DNA of 45,699 nucleotides from a virus: IMG/VR virus record IMGVR_UViG_3300005549_000005, positions 1-45,699 of that record; one strand, given 5' to 3'. This document shows positions 1 to 45,699 of the stretch, piece after piece. Made by a program: the position numbers and the translations under genes. Numbering within the stretch: the first letter of the stretch is position 1; each line of letters opens with the position of its first letter. Below the pieces are notes generated by a model. The model was not told the origin of the DNA. It saw only the letters and a program-made list of their open reading frames with translations, and ran no database searches.

Positions 1-68
1 TGTTGGGCAATCTGCAATTGGTTCACAAGGGATGCAGGCAGGTAGCATGGAACGTGCAAAGCAGTTAA
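1..68 (+). CDS. 3' end of HNH-like gene (second copy of 45600-45667)
   Basis: This is the C-terminal part of the zinc-binding HNH-like protein that starts at 45344, repeated here because of the terminal overlap. The frame begins at base 3 and reads LGNLQLVHKGCRQ before the stop at 66-68. It is not a separate gene; on the circular genome it is the end of the 45344 gene. Confidence 0.85.
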   Translation, partial: LGNLQLVHKGCRQVAWNVQSS

Positions 69-100
69 CCTCTAAAAGGAGCGCAACCATGCAGATCAGA
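1..100. repeat. Terminal direct repeat, left copy
   Basis: Bases 1-100 are identical to 45600-45699. The gene running off the right end continues in frame through this copy, so the two ends join into a circle. The repeat could be a true terminal redundancy, but a round 100-base length also fits an assembly overlap on a circular or circularly permuted molecule. Confidence 0.97.
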
Positions 101-286
101 GCGCAATTGCGGGCAAACGCAACGGGGGGCGCGACACCTACCAAAAACGCGCCTTTGCAGTACCATTGCATACAATCTCGATTCGAGGAGGAACCACAAA
201 TGCCAGCATGGTTTGACAGTGAGATGCTAGGTGGTGTGGTTCTGGTGTTAACCATGTGGTTGCTAGACTGGGCGATGGGAGACTGA
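89..286 (+). CDS. Small early protein with C-terminal membrane segment
   Basis: A 65-residue protein with no family I recognise. The ATG at 89 follows AAAAGGAG at a normal distance. The last 28 residues (from Met at base 200) contain a hydrophobic run, GGVVLVLTMWLLDWAMG, that could span a membrane. A second strong ribosome site, GAGGAGG, lies just before an in-frame ATG at 200, so a 28-residue peptide starting MPAWFDSE could be made alone, and this may even be the main product. It is followed three bases later by the gene at 290. Confidence 0.5.
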   Translation: MQIRAQLRANATGGATPTKNAPLQYHCIQSRFEEEPQMPAWFDSEMLGGVVLVLTMWLLDWAMGD

Positions 287-289
287 CCA

Positions 290-487
290 ATGCCAGACAT
301 CGTCTGCCACCACTGCGGCAAGACCAAGGCACAAGCGCAGCAATGCCGCAACGATGTTTTCATAAAGGCATACTTTGGGCCGAAGGATCACTGCGATTGC
401 AGTGATTGGTGGATAGCAAACCAGTTGGATCTTGGGTTGACGCCTACGGTGCGGCAGTGGGACCATGGGTTTGAGGTTACGTGGTAG
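290..487 (+). CDS. Small Cys/His-rich (zinc-finger-like) protein
   Basis: A 65-residue protein. It opens with MPDIVCHHCGKTKAQAQQC and has DHCDC further on, giving a C-x2-C and a C-x-C pair typical of a small metal-binding fold. Function is unknown. It starts 3 bases after the previous stop, so translation is probably coupled. It is one of about ten short Cys-rich proteins in this genome. Confidence 0.6.
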   Translation: MPDIVCHHCGKTKAQAQQCRNDVFIKAYFGPKDHCDCSDWWIANQLDLGLTPTVRQWDHGFEVTW

Positions 488-657
488 CAACAAATGCCGT
501 TACCATTATCCCCAAAAAGGAGGTGATGCCCAAACGGTTGCAATGGTTAGGGCGCGCACAGTGACAGGGGGGCGCCTTCGGGCCCGCGAGGGCTAGGGTG
601 ATCGGGTCACCAGCCAAAAGCGAAGTGCAGACCCTTCCCGAGAGCAAGCAACCGTGG

Positions 658-707
658 CCTGGCGGCCGGTTGGTTCGGAGATATCGCGAAGCCAGCCGCC
701 CGCCAGG
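658..707. other. Long hairpin upstream of early promoter
   Basis: An inverted repeat with 18-base arms (658-675 and 690-707) and a 14-base loop. As RNA it has one mismatch and two G-U pairs. It lies within the 488-768 gap, 23 bases before the -35 box at 731. There is no T-run, so it is not a classic intrinsic terminator. The rest of the gap (488-657) shows a ribosome-site-like AAAAAGGAGGTG at 514-525 but no convincing gene. Confidence 0.6.
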
Positions 708-730
708 TTGACCAAATCAGAGGAAAAGAC

Positions 731-759
731 TTGACAAGGCCGGGCGAACGTGGTATAAG
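731..759 (+). promoter_or_regulatory. Sigma70-type early promoter, extended -10
   Basis: TTGACA (731-736), a 17-base spacer ending in GTGG, then TATAAG (754-759). The TG one base before the -10 makes it an extended -10. It shares GTGGTATAAG with the promoter at 1747-1775. The predicted start of transcription, near 766, is only a few bases before the ATG at 769. Confidence 0.85.
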
Positions 760-768
760 GAAAGAGAG

Positions 769-897
769 ATGAGAGACATGGAACAGAGAAACCGGAAGGG
801 GTTGGGCAGACGCAAGGGCCGAAGGCCGGGAGTCAAAACCCAAACGCAGTGCTCCGGGCACCAGTCCTGTAACACAGGCGACTGTAATCACAGGTAG
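769..897 (+). CDS. Short basic peptide at start of early transcript
   Basis: A 42-residue ORF starting nine bases after the -10 box, so the message would be almost leaderless. The product is very basic (RKGLGRRKGRRPG) and ends in a Cys-rich tail (C-x5-C-x4-C). No homologue is recognised. It may instead be a non-coding leader of the 932 gene; the stop at 895-897 lies 34 bases before the next ATG. Confidence 0.35.
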   Translation: MRDMEQRNRKGLGRRKGRRPGVKTQTQCSGHQSCNTGDCNHR

Positions 898-931
898 CTA
901 GCAGTTAACCCCAAACCATAGGAGCAAGTCA

Positions 932-1525
932 ATGCCAAAGCCCAAGCAGGAGCGAATCGTCAACGACGACGGTGTGAACCGAACGGTGGAAATCGAGACC
1001 GCGGCCGGCGGTGAAGAGAAGGGTACGGTCAAGGCAACCTACACCATTCCCAGCAATGCCAGCGCCTTCCAGCACATGGTTCTGGGCCTGACCGATTCGC
1101 CTGATGGTGGAGCATTCGTCAAGTCAGTGTTTGGTCCCAATCGTGATGGGCAGGACGAGTCGCCGCTCGCCTTCGTCTATCGCATGTACGTCTCGGCCAT
1201 CGACAAGGCCCAGCGCGCCAGCGTCTACGAAGCGGTGCAGGCTGAAAGCACGATCATCACCGTGAACGGTGAGAAGATCGATCTCATGACCTACAAGCCC
1301 AAGAATCTCGTGACCGCGATCAATGGCATGCGCGGGCACCGGGCTTCGCAGTTGGCGCTGCTGGGCGTCGAAGACGCAAATGCGTCGGAGTCGGCCGACA
1401 AGGTCAAGGCTCTCGACAAGGGCCTGAAGTTCAATCAGTTCCAGACAGCCGGCCGCAAGCTGACCGAGGCTGGCACTGCCAAGGAGAACGTGGCGACTGG
1501 CATGCTGGAGCTGACCGCGGCCTAG
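932..1525 (+). CDS. Early protein of unknown function (197 aa)
   Basis: A 197-residue soluble protein preceded by ATAGGAG at a good distance from ATG 932. No motif is recognised. It is the first sizeable gene behind the strong promoter at 731-759, so it is probably made early and in quantity. Codon use is GC-rich at third positions, unlike the AT-rich small genes further on. It stands alone: a structured non-coding stretch of about 220 bases follows. Confidence 0.85.
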   Translation: MPKPKQERIVNDDGVNRTVEIETAAGGEEKGTVKATYTIPSNASAFQHMVLGLTDSPDGGAFVKSVFGPNRDGQDESPLAFVYRMYVSAIDKAQRASVYEAVQAESTIITVNGEKIDLMTYKPKNLVTAINGMRGHRASQLALLGVEDANASESADKVKALDKGLKFNQFQTAGRKLTEAGTAKENVATGMLELTAA

Positions 1526-1561
1526 CGGCAGAAGTTAGCGTCGGGAGTGGGGTAACTTAAG

Positions 1562-1611
1562 AGTTTGTTACTGCTATCGATGCTAACAAACTGTGGCTGG
1601 TCGTCCACAGT
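1562..1611. other. Two overlapping inverted repeats
   Basis: AGTTTGTTA (1562-1570) pairs with TAACAAACT (1584-1592), a perfect 9-base stem. CTGTGG (1591-1596) pairs with CCACAG (1605-1610), extended by A1590-T1611. The two stems share bases 1590-1592, so they cannot fully form together. They lie between the 932 gene and the next promoter and could be an attenuator, a processing site or an operator. Confidence 0.6.
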
Positions 1612-1655
1612 ATACTAAAAACCGACCACTTGCAACCGTTGTTGGTTGTCCCTCC

Positions 1656-1705
1656 GCTAGCATCCTAGGATTTATTTCAGCAATCGTAGGTCCTAGGGTG
1701 CTAGC
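1656..1705. other. Strong 15-bp hairpin containing GCTAGC and CCTAGG
   Basis: GCTAGCATCCTAGGA (1656-1670) pairs with TCCTAGGGTGCTAGC (1691-1705). The only non-identity is a G-U pair, and four further pairs (1671-1674 with 1687-1690, two of them G-U) extend the stem inwards. No U-run follows. It sits 42 bases before the -35 box of the 1747 promoter. Confidence 0.7.
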
Positions 1706-1746
1706 ATAAGCCTTACCAACCGTGCCAGTCTGGCACCCGATTTCGC

Positions 1747-1775
1747 TTGACTCGGGCCTAGGCCTGTGGTATAAG
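1747..1775 (+). promoter_or_regulatory. Sigma70-type promoter, extended -10
   Basis: TTGACT (1747-1752), a 17-base spacer ending in GTGG, then TATAAG (1770-1775). The last ten bases, GTGGTATAAG, are the same as at 731-759. The next ATG (1785) begins ten bases after the -10, so the transcript would have almost no 5' leader. Confidence 0.85.
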
Positions 1776-1784
1776 AGGGACGCA

Positions 1785-2099
1785 ATGGACAACCACCCCG
1801 CCCAATCGACCAGTGCCGACCCGGCCAGCCTAGCGGCCAGTCAAACCGACTCCCTGGCCGGCCTCTACAAACGCCGCGAGTGGCTCCTAGGAGAGCTCGC
1901 CGTCGTCAACATAGACATTCGGCACATCCTAGACGAAATCAAGCCTTTCGCAGTGAGTAGCGTTCATGAGGAAATGCGTCGAAACTCGCTAGCGCGTGTG
2001 GCGCGGCGGGTTCAAGAGGAACGCGAAAAGAGACTCACTCGCGCCACCGGCGGCGACAAGGTTGCTGGGGACATCCTTAAGGCTTTGATCTATGGCTAG
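1785..2099 (+). CDS. Hypothetical early protein, helical (104 aa)
   Basis: A 104-residue protein, MDNHPAQSTSADPAS onward. A polar N-terminus is followed by a long charged helical part rich in Arg and Glu (HEEMRRNSLARVARRVQEE). No family is recognised. ATG 1785 is chosen because protein-like sequence begins there, just after the promoter; there is no clear Shine-Dalgarno site, which fits leaderless translation. It overlaps the next gene by 8 bases. Confidence 0.65.
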   Translation: MDNHPAQSTSADPASLAASQTDSLAGLYKRREWLLGELAVVNIDIRHILDEIKPFAVSSVHEEMRRNSLARVARRVQEEREKRLTRATGGDKVAGDILKALIYG

Positions 2100-2262
2100 C
2101 GCTAGCGCCGAACCCACCAAACACACCTTGCATGGGTCCCGTTGTGGTGGCGTTGCCGCCAAGACCGGTTACCAGTGCAAGGCGCGAACGACAGTGTTTG
2201 TCGTGCGCAACGGGCAGTGGATAGCAAGGTGCTATCGGCATCGCAAGGTGACGAAACCATGA
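2092..2262 (+). CDS. Small phage zinc-binding protein
   Basis: A 56-residue protein with Cys and His spaced as RCGGVAAKTGYQC then RCYRH (C18, C29, C47, H50). This resembles the C-x(n)-G-x2-C ... C-x2-H motif common in short phage zinc-binding proteins. Function is unknown. It overlaps the gene before it by 8 bases and shares ATGA with the gene after it, so it is translationally coupled on both sides. Confidence 0.6.
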   Translation: MASASAEPTKHTLHGSRCGGVAAKTGYQCKARTTVFVVRNGQWIARCYRHRKVTKP

Positions 2263-2471
2263 GCAACGATGATTGGACGCGCGTAGAAGATGGTGAGTAC
2301 AACGAACAGCATATCCGTGCCTTTGGCCATTCAATCATGATCTTTAGCAACTACGATGAAGACCAATGGGAATGTATCATCAACGGAACGGATTGTTTCA
2401 CATTGGATGCGACGGAGATGCACGCAGCACGATTTGAAGCAATCAAAGAGGCCCGAAAATGGAACGCTTGA
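2259..2471 (+). CDS. Hypothetical small acidic protein (70 aa)
   Basis: A 70-residue protein, MSNDDWTRVEDGEY onward, acidic and rich in aromatic residues, with no recognised motif. The ATG overlaps the previous stop (ATGA at 2259-2262), and the 3' end overlaps the helicase start by 13 bases. Coupling suggests co-expression with the SprT-SNF2 protein. Confidence 0.7.
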   Translation: MSNDDWTRVEDGEYNEQHIRAFGHSIMIFSNYDEDQWECIINGTDCFTLDATEMHAARFEAIKEARKWNA

Positions 2472-4396
2472 GCGCGCCAGCTCCTGACGTGATCGACTAC
2501 CACGTCAAGCTAACCAACGTTCGCGATTTGGAACTATTCGCGAGTGCAATCAAGGATGCCTTGACCGGGCGCTTGCAAGACGAGCGTTTCTCGGCGATTC
2601 GCTTGCGAGGCGCGCCCCTCCGTTACAATGAATTCCTTGACGAAGGGAAGGCCGCGCTTCGAGGCGCACGCGGCGTGACTTACGAAAATGGGAACATGGA
2701 AGTACGAGAAACATCGTCTGCCTTGCAGCTAGCAGGAACCATCATTCATGAAATGGCCCACGCGCTAGTAGGAAACCAGCAAGCACACAATGACCATTGG
2801 CGTGCTGGCGCTAGAGCGCTAGGCTTGACTGTAGTCGAGGAAAAAGGTCAAGACTACAAGTGGGAAGATTTCGACAAGCACGCGCAAGTGGTCATTGAGG
2901 ATGCACTAGCGCGGTTCGCCCGGGAGTATCCCAAACTGGTCTATGATCCAAACATGATGATTCCGTGGCCTGCCGGCGTTGGCACGCACGAATGCCCGGG
3001 CGCAGACACCAGCCTAGGCAATGGTTGCTCACAACACAAAGTCCACATAATGAAGTTTCAAATCGACGGAATCCGTGAAATGCTAGCTCGCGAGGGAAAC
3101 ATCCTCCTAGCCGACGAGATGGGTTTGGGCAAGACCGTGGAAGTTATGGGTTACATAAACGCGACCCAACCCAAACGCATTTTGGTTGGTTGTCCCAACA
3201 ATGCAAAGTTAATCTGGAAACGACACTTCGAGCAGTTTGCAGTTGGAAACTACGAGCCAGAGGTAGCCGGCAGCGCAATCTACATGTTTGGTGATGTGGT
3301 TATCATAAACTATGAGGCCCTAGCCAAGTGGGGCCCGGCCCTCGCCAAACAAGAATGGGATTTGGTGGTTTACGATGAAGGTCATTACCTTAAAACTCCT
3401 AATACTAAACGATCCAGGGCAGCCTACGGGATCCACGGGGCCAAAACGATTATTGTTACCGGAACTCCAATTGTCAATTACCCTTACGAACTTTTCCCGC
3501 TTATCCACTATTTGGATAGAGAAAACTGGCCTGAATATGGACGCTTCGAGACTCAATTTGGTTCCCGTTCAAGTGAGCGTCTCGGAAGAAATCTCAATCG
3601 ATTGAACGCAATGCTACGCGCCACGATTATGACTCGGCGCTTGAAAAAGGATGTTTTGACAGAGCTCCCACGCAAGCGGCGCCAGATCGTTGAATTTGAG
3701 GTTCCACCAGAAGTCCAGAAGTTAATCGATGAAGAGAAAAAACTGTTTCAGACTGTGCAGGCGTCGCCCGGAGGGCCGGGCCCGGACGTGAGGCTTTTGA
3801 ATATCCTCAAAAACGAAAGCGACGTTGCCGGTGAAGACATCGACTGGGCAGCGATCATCGAGGAATTGAAATACACAAAGCGCTTCGCGTTTGAGGAAAT
3901 GGCGCGCATTGCGCATTTGATCGGGCTCGCCAAAGTCCCACTAGCAATCGAACATATCGAAAACGCCCTCGAAGCAAGGGAGAAGGTCATTGTATTTGGT
4001 CACCATCGTGATGTTCTCTCCCAAATTGCCGACGCCTTCAAGCCCGGTAGTGTGCTATTGCTTGGCGGAAACAGGGACCAGGCAATGGCAACCGAGCAGG
4101 CAGTCGCGCGATTCAATGATGATGACGATTGTCGAGTGTTTGTGGCACAAGTATCCATTGCACAAGGATATTCTATTAGGGGTTCTAGCACAGTCATATT
4201 CGTAGAAGAGGACTGGGTCCCCGGCATCATGACCCAAGCAGAGGACCGGGCGCATGGCATTGGACGTGGTGATGCTGACGCGCGAAGCATGTTGATTCAA
4301 CACTTAGTTTACGAGGATAGTTTGGATACCTACAAGGCTAAACTGACGATCAAGAAACAAAAGTCTATCGACCGGGCTGTGGGGAGTCCACGATGA
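2459..4396 (+). CDS. SprT-like metallopeptidase fused to SNF2-family helicase
   Basis: A 645-residue two-domain protein. Residues about 10-165 form a SprT-like domain: IIHEMAHALVG carries HEMAH (97-101), with further His at 110 and 113 as likely third zinc ligand. Residues about 195-645 form a SNF2-type superfamily 2 helicase: Walker A DEMGLGKT (219-226), DEGH box (306-309), TGTP motif III (334-337), and QAEDRAHGIGR motif VI (593-603). Between them HECPGADTSLGNGC could bind zinc. SprT-like proteases (eukaryotic SPRTN, yeast Wss1) cut proteins crosslinked to DNA; SNF2 proteins move along duplex DNA. I infer an enzyme that finds and removes proteins bound to phage DNA. Both active sites look intact. 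Confidence 0.9.
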   Translation: MERLSAPAPDVIDYHVKLTNVRDLELFASAIKDALTGRLQDERFSAIRLRGAPLRYNEFLDEGKAALRGARGVTYENGNMEVRETSSALQLAGTIIHEMAHALVGNQQAHNDHWRAGARALGLTVVEEKGQDYKWEDFDKHAQVVIEDALARFAREYPKLVYDPNMMIPWPAGVGTHECPGADTSLGNGCSQHKVHIMKFQIDGIREMLAREGNILLADEMGLGKTVEVMGYINATQPKRILVGCPNNAKLIWKRHFEQFAVGNYEPEVAGSAIYMFGDVVIINYEALAKWGPALAKQEWDLVVYDEGHYLKTPNTKRSRAAYGIHGAKTIIVTGTPIVNYPYELFPLIHYLDRENWPEYGRFETQFGSRSSERLGRNLNRLNAMLRATIMTRRLKKDVLTELPRKRRQIVEFEVPPEVQKLIDEEKKLFQTVQASPGGPGPDVRLLNILKNESDVAGEDIDWAAIIEELKYTKRFAFEEMARIAHLIGLAKVPLAIEHIENALEAREKVIVFGHHRDVLSQIADAFKPGSVLLLGGNRDQAMATEQAVARFNDDDDCRVFVAQVSIAQGYSIRGSSTVIFVEEDWVPGIMTQAEDRAHGIGRGDADARSMLIQHLVYEDSLDTYKAKLTIKKQKSIDRAVGSPR

Positions 4397-4413
4397 CAGG
4401 AGGTAACAATTCA

Positions 4414-4611
4414 ATGCCTCGATACACTACGAGTGATGCAGTCCACGCAACCCGCGACTGGCGCCACCGTGCGGCCCAACCCACTACATGGTGGGCCGCT
4501 GGGGTTTGCATTGCATTCCTTGCAGCTAGCGTGTGGCTAATCGTGGATTGGGACAATGACATTGTTTCGTGGCCGGTCCGGGCGCGGGGCATGGACATTC
4601 AGCAGCCATGA
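4414..4611 (+). CDS. Small single-pass membrane protein
   Basis: A 65-residue protein. The ATG at 4414 follows AGGAGG by eight bases; an upstream in-frame ATG at 4393 overlaps the helicase stop and is a weaker choice. Residues about 27-46 (WWAAGVCIAFLAASVWLIV) form one membrane helix with a basic N-terminal side, so it is probably an inner-membrane protein. The role is unknown; a lysis or superinfection role is possible but unsupported. Confidence 0.65.
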   Translation: MPRYTTSDAVHATRDWRHRAAQPTTWWAAGVCIAFLAASVWLIVDWDNDIVSWPVRARGMDIQQP

Positions 4612-4751
4612 CCAAACCCTCACCCGATTGGCTCCATCCGACAGTTGAAAGGCCCAATGGTTGTGACATTTCCTCAATGGCATTAGCCTTGTTCTTTAAG
4701 CGCAAGCCAACACCGGAAATGTTAAAGAACGCAAAGAATGAAACAAACTGA
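4608..4751 (+). CDS. Hypothetical 47-aa protein
   Basis: A 47-residue ORF whose ATG overlaps the previous stop (ATGA) and whose end overlaps the next start by 14 bases. The sequence MTKPSPDWLHPTVE then FFKRKPTPEMLKNAKNE resembles no family I know. The overlaps on both sides are the main support that it is translated. Confidence 0.5.
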   Translation: MTKPSPDWLHPTVERPNGCDISSMALALFFKRKPTPEMLKNAKNETN

Positions 4752-5133
4752 CAAAGTGCTCGTGGAGCTCGCGGACCACTTCCGCAAACGATTGAAACAT
4801 GCCCGATTGAGGAAACGTTGGGATTTAATCGAGTCACTAGAGCAAGAGTGTGCGGCAGCAAGAAATCAAATCCTGAAAGGAGAAGTGCCAATGGGAAAGA
4901 CGAAGGTTTGGAAAGATGCTTCGGGAGCCATGTATCATGACGAATGCTTCGAGGACGGGGAGTCCAGGGAAGGCTTCGAGCTCGTAGACTTGAATGATCT
5001 TGAAGATGATGATGCATGCGAGTCGTGTGGTGGGGAGTTCCTGGCCGGGCCTGACACCGACGAAGGCAATGAGGATGAAGAAGTCGAGGAAGAAAACGAA
5101 GTCGAAACCCCAAACCCACCGCAGACTGCCTAA
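4738..5133 (+). CDS. Zinc-ribbon-like protein with acidic tail
   Basis: A 131-residue protein. Residues 1-51 are basic and helical; 52-100 hold YHDEC and CESCGGEF, which together look like a zinc ribbon; the last 30 residues are extremely acidic (EGNEDEEVEEENEVE). An in-frame ATG at 4891 sits behind a strong AAAGGAG site, so a shorter 80-residue zinc-ribbon form may be made, possibly as the main product. Acidic tails of this kind occur in DNA mimics and partner-binding proteins, but no function can be assigned. Confidence 0.65.
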   Translation: MKQTDKVLVELADHFRKRLKHARLRKRWDLIESLEQECAAARNQILKGEVPMGKTKVWKDASGAMYHDECFEDGESREGFELVDLNDLEDDDACESCGGEFLAGPDTDEGNEDEEVEEENEVETPNPPQTA

Positions 5134-5207
5134 CTGAAATGCAAACCTTGGCGCGTCCGCATGTGTTGGAGCGGGGCAATGACTTACCGCATTGCGGGGG
5201 TCAATAG

Positions 5208-5642
5208 ATGACTGGCTTGCCAGCATCCGCGCCTGGCCAATGGCCCCGTGGCGAAATGGCAGACGTAGAAGGCTTAAAACCTTCCGATGCGCAAGCATCA
5301 TCCCGGTTCGAGTCCGGGCGGGGCTACCAACCTTGGCATAAACCTTGTCAGCATCCTGACGATCCAAAAAGGTTTGGGGTTTTTATTCCACGTGAAGTCA
5401 TCATCGATCTCTGGGGTTTCACTATCGATATAGGGATAACTAATGGACATAGCACAAAAGCTAATCAAAAAAATGAACTACGAACTGAAACACTGTTCTA
5501 TTTCGATGGTCTGAAGACAATTAATAAAGTCCACATGGATAAACGTCTAGCAGAGTATCTCCGAAATCAGGAATTTGATCCTAATCGAGAAATTGATATG
5601 CTATTTTCTAAAGAGGGTGTGATGTATTTCTATGCTCATTAA
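5208..5642 (+). CDS. Hypothetical protein whose ORF runs through the tRNA gene
   Basis: A 144-codon frame open from 5208. Its first 41 codons cover the tRNA-Leu gene (5242-5329), so the N-terminus is suspect. Protein-like sequence begins after the tRNA (FGVFIPREVIIDLWGF, later ETLFYFDGLKTINKVHM) and is AT-rich. No start codon exists in this frame between the tRNA and ATG 5534. Either the gene starts at 5208 behind GGGGGT, or tRNA insertion removed its original start. The product is unrecognised. Confidence 0.4.
   Translation: MTGLPASAPGQWPRGEMADVEGLKPSDAQASSRFESGRGYQPWHKPCQHPDDPKRFGVFIPREVIIDLWGFTIDIGITNGHSTKANQKNELRTETLFYFDGLKTINKVHMDKRLAEYLRNQEFDPNREIDMLFSKEGVMYFYAH
5242..5329 (+). tRNA. 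tRNA-Leu(UAA)
   Basis: A complete type II tRNA. The acceptor stem GGCCCCG pairs with CGGGGCT (5319-5325, one G-U pair). The anticodon stem GAAGG/CCTTC closes a seven-base loop with anticodon TAA (5275-5277). A long variable arm has stem GATGC/GCATC, and the T arm is CCCGG-TTCGAGT-CCGGG. The 3' CCA is encoded (5327-5329). It reads UUA codons, which are used in the AT-rich genes just downstream. Confidence 0.96.
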
Positions 5643-5853
5643 ACAACATCTAACAGTAACTTTACTTTGTGCTAATGCAGCAAGCTACATCGTGGGCCGT
5701 TTCGATCTAGCCATTCCCGGAGAGGAAGACGAAACTTGGTCCATAGTCTTGCATCGTACCGATTGGGCCACGTTCCTCTGGACATTGACACACGCACCCC
5801 GTGAATTTATGGTAGTCAAAATCAAAGGAGAGGAGCTACTCAATGCTGACTAA
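5632..5853 (+). CDS. Hypothetical protein (73 aa)
   Basis: A 73-residue protein, MLIKQHLTVTLL onward, with a mildly hydrophobic start and then soluble sequence with several Trp (WSIVLHRTDWATFLW). The ATG overlaps the end of the previous frame by 11 bases. No motif recognised. It overlaps the next gene by 11 bases. Confidence 0.6.
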   Translation: MLIKQHLTVTLLCANAASYIVGRFDLAIPGEEDETWSIVLHRTDWATFLWTLTHAPREFMVVKIKGEELLNAD

Positions 5854-6016
5854 GGAAGAAATCCTTGTGGTGACGGCGTCGGAGCGGGCGATCAGGGCAG
5901 GAAGAATAACGCCTTATATTCAATGGTCTTATTCTCATACAAAGGATACAATAGAATTAATCGGCGGGATTTTACCAAAAAGTATTGGTTGGCCAGAAGT
6001 TGATGTCTACACGTGA
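5843..6016 (+). CDS. Hypothetical protein ending at an in-frame TGA (57 aa)
   Basis: A 57-residue frame, MLTKEEILVVTASERAI onward, preceded by AAAGGAGAGGAG. It stops at TGA 6014-6016, but the same frame continues as protein-like sequence (PSKALAEFRYKSHIF) to 6223. Restoring one codon would give a 126-residue protein. So this is either a gene broken by a recent nonsense mutation, two coupled genes, or a readthrough product. Confidence 0.55.
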   Translation: MLTKEEILVVTASERAIRAGRITPYIQWSYSHTKDTIELIGGILPKSIGWPEVDVYT

Positions 6017-6076
6017 CCTTCCAAAGCCTTAGCGGAGTTCCGCTACAAATCACATATCTTCAATAACACTGCAACT

Positions 6077-6223
6077 ATGGAACAATGTCTCATTGAGATT
6101 GCAGAAGCCCTACAGCTTTCCCCTAAGCAGTATAACGACGATTGCCTCCACAATCCAGACCTAATGCGCGAACGATTCAAGGAGTTAAGACAAACCATTG
6201 AGGAGAGACCCAATGAGCACTAA
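6077..6223 (+). pseudogene. Downstream part of TGA-interrupted gene
   Basis: The frame of the 5843 gene carries on after the TGA at 6014-6016. An in-frame ATG at 6077 could give a 48-residue helical, charged peptide (MEQCLIEIAEALQLSPKQY), though no clear ribosome site precedes it. It overlaps the start of the 6213 gene by 11 bases, the overlap style seen for genuine gene ends here. This suggests the 5843-6223 stretch was one gene. Confidence 0.45.
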
Positions 6224-6413
6224 AACCCCACTACCAGCCTTGTCACCAGAGGAAGTAACCAAAAAGCTTCGGGCGAACCAAATTGGTATGTTGGAAGTAA
6301 TCAAGCGCAAGGCCGGGCCCTTGGTTGGGGCTATGCCTTCGGCCAACATGCGGGACCGGGCGCGGAAGATTTATGATCTAGCGCTTGAACTTCAGAATGA
6401 TTTGAGCAAATGA
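6213..6413 (+). CDS. Hypothetical small helical protein (66 aa)
   Basis: A 66-residue protein starting MSTKTPLPALSPEEV behind GAGGAGAG. It is basic and predicted helical (DRARKIYDLALELQNDL). No family recognised. It shares an ATGA overlap with the following gene. Confidence 0.65.
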   Translation: MSTKTPLPALSPEEVTKKLRANQIGMLEVIKRKAGPLVGAMPSANMRDRARKIYDLALELQNDLSK

Positions 6414-6562
6414 CAGCATACTGTAAACACCCTAAACTCATTCGGGTAGCTATCAGAGACCTCTCAGAATACAGAGAAGTTTGGCAATGTGAAGAATGTG
6501 AAACGACATGTGAGGAAATCGCTGAATTTAACTACATGAATAATAAAATGGATGCTCGATGA
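6410..6562 (+). CDS. Small Cys-rich protein (50 aa)
   Basis: A 50-residue ORF with ATGA overlaps at both ends (6410-6413 and 6559-6562). Residues MTAYCKHPKL and WQCEECETTC give C-x-H and C-x2-C-x3-C groups, consistent with a zinc-binding fold, and the rest is acidic. Too short for ordinary gene callers, but the exact coupling on both sides supports it. Function unknown. Confidence 0.6.
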   Translation: MTAYCKHPKLIRVAIRDLSEYREVWQCEECETTCEEIAEFNYMNNKMDAR

Positions 6563-6843
6563 CAACCACCACCACACCTGTCAGCACCCATCGCAAGATC
6601 ATCATTGCGATCCACGCAAATTGGGCCACCGGCCAAGCGTTCGCCTTGCGTGACGTAGCGAAGGAAGCAAAGGTGAGCACGGCTAGTGTGGTCCGAGCAT
6701 TGGTGACTCTTCGTAAACTAAACTTTGTCCTTCACACAGAAAAAGCCTGCGCCGGCCGGTACTATCGCGTCACCACACGGTGGCCAGTAGAAATCAAAGA
6801 TGCTTTTGAAGGTTTTGAGTATGCGAGGTTACTGAAACTATGA
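6559..6843 (+). CDS. Winged-helix DNA-binding protein
   Basis: A 94-residue protein with a helix-turn-helix pattern: FALRDVAKEAKVSTASVVRAL (about residues 28-48) followed by LRKLNFVLHTEKACAGRYYRV, which looks like the wing of a MarR/IclR-like fold. It probably binds DNA and may regulate early genes or modify host transcription. It lies in a coupled run of small early genes; target sites are unknown. Confidence 0.65.
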   Translation: MTTTTTPVSTHRKIIIAIHANWATGQAFALRDVAKEAKVSTASVVRALVTLRKLNFVLHTEKACAGRYYRVTTRWPVEIKDAFEGFEYARLLKL

Positions 6844-7061
6844 GCTTCCATGCGTGGTGGACAGATCAAGGTGTCGCAGCCTGTGGCGTCGTTTATTATT
6901 TTGATAGGGAAGGAAACGAGGTGCCTTGTTACAGTGTTTCTACTACAAAAGAAACCAAGCTGGGTTTTTCAGATGTGACGTATATAGGTGAAGTAGAAAA
7001 GTTTTCCAGAAATTCTCTCCAAAGGGTAATTTCCTTACGTAGATTGAACCAAAACTATTAA
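6840..7061 (+). CDS. Hypothetical protein (73 aa)
   Basis: A 73-residue protein, MSFHAWWTDQGVAACGV onward, with mixed strand-like sequence and no motif I recognise. It is coupled to the winged-helix gene by an ATGA overlap. A 16-base gap with AAAGGAG leads to the next gene. Confidence 0.6.
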   Translation: MSFHAWWTDQGVAACGVVYYFDREGNEVPCYSVSTTKETKLGFSDVTYIGEVEKFSRNSLQRVISLRRLNQNY

Positions 7062-7077
7062 AGGAGAGCACAACAAA

Positions 7078-7251
7078 ATGCCAACCCACTACAACGCAAA
7101 CGTCAAAATCAGAGACTTCCCCCGCGCTAGCGACGAAGTGTTGAATCTGCTCGCAACGGCGCGTAGCGTTCCAAAGTATGAAATCGTGCGGGCGGCATTG
7201 ATCGAGTACGCCGAGAAGCATAAAGGGGAGATCGTAGACAAATGCGTATGA
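7078..7251 (+). CDS. Ribbon-helix-helix-like regulator
   Basis: A 57-residue protein: a short strand (NVKIRDFP) followed by two helices (DEVLNLLATARSV and KYEIVRAALIEYAEKH). That is the size and layout of an Arc/CopG-type ribbon-helix-helix repressor, which binds DNA as a dimer through the strand. The ATG at 7078 follows AAAGGAG. The end overlaps the next gene by 10 bases. Confidence 0.65.
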   Translation: MPTHYNANVKIRDFPRASDEVLNLLATARSVPKYEIVRAALIEYAEKHKGEIVDKCV

Positions 7252-7478
7252 TGCTACTGGCAGGCTTGTTGACGGTTGGGCAATGTTACCAATTGGACTA
7301 TCCACGGGAACGTTGGCAGACACCAATCACGTCAAAAGTCATCGAGGTAGGAAAACGTGCCTACCGCATAAGTCATTACACGTCGCCTTACGGTTTCCTC
7401 GGAGATTGGACACAAGACATTTATGTCTATCAAACCAAGCGTGAAATCCCACTGAAAGTGGTCCCTTGCCCAAAATGA
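7242..7478 (+). CDS. Hypothetical protein with possible signal peptide (78 aa)
   Basis: A 78-residue protein starting MRMMLLAGLLTVGQCYQLDY. The first 15 residues could be a short signal peptide, with LLTVGQC loosely like a lipoprotein site. A start at 7248 (MMLLAG) is equally possible. The rest is soluble and strand-rich. Overlaps with both neighbours support translation. Function unknown. Confidence 0.55.
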   Translation: MRMMLLAGLLTVGQCYQLDYPRERWQTPITSKVIEVGKRAYRISHYTSPYGFLGDWTQDIYVYQTKREIPLKVVPCPK

Positions 7479-7711
7479 TAAAACTAGGCGACAAACCACT
7501 CGCAGAGATGTCGGCCGAAGAAATGCTGGAAGCTATCACGGCAATGCGAACCGAACGCGAAGCGCTCCGCGCGGAAGCTATCAAAAAGAAACAAGATGCT
7601 GAGGCCGGGCCCGTGGCGAGGCAACCACGAGCACCAAAGGCGCCAAAGATAACCACACCAAACGCCCTAACCGACACCCTAGCATTCCTCAAAGGAGGAA
7701 ACGATGCCTAA
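7475..7711 (+). CDS. Hypothetical helical basic protein (78 aa)
   Basis: A 78-residue protein, MIKLGDKPLAEMSAEEML onward, with a helical Glu/Arg/Lys-rich N-terminal half and a proline- and lysine-rich second half (RQPRAPKAPKITTPN), so probably nucleic-acid-binding or partly disordered. ATGA overlap with the gene before; overlaps the gene after by 8 bases. Confidence 0.6.
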   Translation: MIKLGDKPLAEMSAEEMLEAITAMRTEREALRAEAIKKKQDAEAGPVARQPRAPKAPKITTPNALTDTLAFLKGGNDA

Positions 7712-7883
7712 AGGTGAAGCCATGCAGGCTGTTATCGAGAATGCGCTGCAACGCTACCAGAAACAGCAAAAGTTGACTTGGAAGATCAAAAGGGAACGGG
7801 CGCTAGCCGCCTACATGGACGACATCACCTTGTCACGTGACTTGCGGTTGGCGGATGAGGGGATGCGGGGTTACCACGCATGA
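7704..7883 (+). CDS. Hypothetical helical protein (59 aa)
   Basis: A 59-residue ORF with an excellent ribosome site (AAAGGAGGAAACG before ATG 7704). It is charged and helical (MQAVIENALQRYQKQQ). Not recognised. The end shares an ATGA overlap with the next gene at 7880. Confidence 0.65.
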   Translation: MPKGEAMQAVIENALQRYQKQQKLTWKIKRERALAAYMDDITLSRDLRLADEGMRGYHA

Positions 7884-7990
7884 AGACGTTCATACAAGTA
7901 CTCTACCTTCTTTGTTTCTTGATATGTATTCTTGCGGTTACGTATCACATTGGTTGGTGTCGTGGGTTCAATAAAAGGTATAAACCGTGA
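7880..7990 (+). CDS. Membrane micropeptide (36 aa)
   Basis: A 36-residue peptide, MKTFIQVLYLLCFLICILA then VTYHIGWCRGF, with one hydrophobic helix and a basic C-terminus: a single-pass inner-membrane peptide. Coupled to the gene before by ATGA and to the gene after by GTGA. Possible superinfection or lysis-timing role, but nothing specific can be read. Confidence 0.55.
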   Translation: MKTFIQVLYLLCFLICILAVTYHIGWCRGFNKRYKP

Positions 7991-8145
7991 TTTTTCCAAA
8001 ATGGGAATACAAACTAGTACGTGATCATCCATTAAACATTCCTGAATTAAACAATACCGGCCGAGAAGGTTGGGAATTGGTCACAATCCGTGTTTACACA
8101 GGTGTTGACGTTTTCGTTTTCAAACGGGAGATTGCTCATGATTGA
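7987..8145 (+). CDS. DUF4177-like small protein
   Basis: A 52-residue protein beginning at GTG 7987. WEYKLV ... ELNNTGREGWELVTI matches the core pattern of the DUF4177 family (WEYK, then L-N-x-x-G-x-E-G-W-E-L-V). The biochemical role of that family is unknown. It overlaps the nuclease start by 8 bases. Confidence 0.65.
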   Translation: MIFPKWEYKLVRDHPLNIPELNNTGREGWELVTIRVYTGVDVFVFKREIAHD

Positions 8146-9244
8146 CGAAGTCAACAAAAGAATCTACATAGATAATTCCACGCGCGCAATGTTTCAAGCA
8201 TGCAAGGAAAAAGCACGCTTGGGATCGTTCCTTGGTTATCGCTCAAAGACTTCCGCTGCAAGTCTTGACTTCGGTCATGCAATCCACGCTGGTTGGGAAG
8301 CTTACTACGATGCGTTGGCGGGTGGGTGGCATGATACAGACGGTTGGCATACGTTTGAAGAGCTCGCAAAACCTGACCCTTTTTGGGATGAGAAATCTGA
8401 ATTAGCTTATACTGATAAAACCACGCCAACTGAACGAGCACAAGCCGCATTCCTCCGAGACCTAGGCCACACCGGCGCAACCTTGCCAGTCTCTCTAGAA
8501 AGTGAAGAACGTCGCTCCCTAGAGCGAGGTCTCTACCTTCTCGAAGCCTACATTTATCGTTGGCGTAACGAGCCTTACGAGAACATTTTAATCAATGGTG
8601 AACCCCAGACCGAGGTAGGTTTCCGTTACTTCATCACAAGATGGGAAGATTACGAAGTTTACTATGTTGGTTACATTGACCGTTTGATGTTTAACAAGAT
8701 GACGCAGCGACCCGTTATCTTTGAAGGGAAAACCACAACACAAAATCTAGATTTGTATACTGGGCAGTCCAAACCCAATCATCAGGTCACGGGTTACTTC
8801 CCGGCCGCGCAAGCGCTGCTTAAACAATTCTTCATGCCTGGAAGAAGCGAGGGTGATGTCAAAGAATGCGTTTGGGATGCCATCTTCGTTTCATCGCGCA
8901 AGCCTGACATGAAAAAGGGTTTAACCGACCGTTGGTGGTCCTACGGCATTGACCTAGACCATGACTTCAAACGGCACACCACCACGCGCTCCCGGACCGA
9001 CATCACCGAGTTCATGATCGAACTCGAAGAGGATGTCCAAGACTACTGTCGTTGGTTAACGTCAGGTAAAGCCCGGTGGCCGCGCACCGCCCCCGGTGCG
9101 TGCCATGCCTTCGGCGGGTGCCAGTTTAGAAATCGTTGCAGTGTGAACCTCGATCCGGAGCAAGAAACACAGTTCATGGAATCCTTCTTCAAGGTTGAAA
9201 GGTGGCAACCTTGGATTAAAATTACAGAAAAGCTAAAATCATGA
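8138..9244 (+). CDS. PD-(D/E)XK nuclease with iron-sulphur cysteines (Cas4/AddB-like)
   Basis: A 368-residue protein. The nuclease core is GYIDRL (D181) with IFEGKTT (E196, K198), the PD-(D/E)XK catalytic set; GHAIHAGWEAYY (46-57) matches the upstream helix motif of RecB-type nucleases. One early Cys (C22) and three late ones (C322, C328, C334) match the iron-staple layout of AddB and Cas4. It is expected to degrade DNA ends and, with the Sak4-like ATPase and ssDNA-binding protein downstream, to feed recombination. ATG 8138 is chosen over an upstream GTG because it overlaps the preceding gene in the usual way. Confidence 0.85.
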   Translation: MIDEVNKRIYIDNSTRAMFQACKEKARLGSFLGYRSKTSAASLDFGHAIHAGWEAYYDALAGGWHDTDGWHTFEELAKPDPFWDEKSELAYTDKTTPTERAQAAFLRDLGHTGATLPVSLESEERRSLERGLYLLEAYIYRWRNEPYENILINGEPQTEVGFRYFITRWEDYEVYYVGYIDRLMFNKMTQRPVIFEGKTTTQNLDLYTGQSKPNHQVTGYFPAAQALLKQFFMPGRSEGDVKECVWDAIFVSSRKPDMKKGLTDRWWSYGIDLDHDFKRHTTTRSRTDITEFMIELEEDVQDYCRWLTSGKARWPRTAPGACHAFGGCQFRNRCSVNLDPEQETQFMESFFKVERWQPWIKITEKLKS

Positions 9245-9600
9245 GCTACGCTGGTGTCCGTTCTGATTATAGTAAACTTCACAGACAACAATTAGAAAAA
9301 ATTATTGGGCGAACTCTCCCAAAAGGCGCAGAAGTGCATCATCGGTATGATTGGAAAATCTTTAATGTCGTTATCTGTGAAAATCATGCCTATCATCACC
9401 TAATTGAAACACGCCAAGAAGCTTACCGTAAAACTGGCGATGCAACAAAGCGCAAATGTCAATACTGTGGTCAATTTGATGTTATTTCTAATATGAAACA
9501 AACGCCAGGACATAATATGAAACAAATGACTTATCAACATAAAGAATGTGTGAGCATAAATAATAAAAGATACCGTGCGCGCCGAAAAGGAGTGTCTTGA
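9241..9600 (+). CDS. HNH endonuclease, probably a mobile gene
   Basis: A 119-residue protein. LPKGAEVHHRYDWKIFN (H33, H34, N42) and CENHAYHHLIETR (H49, H52, H53) form the HNH core; C73-x2-C76 with HKEC (100-103) form a zinc site. HNH proteins nick or cut DNA, and phage copies are often homing enzymes. The gene is clearly more AT-rich than the nuclease and ATPase genes on either side, a sign of separate origin. ATGA overlap at the start and TGATGG overlap at the end: it is neatly fitted into the operon. Confidence 0.8.
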   Translation: MSYAGVRSDYSKLHRQQLEKIIGRTLPKGAEVHHRYDWKIFNVVICENHAYHHLIETRQEAYRKTGDATKRKCQYCGQFDVISNMKQTPGHNMKQMTYQHKECVSINNKRYRARRKGVS

Positions 9601-9791
9601 TGGAAGAAAATAGTCAAGAAGTTATCGTAGCTCACAGTCTCCACCTTTTACCAGATGCGAATTTTGGAGATGAAACAGCCGCGAATCTTCAATGCGGCCG
9701 GTGCGGCAAGACTTACGGGAATCCAACCCTAGCTTCACGGGAGGTTTGCGTGCCTAACGATCATTGGTCAAACCACAAGGAGAAGGCATGA
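9600..9791 (+). CDS. Small zinc-ribbon-like protein (63 aa)
   Basis: A 63-residue protein, MEENSQEVIVAHSLH onward. LQCGRCGKTYG followed by CVPNDHWSNH gives C-x2-C and C ... H, a likely zinc site. Its stop overlaps the next ATG (ATGA). Function unknown; its 5' half is AT-rich like the HNH gene before it. Confidence 0.6.
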   Translation: MEENSQEVIVAHSLHLLPDANFGDETAANLQCGRCGKTYGNPTLASREVCVPNDHWSNHKEKA

Positions 9792-10615
9792 GAACCATCT
9801 GCCTCCAAGGCGAGCCTGGAAGTGGCAAATCACGTATGGGATGCTTAACAGCAGTAAACAAACCCGTCCACGTTGTGGACATTGACTGTAAAATCGCAGG
9901 CGCTGGTTGGGCGCAAGCAGCGTTGAAGTCTGGTGAGCTTACTTACTGGGAAGTAAGTGAACCTATTGATGACTCCAACTTGAAATCGCGGATGCTAGGC
10001 CTCAGCAAGGATCTCAAAACAGCTAGACCTACCATTGAGCCTAAAGGTTGGGCATTAATGGCTGAGCTAGCTTATCGTCTCCCTAAAGATGAAGTAAGCA
10101 TGCGCGCCGGAACTTGGATGTTTGACTGTCTAACGCTAGCTAACGAACATGCCAAATCCATGATTATGCACGGGGCCGGGCGCTCTAAGTTCACCTTCGA
10201 TCAGTGGACAAATTTGAAAATATGTTGGATGCAAACAATCAGTGTTTGGCGTGATCTAGCTCGTGAGAATGGTAAGGATCTTATCTTTACCGTTCACGAA
10301 CGTTTCAAAGAGGAACCCGGGGAACTAACCAAAGGCGTTCGTTTAGAGGCTGTAAGCTCGGGAGGTGATACAGCACTTCAAAAGACTTACGTTGGCCAGC
10401 AAGATATCGCTGTTTGGGCAGCAATCGATGGTCAGTTTGGGCAGTTAATCGGGGGGTTGACTGACGAATACTACTGGTTGTATGTCGATGCGTCCAACAG
10501 AGATAAACCGGTATGGAAATGCCGGGTGTGGCCCGATGGGAGGCGGGCGTTGCGGACAAGCTTCATGCTTGACAAAGCGGAGTGGGAACCTGACTTTCGG
10601 AAAATCTGGAGGTGA
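9788..10615 (+). CDS. P-loop ATPase, RecA/Sak4-like recombination protein
   Basis: A 275-residue protein with Walker A GEPGSGKS (residues 8-15) at the very N-terminus and a Walker B-like MFDCL (D113). Length, N-terminal P-loop and position beside an exonuclease and ssDNA-binding protein fit the Sak4 or nucleotide-binding phage ATPases (RecA superfamily single-strand annealing proteins). Inferred role: pairing or annealing of single strands during phage recombination and replication. ATG 9788 overlaps the previous stop, which fixes the start. Confidence 0.8.
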   Translation: MRTICLQGEPGSGKSRMGCLTAVNKPVHVVDIDCKIAGAGWAQAALKSGELTYWEVSEPIDDSNLKSRMLGLSKDLKTARPTIEPKGWALMAELAYRLPKDEVSMRAGTWMFDCLTLANEHAKSMIMHGAGRSKFTFDQWTNLKICWMQTISVWRDLARENGKDLIFTVHERFKEEPGELTKGVRLEAVSSGGDTALQKTYVGQQDIAVWAAIDGQFGQLIGGLTDEYYWLYVDASNRDKPVWKCRVWPDGRRALRTSFMLDKAEWEPDFRKIWR

Positions 10616-10617
10616 TG

Positions 10618-10797
10618 ATGGCCAGCGTTAGACAGGTGGCTTCTGTCCTGAATGGGATGGATCCTTATCGTGAAATCACGTTGGAGGATCTCGTAACGAT
10701 CTTTCACTTAACAAGCCCAAAAGCAACAAGAGCAGAAGCACAGGCCTATCAGGCACAAGCAAGTGAAATCCAGAAACCCCACAACGAAAGGATCTAA
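10618..10797 (+). CDS. Hypothetical helical protein (59 aa)
   Basis: A 59-residue protein, MASVRQVASVLNGMDP onward, helical and Ala/Gln-rich. GGAGG at 10608-10612 best fits ATG 10618; ATG 10615 is too close. It lies two bases before the ssDNA-binding-protein gene. Not recognised; it may be a partner of the recombination proteins. Confidence 0.6.
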   Translation: MASVRQVASVLNGMDPYREITLEDLVTIFHLTSPKATRAEAQAYQAQASEIQKPHNERI

Positions 10798-10799
10798 CC

Positions 10800-11279
10800 A
10801 TGTCTGACGGTCATATCCCCGTGAACGCTAGTGATCTCCCGATCGACACCCCGCCCCTGGACGAGTCCGCCGTCTACGACGTGGCGTTGAAGAAGATCGT
10901 GCTCAATCCCAAGCGCAGCAAGGAAGGGACGGGCGTGGTGTTCTGCAAGATTCAGTGTGAAGTCGCTGGTGGTGACTTCGAGGGAGCGTTCCTGCCCTTG
11001 AACTACCTGCCATTGCCTATCCCATTGGAATCGGACATGTCGAAGGGTGAGCGTTATCAGGCCACGCGCACAAGCGTTGCCTTCGGTCGATTCTGCCGGG
11101 CGTTCAAGATCACCGGGGAAATCCCCGAAGTGGATCTTGCCGACGTCGACAGCATCAACGCCTGGCAGGACTGGGCTTCGCAGTATTACGAGTCCACCGG
11201 TAAGGTCACCATCCGAAATCAGGAGTTCCCTCCTGGGAGCGGGCGGATGCAGTCGGGGATTAACGACTTCATCTTCTAA
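10800..11279 (+). CDS. ssDNA-binding protein, DUF669-like
   Basis: A 159-residue protein. After a flexible N-terminus comes a strand-rich OB-like core (VYDVALKKIVLN ... VVFCKIQCEVAGGDFEGAFLPLNYLPL), and it ends in the acidic/aromatic tail NDFIF, as SSB-type proteins often do to recruit partners. Size, tail and position next to the Sak4-like ATPase and polymerase support a phage ssDNA-binding protein. Preceded by AAAGGAT and coupled to the 10618 gene. Confidence 0.7.
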   Translation: MSDGHIPVNASDLPIDTPPLDESAVYDVALKKIVLNPKRSKEGTGVVFCKIQCEVAGGDFEGAFLPLNYLPLPIPLESDMSKGERYQATRTSVAFGRFCRAFKITGEIPEVDLADVDSINAWQDWASQYYESTGKVTIRNQEFPPGSGRMQSGINDFIF

Positions 11280-11284
11280 AGGAT

Positions 11285-11336
11285 GAAATGCGCGGAGCCG
11301 ACAACGGCTTGCGGGCCTTAGCCCGACGCGCATTTC
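11285..11336 (+). ncRNA. Predicted three-way-junction RNA element
   Basis: A 52-base segment just after the ssDNA-binding-protein stop. The outer stem GAAATGCGCG (11285-11294) pairs perfectly with CGCGCATTTC (11327-11336). Inside are two perfect 5-bp hairpins, AGCCG-ACAA-CGGCT (11296-11309) and CGGGC-CTTA-GCCCG (11312-11325). There is no U-run, so it is not a standard terminator. It may stabilise or process the mRNA, or mark the insertion edge of the AT-rich genes that follow. Confidence 0.65.
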
Positions 11337-11365
11337 TCCCACAACGCAAAAAAGGAAGAAAAATA

Positions 11366-11623
11366 ATGGGAACTTGCTATACAGTATTTCTTCAAGATGA
11401 TTTTGACTGGAGTTACTTAAACAGAACTAAAGAAACTACTTTAAAGGAATTTGCGCAAGAATTCAAAGTTACTAAATTAGGAGAATGGTCTGGTTGGGCA
11501 GTATTTGATTTTGAAAAAACGCCACCGTACATAGATTACGTAAAAACCAGAATTCTTAATTATTGTGATGCTTGTTATTATACTGCAGATACTGAAGCAG
11601 GCTTACTTAAAAAACTTGTATGA
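11366..11623 (+). CDS. AT-rich hypothetical protein (85 aa)
   Basis: An 85-residue protein starting MGTCYTVFLQDDFDWSY. ATG 11366 follows AAAAAAGGAAG. Codon use is much more AT-rich than in the ssDNA-binding-protein gene before it, suggesting recent acquisition. No family recognised. Its stop overlaps the next ATG (ATGA at 11620-11623). Confidence 0.65.
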   Translation: MGTCYTVFLQDDFDWSYLNRTKETTLKEFAQEFKVTKLGEWSGWAVFDFEKTPPYIDYVKTRILNYCDACYYTADTEAGLLKKLV

Positions 11624-11649
11624 TCTTCCCAAACCTTCGAGTCCCTGCC
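11620..11649 (+). repeat. Peptide-level repeat, upstream copy (MIFPNLRVPA)
   Basis: Ten codons encoding the same peptide as 11862-11891. Nine of ten codons differ between the copies: the initiation codon is ATG here and TTG there, and eight others differ only at the third base. This copy uses mostly C- or A-ending codons (ATC TTC CCA AAC) and the other mostly T-ending ones (ATT TTT CCT AAT). Confidence 0.85.
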
Positions 11650-11865
11650 CGCCATGGCTTAGGTATTTTAATGTCATGTTTATGTGGTTATTGTGCTGTT
11701 ATTTGTGTTGATGAGGGTGACGATGCAATTCTAGTTTTAGATGCTTATCAAGTGTTAACCAGGAAGTTCAAGTGGATCAATTGCCCATTCACGTCCGAGG
11801 AATTTGATTCTTTTAGGTTAACACTTAAAATGCTTCAAGCCGCAGAACGAGATTTCATCATTTGA
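11620..11865 (+). CDS. Small gene inserted at polymerase 5' end, fused to a copy of its start
   Basis: An 81-residue frame whose first ten residues, MIFPNLRVPA, are identical to the first ten of the polymerase at 11862; after that the sequences differ. The rest (from Met at 11671, MSCLCGYCAVICVDEG) is an AT-rich, acidic unknown protein with a C-x-C-x2-C group. I read this as a small mobile gene that landed after codon 10 of the polymerase, leaving the old start here. Its own start could be 11671. Confidence 0.6.
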   Translation: MIFPNLRVPARHGLGILMSCLCGYCAVICVDEGDDAILVLDAYQVLTRKFKWINCPFTSEEFDSFRLTLKMLQAAERDFII

Positions 11866-11891
11866 TTTTTCCTAATCTACGTGTGCCTGCT
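11862..11891 (+). repeat. Peptide-level repeat, downstream copy (MIFPNLRVPA)
   Basis: The partner of 11620-11649 and the actual N-terminus of the polymerase. Its T-ending codons match the inserted AT-rich gene rather than the rest of the polymerase, as if it arrived with the insert. Confidence 0.85.
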
Positions 11892-13619
11892 AGCGGCCCG
11901 CGCAATGCGCGTTTGGCGACAATTGGCATGGCTCCCGCAAAAAATGAGATAGCCGATAAAACTCCGTTTACGGGCCCGTCCGGGAGGATCTTTAATGAAG
12001 CGTTGGCGACTTCCAAAGTTAACCGTTCACAAGTCTTTGTATCGAACCTCTGTAATTTTTTCATTGACGATAACAATCTTTATTCGGTTCCAGAAGAGAT
12101 CATGGAAAACGAACGTCAACGTGTATTCCGAGAACTCGACGAAGTCAAACCAAACTGCCTCCTCATCATGGGTGCGGACACCCTCGATCTTCTCACCGCT
12201 TCTCATTTGGATACCGCGATTAACAAGAAAACCGGGGAAAAATATCTCGTAACGATCAACTCCAAGGAGGGAATCATCAAATGGCGAGGAAGCATATTCG
12301 AGCTAAAACTCCCGTCCGGGCGCGTGCAAAAGTGCGTAGCAGCGATGCATCCAGCAAGCTTCATCCGCGGCCAATGGAAGTGGTTACCTCTCTTCAAATA
12401 CATCGATGTCCCGCGGGCTGTCACACAATCTTCATTTCCAGAAATGAGACTAATGTCACGCGAGGCGATAGTTGGACCGTCATTCCAACAAGCGATCGAG
12501 TATCTACAGGAAGCAGAGACAAAGGAATGGATATCTATAGACTACGAGGGTATGGTCCATATAACGTGCCTAGGAATTGGCTGGACCGCCACACAGGCTC
12601 TTTGCATTCCTTTAAATCGTGTTGGTGCAGCATCGTACTGGTCGGTAGACCAAGAGATTCAATTGTGGAAATTATGGTGCCAAATTTTACAAAATCCCAA
12701 AGTCAAGATCATAGCCCAAAACGCTAGCTATGAGTGGATCAAATCATGGCTTCACGGCATTTATCCTAACCCTTTGGGTATTGATACTATGCACGCCCAT
12801 CATTGTTTATATCCTGATTGGGGCGGCATTACTGATGAATGGACCAAACGGAAGAGAGATATCGATAATCCTGGTCACGGTCTGGCTCTCATCACTAGTC
12901 AATACACTGATCAGCCTTTCTACAAAGACGAGGGACGTCACTGGCGCCCCGAACACGGAGAAAGAGCATTCTGGCAATACAACGCTTTAGACGTAATGGT
13001 AACTTACGAAGCCGCTTTCAAAATGATGGAAGAACTTAAAAGCCTTGAACTCTGGGAAGTCTACCAACGCGAGTACCTCGATGGCTTCGAGCATTTGCTT
13101 CGTATGGAATGGTTCGGGACCAAGATTGACGTCGACCGACGCGCCAGCGCGCAGGTTGAGCTAACAGCCGAAATGCACCAATTGTGCGTACAACTCGAAG
13201 ATTTGTGGAAGTTGAAAGTCATCACGAAGAGTGAGAAAAAAGGCCAAAAGCCACAAGATGGGTTGTTGAATCTTGCGAGCCCAGCCCAAGTGAAAACCTT
13301 TTTCCTAAAGCAAGGCTACAAGTTAGGCATCAATCGCAAGACAGGCCAACCCAAGCTAGCCAAGGAGGATCTTCAAGCCTTAGCTATCAAACACGACAGT
13401 GAAGCCATCCGCACCATGCTTCGAGTCCGTGAAATCCAGGACCTTATCAACGATGTCCTAACCCAACCGCTCGATCCCAACCACAACATCCACAGCCACT
13501 GGCGTTTAGGAGGAACCAACGTGACACGACTCTCCTCTGGAGAGAGTATTCTTGGTGGTGGAACCAATCTACAAAACTTGCCTAGGCAGGGCGTAGCTCG
13601 AAGTCTCTTCCTCCCATGA
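11862..13619 (+). CDS. DNA polymerase A family, N-terminal part: UDG-like, 3'-5' exonuclease, thumb
   Basis: A 585-residue protein. Residues about 15-185 resemble the uracil-DNA glycosylase superfamily (GMAPAKNE, then AMHPASFIRG near 161-170), a domain also found in front of phage SPO1-type polymerases. Residues about 220-390 are a DEDD proofreading exonuclease: IDYEG (D227, E229), AQNASYEW, IDTM (D308), YNALDV (D377). The rest is the polymerase up to TRLSS and TNLQNLP, ending ARSLFLP just before motif A. The catalytic palm is encoded separately at 13901. It starts at TTG inside the previous stop (TTGA); that start is supported by the repeated peptide. The two halves presumably assemble. Confidence 0.9.
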   Translation: MIFPNLRVPASGPRNARLATIGMAPAKNEIADKTPFTGPSGRIFNEALATSKVNRSQVFVSNLCNFFIDDNNLYSVPEEIMENERQRVFRELDEVKPNCLLIMGADTLDLLTASHLDTAINKKTGEKYLVTINSKEGIIKWRGSIFELKLPSGRVQKCVAAMHPASFIRGQWKWLPLFKYIDVPRAVTQSSFPEMRLMSREAIVGPSFQQAIEYLQEAETKEWISIDYEGMVHITCLGIGWTATQALCIPLNRVGAASYWSVDQEIQLWKLWCQILQNPKVKIIAQNASYEWIKSWLHGIYPNPLGIDTMHAHHCLYPDWGGITDEWTKRKRDIDNPGHGLALITSQYTDQPFYKDEGRHWRPEHGERAFWQYNALDVMVTYEAAFKMMEELKSLELWEVYQREYLDGFEHLLRMEWFGTKIDVDRRASAQVELTAEMHQLCVQLEDLWKLKVITKSEKKGQKPQDGLLNLASPAQVKTFFLKQGYKLGINRKTGQPKLAKEDLQALAIKHDSEAIRTMLRVREIQDLINDVLTQPLDPNHNIHSHWRLGGTNVTRLSSGESILGGGTNLQNLPRQGVARSLFLP

Positions 13620-13759
13620 CAGCTCCTGTGAGGGATCTTGCAAAAGCTCAAGAGTGTGCCAAATGCGGTCAAACCGCAATGTTGTGCATTCGTTGTCTCA
13701 CTTGTCTAGCTTGCCACAAAAAGGATCTTGAAAGGAGTTGTCCTGATGTTACACTGTGA
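13616..13759 (+). CDS. Zinc-finger ORF 1 inside split polymerase
   Basis: A 47-residue ORF joined by ATGA to the end of the polymerase N-part. It has C-x2-C (C14, C17) and then C24-x2-C27-x2-C30-x2-C33-H34, enough for two zinc sites. It overlaps the next ORF by 14 bases. It is too short for most callers, but the exact coupling of all four genes from 11862 to 14794 supports translation. Function unknown: it could help join the polymerase halves, bind DNA, or be a mobile remnant. Confidence 0.65.
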   Translation: MTAPVRDLAKAQECAKCGQTAMLCIRCLTCLACHKKDLERSCPDVTL

Positions 13760-13904
13760 CTTTTGTCGGGAGCCAGACAATACCCCAGCGAATACGTTTT
13801 ACATTGAGCGAAACGGTCGAAGGCCATTATGTCTTCAATGCGGCATCGAGATATGCGCACATGTGCTTAAGAGTTTGTTAACACGAGTGTTTATACCTAG
13901 ATGA
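13746..13904 (+). CDS. Zinc-finger ORF 2 inside split polymerase
   Basis: A 52-residue ORF beginning MLHCDFCREPDN, with C4-x2-C7 and C29-x2-C32, a zinc-ribbon layout, plus C37. Preceded by GAAAGGAG. The stop overlaps the ATG of the polymerase C-part (ATGA at 13901-13904). Its last residues, TRVFIPR, resemble the polymerase junction (ARSLFLP ending the N-part, MIPPR starting the C-part), which may be a second recoded junction, though the match is short. Confidence 0.65.
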   Translation: MLHCDFCREPDNTPANTFYIERNGRRPLCLQCGIEICAHVLKSLLTRVFIPR

Positions 13905-14794
13905 TCCCACCGCGAACCTGGCTGTTTGGAGATATGGCCCAAGCAGAGACCCGGGTGGTAGCTTGGCGAGGCCCGGTCCCGTCCCTAAAAAAATGGTTCC
14001 TCGAGGGCCGTGACGTGCATTCAAACACGACTCAAATGATCGCCCGGGTGATCCAAGAAAACAAACTCAAGATCCACAAGAATCTCTTTCATACGAAACA
14101 TTGGAGTGAATACGGTAAAGGAGACGAGGAACGCGAAGTTACCAAACGCGTCGCACATGGTTATGACAATGTTATCGGGAAGAAACGAGTTTCGTTAATT
14201 CTCGGTGTGCCGGAGGCCACGGCACAAATGCTCCTTGACTTGCATGGTAAGGTGTTTCCGGAGATCGCTAGCGGTTACCACGCTTGGATTCGACACCAGA
14301 TCAAAACGACGCGAACGCTAGTCACGCCTGAGCCCGTCCGGTTCCGAAAGGTTTTCTGGGACTTGATCGACGATGACGTGCTGCGCCAAGCCTACGCTAG
14401 CTACAAACAGATCATTGTGGCTAGCATTCTAAACCAGACTCTTTACAAATGCGCTAGAATCTTTGCGGAGGATCATGATGAGACACTTAGAGAGCAGTGG
14501 TGTGCTTGGTACGGCCGGGAGAATCTTGATCTTTGGCGTAGACTGCATGATCGACAAGATCGAAGCCCGCAAGCCATTCTATGGGGTGGCATGGACATTC
14601 GGCTTAATGTGCATGATGCCGGTGGTATTTCTGTTCCTGACGATCCTGATATTCTGCGCTGGGCTGCTAATACTTGGCGAGCAGCTGGTGAAGTACCTAT
14701 CTACATCACGCCAGAAGATCCACTAATCATCCCCATCGACTTCAAAACCGGACCAACGTGGGGTAATCTACACGATTACAAGATCCCTGCCTAA
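13901..14794 (+). CDS. DNA polymerase A family, C-terminal part: palm and fingers
   Basis: A 297-residue protein with polymerase motif A GDMAQAETR (catalytic D11), motif B R78-x3-K82 followed by RVAHGYDN, and motif C NVHDAGG (H238, D239). Both metal-binding aspartates are present. Two changes stand out: H86 stands where T7 polymerase has Tyr526 and E. coli Pol I has Phe762, and motif C is HDA rather than HDE. It begins with an ATG that overlaps zinc-finger ORF 2, so synthesis of the whole polymerase is coupled. Confidence 0.88.
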   Translation: MIPPRTWLFGDMAQAETRVVAWRGPVPSLKKWFLEGRDVHSNTTQMIARVIQENKLKIHKNLFHTKHWSEYGKGDEEREVTKRVAHGYDNVIGKKRVSLILGVPEATAQMLLDLHGKVFPEIASGYHAWIRHQIKTTRTLVTPEPVRFRKVFWDLIDDDVLRQAYASYKQIIVASILNQTLYKCARIFAEDHDETLREQWCAWYGRENLDLWRRLHDRQDRSPQAILWGGMDIRLNVHDAGGISVPDDPDILRWAANTWRAAGEVPIYITPEDPLIIPIDFKTGPTWGNLHDYKIPA

Positions 14795-14797
14795 CCT

Positions 14798-16024
14798 ATG
14801 CCCGACAAACGCCTCACCAACGACTGGCTCGCGTCGTATCTAGACTTAACATCGTCTCTGGAAGCGCCCGAGTCTATCCATTTATGGACTGGTTTGTCTC
14901 TCATTTCGATGGCCGTCCGCCGCAAAGTTTACCTAGATATGGAGTATGGGAAGATTTTTCCTAATCTCTATACAATTATCGTAGCCGAGAGCGCAAAAGT
15001 GAGGAAGTCAGCGGCGATGGACTTCGGCCGGGAGCTCCTAATAGAAGCCATCCCCGAAATGAAAATCATGCGTGACTCGATGACGAGTCAGGGTCTCATC
15101 AAAGAATTAAACAAGAAAACTCAAGTCATCAAAGGAGACAAAATTGAAGAAGAGCTACGGAGCGATGTGGCAATCTTTGCTGATGAAGTTGCTAATCTAT
15201 TCGGTTACGAAAAGACCAGAGCGGCACAAATGGTTATTTTTCTCACACGGGCATACACGTGTCCCAGTATCTACGATCATACAACTGTACGCGACTCCAC
15301 TGTTCGGTTGCACAATCTCTATCCAGTGCTTCTTGGCGGAACCGATCCCCGAAACCTTAAAGTCTTTCCTGAAGATGCAGTTGGAGGTCTTACGGGTAGA
15401 CTAATCTGGGTCATCGAAACCGCTCGCCGCACCAACAATCCTGGTTGGAAGAAAGATTCAAAGGATGTTCTTCAACGCACACTCCTCCGTGAGTATCTAA
15501 TCCATGATTTAAAAAGAATCTCGATGCTGTCTGGTGAAGTCACAGTCGACCCAACCGCAATGGAAATGTACGATCAATGGTACGATGCCTTGTCAAAGAA
15601 AGATACGCATGATCCTGCCACTGATGCTTTCTATCATCGTTGCCACACAACAGCGTTAAGGTTGTTGATTCTGCTAGCATTGTCAAGCAGTGACGATCTC
15701 GTCGCCACGCCCCGCCACATGAAGGGCGCGATTGCCTTAATCGAAGCCCAACTCCCCGAAGTCAAACGAGTCACCATGTGGTCAGGTGGGTCACAATACG
15801 AGCAAAAACGTGCTAAATATCTTCATTTCTTGCAGCAATGCCCGAAGGGCGTAAGCACCCGCCGTCGTATCCTTCAATACATGGGAGTTTCAATAGAGGA
15901 GTTTGACATGTTAACCAACACTTTGACGCAGGATGGTTCAATCACACAACCGGGGATTTTGGTGGGGAAGGATCCTGTTATCGTACTTACGGCGCAGGGA
16001 TTTGGGCAGGAGGTGCAGGTATGA
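14798..16024 (+). CDS. DUF3987-like replicative helicase/primase-type ATPase
   Basis: A 408-residue protein. LYTIIVAESAKVRKSAAMDFG (from about residue 58) is the altered P-loop (S-x3-R-K-S) typical of DUF3987 proteins, and VAIFADEV (D129, E130) is the Walker B. DUF3987 domains belong to the P-loop ATPases near DnaB/RecA and often sit in phage helicase or primase-helicase proteins. The C-terminal 90 residues look like a winged-helix (STRRRILQYMGVSIEEF). It directly follows the polymerase, so it is the likely replicative helicase or its loader. No separate primase was found. Confidence 0.75.
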   Translation: MPDKRLTNDWLASYLDLTSSLEAPESIHLWTGLSLISMAVRRKVYLDMEYGKIFPNLYTIIVAESAKVRKSAAMDFGRELLIEAIPEMKIMRDSMTSQGLIKELNKKTQVIKGDKIEEELRSDVAIFADEVANLFGYEKTRAAQMVIFLTRAYTCPSIYDHTTVRDSTVRLHNLYPVLLGGTDPRNLKVFPEDAVGGLTGRLIWVIETARRTNNPGWKKDSKDVLQRTLLREYLIHDLKRISMLSGEVTVDPTAMEMYDQWYDALSKKDTHDPATDAFYHRCHTTALRLLILLALSSSDDLVATPRHMKGAIALIEAQLPEVKRVTMWSGGSQYEQKRAKYLHFLQQCPKGVSTRRRILQYMGVSIEEFDMLTNTLTQDGSITQPGILVGKDPVIVLTAQGFGQEVQV

Positions 16025-16173
16025 CTTGTTTGGTGCCTTACTCATTAGAGAAATGGTTGATGCTTTGGGGAGAGTCAAGATCCTACATGAACATTACCCT
16101 CATTTTCGATGAAAGATGTCTTTGTGGGTTGATGCACAAATATATTTTATACAGTGAGAGAAAGCATGCATAA
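16021..16173 (+). CDS. Small ORF at end of early arm (50 aa)
   Basis: A 50-residue ORF coupled by ATGA to the DUF3987 gene. It reads MTCLVPYSLEKWLML and later CLCGLMHKYILY, with a C-x-C-G group. AT-rich and unrecognised. It is the last plus-strand gene before the strands converge. Confidence 0.5.
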   Translation: MTCLVPYSLEKWLMLWGESRSYMNITLIFDERCLCGLMHKYILYSERKHA

Positions 16174-16180
16174 AGGAGTT

Positions 16181-16205
16181 GCTAGCGCCCTGACGCAGCG
16201 CTAGC
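16181..16205. terminator. Hairpin between convergent gene arms
   Basis: GCTAGCGC (16181-16188) and GCGCTAGC (16198-16205) form a perfect 8-bp stem with a 9-base loop. It lies exactly where the plus-strand early arm and the minus-strand late arm meet. Neither side has a U-run, so if it ends transcription it is not a classic intrinsic terminator; the position is the main argument. Confidence 0.45.
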
Positions 16206-16216
16206 CCCACCACAAC

Positions 16217-16366
16217 CTACTTCGTAGTCTTCTTCTTGTTATGCTTCTTGGCAGCTTCAATCAGACTCTTGATTCCTTCAACAAGAGTCGGGCCCACCTC
16301 CTTCGCTAGCCCTCCATAAAACTGCGCCTTTTCCTGGTCGGTCATCGTTCCATCGGCCTTTGGCAT
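16217..16366 (-). CDS. Small basic late protein (49 aa)
   Basis: A 49-residue protein, last gene of the late arm, with a strong AAAGGAGGTG site before its ATG. It is helical and ends in a run of lysines (AAKKHNKKKTTK), so probably nucleic-acid-binding or a virion minor protein. It starts 19 bases after the tail-fibre stop. Confidence 0.7.
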   Translation of the reverse strand: MPKADGTMTDQEKAQFYGGLAKEVGPTLVEGIKSLIEAAKKHNKKKTTK

Positions 16367-16385
16367 TATTTTTCACCTCCTTTCG

Positions 16386-19300
16386 TTACGCACAGGTTCC
16401 ACTGTTGGTGAGGATTCCCTTATTGTAAGTTAAAGTGCGTACCTTGTCCGTGCCTGCTTCACAGCGGACCACAAGGGTTGCATCGATACCTGCATTCACC
16501 CCAACATAAAACCCACCAGCCGCGTTGAAAGCTCCAGGCACCTGCGCCCCTCCTGCATCATCCAACTGGAAGATCGCAGCGGAATATGCATGATTGTAGA
16601 TTTCAAACACACCGGCGTTGACGCGCAAAGTCTTGTTGGGAGTTGTCGCTCCATTGCCCACCAACCGAATATTAGCACCATTAGCCCCTGTGTTGGTTAC
16701 AAGAACCTGTCGGGTACTATTCCCGATGGGAGCAGTGATTTCAAGCTCACCAGCATTGTTGATGGCCATCCGGTTAACCCCAGCCGTGTTCATCAACTTG
16801 AAGGCGTAGTTCCAAGCCTCGCCTTCGGTGAACCCTCCACCAACACCCAACTCTGCACTCACACTAAACGCCGCCTGCGCCTTCATTGACTGACCGAAGG
16901 GCGAGTTGATGTTCTGCGAATGCATACCAACGGCGTTAGTAGCACAGTCAGCAGTTTGACAGTTGATTTCTGACAAGTTTCCGATGATGCTTGTTGCTGT
17001 CACCCCTGCCTTCACCCCAACGAAGCTATTGTAACCGTAAACTGCACCGCCACCACCACTATTAACAAACACACCTGCAAAGCTCGCGCCCCTCTCCCCA
17101 CTTGACGAACTATTAGCAATCTCCCGCAACACAACGTGATCATAGGCAGTCCCTTGGAAACCAGAGTTTTCTAAGGTATGAACGAAAACACTAACCGCTG
17201 TTCTATCGCCTAAGTTATTACAGCTAGTCGCGCAAGTTGAGGTATCGGTGGTCTTGATATACTGGTTACTAATTGTGTTTGCAGTTACGAAGTCACCACC
17301 GCTTGCGGTGCGATTGCCAGTGACTGTCACAAGATTGGTCTGGGCCCGAGTGCCAGTGAAACTAGGCCCACTGATCGTTTGGGTAATCCCAATGACTGGA
17401 AGGCTGTTTGACGTAGTCTTTGTGAATGCCATTCCAATCAGTGTATTATCCCAAGTGCAACTGTTTGAACCGCCTAGACTGGAAACCCCGGTCCAAAACG
17501 TACATTGCCCTGTGGCACCACTTCCAATGATGCCTCCAACAGTGATTTCCACACCATCCTTAAAGAAGCCTTTGGCATTGATCTTGCCAATGCCTAAATC
17601 CCCACCAGTCGGCGCACCAACTTGCACGCCCGCCCCAAACTCCGCAACCATCGTCGCATTGGTAAGATTCGACCTAACTGTCTGGATACGAAACTTACCA
17701 TTGGTTGAGGTGTCTGGACCGAAGGCAGTCAACGCACTGATTGTTGTGGTATCTTGGGTAAAGGATGTTTGGCCAGCGCCGGCCGTGACTGTCCCTCCTT
17801 GCAAAACACGCCAACTATTTAAAGTAACTTGTCCACCAAGGGTTGTATCTCCATTGACATGCAATTTCTGATTAGCATTGGGTGCAGTAGTATTGATACC
17901 TACCTTGCCATCTCCAACAATAGTGATTGCCTCAACAAGGTTACTTCCATCACTCCGCGTCGTGATAAACCTAAACTGACTATTGGTGGATGTGTCAGGG
18001 CCGCGAGCTACTAAACGGGCAGCGGTCCCAGCAACCGAGTAATCAAAAACTCCGGTTGAAGCGCCGGTTGACGAAGTTATGTCTTTAACACTAATAAAGG
18101 AGACTGTGGGACTGGTCGTGAAAATTGGGTCCGCTCCAGTTACACCAGCGAGAACCGTATCACTTGCACCAACAGCCATTGGCGCAATCGCAGAAGCTCC
18201 TCGACCCAGGAGAACGCCATGATTCGTTATTGTAGTTAACCCTGTCCCCCCCTCAGGCACAGTACAAGGGGGACTAGCGCAACCACTACCTCCAGTAGCT
18301 GCAATATCGTTTACTAAACGCCAAGCGCCAGCTTGCCGGAAGATGAAGCCGTTACTACCACCAGCAGTAGCTACAGGAAAAGAGGTAGCAGCAGCCGCCG
18401 CAACATTGGTCACATTAAGAATCGAACCTTCCGCAGCCGCACTTGGAACTAATGCAAATGCTAATTGGAAGCCAGTTTCGATGATCTTGAGGTTAGCAAG
18501 CCCGCCCCCTTGGAAGGGCGCGAGGATGGTTTGTATAAGGTTGTTGCTACTAACAACATCACTAATTGTGTTAACTGCGAGGAAGATAGTATTTGATAAT
18601 CCCTGGTAACTGTTACCAGAGATCATTGCACGTGAGGCTCTGGTTAACGCAACAGCAATTGTCGTCGTGGCGTAAGGATGCAGAATATTACCAGTGATTG
18701 TGATTCTAGCTATTGAATCAGCGTTATTTGTCCCAACAACTTCCACCAAGGTGGCATTGACGGCAGTGGAGATGTCTCCAATGACGTTTCCAGTAACAGC
18801 TACATCACCATAAACACCGGTGATGCTTACACAGGATGTGGAACAAGCTCCGATGTCATTACCAGCAACAGTCACACCGCCGGACCCGGTTAGATCCCCT
18901 CGAATGGAGTAAGTATGATCGCCGATGATCTTGTTGCCAATGACTCTAAGCCCACCCACGGTGAAGTGGATACCAAACTGTAAGGGCTCGATTTGGTTGT
19001 TGGCAACGAGGTTATCACCACGATCGAAGTCAGCAGCGTTTGCCAGACAGATAGCACAGTCAGTCTGGGCTAGAAGCACGCTGTTAACGATTTTGTTCTG
19101 CAAGGAATTCGTAACAACGTCAACACCCTTCGCACCTCCTAGAATCCGAACATTGTCTAAGAGGAGCGCATTCAAAACTTCGGTGACACTACTTCGCCGG
19201 ATCGCGACAGTCCCAGCGGCAGGAGTCATGCCACAGTCTTTTATGGTGACCGGACTGGTGCTCGTAATCGTGAACATTACTGCCGCCGTCCCTGTCAACA

Positions 19301-20147
19301 TAGTGGCCGAGGGCCCAGCACACTGAATAGTGACAGCTTTGGTAATGGTAATGGTGGTGGCGTCCAGCGTGGGAGTGCCGGCTGGGATGTAAAGCACGCC
19401 GCCGGCCCCGAGGGCATCATGCGCAGCCTGAATCCCAGCACGCGTCAAAGTAGTTACAGTCTTGTGTGTAGCATCCTCAGTGATGGTGAACGTACCACTG
19501 AAAACGGCGTTTGAACCAAGGGAGCCAGTTCCGGTGACGTTGTCGGCCGGGAGTGGGTCCCCACCGCCACCTCCTCCAGAACAATCTCGCATAACTGTTG
19601 CAGTGGCAGCACTATTAACGCCAAAACACTTCCCGCCCTGCCCGGTGACGTCCACCTCTGTATTAAACGGATAGACATACTTCGAAACATGCAAACTTCG
19701 ATTAAGCTGTTCCGCTTGCATCTGCGCTTGCATGGCAGCTTTATCGAAGTCATTGTTAATGCGCGCGGCCGGAAACGCCTCATTTTGTTGGTAAACACTT
19801 AACTGACTGGCAGGTTGTCTCCGCAACAAGTTAACACGAATGTTATTTGCCGGAGCAGTAAAGAGAGTAACACTCCCACCGCCAGACCCACCAACGCCGC
19901 TAACGCTATAATGAGTATTGATCGTTTTTGTGGTGCCATCAACGATCACCTCGATGTCTGAGGCAGACAGGACACGGAAGGTGTAGGGGAAAACTGTGGT
20001 GGAACCATTCCCCGTGTAATCATTGCGGGCAGTGACTTCGGGCGTGACTGCTAGAGCGAGGGGCGCGAGTGCCATCACCCCGCAACCAACGATCAGTCCT
20101 AGAACGAAGGCGAGGGTAGCCCAGCGAGCGCATTTAGTGAAGTTCAT
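16386..20147 (-). CDS. Tail fibre with T7 gp17-like N-terminus and signal peptide
   Basis: A 1253-residue protein. Residues about 36-160 match the N-terminal tail-attachment domain of T7-type fibres (DYTGNGSTTVFPYTFRVLS, then RQPASQLSVYQQNEAF). Unexpectedly this is preceded by a full secretion signal: basic start, hydrophobic residues 9-30 and an ALA cleavage site after residue 33; GLIVGC at 17-22 also fits a lipobox. The middle (about 220-560) is a beta-helix of the pectate-lyase type, followed by repeated strand modules (GPDTSTN occurs twice) and a Cys-containing end. It overlaps the upstream gene by 14 bases. Role: host-surface recognition, perhaps glycan binding or cleavage. Confidence 0.85.
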   Translation of the reverse strand: MNFTKCARWATLAFVLGLIVGCGVMALAPLALAVTPEVTARNDYTGNGSTTVFPYTFRVLSASDIEVIVDGTTKTINTHYSVSGVGGSGGGSVTLFTAPANNIRVNLLRRQPASQLSVYQQNEAFPAARINNDFDKAAMQAQMQAEQLNRSLHVSKYVYPFNTEVDVTGQGGKCFGVNSAATATVMRDCSGGGGGGDPLPADNVTGTGSLGSNAVFSGTFTITEDATHKTVTTLTRAGIQAAHDALGAGGVLYIPAGTPTLDATTITITKAVTIQCAGPSATMLTGTAAVMFTITSTSPVTIKDCGMTPAAGTVAIRRSSVTEVLNALLLDNVRILGGAKGVDVVTNSLQNKIVNSVLLAQTDCAICLANAADFDRGDNLVANNQIEPLQFGIHFTVGGLRVIGNKIIGDHTYSIRGDLTGSGGVTVAGNDIGACSTSCVSITGVYGDVAVTGNVIGDISTAVNATLVEVVGTNNADSIARITITGNILHPYATTTIAVALTRASRAMISGNSYQGLSNTIFLAVNTISDVVSSNNLIQTILAPFQGGGLANLKIIETGFQLAFALVPSAAAEGSILNVTNVAAAAATSFPVATAGGSNGFIFRQAGAWRLVNDIAATGGSGCASPPCTVPEGGTGLTTITNHGVLLGRGASAIAPMAVGASDTVLAGVTGADPIFTTSPTVSFISVKDITSSTGASTGVFDYSVAGTAARLVARGPDTSTNSQFRFITTRSDGSNLVEAITIVGDGKVGINTTAPNANQKLHVNGDTTLGGQVTLNSWRVLQGGTVTAGAGQTSFTQDTTTISALTAFGPDTSTNGKFRIQTVRSNLTNATMVAEFGAGVQVGAPTGGDLGIGKINAKGFFKDGVEITVGGIIGSGATGQCTFWTGVSSLGGSNSCTWDNTLIGMAFTKTTSNSLPVIGITQTISGPSFTGTRAQTNLVTVTGNRTASGGDFVTANTISNQYIKTTDTSTCATSCNNLGDRTAVSVFVHTLENSGFQGTAYDHVVLREIANSSSSGERGASFAGVFVNSGGGGAVYGYNSFVGVKAGVTATSIIGNLSEINCQTADCATNAVGMHSQNINSPFGQSMKAQAAFSVSAELGVGGGFTEGEAWNYAFKLMNTAGVNRMAINNAGELEITAPIGNSTRQVLVTNTGANGANIRLVGNGATTPNKTLRVNAGVFEIYNHAYSAAIFQLDDAGGAQVPGAFNAAGGFYVGVNAGIDATLVVRCEAGTDKVRTLTYNKGILTNSGTCA

Positions 20148-23100
20148 TGATGATCTCCGGTGGGTAGTTGGGTTGTTCGATTGGAGTTTCTTCGATCGTA
20201 TGGTCTTGATGCAACAAATTGTCGCGTTGCTGCCTTGTCATCCCACGAATGTCAGTCAGCGTAAGCTGCAGATCCTGTTGAAGCCGTGCGCGTTCCTTTG
20301 GATCACCAAGTTTTTGCATCTCATTGCCAACTTTAGCGCTAACAACTCTTTCTAGTAATTCCTTGTCCTCAACAAGGAGCATATTCCACGCTGCCTGCTT
20401 GTACTTTCGCATAGTACCTTCGTAGGTAATCCGCTGAAGCGCTTTAGGCATCAACTTAGGATCACTATACTCTTTACTTTCTAGAAGTTGTGCTTTAATA
20501 CCATCTTTTGGATCGCTCCACAATTCCTTATAAAGTTGCTTCCAACGAAAAGATTGCTGCGGAGATAAATCTACCCCAAGAGAGTCTCCTGGGTGGATTG
20601 GTAAGATATCGAAATCAGCAAGATCGTCTTCAGTATGTTGGGTTCGTCCGCCAACCGTTTTAGAAAATTTTGGAAGCGTTGCGTTTAATCTATCTCCTTC
20701 CTGCTTAACTGAATCTTCTTGGGCAGGCTTAAGTTTGGGTGCCAAGGGCGAAAACAAACCAAACCAAGCACCCCCAAGAGTCTGTGATGGGATCAAAGGA
20801 TCTCCATAACCATCTGTTTTAGGAGGAAGTTCCTCACTAAAGTAAGGAACCCGCGCCTTGACGAGATCCATTAAGGTTCTAGCATCACGCTGGATAGGAT
20901 CGTTTATTTGCTTCAAACGTTGTGTGATTGCGCCTCCCGTGATACCGGTGATTAGAGGGGCGCCCAGAACTTGTTCACTATAGGTTATAAGAGGCTTTCC
21001 CTCACGCAATCCTTTAATTTGATCTTGTAGATCACTCATGTTACGCCACCAAGTACGATTGGGGAAGTTTTGGAGCATTGCCGTTACGGCTGCCCTTGCA
21101 AGCTTACCGCCGGTAACTTCATTTAATTGATCAGCTAATTGCGCAAAGTCTGCCATGAAGCCAACAGGCGCTGTGACAGGATCAAGATTTGGAAAAGGAA
21201 CCCAACCTTTTGGTGTAGCAAAAGAGTAAGGTTCATGAGTAGCACTCCAAGAATCTCTAGTCTTCGGGTTCAAAGGACCACTTCCTGTGATGTAGCCATC
21301 TTTGGCTAACTCAAAATTCATATGACCAAACAAGTTAGAAAGAATTAAACGCCCAATAGCTTCATCTCCTTTAGAGCCGCCATTAATGATATCTTTATAA
21401 AGTTGTGTGTTGAGCATTTGGAGACCGGGCGTCCGATCCCACGAGTATTTGGTGAGATTAACGCCAGTTTTAACAAATGGAAAATAAAGCACTCCCGGCC
21501 CCCATTGCAAAACAGGCTGAAGGTGCTTCATCATGTAACCCATCTCACCTTGGTAAGTCATTGTGCGCGCGCGAGCTTCCCATTCAGCTGCATACGTAGT
21601 AAGAAATGCAGGATGCACTACGCGCGTGTTAATATAACTTCCAAGAGAGGACCCAGTCAACCCTAAAGCGTAAGCTTCATCAGCTGCAGTTTCATACATT
21701 AAACCACGACGTATCAAAACCTTGAAAAAGTTATCCAGGCCTAAAGTAGGACTTGTTCCTATACCATTAATGATTTGTCCAATAGTCCCAGGAATCTGAT
21801 GCGGGATGTAGTCCAATCGTGAACCTGTCATAGCTACAAATTGAGCCGCTTGTGTTGCATCCATTCTTCGATAAGCTGCTCCAAAAGCAGATACGGCATC
21901 CATCATCGCAAACTGCATTCCCTTCGCAAAATGAACCGTAGACCTTAGACTGGTATCTCCGAAAAACAAAGAACCAGTTGCCCGTTCCATTACATGATTC
22001 GACACCGCTAAACTATTTCCTATAAAGGAAGGGACTAAAGAAAATGGTAAGAGAAGATTAAAATACAACTCCCGCAAGCCCGGGCCAAACGTCCCAAGCT
22101 TTAAAAACCCTTCTTGACTGCCAAAAGTTAACTTAGCTGCGTTACTATTAGACAAGACAGAAAGATTTTCAGCGAGGCTTCGCAGCGCACCCGCAATATC
22201 GCCTGAAGCAACTAACTGAGGATTCCAATGCACAAGGAAATCCATAAGATCCCTTGATCCAAACCTGCCAAAAAGACTACTAACAAATTGACCAAATTCA
22301 TGCTGCTCTGCGACGGTTCCCGCAAGAGCAGCCTTTGCGCGAGGAACTAACTGATCAGAATACTTCTCAAGTGCTTTTAAATGTCCATAAAGTTGTGCTT
22401 CGTCAGCAGCTAAGATTTCCTTGGAATCAATACCGAATTTGCGCGCTAATGCTGGCAATCCTACAGGATTTTCTTTAGCAAAAGCTGCAGCTTCTTTTGC
22501 AAAGTCACGCCCAAAGCTTTCAGGGTCAAAAAAACGAGCTGGCCGAGCTACCATCGTTGGATTAACAAGAGTAAACTCCTTGCCTATTACTTTACCAGCT
22601 TGCTCTAAAACATTCGCAGCTTCTTTGACACCATCAACTTGAACACCTTCAGCGATAGTTTGCAACGCTTGTATCTCTAATAAACTTTCTTTACTTACTT
22701 CAGCTGCAGATTTAACGGTAGTTGCGCCTTTACCGGTGATTTTGGCACCAGTCTGCACCGCCTTTCCAAAACCTTTCATAGCGAATCCTAAAATTGGAAA
22801 TGTCACAACATGCTCACCAACAATCCCGTAAACACGCGCTAACCCAACCGAAGCACCTTCATTAAGAGCCATATTCTCGATCTTCTGCCGAGAAACATCA
22901 CCTATAGCAGTCAACCAGCCCGTCACAAGTTGAACCTCTCGGTATAAAGCCAAACTAGCAAAATAGAGTCGTCCATGTTCTTCATTCCATGTACCACCAA
23001 ATGCTGGATTAGTTTTGGATTCTCCAGAGGCAACAGCAGGCGGATTTGCTACGCCCTTAAAAGCTGTTAATAAATCATTCCATGCTTTGATAGTGTTTTT

Positions 23101-23331
23101 CGCAGCTTCTTGCCAAATCGTCATCGGTAAGCCATCACGCCGCAGGGCGCCGTCAATTTCCAGACGCGCTTTTTCACGCATCCAATAGTTATAGTCCTGA
23201 ACAGATATACGTTTTTCCATGTAGGCTTGTGTTAATTGCTCAACGCTAATATTCGCTAGAACCTCCCGCGTCGCAGTTTCATCACTTTGTGACTTTGTGT
23301 ATTTTGAGATCGGGCGCGTAGTTACTGGCAT
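20134..23331 (-). CDS. Large internal virion (ejection) protein
   Basis: A 1065-residue protein placed where T7-like phages encode the largest internal core protein (gp16): after two smaller internal proteins and before the fibre. It has long helical charged stretches and some hydrophobic segments (AKMRGF-type runs such as HVVTFPILGFAMKGFGKAV near 160-190, and LPFSLVPSFIGNSLAV near 440), fitting a protein ejected to help form a channel. No lytic transglycosylase motif was recognised at the N-terminus, unlike T7 gp16. It starts directly after the preceding stop (TAA then ATG, same frame). Confidence 0.75.
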   Translation of the reverse strand: MPVTTRPISKYTKSQSDETATREVLANISVEQLTQAYMEKRISVQDYNYWMREKARLEIDGALRRDGLPMTIWQEAAKNTIKAWNDLLTAFKGVANPPAVASGESKTNPAFGGTWNEEHGRLYFASLALYREVQLVTGWLTAIGDVSRQKIENMALNEGASVGLARVYGIVGEHVVTFPILGFAMKGFGKAVQTGAKITGKGATTVKSAAEVSKESLLEIQALQTIAEGVQVDGVKEAANVLEQAGKVIGKEFTLVNPTMVARPARFFDPESFGRDFAKEAAAFAKENPVGLPALARKFGIDSKEILAADEAQLYGHLKALEKYSDQLVPRAKAALAGTVAEQHEFGQFVSSLFGRFGSRDLMDFLVHWNPQLVASGDIAGALRSLAENLSVLSNSNAAKLTFGSQEGFLKLGTFGPGLRELYFNLLLPFSLVPSFIGNSLAVSNHVMERATGSLFFGDTSLRSTVHFAKGMQFAMMDAVSAFGAAYRRMDATQAAQFVAMTGSRLDYIPHQIPGTIGQIINGIGTSPTLGLDNFFKVLIRRGLMYETAADEAYALGLTGSSLGSYINTRVVHPAFLTTYAAEWEARARTMTYQGEMGYMMKHLQPVLQWGPGVLYFPFVKTGVNLTKYSWDRTPGLQMLNTQLYKDIINGGSKGDEAIGRLILSNLFGHMNFELAKDGYITGSGPLNPKTRDSWSATHEPYSFATPKGWVPFPNLDPVTAPVGFMADFAQLADQLNEVTGGKLARAAVTAMLQNFPNRTWWRNMSDLQDQIKGLREGKPLITYSEQVLGAPLITGITGGAITQRLKQINDPIQRDARTLMDLVKARVPYFSEELPPKTDGYGDPLIPSQTLGGAWFGLFSPLAPKLKPAQEDSVKQEGDRLNATLPKFSKTVGGRTQHTEDDLADFDILPIHPGDSLGVDLSPQQSFRWKQLYKELWSDPKDGIKAQLLESKEYSDPKLMPKALQRITYEGTMRKYKQAAWNMLLVEDKELLERVVSAKVGNEMQKLGDPKERARLQQDLQLTLTDIRGMTRQQRDNLLHQDHTIEETPIEQPNYPPEIINELH

Positions 23332-24903
23332 TTATTCACTCCGTAGGAGAAGATCAACATTCCCGGTTCCCATAGGTGTAGGCACACGAATAGAGGATCC
23401 TGTCGGTGTTCGCTTCTGCAGTAAATCAATTGGATCTGTCGTAGGAGGCTTCTTTCGCCGTTCCACAAGTTCCTTACTGACTTTCTCCCAATCTTCCCCC
23501 ATACGTATGCGAAGTTCCCCTTCTTTAATGTCCTGCAAACGTTGATTCTTATCGCGATTTAAGACGTCGACGGCCGGGCGTGCAACATTGGACTCATAAT
23601 AATCTTTAAAGCGTTTAACATTAAACTCCATACGCGCCCTGCCAGCAGCTTCCTGTGTTAAATCCATGCGAGCACCAGCACGAACTTCTCCAGCACCGGC
23701 CCTGACTTGACCATCCATAGCACGTTCCACTGCTCTAATATGATCCATATTTTGGCGGACAGCATGTAGACTTTTTGGATTATCTAAGGACAATTGACGA
23801 AGTTTTTCCAAAGCTACTTGAACATTTCTCTTGTAGTTAGCAGGATCTGCTCGATTAAAATCAATCACGATTTGATCCGCTTCAGGCTGACCTTCCTTCT
23901 TTTCTATACCAAGTTCTTTAGTGTTATACAAGGTTGCTTGTTGATGCCTTGTGAGTCCTGGAATCTTGCCTTCTTTCAAAGCTTCCCGAAATGGATCAAG
24001 CTTACCTTCCCCTGCCAGACCCAGATAAAAATCATAGATTTGATTATTGAGACGCTTATCTACCTTATCTTGTAAATTATCGCGATGTTCTGATGCAGTA
24101 CGATAATGATCTGCTATGGCAATGCGTTTTGTTGTATCTAACTTAGCCCAGTCCCCTTTAGCTAGTCTAGTTGCAATCTCCTCATAACCAAATTGATCTC
24201 CTACAGTACGCATATTCGATTCTTCAATTCTTTGTTCCCAAGCATGCCGCATTTTGACAGCTTGCTCGGGCCCAAAAAGTCTTTGTGTTTTAGTTAAAGT
24301 GTCAGCAGCCGAACTAGCTGTTTTCATACTTTCACGCACAGCTGGATCTAACTGTTGCCCGATCTTTTGTGCATCATCCATTAATTGTTGTTCGACTTTT
24401 GCTTTCTGATTAGCAACAATTTGGAGATCAGCGTTGTGTTTTACAGTGAGGGCGCTGCCAGGGAGCAAACCACCAACAAACTGTCGAAAGCCTAAAGCAA
24501 CATTAGGGGTAATAGCAGCTTTAGTAATGGCATCTCTAAGTGTTTTCTCGCGCCGTAAAAATTCTTGCGACTGTTGAAAAGGGTCCACCGCTTCTCTTGT
24601 AACATTGCCAGCAGCATCAAAAGTCGGCGTCGTGATTTCCTGATGAATGTTTTTGAGGCCAGTCTCATAGAGACTTTTCATATCTGTTAAATTAATTGCT
24701 TCTTGATTCTTGATTAACTCTCTTTCCAAGAGTGATCGCTCACGCGTGATTGTTGCTCCAGCAGAAACCAAATCTTCGCCAGATTGCCTAATGCTCTTTC
24801 CAAGAAACCCCAACCCTTCCATCTGATCGACCGGAAAAGCACGATTAGTAATGTTACTAACCGCTGCCTCACCCGTCGCTGTGAATTGCTTAATTTCAGG
24901 CAT
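23332..24903 (-). CDS. Internal virion protein, helical
   Basis: A 523-residue, mostly helical charged protein, MPEIKQFTATGEAAVS onward. Size and position fit the middle internal core protein (T7 gp15 position). No enzymatic motif seen. It overlaps the upstream gene by one base, and its stop touches the next start. Confidence 0.7.
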   Translation of the reverse strand: MPEIKQFTATGEAAVSNITNRAFPVDQMEGLGFLGKSIRQSGEDLVSAGATITRERSLLERELIKNQEAINLTDMKSLYETGLKNIHQEITTPTFDAAGNVTREAVDPFQQSQEFLRREKTLRDAITKAAITPNVALGFRQFVGGLLPGSALTVKHNADLQIVANQKAKVEQQLMDDAQKIGQQLDPAVRESMKTASSAADTLTKTQRLFGPEQAVKMRHAWEQRIEESNMRTVGDQFGYEEIATRLAKGDWAKLDTTKRIAIADHYRTASEHRDNLQDKVDKRLNNQIYDFYLGLAGEGKLDPFREALKEGKIPGLTRHQQATLYNTKELGIEKKEGQPEADQIVIDFNRADPANYKRNVQVALEKLRQLSLDNPKSLHAVRQNMDHIRAVERAMDGQVRAGAGEVRAGARMDLTQEAAGRARMEFNVKRFKDYYESNVARPAVDVLNRDKNQRLQDIKEGELRIRMGEDWEKVSKELVERRKKPPTTDPIDLLQKRTPTGSSIRVPTPMGTGNVDLLLRSE

Positions 24904-25436
24904 TAAACATACTCATTTCTGAGATCACGCGTGTAGGGCGTGGAAGCTTTGAAGTATTTCGACCAAGAACCAAGGATCGACGAACCTGCTTGCAGCCCAC
25001 CACCAACCACGGTTGGCCCAATCTGCGATTGAAAAAACCCAGCTTGCTGCCTTTTGAGTCTTGCTTCAAAATCCTTGCTAGACGCCGAAACCTCGCCCGT
25101 CCTGCGGATGTTTAAGGCTTCCAACTCTGTTTGTTGGATAGCGTCGAGCTCTGCTAGCATTGGTGAACCCTGCGATGGATCAAGGCCGCTCGCCGCAAGC
25201 GTAGCAGACTGCTTTCCAAGCAGCAAGCTGGCACGACGGCGAAACTGTCTCTCTTGGTAGGCTGCGGCCTCCCTAGCACTCTTAGCCTCAAACTCACGTG
25301 CGTCAGCCTCATTCTCCGCAGCGACGGCAGCATTCTCACTAGCCTTAACACTACTGTAAATCGAGACCGCCGTCCCTGCCACTGCTGTGGCAGCACCAAT
25401 GATCCCGATGATCGCTGGGGCTTCAAGTCCGCTCAC
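24903..25436 (-). CDS. Internal virion protein, T7 gp14-like
   Basis: A 177-residue protein. The N-terminal hydrophobic segment (APAIIGIIGAATAVAGTAVSIYSSV) is followed by an Ala/Glu/Arg-rich helix and a small-residue C-terminus (GGGLQAGSSILGSW). This profile is typical of gp14-type ejection proteins that enter the outer membrane. It starts at GTG overlapping the previous stop (GTGA). Confidence 0.75.
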   Translation of the reverse strand: MSGLEAPAIIGIIGAATAVAGTAVSIYSSVKASENAAVAAENEADAREFEAKSAREAAAYQERQFRRRASLLLGKQSATLAASGLDPSQGSPMLAELDAIQQTELEALNIRRTGEVSASSKDFEARLKRQQAGFFQSQIGPTVVGGGLQAGSSILGSWSKYFKASTPYTRDLRNEYV

Positions 25437-25879
25437 TTGTCTACCATTTCATATCGAAGTACATCATGTTTGTCAGGGGTGAACATTCGCGCCCGTCCGT
25501 TCTCTTGAGAAAACCCTAACTTCTCAGCCCATCGATGATGTTTGGCTTCTTCTGCATCAACGATCATCTCAATCCGATGCAAGGCCAAACTCCGTTTAAT
25601 GTCAGGGAGAATCCGTCCAACTGTGCGGGTTACCCACACCATTAAACGTTTGTTTTCAATTAGATTCTTTTCAAAGATTGACCAAGCGTAGCCCATACCT
25701 TTATGGTGAATGATAATGCCCGCGCAAGCAACCACATTGTTGTCTAGGACGGCTGTGAAAGCCGGGCCTCCATTCTCCTTGTGCAAAGCTGCACGAAATT
25801 CTTGTTGATAAGGCTGCGCAAAATGCACAAAAGTCATCCAATGCTCAGCTTTGAAAGGAACCAAAACAGGTTCAATCAT
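25433..25879 (-). CDS. GNAT-fold protein, T7 gp13-like
   Basis: A 148-residue protein with an acetyltransferase-like fold: VVACAGIIIHHKGMGYAW, then RIEMIVDAEEAKHHRWAEKLGF, the usual last strand and helix of GNAT enzymes. In T7-like phages the gene between nozzle and gp14 (gp13) is related to GNAT proteins and is needed for virion assembly, and this gene is at that position. Whether it has catalytic activity is unclear. It overlaps neighbours by 8 and 4 bases. Confidence 0.75.
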   Translation of the reverse strand: MIEPVLVPFKAEHWMTFVHFAQPYQQEFRAALHKENGGPAFTAVLDNNVVACAGIIIHHKGMGYAWSIFEKNLIENKRLMVWVTRTVGRILPDIKRSLALHRIEMIVDAEEAKHHRWAEKLGFSQENGRARMFTPDKHDVLRYEMVDK

Positions 25880-27647
25880 GATCCGCCACCTGCAAGGTCC
25901 CGAAGATAGCAGTCACGGTCATAGGGTAAGGTTGATTTTGGACAAAAGTCACGCGCCCGTCCGTGTCAATCATACTTGGTGGCGTCACCTTGACATCTCC
26001 TGTAAACAAGGCTTGCTGGTTGAGGCTTCCAGGAGGGTACTGGATGTTCTCAGTATTGATCGTACCTCCTTGGGAGTCACGCAACCGAAGAAACAAACTA
26101 ACCCAGGATCGTGGGATCCCTTCAATCATTGTGCCTTCAAGACTCGGACGCAACGTACGCCCGGTCGAATCGTAGTGTAAACCAATCTCATATTGCAAGT
26201 AAGCCTCTGGCATAACAATCTGCCCACCAGTGACTAACTGTTGCCCTCGATAACTTCCATCAGCTACAACATCAACTAACTGCCCTTCAAGGTATCCAAG
26301 CCCGGTCACCGTGTCGGTTGCTGTCTCAAAAGAAAACACAGAAGCGCAGTCAGTGTGTAACTCTTGCCAAGGGCGATTCATGGTCCCAAAGTTATCTTCA
26401 AAGATTTCGATGAATCGCTTGGTTTCACCATTGATGATGCGTTTGACAATGACCCAGACTTCGTCCTGCCGGCCGGGCGCACCAGTGATGCAACCTACCG
26501 CCTGGAATTCACCCTGTGTCACAATCCTCGTGAACCCGATGACTTTCTCATTCGGGAAGTAAGTCAAAACGATAAGGGTTCCATCTTCACGAATGAAATA
26601 AAGGCGTTGGTCAAGGCGTTTCTGGTATGCGATCGGGCCCAAACGCACGCCGTTTGGAAACGGACTAGCGTTTTTGGTTATGTGTTCCGCTACTGCGGTT
26701 AGCTCGATAGGAATGATCTTGTCATCTTCAACATTGTAGGAGAGGATGAAGATACGTTGGCGAGACTTGTCGACAAACACAACCTTGTTGTTCACTACTT
26801 GTGCTTGGATGGGCGCGCTTCCTACGTTGCTGATCTGCGGGATTAGTGGAATCACATCCCCACCAAAGGCTTCATCAACGCGCCCGGCCGTCATCTTCAA
26901 TTCAACATCCGACCCTCCCAACAACACGTCACCATTCTCAGTGATCCATTCAATCCGATTAAGTTTACGTGTTGCAACTGTGTAGTCGATAGCATCGTCT
27001 GCCTTAATACCGACAGCGTAGTTATCGAAATTGTCTGGTTGGGACATCCAGATGTTAGTGGGCTGAGCGAAGGAGGAGGCTTGGGCCAAACGACCTTGGA
27101 CAAATTCACCAGTCCTTGGGAATCCATTAGCAGGACTCCATGAGCTCACTTCCAATGTCCAAGTACCTGCAATAGCAGCAGGATAAGTTCCAGATCCCGC
27201 TGAAATTTCTTCGACTTGGAGGTCATTGAGGATTTCTCCACTCACTGTGTTGGTATCGACTACTTCTTGGATTTCTACCACACCACCGAAAATGTGGATG
27301 TATTTGCCTAGGTCGGCTTGACGAAATGCGTTCTTTGCTGCTTCGAGAGTAACTTTTGTACCGACCGGGCCCTTCTTGTTGGGAGTGAGATCAGCTTGTG
27401 GGCTCAAACGAAGAAACCACTGCCCGGCCGGGATCACCTCTGTGTTAGGAAATACATCAATGATATCAGCTCGGACCGTGGCAGATGGCACGGTTGCCCC
27501 TGCGCTAGCTCCAACAAGAATGATAATGGCGCGGCTAGCACCAAAGATTATTTGACGCCCACTGTCTCCCGGTAGAAACACAGCTTCGCTAGCAGTAAAC
27601 AAGATATTCTTACCAGTGATTGCGGCCGGGGTCAGAGTTGCAGCCAT
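25872..27647 (-). CDS. Tail nozzle (tail tube B, gp12-like), main part
   Basis: A 591-residue protein. GFPRTGEFVQGRLAQASS, then PTNIWMSQPDNFDNYAVG and ITENGDVLLGG are hallmark stretches of gp12-like nozzle proteins. The expected N-terminal 200 residues are encoded in the ORF just upstream, in the same frame, separated by one TAG (27648-27650). Together they make about 808 codons, close to the 794 residues of T7 gp12. A GGAGGT site six bases before this ATG means the second half can be started independently. Confidence 0.85.
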   Translation of the reverse strand: MAATLTPAAITGKNILFTASEAVFLPGDSGRQIIFGASRAIIILVGASAGATVPSATVRADIIDVFPNTEVIPAGQWFLRLSPQADLTPNKKGPVGTKVTLEAAKNAFRQADLGKYIHIFGGVVEIQEVVDTNTVSGEILNDLQVEEISAGSGTYPAAIAGTWTLEVSSWSPANGFPRTGEFVQGRLAQASSFAQPTNIWMSQPDNFDNYAVGIKADDAIDYTVATRKLNRIEWITENGDVLLGGSDVELKMTAGRVDEAFGGDVIPLIPQISNVGSAPIQAQVVNNKVVFVDKSRQRIFILSYNVEDDKIIPIELTAVAEHITKNASPFPNGVRLGPIAYQKRLDQRLYFIREDGTLIVLTYFPNEKVIGFTRIVTQGEFQAVGCITGAPGRQDEVWVIVKRIINGETKRFIEIFEDNFGTMNRPWQELHTDCASVFSFETATDTVTGLGYLEGQLVDVVADGSYRGQQLVTGGQIVMPEAYLQYEIGLHYDSTGRTLRPSLEGTMIEGIPRSWVSLFLRLRDSQGGTINTENIQYPPGSLNQQALFTGDVKVTPPSMIDTDGRVTFVQNQPYPMTVTAIFGTLQVADHD

Positions 27648-28298
27648 CTACTCACCTCCATCCCCACCACCACCATCACCACCATCAGTGCCAGAGGCAC
27701 CACCACCATCCACACCCCCACTACCAGGCATTTCGGCCGGCGGCGTGTTCACGCCCTGCCCACCACCAAGAGATCCAATCAAGGTTGAATCACTGATGTC
27801 AGTATCCTTCTCAAACGAAGGCGGTGGACGGTGGGTCACATCGATCAAAGACCAATTTAAGTCACTAACGCGATTTAAACGCCGCTGGCGGTAAAGCCTG
27901 TGAAACAGAAACAAAACATCAACCGATTGTGTGTAATGTAGTGCACGAAGATTGGAGTCATTGTAAGGTGAAGGGATTTCTACTGGTATGCCAGGAGAAC
28001 TTTCAATTGGTCCCTTGTTGCGGAAAAAGCGCATGTACTCACGCCCAATCTCAACCATGACTGGGTTCGAGAGCCCGGCCTCGAATGGGATTAGGATTGT
28101 GTCAACTGAGGAATCTTTAACTTCTGCCAAGACGCGAAGGCCTGGTCTGCGGGTCACGCCACCTTGCCGCAAGAGAAGGAAATTTTCTAAGGTGGCTGCC
28201 CCCTCCTTGAATGCTACTAGGTCCGGGCGCCCCTCTATTAACGGAGACACTTCTCCCTTAGAGAAGTTAGTCCAAATGGGCCGGGCTTTGCCCGCCAA
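27648..28298 (-). CDS. Tail nozzle (gp12-like), N-terminal part
   Basis: A 216-residue protein. NFSKGEVSPLIEGRPDL, ENFLLLRQGGVTRRPG and YMRFFRNKG are the start of a gp12-like nozzle protein. Residues about 176-216 are a Gly/Asp linker ending GGDGGGGDGGE, then TAG, then the rest of the protein in the same frame. It begins at TTG 28298 directly after the previous stop. If the TAG is read through, a full-length nozzle results; if not, the two pieces must assemble. Confidence 0.8.
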   Translation of the reverse strand: MAGKARPIWTNFSKGEVSPLIEGRPDLVAFKEGAATLENFLLLRQGGVTRRPGLRVLAEVKDSSVDTILIPFEAGLSNPVMVEIGREYMRFFRNKGPIESSPGIPVEIPSPYNDSNLRALHYTQSVDVLFLFHRLYRQRRLNRVSDLNWSLIDVTHRPPPSFEKDTDISDSTLIGSLGGGQGVNTPPAEMPGSGGVDGGGASGTDGGDGGGGDGGE

Positions 28299-28946
28299 CT
28301 AACGGCCCCAGAGGAGACTGTTAGATTCAAAAGGCTCGATTGATTGCTCCTGGCCATCTAGGGCCACAGCCTGCCCAAGATGAAAAACAGATTGCTTCAA
28401 CAAGATATCGGACTTCTGGGCATCCTTTGAGATCGCTAACGCTAGATCCGATGCTAACCAACAAGCGATGTATTGGTAAAATTCTCCATCCCATAAGTCT
28501 GGGTTTTCAATGCGCCGGGTGTAGACGATTTGGGCATTGGTGCCATTGCTGACTAGAATCTTCACCGGAGGGGCGCCTGGCGGGGCTCCTATTGGAACGT
28601 AGGTTTCGATACGAAACACATTTTGCCATGCTAGAGGCCAGTTGTTGAAGTCCCATATAAGCGAATTTAAGTCATTGACCGCGTCATAGTAACGTTGCAG
28701 TTTGATAAAATCCGAAGGAAGCGCGTAGGCGTAAGCGTACTCGAAGAGTGGTGCATCGGTTAACAACGCCAGTGTGGCACGCCCGGTCGCAAAGTTCCAG
28801 TGATGGTTGCGTAACGCACTATCCAAGATCCCCGGATAGATCGTGAGACAATGATTCGCATTGGTCGAACCATCATCGATAGCATTGATGCGGGCTACGC
28901 CGCATTTGCCCAACGCGAAGTTGAGTAAATCAGTCTGATTAGGCAT
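28299..28946 (-). CDS. Tail tube protein A (gp11-like)
   Basis: A 215-residue protein with the gatekeeper/tube A pattern: LLNFALGKCGVARINAIDDGS near the start, NHHWNFATGRATLAL, LPSDFIKLQRYYD and FYQYIACWLASDLA. Forms the ring between portal and nozzle. It lies directly upstream of the nozzle gene, as in T7. The ATG directly follows the previous gene's TAA. Confidence 0.85.
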   Translation of the reverse strand: MPNQTDLLNFALGKCGVARINAIDDGSTNANHCLTIYPGILDSALRNHHWNFATGRATLALLTDAPLFEYAYAYALPSDFIKLQRYYDAVNDLNSLIWDFNNWPLAWQNVFRIETYVPIGAPPGAPPVKILVSNGTNAQIVYTRRIENPDLWDGEFYQYIACWLASDLALAISKDAQKSDILLKQSVFHLGQAVALDGQEQSIEPFESNSLLWGR

Positions 28947-29183
28947 TTACTTCTTTTCTTCTGGCTTAGCCTGGGCCGGGGGCGCGGCCTGCTTCAAAGC
29001 AACAATCAAAGCTTCAATCCTACGATTTTGTTCGTTGATGGTCGTGATCTGTTCCGCCAGCTGCGCAGCCAGACTGTTACGTGTTTCTTCACAAGGGGTT
29101 AACCTTTGTGGCTGTTGGGCCCACACACTCTGGCCAAAGATTCCAGCACTAACCAAGAGTGACGCTAGGAACAGTCGGCGCAT
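28947..29183 (-). CDS. Secreted small coiled-coil protein
   Basis: A 78-residue protein with a clear Sec signal peptide (MRRLFLASLLVSAGIFGQS, cleavage after VWA, residue 22). The mature part is a short coiled coil (AQLAEQITTINEQNRRIEAL) with an Ala/Pro/Lys tail. The ATG follows GGAGGAAAC. It overlaps the holin-like gene by 35 bases, the nested arrangement common in lysis cassettes, so a spanin-like or periplasmic lysis role is possible but unproven. Confidence 0.7.
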   Translation of the reverse strand: MRRLFLASLLVSAGIFGQSVWAQQPQRLTPCEETRNSLAAQLAEQITTINEQNRRIEALIVALKQAAPPAQAKPEEKK

Positions 29184-29463
29184 TGTTTCCTCCTCCATCG
29201 ACTTTAGCAGCAATTGTCGCAACCTTGGTTGCCTCAGCCACAGCTTTTTGTGTTTTCTCTTCGTCACGCCCCTTGAACCACCAAACGATAACCCCACCTA
29301 GGACACCAGTGAAAGCATCAGTGGAAACAAAGGGAGACTCCCGCCATAACCCAAACAAGAAGGCCACGCCGTAGATCGTAACAAGAAAGATTACACAATA
29401 GGCCCGCACGGCCTGATTGAGTTGATCTAGCTTGCTGTCGCCCTCAGGCATTTTTATTCTCAT
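29149..29463 (-). CDS. Two-helix membrane protein, holin-like
   Basis: A 104-residue protein with a basic/acidic N-terminus, two hydrophobic helices (VRAYCVIFLVTIYGVAFLFG and TGVLGGVIVWWF) and a charged C-terminus, the pattern of many phage holins. Start 29463 (MRIKMPEG) or 29451 (MPEGDS). Flanked by three other membrane or secreted small proteins. Holin is the best guess. Confidence 0.55.
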   Translation of the reverse strand: MRIKMPEGDSKLDQLNQAVRAYCVIFLVTIYGVAFLFGLWRESPFVSTDAFTGVLGGVIVWWFKGRDEEKTQKAVAEATKVATIAAKVDGGGNNAPTVPSVTLG

Positions 29464-29641
29464 CTTGACCTTGTTTAAGACCCCGCGCAAACGCCCCACT
29501 CCGCACTTCTTCAATGAACTTATCCATCTTGCTGTTAAACGTGTGTTCAATCTGCTTCATTTTGATATATAAACCCACAACGCTGATGATTAATCCAATG
29601 ATTTGGATTACCGTCCCAAGTGAAAACTTCCATTCAAACAT
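29444..29641 (-). CDS. Small membrane protein, copy B of tandem pair
   Basis: A 65-residue protein. The N-terminus FEWKFSLGTV closely resembles FEWSFSIGTL in the neighbour at 29858, so the two are paralogues. One membrane helix (VIQIIGLIISVVGLYI), then a charged helical tail. It overlaps the neighbours on both sides. Confidence 0.6.
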   Translation of the reverse strand: MFEWKFSLGTVIQIIGLIISVVGLYIKMKQIEHTFNSKMDKFIEEVRSGAFARGLKQGQDENKNA

Positions 29642-29858
29642 TAGGTGGCACGGTTGGGTGGTTATACATCTCGGAGGCCGGGGACTTGAAAATTCCCAGA
29701 TGCCCGGTCCACCACATCCACATGATGTTATTCCGGGTTTCTAACAAGACGATCCTCCTTTCAAAACGCATCACCAAGGAGATCAACGCTCCCAAGGTGG
29801 TTACTAACGAAAGCAGCGTACCTATCGAGAACGACCACTCGAAGGTGATTGCTGGCAT
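29634..29858 (-). CDS. Small membrane protein, copy A of tandem pair
   Basis: A 74-residue protein, MPAITFEWSFSIGTLL then one membrane helix (LSLVTTLGALISLVM) and a soluble end rich in Trp/Met. Related to the 29444-29641 protein by the shared N-terminal motif. Position in a cluster of membrane proteins suggests a lysis or envelope role. Confidence 0.6.
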   Translation of the reverse strand: MPAITFEWSFSIGTLLSLVTTLGALISLVMRFERRIVLLETRNNIMWMWWTGHLGIFKSPASEMYNHPTVPPNV

Positions 29859-29884
29859 TTGGGCTCTCTATCCTCATTGGTAGA

Positions 29885-30238
29885 TTATGGAGTAAAACAG
29901 AACCATTGCAAGGTAGCACCTGTCAGGATGGCTGTGACCAGGGAGACAGTTGTAGAAGGCAAACTAAAATTGATAGAAGGAAGCGTGATCCCATAAACAG
30001 ACCAATGACAACGCAGTGCTGGACTGTAGGTAGTAGAGAAGTTTAAAGTAGCAGAAGTGACTACACCAGTCAATGTCATCTGCCCACCACTATCAAAGCT
30101 AGGAGCTGTTATGGCACATGCCCCACCGCCGGTCACTGAACACGTTGGTGTGCCACCAAACCTGCCCATTGGCCAAGTTTGTGCCTGAACCAGATTAGCA
30201 TTAAGCAGAATACCAAAAACGATAACTAGCCTTAGCAT
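29885..30238 (-). CDS. Secreted small beta-rich protein
   Basis: A 117-residue protein with a Sec signal peptide (MLRLVIVFGILLNANLVQA, cleavage after residue 19). The mature part is strand-rich with Cys pairs (CSVTGGGACAI, RCHWS, WFCF) that could form disulphides outside the cytoplasm. It overlaps the upstream fibre gene by 7 bases and may be a partner or cap of that fibre. Not recognised. Confidence 0.65.
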   Translation of the reverse strand: MLRLVIVFGILLNANLVQAQTWPMGRFGGTPTCSVTGGGACAITAPSFDSGGQMTLTGVVTSATLNFSTTYSPALRCHWSVYGITLPSINFSLPSTTVSLVTAILTGATLQWFCFTP

Positions 30239-32838
30239 GAACCCCCCACATTATCGATGATCGTGGTTGCTGTCGTTGAAGTGCCGCAATAGGAAACTTG
30301 CTTGCAGGTGCCGGCGTTGGTGCCTGCGACCCATTCTAATTTGCAAGTACCGGCACCGGGCGCGCTAGCACTAGCTGTTATCTTGGTAAAACCAACCGCA
30401 CCGGCTGTTAACGTTGCTGCTGTCGCTCCAAGATTGATGCCGCCGGCCGCGGCAACCGAACCACGAACCGTAGCGTTGGTGATCCAATAAGTTGGCGCAC
30501 TCCCATCCGTTCCTATCAAAAAGTTATCAGCAGACGTAAGAAGTTTGCTAATATTTGCGTTTGTGATACCAGCATAAGTGCTGCTAACTGTAGAACCCGC
30601 AATTTGCAGGCCCGCATACTTCCCATCGCTATTAAACATGAAAGTATCAGCGTAGCCACCGGAGCTGGTATTCGTAGCAGAAATACGAATCGAGCCATTA
30701 CTGGCGGCCGATCCACTAAGTGCTGTTGAGGTAGCATTAGCAACGAAAGCACTATTAGCTACATTGATCGTAGTTTTAGCGTAGACGTGATTGGGACGGT
30801 TAGCATTGGCCTGCCCAATCGTACCAGCACCATCAGTATTCCAGTACAAACTTTGATCGCTGCCAATCAAATAGATATGATTAGCGTCAAAGTAAGCGAC
30901 GTTGGTACCACCAATACTCACACCCACTGTTGTAGCACCAAGAGAGTAAAAGCCATCAGTAGTTCCAGTAAATTTAATGGATGGAGCCGCCGCACTGCCA
31001 GCTGCAACCGTTGTTTGGCCTGTAGCAGTCACGGTAGTACCAGTGATAGCCGCTGGCGTAACGTTGCCAAGAATTCCCTGAATACTTGTTACGCTTGGAG
31101 TTGCTGTACATTGACCAGTGCCGGCCGCGTTGATTCCAAGAGCTACAGTGCCGGTCGAGCAATCAGTAGGATCTGCAGCTAACGCTGTTGCGGTTGAAGC
31201 ATTGCCGGTAAGGGCACCAACGAACGAAGGTGCAGTCACCGCGCCCGTAAACGTAACAGTTTCGTTAGCATTCAAGGTGAAGGGCACAACCGAGTTTCCA
31301 GCAGCACTATCAAGGAGTGTGATGCGAAAAACTCCCCGGTTGGCTGCTCCAGCCGAAGGGCCATAAACAAGAACTTCACCAACAGTCGTGGTAGGCTGAT
31401 GAATTGCTATCTGGCCGGCCCCAGCCGTTGGCGCCCCTCCAGCGCCTGCGCGAAACACTCCCGAATTGAATTCAACAGTAGCCACCGCAGTAGTGAACGT
31501 CGCGGCCGCCGGCGTGACATTTCCAACAGTGGCTTGGATCGAAGGGAGCGTTAACCCGCTAGTTGCAAGATAAACCTTTAAAGCTTTTCCACTATTGATA
31601 ACTAACGACTGCCCGGAGCTCGTGACTGCTCCATCAACATCACAAGCAACCATCACCACGCCACCAGTGACAGTTGAATCAATATCAAGGCTAGTGGGGG
31701 TTTCACCGGGAGGTTGTTTCAGATTACTGATTAAAACATTACGAACCCCACGCAGCTTGATGCCTTTTGCATTGTTTCCAAAGTAGAAATTGCTTACTTT
31801 GAGATTATCAAGAGGGGAGCCCGCGCCCGAAACATCGATATTTAAGCCCCAATTGTTTGTTACGTCTTCTTGCTGCTCATAGCGGATATTTTCAAATGAA
31901 ACATTGATGCCGATCGAGGGAGTGTTGACTGTGGTGGAAACCCATTTGAACCCTGTGACACCACGGTTCCAGCTGTTGTTGCTAAACGTGACGTTACTAA
32001 GGACAGTGTTTGCTAGAACCTCGATAACAGGGTTCACTCCACCTAGAATTGGAACAATAAGATTGCAGAGATGACAAGTAAAATGGTCAGCGCCACGCAA
32101 CGTTGTGCCATGACCAAGAACCATTGGGCGATCGGCATAGATGTCGAGTTTGGTTGCCCAGAAAAACTCGCGCCCCTCGTATTTTAACCCAATGCTATTG
32201 GCCCCAGTCCAATCACTACCACCCGAGCCAAACCGCACGTTTTCGATATAGATACTACGAACGTCACGGAGGCGTAAGCCTACTTTGGTTTGGGTTGTGT
32301 CGGTAGTGTAGAAAACAAGATTAGCGATCCGAATCTGGTTAATTTCAGTGACGCCGTCCCCGATATTGAAACCAACGAGATCATCACCAGTGCTAGCAGC
32401 CGGGGGCTCAAATTTCAGCCGAGTAGCAAACCCACCAGCACCCACGAAGGAAACACGATTGACATTGCATGTGATGGCACGATGCCGGATGAAGTCACCA
32501 GTACCCGCAAGCGTTGGACCTGGGAATAGGATCACCCCACCGCCGGCCGCATTTGCCACCGCACAAGCTGCATGAATCGCCGTGGTGTTAGCTACAGTAT
32601 CTGCTGTGGTCCCACCAACCACTACACCGTAACGCGCAAGATCGAACACTTGCATTTCAACGCAGACAGCAGTACCATCTGCGGTAATGCCTATGGCTAT
32701 CTGCGTCGTACCGCAATCAGCTGGATTTGCTGCTAATGCCGCAGCAGTGGCCGCCGCCCCTCCAGTGAGGCTAGGCCGAACATCAGCCGCCCAGACTGGT
32801 GAGGCTAACAGTAGTAACAGTAAAACAAGCCAGTTCAT
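30232..32838 (-). CDS. Fibre/tailspike-like beta-helix protein with signal peptide
   Basis: An 868-residue protein. It has a textbook Sec signal (MNWLVLLLLLLASPVWA, cleavage after residue 17). Next comes VFDLARYGVVVGGTTADTVA, the entry motif of pectate-lyase-like beta-helix tailspikes, then beta-helix coils, then repeats shared in style with the 16386 fibre (YGPSAGAANRGVFRITL). The C-terminal 35 residues contain four Cys. It is likely a receptor-binding or glycan-degrading protein, but the export signal is unusual for a structural protein. GAGGAG precedes the ATG. Confidence 0.75.
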   Translation of the reverse strand: MNWLVLLLLLLASPVWAADVRPSLTGGAAATAAALAANPADCGTTQIAIGITADGTAVCVEMQVFDLARYGVVVGGTTADTVANTTAIHAACAVANAAGGGVILFPGPTLAGTGDFIRHRAITCNVNRVSFVGAGGFATRLKFEPPAASTGDDLVGFNIGDGVTEINQIRIANLVFYTTDTTQTKVGLRLRDVRSIYIENVRFGSGGSDWTGANSIGLKYEGREFFWATKLDIYADRPMVLGHGTTLRGADHFTCHLCNLIVPILGGVNPVIEVLANTVLSNVTFSNNSWNRGVTGFKWVSTTVNTPSIGINVSFENIRYEQQEDVTNNWGLNIDVSGAGSPLDNLKVSNFYFGNNAKGIKLRGVRNVLISNLKQPPGETPTSLDIDSTVTGGVVMVACDVDGAVTSSGQSLVINSGKALKVYLATSGLTLPSIQATVGNVTPAAATFTTAVATVEFNSGVFRAGAGGAPTAGAGQIAIHQPTTTVGEVLVYGPSAGAANRGVFRITLLDSAAGNSVVPFTLNANETVTFTGAVTAPSFVGALTGNASTATALAADPTDCSTGTVALGINAAGTGQCTATPSVTSIQGILGNVTPAAITGTTVTATGQTTVAAGSAAAPSIKFTGTTDGFYSLGATTVGVSIGGTNVAYFDANHIYLIGSDQSLYWNTDGAGTIGQANANRPNHVYAKTTINVANSAFVANATSTALSGSAASNGSIRISATNTSSGGYADTFMFNSDGKYAGLQIAGSTVSSTYAGITNANISKLLTSADNFLIGTDGSAPTYWITNATVRGSVAAAGGINLGATAATLTAGAVGFTKITASASAPGAGTCKLEWVAGTNAGTCKQVSYCGTSTTATTIIDNVGGSC

Positions 32839-33134
32839 CGTGTCTCCTCAGTGCAAGAAACCGTTACGCTAGCCCCTTCGGAAATCATGTAGATTGGGCC
32901 GCGGTTGCGAATTTCAACAGTCGCGCCCGGTGGGATTCGTTGTCCTTTGCTAGCCGTCACTGTCGCATCACCCCAACGGACGGCCACCGTCGTGCTGTGG
33001 TTAGCACATGACAGTGCATCCCTAAAGGAGTTTCCAACCTTGACCAGGGTTGCAGCACTGGTCACAGTCGTGTCACTAATAGGAATGCTAATGGCGCTCT
33101 GCGCGAGCAGTATAAGACTAAGTAGTAGCGTCAT
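32835..33134 (-). CDS. Secreted small protein (99 aa)
   Basis: A 99-residue protein with a hydrophobic leader (MTLLLSLILLAQSAIS) and a strand-rich mature part containing two Cys (LSCANHS, VSCTEE). It overlaps the next gene by ATGA and the previous one by 17 bases. Together with 29885 and 30232 it forms a run of exported proteins around the fibre. Confidence 0.65.
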   Translation of the reverse strand: MTLLLSLILLAQSAISIPISDTTVTSAATLVKVGNSFRDALSCANHSTTVAVRWGDATVTASKGQRIPPGATVEIRNRGPIYMISEGASVTVSCTEETR

Positions 33135-33309
33135 CAGTGATCTCTACCCAACCGCCGTAGGCAGGGTTTGACGAAGACATGCGGCGTTGGACGCGCACGG
33201 CTAGTGTGCCGTCATAGGTCCGACAAGCATGAGCATTGATCCAAGTTAAATCCACTACCTTGGCGATGGCCCGGGCTTCCGCTGCTGCAAACGTTGCAAA
33301 CACTGCCAT
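33118..33309 (-). CDS. Hypothetical late protein (63 aa)
   Basis: A 63-residue protein behind a good AAAGGAG site. The N-terminus (MAVFATFAAAEARAIA) is Ala-rich and only weakly signal-like. The remainder is strand-rich. Not recognised. Confidence 0.6.
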   Translation of the reverse strand: MAVFATFAAAEARAIAKVVDLTWINAHACRTYDGTLAVRVQRRMSSSNPAYGGWVEITDDATT

Positions 33310-33311
33310 GG

Positions 33312-33959
33312 TTAGGCTCCTTTTCGTAAGTTACGGATTTTATCTACAAGAAGGTATGCTGCCCCAAAAGTCTTCCACGCCGAAAACACGTCAGCGTCTG
33401 ATTGACTGAATTGGAAATGATCCTTGTAGGTATCGTCTAGAGGGGCGCCGGTCGAGAAATGTAAATGTTCGAGGACTACCTCGTTAAGTTGGACGAAGCG
33501 TCCTGTTTCCTTTCCTAACCAAGCCCACTGTGTGTCAACGTAGAGATGCTTTAAGCCTGGAAGAGAGATGAAACCGGCCGCCCGGGCCAGCTCACCACTT
33601 AGAAACAAATGCGTCAAGGGACCTTCTGGGAATACTACGTTTCCCTGCTTCGCGGGCCCTGCAAGCAAGGTATCCCATCGATCTGTTCTAGGGACAATGT
33701 CATCCCCGATAAGTCCATAGCAACCTTCGTTAGGGAAGGTATGAAACAACTCATTTAAGGTTTGGGCGGTACGCAAGCGTTCACCAGTGATGACTAACCA
33801 ATTTGGCGGGAAGGTTAACTGCCGGTAGAGCGGATAGGTTGGATCATCAACATCAAGCCGAACTGCGACTGGCAAGGTTGCTTTCGTTCGGAGATAGGCA
33901 GTCGTGAAGCGAGCTAACCATACGGGCCGGCCGCGGGAAGGCAGTAAGATCATTGCCAT
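33312..33959 (-). CDS. Glycosyltransferase-like protein
   Basis: A 215-residue protein. It begins MAMILLPSRGRPVWLARF, the strand/loop start of a GT-A nucleotide-sugar fold, and has YGLIGDDIVPRT (GDD at 85-87) at the place of the metal-binding DXD motif. Probably transfers a sugar. It overlaps the next upstream gene, also glycosyltransferase-like, by 10 bases. Confidence 0.65.
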   Translation of the reverse strand: MAMILLPSRGRPVWLARFTTAYLRTKATLPVAVRLDVDDPTYPLYRQLTFPPNWLVITGERLRTAQTLNELFHTFPNEGCYGLIGDDIVPRTDRWDTLLAGPAKQGNVVFPEGPLTHLFLSGELARAAGFISLPGLKHLYVDTQWAWLGKETGRFVQLNEVVLEHLHFSTGAPLDDTYKDHFQFSQSDADVFSAWKTFGAAYLLVDKIRNLRKGA

Positions 33960-34600
33960 GCGTCAACCACCCATCCAGACGTGAAGTCAGCGGGTTTGGG
34001 TTGGCCATGGAACAGGATAATAGAAAAGTCACCGGGCCCGCCCTCCAAGCCATTAGCCTTGTACGAACCTATCTCGTAACGACGTGGCCACAAGTCTATT
34101 GGGTAATTGCTAGTCTTCAAAACAGCAGTTAACCAATCTTGGTCACCATAGTAGTTCTTCATGATTGCTTCGGGCTGGCTCTGAAACAGATCCCAAACTT
34201 GCGTAAACTTGCCAGGTTGGAAAGACATCACGGCGCTGCTGTAGGATTCGCCCCATGGGTCTAGCTGTAAGCCTAGGGTACCTTTGTAGGTAAGTAACCA
34301 ATCTATGCTCCGCACAATCACCACGTCCAGGTCTAGGAAGATAACTTGTTCAGACTTCAAGGCCGGGTGCGGCGCAAACAAGCGCAGTTTGTTCCACCAA
34401 CCAGGAAGATCCAAGTCGTCGAAACTGATTGATTTCGTCTTGCAGTGAACACCTTTGGCATTGTCGGTGAGACAGAGAAAACGATAAGGCTGGGACGCAA
34501 ACCTAGCCACCTGAGCCGCAAGCTTGTTAACGTACTCGGGCCCGTACTTGTCACCAGTTTTGATGCAGCAGACTATAGGAGTAGTGGCAACAGTAATCAT
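33950..34600 (-). CDS. Glycosyltransferase-like protein (GT8-type)
   Basis: A 216-residue protein with KLRLFAP, then VIFLDLDVVIVRS; D90-L-D92 is the DXD motif of GT-A transferases, and the arrangement resembles family GT8. Later HGQPKP fits the C-terminal HG-x(n)-K region. Inferred to add sugars to a virion protein or host envelope glycan. Overlaps neighbours at both ends. Confidence 0.72.
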   Translation of the reverse strand: MITVATTPIVCCIKTGDKYGPEYVNKLAAQVARFASQPYRFLCLTDNAKGVHCKTKSISFDDLDLPGWWNKLRLFAPHPALKSEQVIFLDLDVVIVRSIDWLLTYKGTLGLQLDPWGESYSSAVMSFQPGKFTQVWDLFQSQPEAIMKNYYGDQDWLTAVLKTSNYPIDLWPRRYEIGSYKANGLEGGPGDFSIILFHGQPKPADFTSGWVVDAWQ

Positions 34601-34740
34601 TGACGTTTATCCAAAGCCTTGGAAAGGGCATTATTAGGATCAGAAAGCACACACTCTGCGCAATTTGATGAATATCCACGACATTTACAACATAGCGTAT
34701 TTCTTAGACAAATATGCGGACAGGACTTTTCTTGCTTCAT
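34597..34740 (-). CDS. Small Cys-rich zinc-finger protein (47 aa)
   Basis: A 47-residue ORF coupled by ATGA overlaps to both neighbours. It contains CPHIC, CCKC and CAEC: four close Cys pairs, compatible with two zinc sites. Function unknown. It resembles in style the two zinc-finger ORFs inside the polymerase. Confidence 0.6.
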   Translation of the reverse strand: MKQEKSCPHICLRNTLCCKCRGYSSNCAECVLSDPNNALSKALDKRQ

Positions 34741-34919
34741 GCTACGCAAATCTTCACGCGAGGGGTTTCGGTGGTTTCACGGACAGGCACGACGTTGGCT
34801 GGGCCCACCAGGACTTCAACCATGACAATCCCAATGCCCGGCGCCCCAACCGTTTCCACTGGAACCACGTTGGCAGTCTGATCCATGACATACCTCACTG
34901 GCACCACGCCAATGGCCAT
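34737..34919 (-). CDS. Hypothetical protein with repeated VVPV motif (60 aa)
   Basis: A 60-residue ORF with start and stop both overlapping its neighbours. It repeats NVVPVE and NVVPVR with similar spacing (also GVVPVR), suggesting a short strand repeat. Not recognised. Confidence 0.5.
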   Translation of the reverse strand: MAIGVVPVRYVMDQTANVVPVETVGAPGIGIVMVEVLVGPANVVPVRETTETPRVKICVA

Positions 34920-35383
34920 TAGGCCGGGATCGCCTTTTTGAAGTTATCGAAGGCAGTCTTGGCTGTTTCTAACTTCTCTTCCCAGATGACTACTTCCGCT
35001 TGAAGCTCACTAATGCGCGCCGAAGTCATCTTTTCCAGATCCTCGATCTCTTTGAAGAGCTTTGCTTCCTTTGCCCGGTTTTCCTGGGCAGCCTTCCCTA
35101 ACTGCTGCACCGTTTTCTGGTAATCATCACGTGCTTCCTGAATCTTCTTCTTGTGGATGGTGACTTCGTTCTGCTGGCGCTCTGTTAGGGCCTGGATCTC
35201 TTCAACGATCTCTTCACGACGTTTTTCGAGCCCAGGAATCTCTTTTACTAAATCCTGGTAGAGATTAACAACCCTCTCGATCTGCAGCATCCCACGATGC
35301 TGAGACTCGTAGAGTTTGATCTCTCCACGAACCTGTTGGAGGATGTCCAAGGCAGCACGATGTTCGGCCTGGTCGATAGGCAT
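34919..35383 (-). CDS. Coiled-coil protein (154 aa)
   Basis: A 154-residue, almost fully alpha-helical coiled coil, rich in Glu, Lys, Gln (EEIVEEIQALTERQQNEV). The ATG follows GGAGGAG with a ten-base gap. No enzyme motif. Position between capsid and fibre genes suggests a virion or assembly protein. Confidence 0.7.
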   Translation of the reverse strand: MPIDQAEHRAALDILQQVRGEIKLYESQHRGMLQIERVVNLYQDLVKEIPGLEKRREEIVEEIQALTERQQNEVTIHKKKIQEARDDYQKTVQQLGKAAQENRAKEAKLFKEIEDLEKMTSARISELQAEVVIWEEKLETAKTAFDNFKKAIPA

Positions 35384-35385
35384 TT

Positions 35386-36051
35386 TCACACTCCTCCAAA
35401 GAAGGCTCGTGTCATTCCTGACATAGATCTAACCTTTGCCTTGAAGTCTGGCAAACGCTTCATTTCATGTTCTAGTTGGTTCCAAACGCCTTCCTCGTTG
35501 TAGACAAACTGCCCGGCCTCGCGGCGTTGGCCAGGAAGGTCGAAGAACCTAGGAGTAGCATCCCCCGGACAACCACACAGAATGATTTGTTCCGCGCCCA
35601 TTATGTATGCAATCTGCATTGCGAAGTAACCAGACAACACAAACATTGGAGTTAGGCTTTGCCAATTGTAGTCCGTGTAGGCATACTCTTCGGTGGTGTG
35701 GTATTTGGTGAGTTCACGCTCCCGGACGTGTAACCAACGAACTGTTTTCCATGCCCCAAGATTCTTACCGTGGAGAGAAACCCAATGGTCCACCTTGGGG
35801 AGGAACATTCCGATATCGTTGACTGCAAAAATAACAGCTTCTTTATAAATATCATGAACGCCGTATTCAAAGAGCGTACTTCCCTGTAGGGATGCCAACT
35901 GAATCAAAACATCTGCAGCCCCACCCACCACCACCGCAACGCGGCCTTTCAGGGTGCCTAAAAGGTCAGAGACGTTTCCTTGACCAGCGTATCCGCCGTA
36001 AGTCCACGTCGAACCAAAATCACCCATCGAAGCCGCGTTGCGGGTCGTCAT
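35386..36051 (-). CDS. DUF115/MAF-like glycan enzyme
   Basis: A 221-residue protein with a Rossmann-like glycine stretch VAVVVGGAADVLIQLAS, then AVNDIGMFLPKVDHWVSLH and AMQIAYIMGAEQIILCGCPG. This order resembles DUF115/MAF-type transferases that modify surface glycans or flagellin. It is the third glycan-type gene of the late arm. The exact reaction cannot be told. Confidence 0.5.
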   Translation of the reverse strand: MTTRNAASMGDFGSTWTYGGYAGQGNVSDLLGTLKGRVAVVVGGAADVLIQLASLQGSTLFEYGVHDIYKEAVIFAVNDIGMFLPKVDHWVSLHGKNLGAWKTVRWLHVRERELTKYHTTEEYAYTDYNWQSLTPMFVLSGYFAMQIAYIMGAEQIILCGCPGDATPRFFDLPGQRREAGQFVYNEEGVWNQLEHEMKRLPDFKAKVRSMSGMTRAFFGGV

Positions 36052-36061
36052 GTTGGATACC

Positions 36062-36544
36062 TTACTCCGGTAGGATCACCAGGAAGCAACCCTTGATGAT
36101 CTTTCCAACTACCGGGTTAGCAGTCTTCCAGATTAACTGCACGATGGTGGTCGTGGTCAAGACGATGAAGTTCTGACCAGTGAAGGCGAGACCACCATAA
36201 GGCTTGTCGGTGGCCGTCGGGCCGTTAGCGGAGTAGGATTCGATAGCCGTGACGTAACGATCATCGTCAACTGCGTCACCGATCTGGAACGTGCCATTAA
36301 CGCCTGCCGAAGCCCACAAGGCGTTGGCAGAGATATGCAGACCGATGACCATTGCCCCGGCCGGCAGCACGCACAGGTTAACCTTATCCTGTACGCCAGC
36401 GGAGGCTCCACCAGTCTCACCTGAGATTACTGTATGCTGGAAGGGAATCGGGAACACCCGCCCCCCTCGCTTGGTAGCGACCAAACCTGGTGTGTGGTTT
36501 GTGACTAGAGCAGCGTAGTCAACTGAGTCACGAGTCGTCGCCAT
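36062..36544 (-). CDS. Probable head decoration or minor capsid protein
   Basis: A 160-residue protein directly after the major capsid gene, strand-rich with small residues (FPIPFQHTVISGETGGAS, VLPAGAMVIGLHISANAL). Position and composition fit a capsid cement/decoration protein. Function inferred from context. Confidence 0.55.
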   Translation of the reverse strand: MATTRDSVDYAALVTNHTPGLVATKRGGRVFPIPFQHTVISGETGGASAGVQDKVNLCVLPAGAMVIGLHISANALWASAGVNGTFQIGDAVDDDRYVTAIESYSANGPTATDKPYGGLAFTGQNFIVLTTTTIVQLIWKTANPVVGKIIKGCFLVILPE

Positions 36545-36562
36545 GATTAGATCACCACCCTC

Positions 36563-37516
36563 TTAGTTTTCTAGCACGTCAAGCACTGCCACGCCACCTT
36601 CCCAAACACGCACCGCAGCCATCATCATGGCAGCCCGGACCTGCCATGCATTAAACGATTGCACGTTCATACTGATGTCTTGGATCTTGGACTGAATCTC
36701 GCGGCCCACTGAGAGACCGATGCAACCATTGTCGAACGCGACGCACCGACGGCTGGTTGCGCTGATGAGGTTTACCATGCGCTGCAAGCTGGTTTCACCA
36801 TCAGTATCGATCACGTCAGCAATCGACACCCACGTGAATCCTTCCCACGTCTGCCCGTCCACGGTGCCTGTGTCGTGGATACGGTTTTTGGTGAAGTCTG
36901 AACTGCTTGCCTGAGTGATGGCAAGGATGTCAGTCTCCTGGCCGGGCGTGTAGAGCATGGTCCGGCGCCCTGAACCCACTGGAACACCTGATTTCGACAA
37001 CTTCACGTGCGCCCCAATGACATTGGCCAGCGACAGCGCACTGGTCCCACCGATTGACGTCACCCAACGGGCTGATGGTAGTGCCTGGGAACCAAGCGTA
37101 CGGACACCACCGGAAACGGTGGCAATGACTGCAGCACCCGTCAGGGCATCGATGATGTGCTTGTCAGAACGACGCTGCATGGCCGCAGCCAGGGTGCGCA
37201 TGTAACCAGACATCGGGTTAATCATGGCACGAAGGGAGTTTTCATCGAACACACGCACGGAACCTTCTGAGGACTGAGGGACGACTGCGCGGATGGAATG
37301 AACCGGGTTCAGGGGGACGATCTGCGCGCCCGGCACTACTACGTCGTTCGCCACCACGTTACCAAGCCGGTCATGGTAATCGATGACAGCACCAACATTG
37401 GTATGCACCATGCCAGGGTCGAGCTTGCTCCGCAGCATGGAGTCCATCTGCTGGTAAGTTAGGTGGAGCTGATCGTGGAACCTTTCAATCCATGTCTGGT
37501 CAACTGTGAGCGACAT
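36563..37516 (-). CDS. Major capsid protein
   Basis: A 317-residue protein between scaffold and decoration genes, the usual position and size for an HK97-fold capsid protein. ERFHDQLHLTYQQMDSML near the start, then strand-rich loops and a helix with YMRTLAAAMQRRSDKHIIDAL resemble podovirus capsid proteins. GGAGAG precedes the ATG. A 178-base leader with several hairpins lies upstream, suggesting separate control of its expression. Confidence 0.8.
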   Translation of the reverse strand: MSLTVDQTWIERFHDQLHLTYQQMDSMLRSKLDPGMVHTNVGAVIDYHDRLGNVVANDVVVPGAQIVPLNPVHSIRAVVPQSSEGSVRVFDENSLRAMINPMSGYMRTLAAAMQRRSDKHIIDALTGAAVIATVSGGVRTLGSQALPSARWVTSIGGTSALSLANVIGAHVKLSKSGVPVGSGRRTMLYTPGQETDILAITQASSSDFTKNRIHDTGTVDGQTWEGFTWVSIADVIDTDGETSLQRMVNLISATSRRCVAFDNGCIGLSVGREIQSKIQDISMNVQSFNAWQVRAAMMMAAVRVWEGGVAVLDVLEN

Positions 37517-37564
37517 CTTTCTCTCCGTTTTCAGCGATCACCTGATCGTGAAGCGGAGGGTTTC

Positions 37565-37652
37565 CCGCAAAATGCGGACCCTGTCCTTGTGCGCTACGCG
37601 CGCACTGTGCGGCACTGTTGTTTACCGGACCATGTGCAAGGTTTCCCGGTAA
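37565..37652 (-). other. Structured leader of the major capsid gene
   Basis: The gap 37517-37694 holds three inverted repeats: CCGCA/TGCGG (37565-37577), GTGCGC/GCGCAC (37589-37605) and TTACCGG/CCGGTAA (37622-37652). No coding sequence was seen on either strand. They may be mRNA processing or stability elements that raise capsid mRNA relative to upstream genes. Confidence 0.5.
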
Positions 37653-37694
37653 GTTCAGGATCTTATCACACGACAAAAGAGAAAGGAAGAACAC

Positions 37695-37874
37695 TTACTT
37701 CTTCTCTTCTCTTTCTACGATGATCTTGTGCTTGTCAACAATCTCGCCTGGACACCCAACCACCTTCATGATCTTTTCCTTACCTTCACCGCGCCGGATC
37801 ATGTTTTGGACCGCGTTCACAATGCTTGGGTGATCCATGTCCACGCCGTTGTATTCGCGATGTTCGTCTGTCAT
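37695..37874 (-). CDS. Hypothetical small late protein (59 aa)
   Basis: A 59-residue charged protein, MTDEHREYNGVDMDHP onward, with good GGAGG upstream of ATG 37874. No motif. It overlaps the preceding 27-residue ORF by one base. Ends in a basic/acidic helix (IIVEREEKK). Confidence 0.65.
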   Translation of the reverse strand: MTDEHREYNGVDMDHPSIVNAVQNMIRRGEGKEKIMKVVGCPGEIVDKHKIIVEREEKK

Positions 37875-37957
37875 CACACGTTTCCTCCGTCTACCAAAAC
37901 GGCCATACCCCACCACCAAGGTTGACCAGAGTAAACATCGTAAGTGTCTTTATTCAT
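37874..37957 (-). CDS. Micropeptide (27 aa)
   Basis: A 27-residue ORF with a strong AGGAGGG site, containing a run of three Trp (QPWWWGMAVLVDGG). Its stop overlaps the next start (TGATG). It may only serve to bring ribosomes to the next gene. Confidence 0.5.
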   Translation of the reverse strand: MNKDTYDVYSGQPWWWGMAVLVDGGNV

Positions 37958-37958
37958 T

Positions 37959-38111
37959 TTACCCTCCTAGGCCGCAGGCGGTACGAGTGTGCTGGCAACC
38001 CACATTGCCAAGCCAAAGGCAATCATGGAGAAGCCGCCCGGGCTCACTCCAAACATTGCCAACAAGAACGCTAACTGCCACAACCCGCATGAAGAAGCTT
38101 ATGACGTACAT
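37959..38111 (-). CDS. Small membrane protein, possible frameshift
   Basis: A 50-codon frame starting inside the scaffold stop (TAATG). The first 20 residues (MYVISFFMRVVAVSVLVGN) are membrane-like, but the second half is not. A second frame, 38056-37967, starting MFGVSPGGFSMIAFG, is also membrane-like and starts just where the first stops looking like protein. Joined by a +1 shift they would make a tidy 47-residue two-helix protein; otherwise they are two overlapping small genes. Confidence 0.45.
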   Translation of the reverse strand: MYVISFFMRVVAVSVLVGNVWSEPGRLLHDCLWLGNVGCQHTRTACGLGG

Positions 38112-38977
38112 TAGACTATCTCCACCTTCTTGTCACCGTAGGCACGCTTGTAGAGACCTTCAATGTGATCCATGACTTTGGGGTCGTTTCGGAGGTAACC
38201 ATCATGCATTGGATGAGTTTTGTCGGTTGCAATCTTTGCTAGTTCCTGGCGCACGTCGTCACCAGTCAAGGCGCCCGGCCCGCCTTGTGGTCCCTGACTA
38301 GCAAAAAACGATGAATCGGCCTGAGCCAAAGGCGCCAGCCGCATCATGACACTTAGAAAGTCAGCATGATCTCCCAGACCCAAGGATTCAAAGAATGCTA
38401 ACTCGTCAGGCGTTTTGAAGATCATGTTCGTTAGGCGTTTGGTCGCCTCACGAAGTTCGTCGTATTTGTCACCGTATTCTGCTTTTAAGGCGGCTAGACC
38501 AGCTTCGTTTGACGTTTTCAATGAAGTTTGCGCGCCCGTCAACGTCCGTTCATGCAATGCAAGCAATTCAGGGATTGCATCCTTCGGCACCCCATGCTTA
38601 TGCATGATGGTCTTGAAGTCCTTGACGTACTCTTCATTCCAACCGAACCCATCTGGGAGCTTCTCTGGGCGCTTGACAACATCATTGTAATCGTCAGGGG
38701 AGGCCGGCGGCCGGGCCAGAAACCCTCCCTCGTAGAGCTTGGGAAGGTGGTTCTTCTTCCATTCGGCTAGTTCGGTGACCTTTTCGGCATCGTTGGTTGC
38801 ACGCAAGCGCACGGGGATGCGCGCCCCAACCTCTCGATGGGCATCGAAGGCAGTCTTGACGAAGGTTGGTAGATCGGGGGCATCCTTCACGAATGGATGA
38901 TCTCGTAAAGGTAACTGCCGCCCGCTATCTTCGTAAGTTAAAGTTTCCGGAATCTGCGCTAGAACTTCAGGATTCAC
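38111..38977 (-). CDS. Scaffold (capsid assembly) protein
   Basis: A 288-residue protein upstream of the major capsid gene, acidic and helical with a basic C-terminus (GLYKRAYGDKKVEIV), a typical scaffolding layout. Segments such as DLPTFVKTAFDAHREVG and GFGWNEEYVKDFKTIMHKHGV are common in podovirus scaffold proteins. It starts at GTG overlapping the previous stop (GTGA). Confidence 0.75.
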   Translation of the reverse strand: MNPEVLAQIPETLTYEDSGRQLPLRDHPFVKDAPDLPTFVKTAFDAHREVGARIPVRLRATNDAEKVTELAEWKKNHLPKLYEGGFLARPPASPDDYNDVVKRPEKLPDGFGWNEEYVKDFKTIMHKHGVPKDAIPELLALHERTLTGAQTSLKTSNEAGLAALKAEYGDKYDELREATKRLTNMIFKTPDELAFFESLGLGDHADFLSVMMRLAPLAQADSSFFASQGPQGGPGALTGDDVRQELAKIATDKTHPMHDGYLRNDPKVMDHIEGLYKRAYGDKKVEIV

Positions 38978-39267
38978 GCCATGGGCTCCATTTCCGTGAT
39001 AGTTCGCATCAAGTATTTTGCGGGATGTTGAGCAGCATCAATGTTTAGGAGGATTTCGTGAATCACGCTACGACGAGCATTGTGGGTAATGCAAGCAATT
39101 GGGTCGATTCCTTGATAGACTTGACAGTAGACTGTGTCAATGAGATGTTGTAAAACCAAACTCCCGGCCGGGCTGTTGAAGGCAGTGACGTAGGCTACCT
39201 TCAATTGATCCTGGTCAAAGGCCGGGCGCCATTTGGCTTTGAGCCATTCCTTGATGGAGGCAATCAC
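38974..39267 (-). CDS. Bbp19-like small protein next to portal
   Basis: A 97-residue protein with AFNSPAGSLVLQHLIDTVYC, similar to the conserved core of the Bbp19 family found between portal and scaffold in many podoviruses. Role unknown. GTG start overlapping the portal stop (GTGA). Confidence 0.6.
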   Translation of the reverse strand: MIASIKEWLKAKWRPAFDQDQLKVAYVTAFNSPAGSLVLQHLIDTVYCQVYQGIDPIACITHNARRSVIHEILLNIDAAQHPAKYLMRTITEMEPMA

Positions 39268-40922
39268 GCCGTTTTCTGCCCCTCCCCTAGCACCTTAATC
39301 AAGGGAGCCACCTTCCCAGCACTCTCGGCGTACTGCGCTGCCTGCGCCGTGGCGAGCTCTTGTTCCTGTTGCTGCTGCCGGGCGCCTCGCAATGCTTCAA
39401 TTTCCTTGCTACTGCGCGTCCACAATGCAGGGAAACCACGATTGGTCATGATTCCGGAAGCAGTCTTATCTGGATCGATTGGATCCAGAACCGACGGACC
39501 GAGGGCTTGCGCTAGCGGTGCCAGATCATTTAATACCAAAGCCAGGGTTTCAGCATCCACGGCGCGCTGCGCCCGGGCGATGGGATTGTGGTAGACAGTC
39601 TTGATCTTGCCATTCCGAAACATGATCTCTGGTGGAGGACTGAAAGCTCCAGCATGATACATTATGTCGAAACCGATTTCTGTAATAACGTACAGAAACT
39701 CACGCTGAAGTCTGCCATACACTGGCCCCAGAATCTTGAAGAGAAGGTTTAACTTTTTGGCAAACTCATACGCAGTCATTTCAGACTTCTGGACCCGCAT
39801 GAGTTCCAAGATGTGTTCGACGTAGAAGATTTCTCTGATTGTCTTTCGGAGTTCTTCTTCCTTGATATTGCTCACTTCAGGACGAGAGCCCGTATCGTAA
39901 GGCATCATGACGTTGCGAATGTCACGGCCATGCGTATTGATGCTAGTGGGGCCGCCCGGCACCAGTTTCAACGTTCCAATGACGCTGTCGCTAGCGACAA
40001 ACAACGGCGGCCGCAGCTTCATCGCCATATCTTCGAGAGACAAACGCTTCATTTGATTCAAGGTCCAAGTGTCAGAGAAGGCTAAGTCACCACGCCCGCG
40101 CCCGAAAACCTCGCCCGGCGTTTTGCTATATCGAGGCACCGCCGCATGGAATGTCCTGTAACCCTTCTCATCGCAAACATGCTTGCTTTCAACTTCTACC
40201 CAACAGGAAGCCCAAGGCATTCCTTTGTAACCTGCAGTCTGCTCTCCCGAAGGGCGGGGCACCACTGCGTGGACCATCTTGACTTTATCGTCAAACTTCC
40301 CATTAGCATTTAGTTTTTGAACCCCTTGTGAACAATTACCTTCACCAAACTGTTTGACGATGGCGGCAACGGTGGATTCGAATTCACGAAAACCCGTGTC
40401 GACAATCCCATCCGGGCCCTCGGAAATGTGAAAACGGCCGGTCCGTTCCGCCTTGAAGTAGAACCCACGAAAACCAGTCTTAACCTGGTTAACTGGGTGA
40501 GGCGCCTCCTCACAAAGGAGGTAACCGGTGCCAAACCCACCGTAGTCAACCAATGCCTCCACACCTTCGGCATAGAACTGTGAACCAAGGAGTTCCTTAA
40601 GGTACCGATTCCTCGATTCCTCACACCATTCCCGTGCTTCGTCATCTTTGGCTATTTCAGGATCATCTGGCTCCCAACCCATCCACTGCTGCGCAGGGTC
40701 AATGGTATTGCTAGCCATGAACTGTGACATGAGCTCGGCTGCCATCATTGTAGTAGAATCAAAAACATTTTGGGTTTGTTTGGTGCCGGGCGTCCATTGC
40801 GAGAGGATTCCACGCCTGGAAGGCGCAATGTATGGAGCCATCCGCTCCCATTGCTCGCGATGGTTTGCGGCCTCGTTTTTGAGAGCATCGAGACGCTTGA
40901 GGATTTCGGGACCGGTTGGCAT
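39264..40922 (-). CDS. Portal (head-to-tail connector) protein
   Basis: A 552-residue protein, position and size of T7 gp8-like connectors. NHREQWERMAPYIAPS, NVFDSTTMMAAELMSQF and VEALVDYGGFGTGYLL are classical connector segments. ATG 40922 is chosen because the preceding gene ends at 40924; an ATG at 40964 would overlap it by 41 bases. Forms the dodecameric ring through which DNA is packaged. Confidence 0.85.
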   Translation of the reverse strand: MPTGPEILKRLDALKNEAANHREQWERMAPYIAPSRRGILSQWTPGTKQTQNVFDSTTMMAAELMSQFMASNTIDPAQQWMGWEPDDPEIAKDDEAREWCEESRNRYLKELLGSQFYAEGVEALVDYGGFGTGYLLCEEAPHPVNQVKTGFRGFYFKAERTGRFHISEGPDGIVDTGFREFESTVAAIVKQFGEGNCSQGVQKLNANGKFDDKVKMVHAVVPRPSGEQTAGYKGMPWASCWVEVESKHVCDEKGYRTFHAAVPRYSKTPGEVFGRGRGDLAFSDTWTLNQMKRLSLEDMAMKLRPPLFVASDSVIGTLKLVPGGPTSINTHGRDIRNVMMPYDTGSRPEVSNIKEEELRKTIREIFYVEHILELMRVQKSEMTAYEFAKKLNLLFKILGPVYGRLQREFLYVITEIGFDIMYHAGAFSPPPEIMFRNGKIKTVYHNPIARAQRAVDAETLALVLNDLAPLAQALGPSVLDPIDPDKTASGIMTNRGFPALWTRSSKEIEALRGARQQQQEQELATAQAAQYAESAGKVAPLIKVLGEGQKTA

Positions 40923-40923
40923 G

Positions 40924-41118
40924 CTAGGAGCCAAACGTCTCCGAGAGAGCCGCGCTACGCTCATCCATGAAGTCTTTGGACAGAATCGTTGACCTGAAAC
41001 CCCGGCCTCGGCTCCGCCTTCGCATTGCCTCGGCCACTGCTTCCTGATTAGCTTTGTCAGTCACGCGAGGCGTTGTCTGGACCGTCGGTGGTTGCACTCG
41101 GGGCGTTGACCCACCCAT
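40924..41118 (-). CDS. Small protein between terminase and portal (64 aa)
   Basis: A 64-residue protein beginning directly after the terminase stop (TAG then ATG, same frame). It is Pro/Thr-rich then basic (MRRRSRGRGFRSTIL). Similar short Gly/Arg-rich genes commonly sit between terminase and connector in podoviruses. Role unknown. Confidence 0.65.
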   Translation of the reverse strand: MGGSTPRVQPPTVQTTPRVTDKANQEAVAEAMRRRSRGRGFRSTILSKDFMDERSAALSETFGS

Positions 41119-42525
41119 CTAGGCCGCCTCAATGTTAAACGAAGTTTCAACTTTGATCTCTTGGGACTCTTGCCAACCACCGGCAAACGTCAATGGGGTG
41201 AACCCACCCGCCACGCCTGTCCGAAGGGCATCAGCCGCATGCGAGTTACCATCATGCTGAGGCTCTTTGGTAAAGACTTTGTGGATGTCATCCCACTTAC
41301 GTTTGTATCTCTTCAAGTGTTCAAAGCCCACGCCCCCACCATTGTTCTTGTCCATCACGGTATCGTCAAAATAAAACTTTGTGAAATTGAGTCTAACCTC
41401 GCCGATCTGCTCTTGGACGCTGGCGGTTTCGCTGCCTGTGGCTTCCATACGGTTGCGTTGACAAACGACAACGTTCTTGAAGCCAACCTGTTCCATATAG
41501 TTAGCAGCCGCCCGGCCATCCCATGGGAGCACCACCCGGCCGTATTGGTAGGACCGCTTCTCTCGGAGCAAATGTGCTACGTCCTTGATGTCTTTCTGGG
41601 TATCTTCCCAGTAGTCTATGAAGTACACGGCCTTATCGTGAACCTGGTAAAACCAGACGGCCATAGCATCTGAGTGTCCAAGGTCGATGCAGACACCGAC
41701 AGGGAGCCGAGGTTCATATGGGAATCTACCAACTCTTTTAGCCTGGATCGCAGCATCGATAACGTCTCCGTAGATAGTTCCTCGCATGTATCCCTTGAAA
41801 CTACAATAGAACTCACGTTGAATGTCTTCTTCGGTGACATTTTTACCTCGCTCTGCATTGATCGCATCGATGTCCATCACTGACTTCCGGTCTTCACCAA
41901 CCGCGTCCTTGATGGTATCTTCGACCGTTAGGAGTTGGGTAAACCAGGAAGGGTCGCCTTGGGCCGTTTTATACAACGTATGGAAGTTGTCATCTTCAAC
42001 GTTGGGGGTTGAGATGAATGCTACCCACCCACCGTTTTCTATCAGGACAGGCATGAGGACTTTCCAAGGATCGTATTGCATGAAGGCGTACTCGGAGAGG
42101 ACTATACCTACGGGATTGGATCCACGCGCCCGGTTGATGGAATCCAAGTTTTCGGCACCCATCAACTGCCATATGGACCCACCCACCAACTGAATCATCA
42201 TTTCTGTTTCATTGGGCTTGCCGATTCGCAACTCTGGTGGGAAGATCATGTCGATCATCCGATAGGAGTGTTCCACACCATCGTACTCGTCGCGGATGAT
42301 GTTGTCCCAAATGTCTCGTTTGGCTTGGCCGAGGGTCGGCAGGAAATGATAATAGACACCACGACGCTTCAAGGCTTCCATGCAGGTTATGGTGGCCCAT
42401 GTGCGGTCTTTGCCGGCCCGGCGATGCCAGACTTCTACGAATCGCTTGATTCCACGATTACGGGCTTCCACACTTGCGCGTTGGTAGGAACGGAGGCGAT
42501 GGAGATCGCGAATTAAGATCCCCAT
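41119..42525 (-). CDS. Terminase large subunit
   Basis: A 468-residue packaging motor. ATPase: Walker A-like WHRRAGKDR (33-41), a Walker B region GIVLSEYA (about 140-147, with Ser in place of the usual Asp), and coupling motif ISTPN (171-175). Nuclease: VCIDLGHSD (D281), LPWDGRA (D336) and SHAADALR near the C-terminus. ATG 42525 gives MGILIRDL and overlaps the methyltransferase-like gene by 13 bases; earlier in-frame starts lie deep inside that gene. Confidence 0.9.
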   Translation of the reverse strand: MGILIRDLHRLRSYQRASVEARNRGIKRFVEVWHRRAGKDRTWATITCMEALKRRGVYYHFLPTLGQAKRDIWDNIIRDEYDGVEHSYRMIDMIFPPELRIGKPNETEMMIQLVGGSIWQLMGAENLDSINRARGSNPVGIVLSEYAFMQYDPWKVLMPVLIENGGWVAFISTPNVEDDNFHTLYKTAQGDPSWFTQLLTVEDTIKDAVGEDRKSVMDIDAINAERGKNVTEEDIQREFYCSFKGYMRGTIYGDVIDAAIQAKRVGRFPYEPRLPVGVCIDLGHSDAMAVWFYQVHDKAVYFIDYWEDTQKDIKDVAHLLREKRSYQYGRVVLPWDGRAAANYMEQVGFKNVVVCQRNRMEATGSETASVQEQIGEVRLNFTKFYFDDTVMDKNNGGGVGFEHLKRYKRKWDDIHKVFTKEPQHDGNSHAADALRTGVAGGFTPLTFAGGWQESQEIKVETSFNIEAA

Positions 42526-43079
42526 TGTTCCGCCATTGCTTGAGCTATGTTTGGGTAAAAACGGCTGCGATCCTGCGCCCGTGTGGCTGAGGGCCCCATG
42601 CGATGGACACGTTTCTCCCAAAGACCCATACAGTCTAATAAATCAGGTGTATGGGTTCTTTTAAGTCTTGGAAGATTCTTCAACCAAAGAGCTATAGCTT
42701 TTGATTCTCTATGACCAAATTGCCATGGCTGAATAATTTGATCAGCTTTCCGGATCTTTGAGCTTATTACTGATATAGGATTTTCTAAGGCAATTCGTGG
42801 GATTGGGGCAACTAAAAGTTTTCTTACAAAAGTTAAAGCATCTGTTTGTTCTTGTTTCTTATCTTTGAACCAACGAGCACCACTGACTGCTAGATGCGTA
42901 CAAGGAGGATGCGCAATCATGAGATCCCATTGAGCATCCAAGATAGAAAGAACATCCGCTTGAATATGTGGCCCAAGGACCTCGGTAGGAATTAAATCGC
43001 AACTAACCGCTTCATGACCTTTGCTTAAAAAAGCGTCTCTAACTATGCCGCTGAATTCACAAGCGACTAAAACACGCAT
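42513..43079 (-). CDS. Cytosine-methyltransferase-like protein, short
   Basis: A 188-residue protein with the SAM-binding start RVLVACEFSGIVRDAF, catalytic-type PPCT (58-61) and ENP (99-101), as in DNA cytosine-C5 methyltransferases. It is much shorter than standard C5 enzymes and has no visible target-recognition region, so activity is uncertain. It lies in the packaging cluster. It may modify phage DNA against restriction, or be a degenerate relative. Confidence 0.65.
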   Translation of the reverse strand: MRVLVACEFSGIVRDAFLSKGHEAVSCDLIPTEVLGPHIQADVLSILDAQWDLMIAHPPCTHLAVSGARWFKDKKQEQTDALTFVRKLLVAPIPRIALENPISVISSKIRKADQIIQPWQFGHRESKAIALWLKNLPRLKRTHTPDLLDCMGLWEKRVHRMGPSATRAQDRSRFYPNIAQAMAEQWGS

Positions 43080-43080
43080 T

Positions 43081-43308
43081 TTAGGCAGCCTTCTTAGGCT
43101 GGTAACCCTGACTAACGAGCTTCACCAAGATCGTGACTTCCAACTGTGCTCCACAGGAGCATTTAACAGTTTCAGTTAAGAAATTTGTGGGACTAATGAA
43201 ACGGTTTGGGCCAGGCCAACATTCGTTGTGTTGCTTTAAAAACTCTTCAACCAACATGGCCCGCTTCGCGACCGCGCCCGTCACTATCAATTCCACTTGG
43301 TCAGGCAT
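43081..43308 (-). CDS. Small Cys-containing protein (75 aa)
   Basis: A 75-residue protein, MPDQVELIVTGAVAKRA onward, with HNECW and KCSCGAQL giving a plausible zinc site. ATG 43308 overlaps the preceding gene by 8 bases. Not recognised. Confidence 0.6.
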   Translation of the reverse strand: MPDQVELIVTGAVAKRAMLVEEFLKQHNECWPGPNRFISPTNFLTETVKCSCGAQLEVTILVKLVSQGYQPKKAA

Positions 43309-43870
43309 CAGGCTCACCAAACAACGCATCGAAAACCTTCACCGGGAGATTGCCACGACGGACTTTGACCACCTGCGGTGGGGAATCTTCCTCTTGTGGT
43401 GCATCAGGCCCACCAACCAAAGCAGTGTGTGCTTCGGGTTTAGGGGCATTCACCACAAGAGGAAGTCTTGCCACTGCGCCAGCAGTGGTGTCGCCGCTAG
43501 GCAGTTCCACAAGCGGGGGCGCCTGAGAGATGGACCCCACTACCAAGCGTACGACACCAGTGTTTGTGTCCATTTCTAGCGACACAGTTGGAGTGGCCGG
43601 GGCCGCGTCACGTTCACGGGCGTAGACGCCGGCCATTTTGAAGGTAGTATCAATTGCGGCTAGCTGTGTTCCATGATCCTCAACTTCAACTTGCTCCACA
43701 ACTTGCCCTTGATAAGAGAAGAATTGAGTCTTTTTGGCGTCTAACTTTTCACGAACCTTGTCTAGCGCGTGTTGGACAAGGTCGGGAGGGATCTGGACGT
43801 TTTCCAACATCTGGGCCCGGGCGCGCTCGACATTGAATGCGGACGATGGGACGTTGACGGGGTGGGTCAC
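43301..43870 (-). CDS. Packaging-region protein, candidate small terminase or accessory
   Basis: A 189-residue protein. A conserved-looking helical block (LDKVREKLDAKKTQFFSYQG, then VEDHGTQLAAIDTTFKMAGVY) resembles small terminase or terminase-linked proteins. A Pro-rich second half follows (APPLVELPSGDTTAG). GTG start overlapping the previous stop by one base. The assignment rests on position. Confidence 0.5.
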   Translation of the reverse strand: MTHPVNVPSSAFNVERARAQMLENVQIPPDLVQHALDKVREKLDAKKTQFFSYQGQVVEQVEVEDHGTQLAAIDTTFKMAGVYARERDAAPATPTVSLEMDTNTGVVRLVVGSISQAPPLVELPSGDTTAGAVARLPLVVNAPKPEAHTALVGGPDAPQEEDSPPQVVKVRRGNLPVKVFDALFGEPDA

Positions 43871-44256
43871 TAGCGTCGCCTACCCATGGCACGCGCCATT
43901 ACCAAGTCTATTGGTGAAACCGGCCGGGTGCGTGGACGACCAGTAATGCCAGTGCGCGCCTGAAAGGTGTCAGTGTGATACTCATCCGCGCCCGGCTCCA
44001 CGAGCAAAAGCTCCCGAATCCGTCTGATTTCGGAATCATACAACATTCGTTGCTGTTTTCCGGCAAACGTCCTCATGTAACGGGCCGGGAACTCTTGCTC
44101 GTGGGTGCGGAGGAACATGTAGAGAGCCATTTTGGAGCGCATTGGAATCAACTCGACGGCGACGTCCAATGCGCGCAGTGGTTCCAAGCCTGCAAGGTTC
44201 ACTTGCGGTTGGTTTGACGCTTGCGCCTGGTCCGGGGGTGACTCGTTCCTCTCCAT
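43870..44256 (-). CDS. First late gene, unknown (128 aa)
   Basis: A 128-residue protein, first gene after the late promoter. It has a polar N-terminus and then a helical part (EIRRIRELLLVEPGADEYH) and a basic end. Together with the 43301 gene it occupies the usual small-terminase position. ATG 44256 is about 12 bases from the predicted transcription start. Confidence 0.65.
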   Translation of the reverse strand: MERNESPPDQAQASNQPQVNLAGLEPLRALDVAVELIPMRSKMALYMFLRTHEQEFPARYMRTFAGKQQRMLYDSEIRRIRELLLVEPGADEYHTDTFQARTGITGRPRTRPVSPIDLVMARAMGRRR

Positions 44257-44274
44257 GGCTTGCCCCACATCGGC

Positions 44275-44304
44275 ATTCTACCACTGCGCCCGGCCTCTTG
44301 TCAA
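44275..44304 (-). promoter_or_regulatory. Late promoter, sigma70-type with AT-rich upstream region
   Basis: On the minus strand: TTGACA (44304-44299), 18-base spacer ending in GTGG, then TAGAAT (44280-44275). The spacer contains AGGCCGGGCG, also present in the 731-759 promoter. Upstream (44340-44400 on the plus strand) is very AT-rich with A-tracts (AAAATTTTAAAAAATT), like an UP element. It drives the whole minus-strand unit. Confidence 0.85.
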
Positions 44305-44610
44305 GCAAAATCATCGCTAGACCAACCCATGCAAGGTTGTGAAAGTCTTAAATCAATGATCGAAATTCTAAAACCTTGAAAATTTTAAAAAATTCTTTGT
44401 GGTTCACTGCAAAATCCATGCCAAAACACCTCAAAAGCCCCCTGGCACCCCTCTTGCAATTGCAAACGACGTGCCTTTGCAAGATCGTTGCCATTTTTTG
44501 AAGGCAGTGGCATGCGTCAATGGCAAGGTTGTTGCATTTTGCAAATGTTGGGCCACAAAATGGTGGCATGGGGAATGCATGTCGTTACGACATTGGCACG
44601 ATTTGTGGAC

Positions 44611-44650
44611 ATGTTGATTAATATTGATTAGCGTTGATTAGTGTTGATGA
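44611..44650. repeat. Four repeats on exact 10-bp period
   Basis: ATGTTGATTA, ATATTGATTA, GCGTTGATTA and GTGTTGATGA follow each other without gaps. The 10-bp period puts every copy on the same face of the helix, as for a cooperatively bound regulator or origin iterons. It lies in the 44305-44732 non-coding region between divergent promoters, which also holds several TTGCAA/TTGCAT words (about 44450-44545). Confidence 0.75.
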
Positions 44651-44732
44651 TGCAAGATGCAATGATGATGCCATCCACAATAGCACGATCGTTCGTTTTC
44701 GTTAGGCTTTGGGAGCTGGTGAACGATTTTTG

Positions 44733-44761
44733 TTGCCACGCTTCGCAAGGTTTGGTAGAGT
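44733..44761 (+). promoter_or_regulatory. Sigma70-type promoter for 44783 ORF
   Basis: TTGCCA (44733-44738), 17-base spacer ending in TTTGG, then TAGAGT (44756-44761); the TG before the -10 matches the extended -10 of the other promoters. The ORF at 44783 with its GGAGGAAGGA site lies directly downstream. Confidence 0.6.
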
Positions 44762-44782
44762 GTGGTCATAGGAGGAAGGACA

Positions 44783-44908
44783 ATGAAAATCAATCAATGG
44801 TACCGCAAACTGCTACGCGAGGAACGCATGCTAGGCCGCAAGGGGCTCGAAGCACGCTTGCAGGTCTTGACCTTGATCTATCGAGTCAATCCGAAAGTGA
44901 GGGGATGA
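44783..44908 (+). CDS. Small basic protein (41 aa)
   Basis: A 41-residue protein, MKINQWYRKLLREERML then basic helical sequence. A strong GGAGGAAGGA site and a promoter precede it. Probably DNA- or RNA-binding given its charge and its position at the control region. Not recognised. Confidence 0.6.
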   Translation: MKINQWYRKLLREERMLGRKGLEARLQVLTLIYRVNPKVRG

Positions 44909-45016
44909 AAGGCTAACGCTTCGCGTGACTCGACGCGAGGAGCGGGAAACGCCCAGCGTTCACGCGCCTTTAGCGTGCCCTGATGGCTCGGAGGGGAAAC
45001 GGCTAGCGTTGACGCG
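44901..45016. repeat. Degenerate long direct repeats (iteron-like)
   Basis: GGGAAACGCCCAGCGTTCACG (44944) and GGGAAACGGCTAGCGTTGACG (44994) start 50 bases apart and match at 20 of 23 positions over the full copies (44944-44966, 44994-45016). A weaker third copy, GGGGATGAAAGGCTAACGCT, begins at 44901. A palindromic TCGCGT-GACTCG-ACGCGA lies at 44921-44938. They lie next to the AT-rich element and may bind an initiator. Confidence 0.6.
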
Positions 45017-45054
45017 AGTTTACCGAGACCGAGCTCGGGTCCAGGCGCCCCTAG

Positions 45055-45223
45055 GCGCGTGTGTGCGAGGGAGGGGGAGGGTGAGGGTCTGTACTAGTAG
45101 TTATATATAATTATATATATAATATCTATATATATCTATATATACATATACTAGTACATTAAGACTTATACCTACCCAGACCCACCCGCACACGCGGAAG
45201 GGCGCGGGGGAGGGCAGGCAGGG
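45055..45223. other. Candidate replication origin: AT tract between G-quadruplex motifs
   Basis: A core of TA dinucleotides (45099-45147) is flanked by two TACTAGTA palindromes (45091-45098, 45148-45155). To the left is GGGAGGGGGAGGGTGAGGG (45068-45086); to the right, four G-runs at 45200-45223. Both meet the usual four-run G-quadruplex rule on the plus strand. The outer flanks (CGCGTGTGTGCGAGGG and, inverted, CGCGTGTGCGGGTGGG) form an imperfect inverted repeat. An easily melted core within structured flanks is origin-like. No gene seen in 44909-45343. Confidence 0.6.
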
Positions 45224-45262
45224 CGCTCGCTAACTATGCGCCCAGAAAGGGAAAATGAGCAC

Positions 45263-45291
45263 TTGACACTCAGGGCACTCTAAGTTAGCAT
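45263..45291 (+). promoter_or_regulatory. Sigma70-type promoter for HNH-like gene
   Basis: TTGACA (45263-45268), 17-base spacer, TAGCAT (45286-45291). It lies 52 bases before the ATG at 45344 and would read across the circular junction into the early arm. Confidence 0.7.
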
Positions 45292-45301
45292 GGGCATTGA
45301 G

Positions 45302-45314
45302 GGAACCTGGTTCC
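45302..45314. promoter_or_regulatory. Palindromic operator candidate
   Basis: GGAACC-T-GGTTCC, a perfect 13-bp palindrome just downstream of the predicted transcription start of the 45263 promoter. Position and symmetry suit a repressor site. Confidence 0.45.
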
Positions 45315-45343
45315 TAGGATCGAGTCACCGGGAGGTTTGACCA

Positions 45344-45667
45344 ATGACAATGACCAATGCCGCATGTGCCCTCTGCGGCCGTAGGCGAGACACCTTGCTA
45401 GGCAACCTATGCCAATGGTGCCGGGCGCGGCGCAAGGCAGAAGGCAAGCACACCCGGCCCCAACGGCGAGGTCCCGTCAAGGTCCATGAGAGCCGTATGC
45501 TTCAATTGCTCACACGTGACGGCTTTGCCTGTGGGTTATGCAACAAACCACTTGACAGCAAGCCTGTTTTGGACTATAAGGATAGAGAGAGGAAAGCAGT
45601 GTTGGGCAATCTGCAATTGGTTCACAAGGGATGCAGGCAGGTAGCATGGAACGTGCAAAGCAGTTAA
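45344..45667 (+). CDS. HNH-like zinc-binding protein
   Basis: A 107-residue protein with GGGAGG upstream. It has two zinc groups: C8-x2-C11 with C23-x2-C26, then C63-x2-C66 with H94 and C97. The order RDGFACGLCNKPL, VLDYKD, LGNLQLVHKGC follows the HNH/recombination-endonuclease pattern, but the usual catalytic His after Asp (DH) is Tyr here (D77-Y78). It could be an inactive or DNA-binding version. The gene crosses the contig junction, ending at 45667 (= base 68). Confidence 0.75.
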   Translation: MTMTNAACALCGRRRDTLLGNLCQWCRARRKAEGKHTRPQRRGPVKVHESRMLQLLTRDGFACGLCNKPLDSKPVLDYKDRERKAVLGNLQLVHKGCRQVAWNVQSS

Positions 45668-45699
45668 CCTCTAAAAGGAGCGCAACCATGCAGATCAGA
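45600..45699. repeat. Terminal direct repeat, right copy
   Basis: Identical to bases 1-100. See the left copy: it shows that the sequence is circular or terminally redundant, with a unique length of 45599 bases. Confidence 0.97.

Follow-up and report, generated by a model that had tools for sequence, protein, structure and literature searches.

A family A DNA polymerase encoded in two halves

The stretch of DNA analyzed here (the window) is a phage sequence of 45,699 nt, comprising positions 1–45,699 of the IMG/VR record IMGVR_UViG_3300005549_000005. It contains a family A DNA polymerase gene in two halves, separated by two small cysteine-rich ORFs (ZF1 and ZF2) and followed by a DUF3987/primase-helicase gene, as follows:

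11862–13619, plus strand: N-half of the split family A DNA polymerase (Pfam and PHROG matches; alignment A1 with three relatives)
13616–13759, plus strand: ZF1, 47-aa ORF with the pattern C-x2-C...C-x2-C-x2-C-x2-CH (ORF call; its start overlaps the N-half stop, ATGA)
13731–13737, plus strand: Shine-Dalgarno-like AAAGGAG for ZF2 (−8.2 kcal/mol duplex with the anti-SD)
13746–13904, plus strand: ZF2, 52-aa ORF with two CxxC pairs (ORF call; 14-nt overlap with ZF1, ATGA overlap with the C-half)
13901–14794, plus strand: C-half of the split DNA polymerase, with motif A, fingers and motif C (Pfam, PHROG, alignment A2)
13931–13933, plus strand: catalytic Asp of motif A, C-half residue 11 (invariant in A2; column 988 of the alignment of 19 polymerases)
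14132–14173, plus strand: motif B helix, with R78, K82 and H86 (alignment A2)
14612–14617, plus strand: His-Asp of motif C (HDA; alignment A2)
14798–16024, plus strand: DUF3987/primase-helicase gene (profile matches, comparison with relatives)

The coordinates of the four ORFs and of their overlaps (ATGA, 14 nt and ATGA), as given in an initial annotation, were confirmed on the sequence. The N-half has a TTG start and encodes 585 aa ending in ARSLFLP, which include a UDG domain, a 3′-5′ exonuclease, the thumb and the first part of the palm; Pfam matches were obtained for the UDG domain (8e-13), the 3′-5′ exonuclease (2e-5) and the N part (first third) of DNA_pol_A (4e-6). The C-half has an ATG start, ten codons 5′ of the motif A aspartate, and its 297 aa match positions 154–264 of the DNA_pol_A profile (2e-5). 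Likewise, the two halves match consecutive parts of phrog_17, “DNA polymerase” (544–1002 for the N-half and 1007–1237 for the C-half), which agrees with the initial reading of one polymerase interrupted after ARSLFLP (13619) and continued from 13901. Both parts are homologous to the family A polymerases of the phage UDG-exo-PolA type (phrog_17), and the aspartates of motifs A and C are present. Positions 5–46 of the family profile of the C-half align with Taq 602–645, and the break would lie at about Taq 600/601, around ten residues before the catalytic D610, with the exact residue deduced from the motif. Unlike ZF2, the C-half and ZF1 have no good ribosome-binding site, both of which start at ATGA overlaps; these overlaps, on both sides of the gap, suggest coupled translation.

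The context of motif A in the window C-half is GDMAQAE. The R and K of motif B (R-x3-K) are kept, and its usual Tyr-Gly is replaced by Asn90-Val91 (14168–14173), with HGYDNVIG in the window versus NYG or DYG in relatives; YG is kept in the three close relatives (A2). The initial annotation had described the catalytic aspartates, the exonuclease and the binding motifs as kept on either side of the break; this holds for the aspartates of motifs A and C and for the exonuclease, which was matched, but not wholly for the binding motifs. The third residue of motif C is A or S throughout the lineage; a connection of the split with an HDE to HDA change in this motif was rejected, since relatives with an unsplit polymerase often have HDS as well.

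The split polymerase is the sole DNA_pol_A match in the window record, and a profile search of the same record gave no match to DNA_pol_B or DNA_pol3_alpha; another polymerase could be located outside the record, which may be incomplete. AlphaFold models of the separate halves, obtained with an input alignment that was too shallow, had pLDDT values of 43 and 45 and were unusable. The close relatives, and several distant ones, likewise have the DUF3987/primase-helicase gene 3′ of the polymerase. Directly upstream of the polymerase there is an 81-aa ORF (11620–11865) whose first ten residues, MIFPNLRVPA, are also those of the polymerase start (11862–11891), and the respective coding stretches are identical in 21/30 nt. 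This repeat resembles an ancient duplication in which the polymerase start was copied on either side of an inserted ORF, and is perhaps a trace of gene entry into the replication operon.

The break is conserved among close relatives

Three IMG/VR relatives span the locus (L002, L003 and L004), and their N-halves show 58–66% identity; additionally, L015 contains only a partial C-half. In these three relatives the N-half stops at ARSLFLP[G/S]*, within one codon of the position in the window, and the C-half restarts a few codons before motif A, VWL(F/A)(A/G)D. Since all three stop and restart at the same place as the window, the break was already present in their common ancestor and, as the initial annotation held, is not random. 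In both halves, the comparison of the window with L002 revealed changes at 55–62% of third codon positions versus 20–34% of first and second positions, and this excess of third-position change indicates that both are under purifying selection.

A continuous UDG-exo-PolA gene was found only in the distant phages Mel-JY34, LS06, ctMlz233 and L005, with 24–27% identity. The polymerase thus shows the pattern of genes-in-pieces, being continuous in outgroups and broken, although kept under selection, in four contigs. An additional search pattern retrieved no further members of the lineage, and searches with the C-half, as a single sequence or in bacterial genomes, gave no matches. The polymerase of SBSphiC appeared interrupted in BLAST comparisons and is actually a single ORF.

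The window is a single metagenomic contig, and its break could in principle be an assembly or sequencing error. However, an identical break occurs in three relatives that carry different inserts, L003 and L012, from two metagenome data sets (possibly of one sample), share a 7,230-nt stretch that spans the break with 100% identity, and isolated phages have the same kind of break (see below), making an error exceedingly improbable. Likewise, the comparison with the close relatives revealed neither an unsplit polymerase nor signs of contig errors at 13616 and 13901; the only phages with a continuous gene are distant. Decay would be another way to lose continuity, with the polymerase being a pseudogene and the phage relying on the host polymerase. 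The window C-half is indeed accelerated, with a tip length of 0.54 versus 0.32 for the N-half, and the Tyr-Gly of motif B is replaced; because of these two features, which may stem from adaptation or from weakening, the window polymerase may have an altered or weakened activity, possibly with a different fidelity or function. Nevertheless, the four contigs have both halves open, the same break and third-position-biased change, and the motif A and C aspartates are invariant (A2), so that we consider decay very unlikely.

Independent splits in other family A polymerases

The loop that is split in the window is also split in phages MEP401, QDWS535, ctOsX528 and ct2os315, which belong to a separate clade. 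There is one gene between the halves in MEP401 and in ctOsX528, none in QDWS535, in which the halves abut, and seven in ct2os315 (L031, 424–5893), in which they are 3.6 kb apart; the latter seven include genes for a cytosine methyltransferase and a stomatin-like protein. The C-half of ctOsX528 (L026, ~3349–4113) has ATQKALEW versus ADAKALEW in MEP401, and seems to lack the motif A aspartate.

The neighboring, preceding loop is split in the Vibrio phages VS-ABTNL-3, with the break after NLQNLP and one gene between the halves, and ICP2_2013_A_Haiti, with 9 nt between the halves and the C-half as a separate gene with its own SD and ATG. In ICP2, an HNH gene is located exactly at the break point of ICP2_2013_A_Haiti. 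In ICP2 (L028, 3155–3667), the polymerase is annotated as a two-piece join around the HNH gene, with the downstream part having its own ATG; given this ATG and the separate gene of ICP2_2013_A_Haiti, the join annotation may be wrong. Other UDG-exo-PolA genes are broken within the exonuclease domain, with two genes in between (Kuura, L018), or between the exonuclease and the polymerase (ctLwi270, L017).

Using a tree of 19 polymerases, with ct2os315 left out, a single origin of the same-loop split was rejected (p-AU 1e-72). In this tree the same-loop break needs two origins, and breaks of any kind need at least five changes of split state. These sequence comparisons indicate that the same loop was split independently in the window lineage and in the MEP401-type phages.

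The gap carries different genes in each relative

The gap between the halves is 281 nt long in the window, and 947, 948 and 836 nt in the three relatives. No significant similarity at the DNA level was seen between the window gap and those of the relatives, which are almost wholly coding and whose last gene overlaps the C-half. In all three relatives the gap encodes MazG and one and the same unnamed conserved protein; L002 additionally has a Cys-rich ORF and L003 a 34-aa Cys-rich ORF, and L004 has no further gap gene. The MazG proteins are of two types, that of L003 differing from that of L002, with 64.7% identity between those of L003 and L004 and ~32% to that of L002. The MazG from L002 is 49.5% identical to one that is outside the polymerase in ctLwi270, and a relative of the Cys-rich ORF from L002 sits after the primase gene in L003; judging from these kin outside the polymerase gap, the cargo is ordinary. 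Profile searches detected no endonuclease domain in the spacer ORFs, either here or in the relatives. The open frame of the unnamed protein (L003, 7610–8170; L002, 7643–8188; L004, 4031–4723) extends back into the N-half. In L003 the stretch from the N-half stop to the conserved part contains no in-frame ATG, GTG or TTG, so that expression of this protein requires a start within an overlap, an unusual start codon or a frameshift.

ZF1 and ZF2 are probably real small genes, because of their overlaps, the ribosome-binding site and the Cys pattern. No close relatives of ZF2 were found in IMG/VR, and the ORF directly preceding the C-half of L003 has a Cys/His spacing like that of ZF1. The resemblance of this ORF to ZF1 was not accepted as proof of homology, as 312 of 2000 Cys/His-preserving shuffles reached the same score; it is explained by the spacing and is not significant beyond it.

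In the initial annotation, the zinc-finger proteins were suggested as a possible bridge between the halves or as accessory factors of the polymerase, which would make them conserved subunits. Their overlaps with both polymerase halves and the position of the ZF1-like ORF of L003 would be in line with this role. However, L004 has no ZF-like ORF between the halves, the Cys-rich ORF in the L002 gap is unrelated to the ZFs, the resemblance of ZF1 to the L003 ORF reduces to spacing, and the gap genes of other split family A polymerases are unrelated or, as in QDWS535, absent, while the halves of ct2os315 lie far apart. The proposal is thus not supported by the comparison, and a bridging or accessory role is unlikely. 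Since every relative has different gap genes and some split polymerases have none, ZF1 and ZF2 are best seen as cargo, and are probably passengers in the gap.

Intron and intein signatures

The 281-nt insert could also be a self-splicing intron, perhaps degenerate, with the polymerase being made as one chain and the small ORFs being intron ORFs or occurring by chance. Group I introns are known to reside in polymerase genes of phages, as in LUZ24, and an intron was proposed by the authors for the split of MEP401 (PMC10580990). We searched Rfam in E-value mode, because the gathering threshold misses the LUZ24 control. There was no match, and no group I core, in window positions 13400–14200 at E ≤ 5, whereas the control intron from LUZ24 was found at 1e-8; likewise, there were no matches in L003, L004, VS-ABTNL-3 or ICP2 at E ≤ 1. 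An intron is quite unlikely because of this negative covariance search, because the gaps of the relatives are nearly all coding, overlap the C-half and share no DNA with that of the window, and because same-loop splits elsewhere have either no gap or seven genes in it.

The terminal sequences of the two halves exclude a split intein: the N-half ends in conserved polymerase sequence, in the window only nine residues after NLPRQ, which leaves no room for one, and only 10 residues of the C-half precede the motif A Asp. The suggestion that the gap holds the remains of a mobile element stands in part, in that such elements are a possible origin of these breaks, as exemplified by the HNH gene of ICP2, but the window gap shows no detectable trace of an endonuclease, an intron or an intein.

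A proposed replicase made from two genes

Considering the observed split, its shared position, the selection on both halves, the turnover of cargo and the independent recurrence elsewhere, we propose that this lineage replicates its DNA with a polymerase that has become fixed as a gene-in-pieces enzyme, whose halves assemble non-covalently and which was born from an insertion whose cargo was later replaced; we give this reading a probability of roughly 0.78. The chain would have been broken once, in the ancestor of the lineage, in the loop directly before motif A, leaving the C-half with the fingers and the remainder of the palm, which includes the two catalytic aspartates. The halves would be translated separately from one operon and, by analogy with known split enzymes, we infer that they assemble non-covalently into one polymerase and that this assembly is active. 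Likewise, we infer that the split originated by gene insertion: the break probably came from an inserted gene, either a homing endonuclease or a co-transferred neighbor, after which the downstream part would have gained its own start codon. By the same analogy, the insertion of a homing endonuclease is the most likely origin, although none remains in the window lineage. The gap would then have become an ordinary intergenic site in which small cargo genes come and go, such as those for the unnamed protein and MazG in the relatives and the two zinc-finger ORFs in the window.

A broader idea, possible but doubtful, is that the loop preceding motif A acts as a hot spot at which phage family A replicases convergently become permanent two-subunit enzymes. 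The gap would then serve as a cargo site in the replication operon, and the split itself would be selected, for example by destroying the target of a homing endonuclease or by controlling polymerase assembly.

Replicative polymerases are normally single chains, in which the palm runs without interruption into motif A. The interest of these phages lies in the recurrence of the break: at least two groups cut the chain before motif A independently and keep the cut, one member having seven genes in the gap. They offer a natural system for protein complementation at the active site and for the origin of essential genes-in-pieces, and MEP401 and QDWS535 are cultured examples that make it testable. 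The split also bears on annotation, since the halves appear in records as two “DNA polymerase” genes or are described as introns.

Comparison with known systems

A split family A polymerase with a small ORF between the halves is already reported in the Methylophilales phages MEP401/MEP402 (gp13-gp14-gp15) (PMC10580990). As in the window, the break of these phages is in the same loop, is lineage-wide and holds a small ORF of unknown function; unlike the window, they belong to a separate clade, lack the UDG domain, have another spacer ORF and were suspected by the authors to contain an intron. As far as the papers cited here show, the novelty is a second, independent lineage, with a UDG domain, together with its coincident break position, the turnover of cargo and the spacer of seven genes; these four argue against an intron and for a recurrent two-subunit replicase.

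ICP2 and ICP2_2013_A_Haiti also have the polymerase in two genes, with the HNH gene in the gap of the former and 9 nt in that of the latter, but their break is in the preceding loop (after NLQN), ~20 residues upstream, and they belong to another clade. In LUZ24 the family A polymerase gene is interrupted too, although near motif B and with a true intron signature, the interruption being a group I intron with an endonuclease VII ORF. In MIJ3, a small gene likewise separates two polymerase ORFs, but this is a split PolB, of family B, with intein blocks (PMC6892783).

The T4-like phages contain genes-in-pieces generated by homing endonucleases, which favor conserved, essential coding sites and whose insertions split genes; these include nrdA of Aeh1, 43A/43B of the Aeromonas phages 25 and 44RR, and the T4 topoisomerase (PMC2988022). 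The window resembles them in having an essential replication gene cut at a critical region, with co-oriented parts and overlapping stop and start codons. Its polymerase differs from 43A/43B in being of family A instead of B, and in having a gap with cargo genes and without an endonuclease. Reassembly of the products has been shown in T4-like phages for both nrdA and 43A/43B: the split nrdA of Aeh1 is fully active, and the halves of the family B polymerase 43A/43B from phage 25 co-purify and polymerize (PMC2988022).
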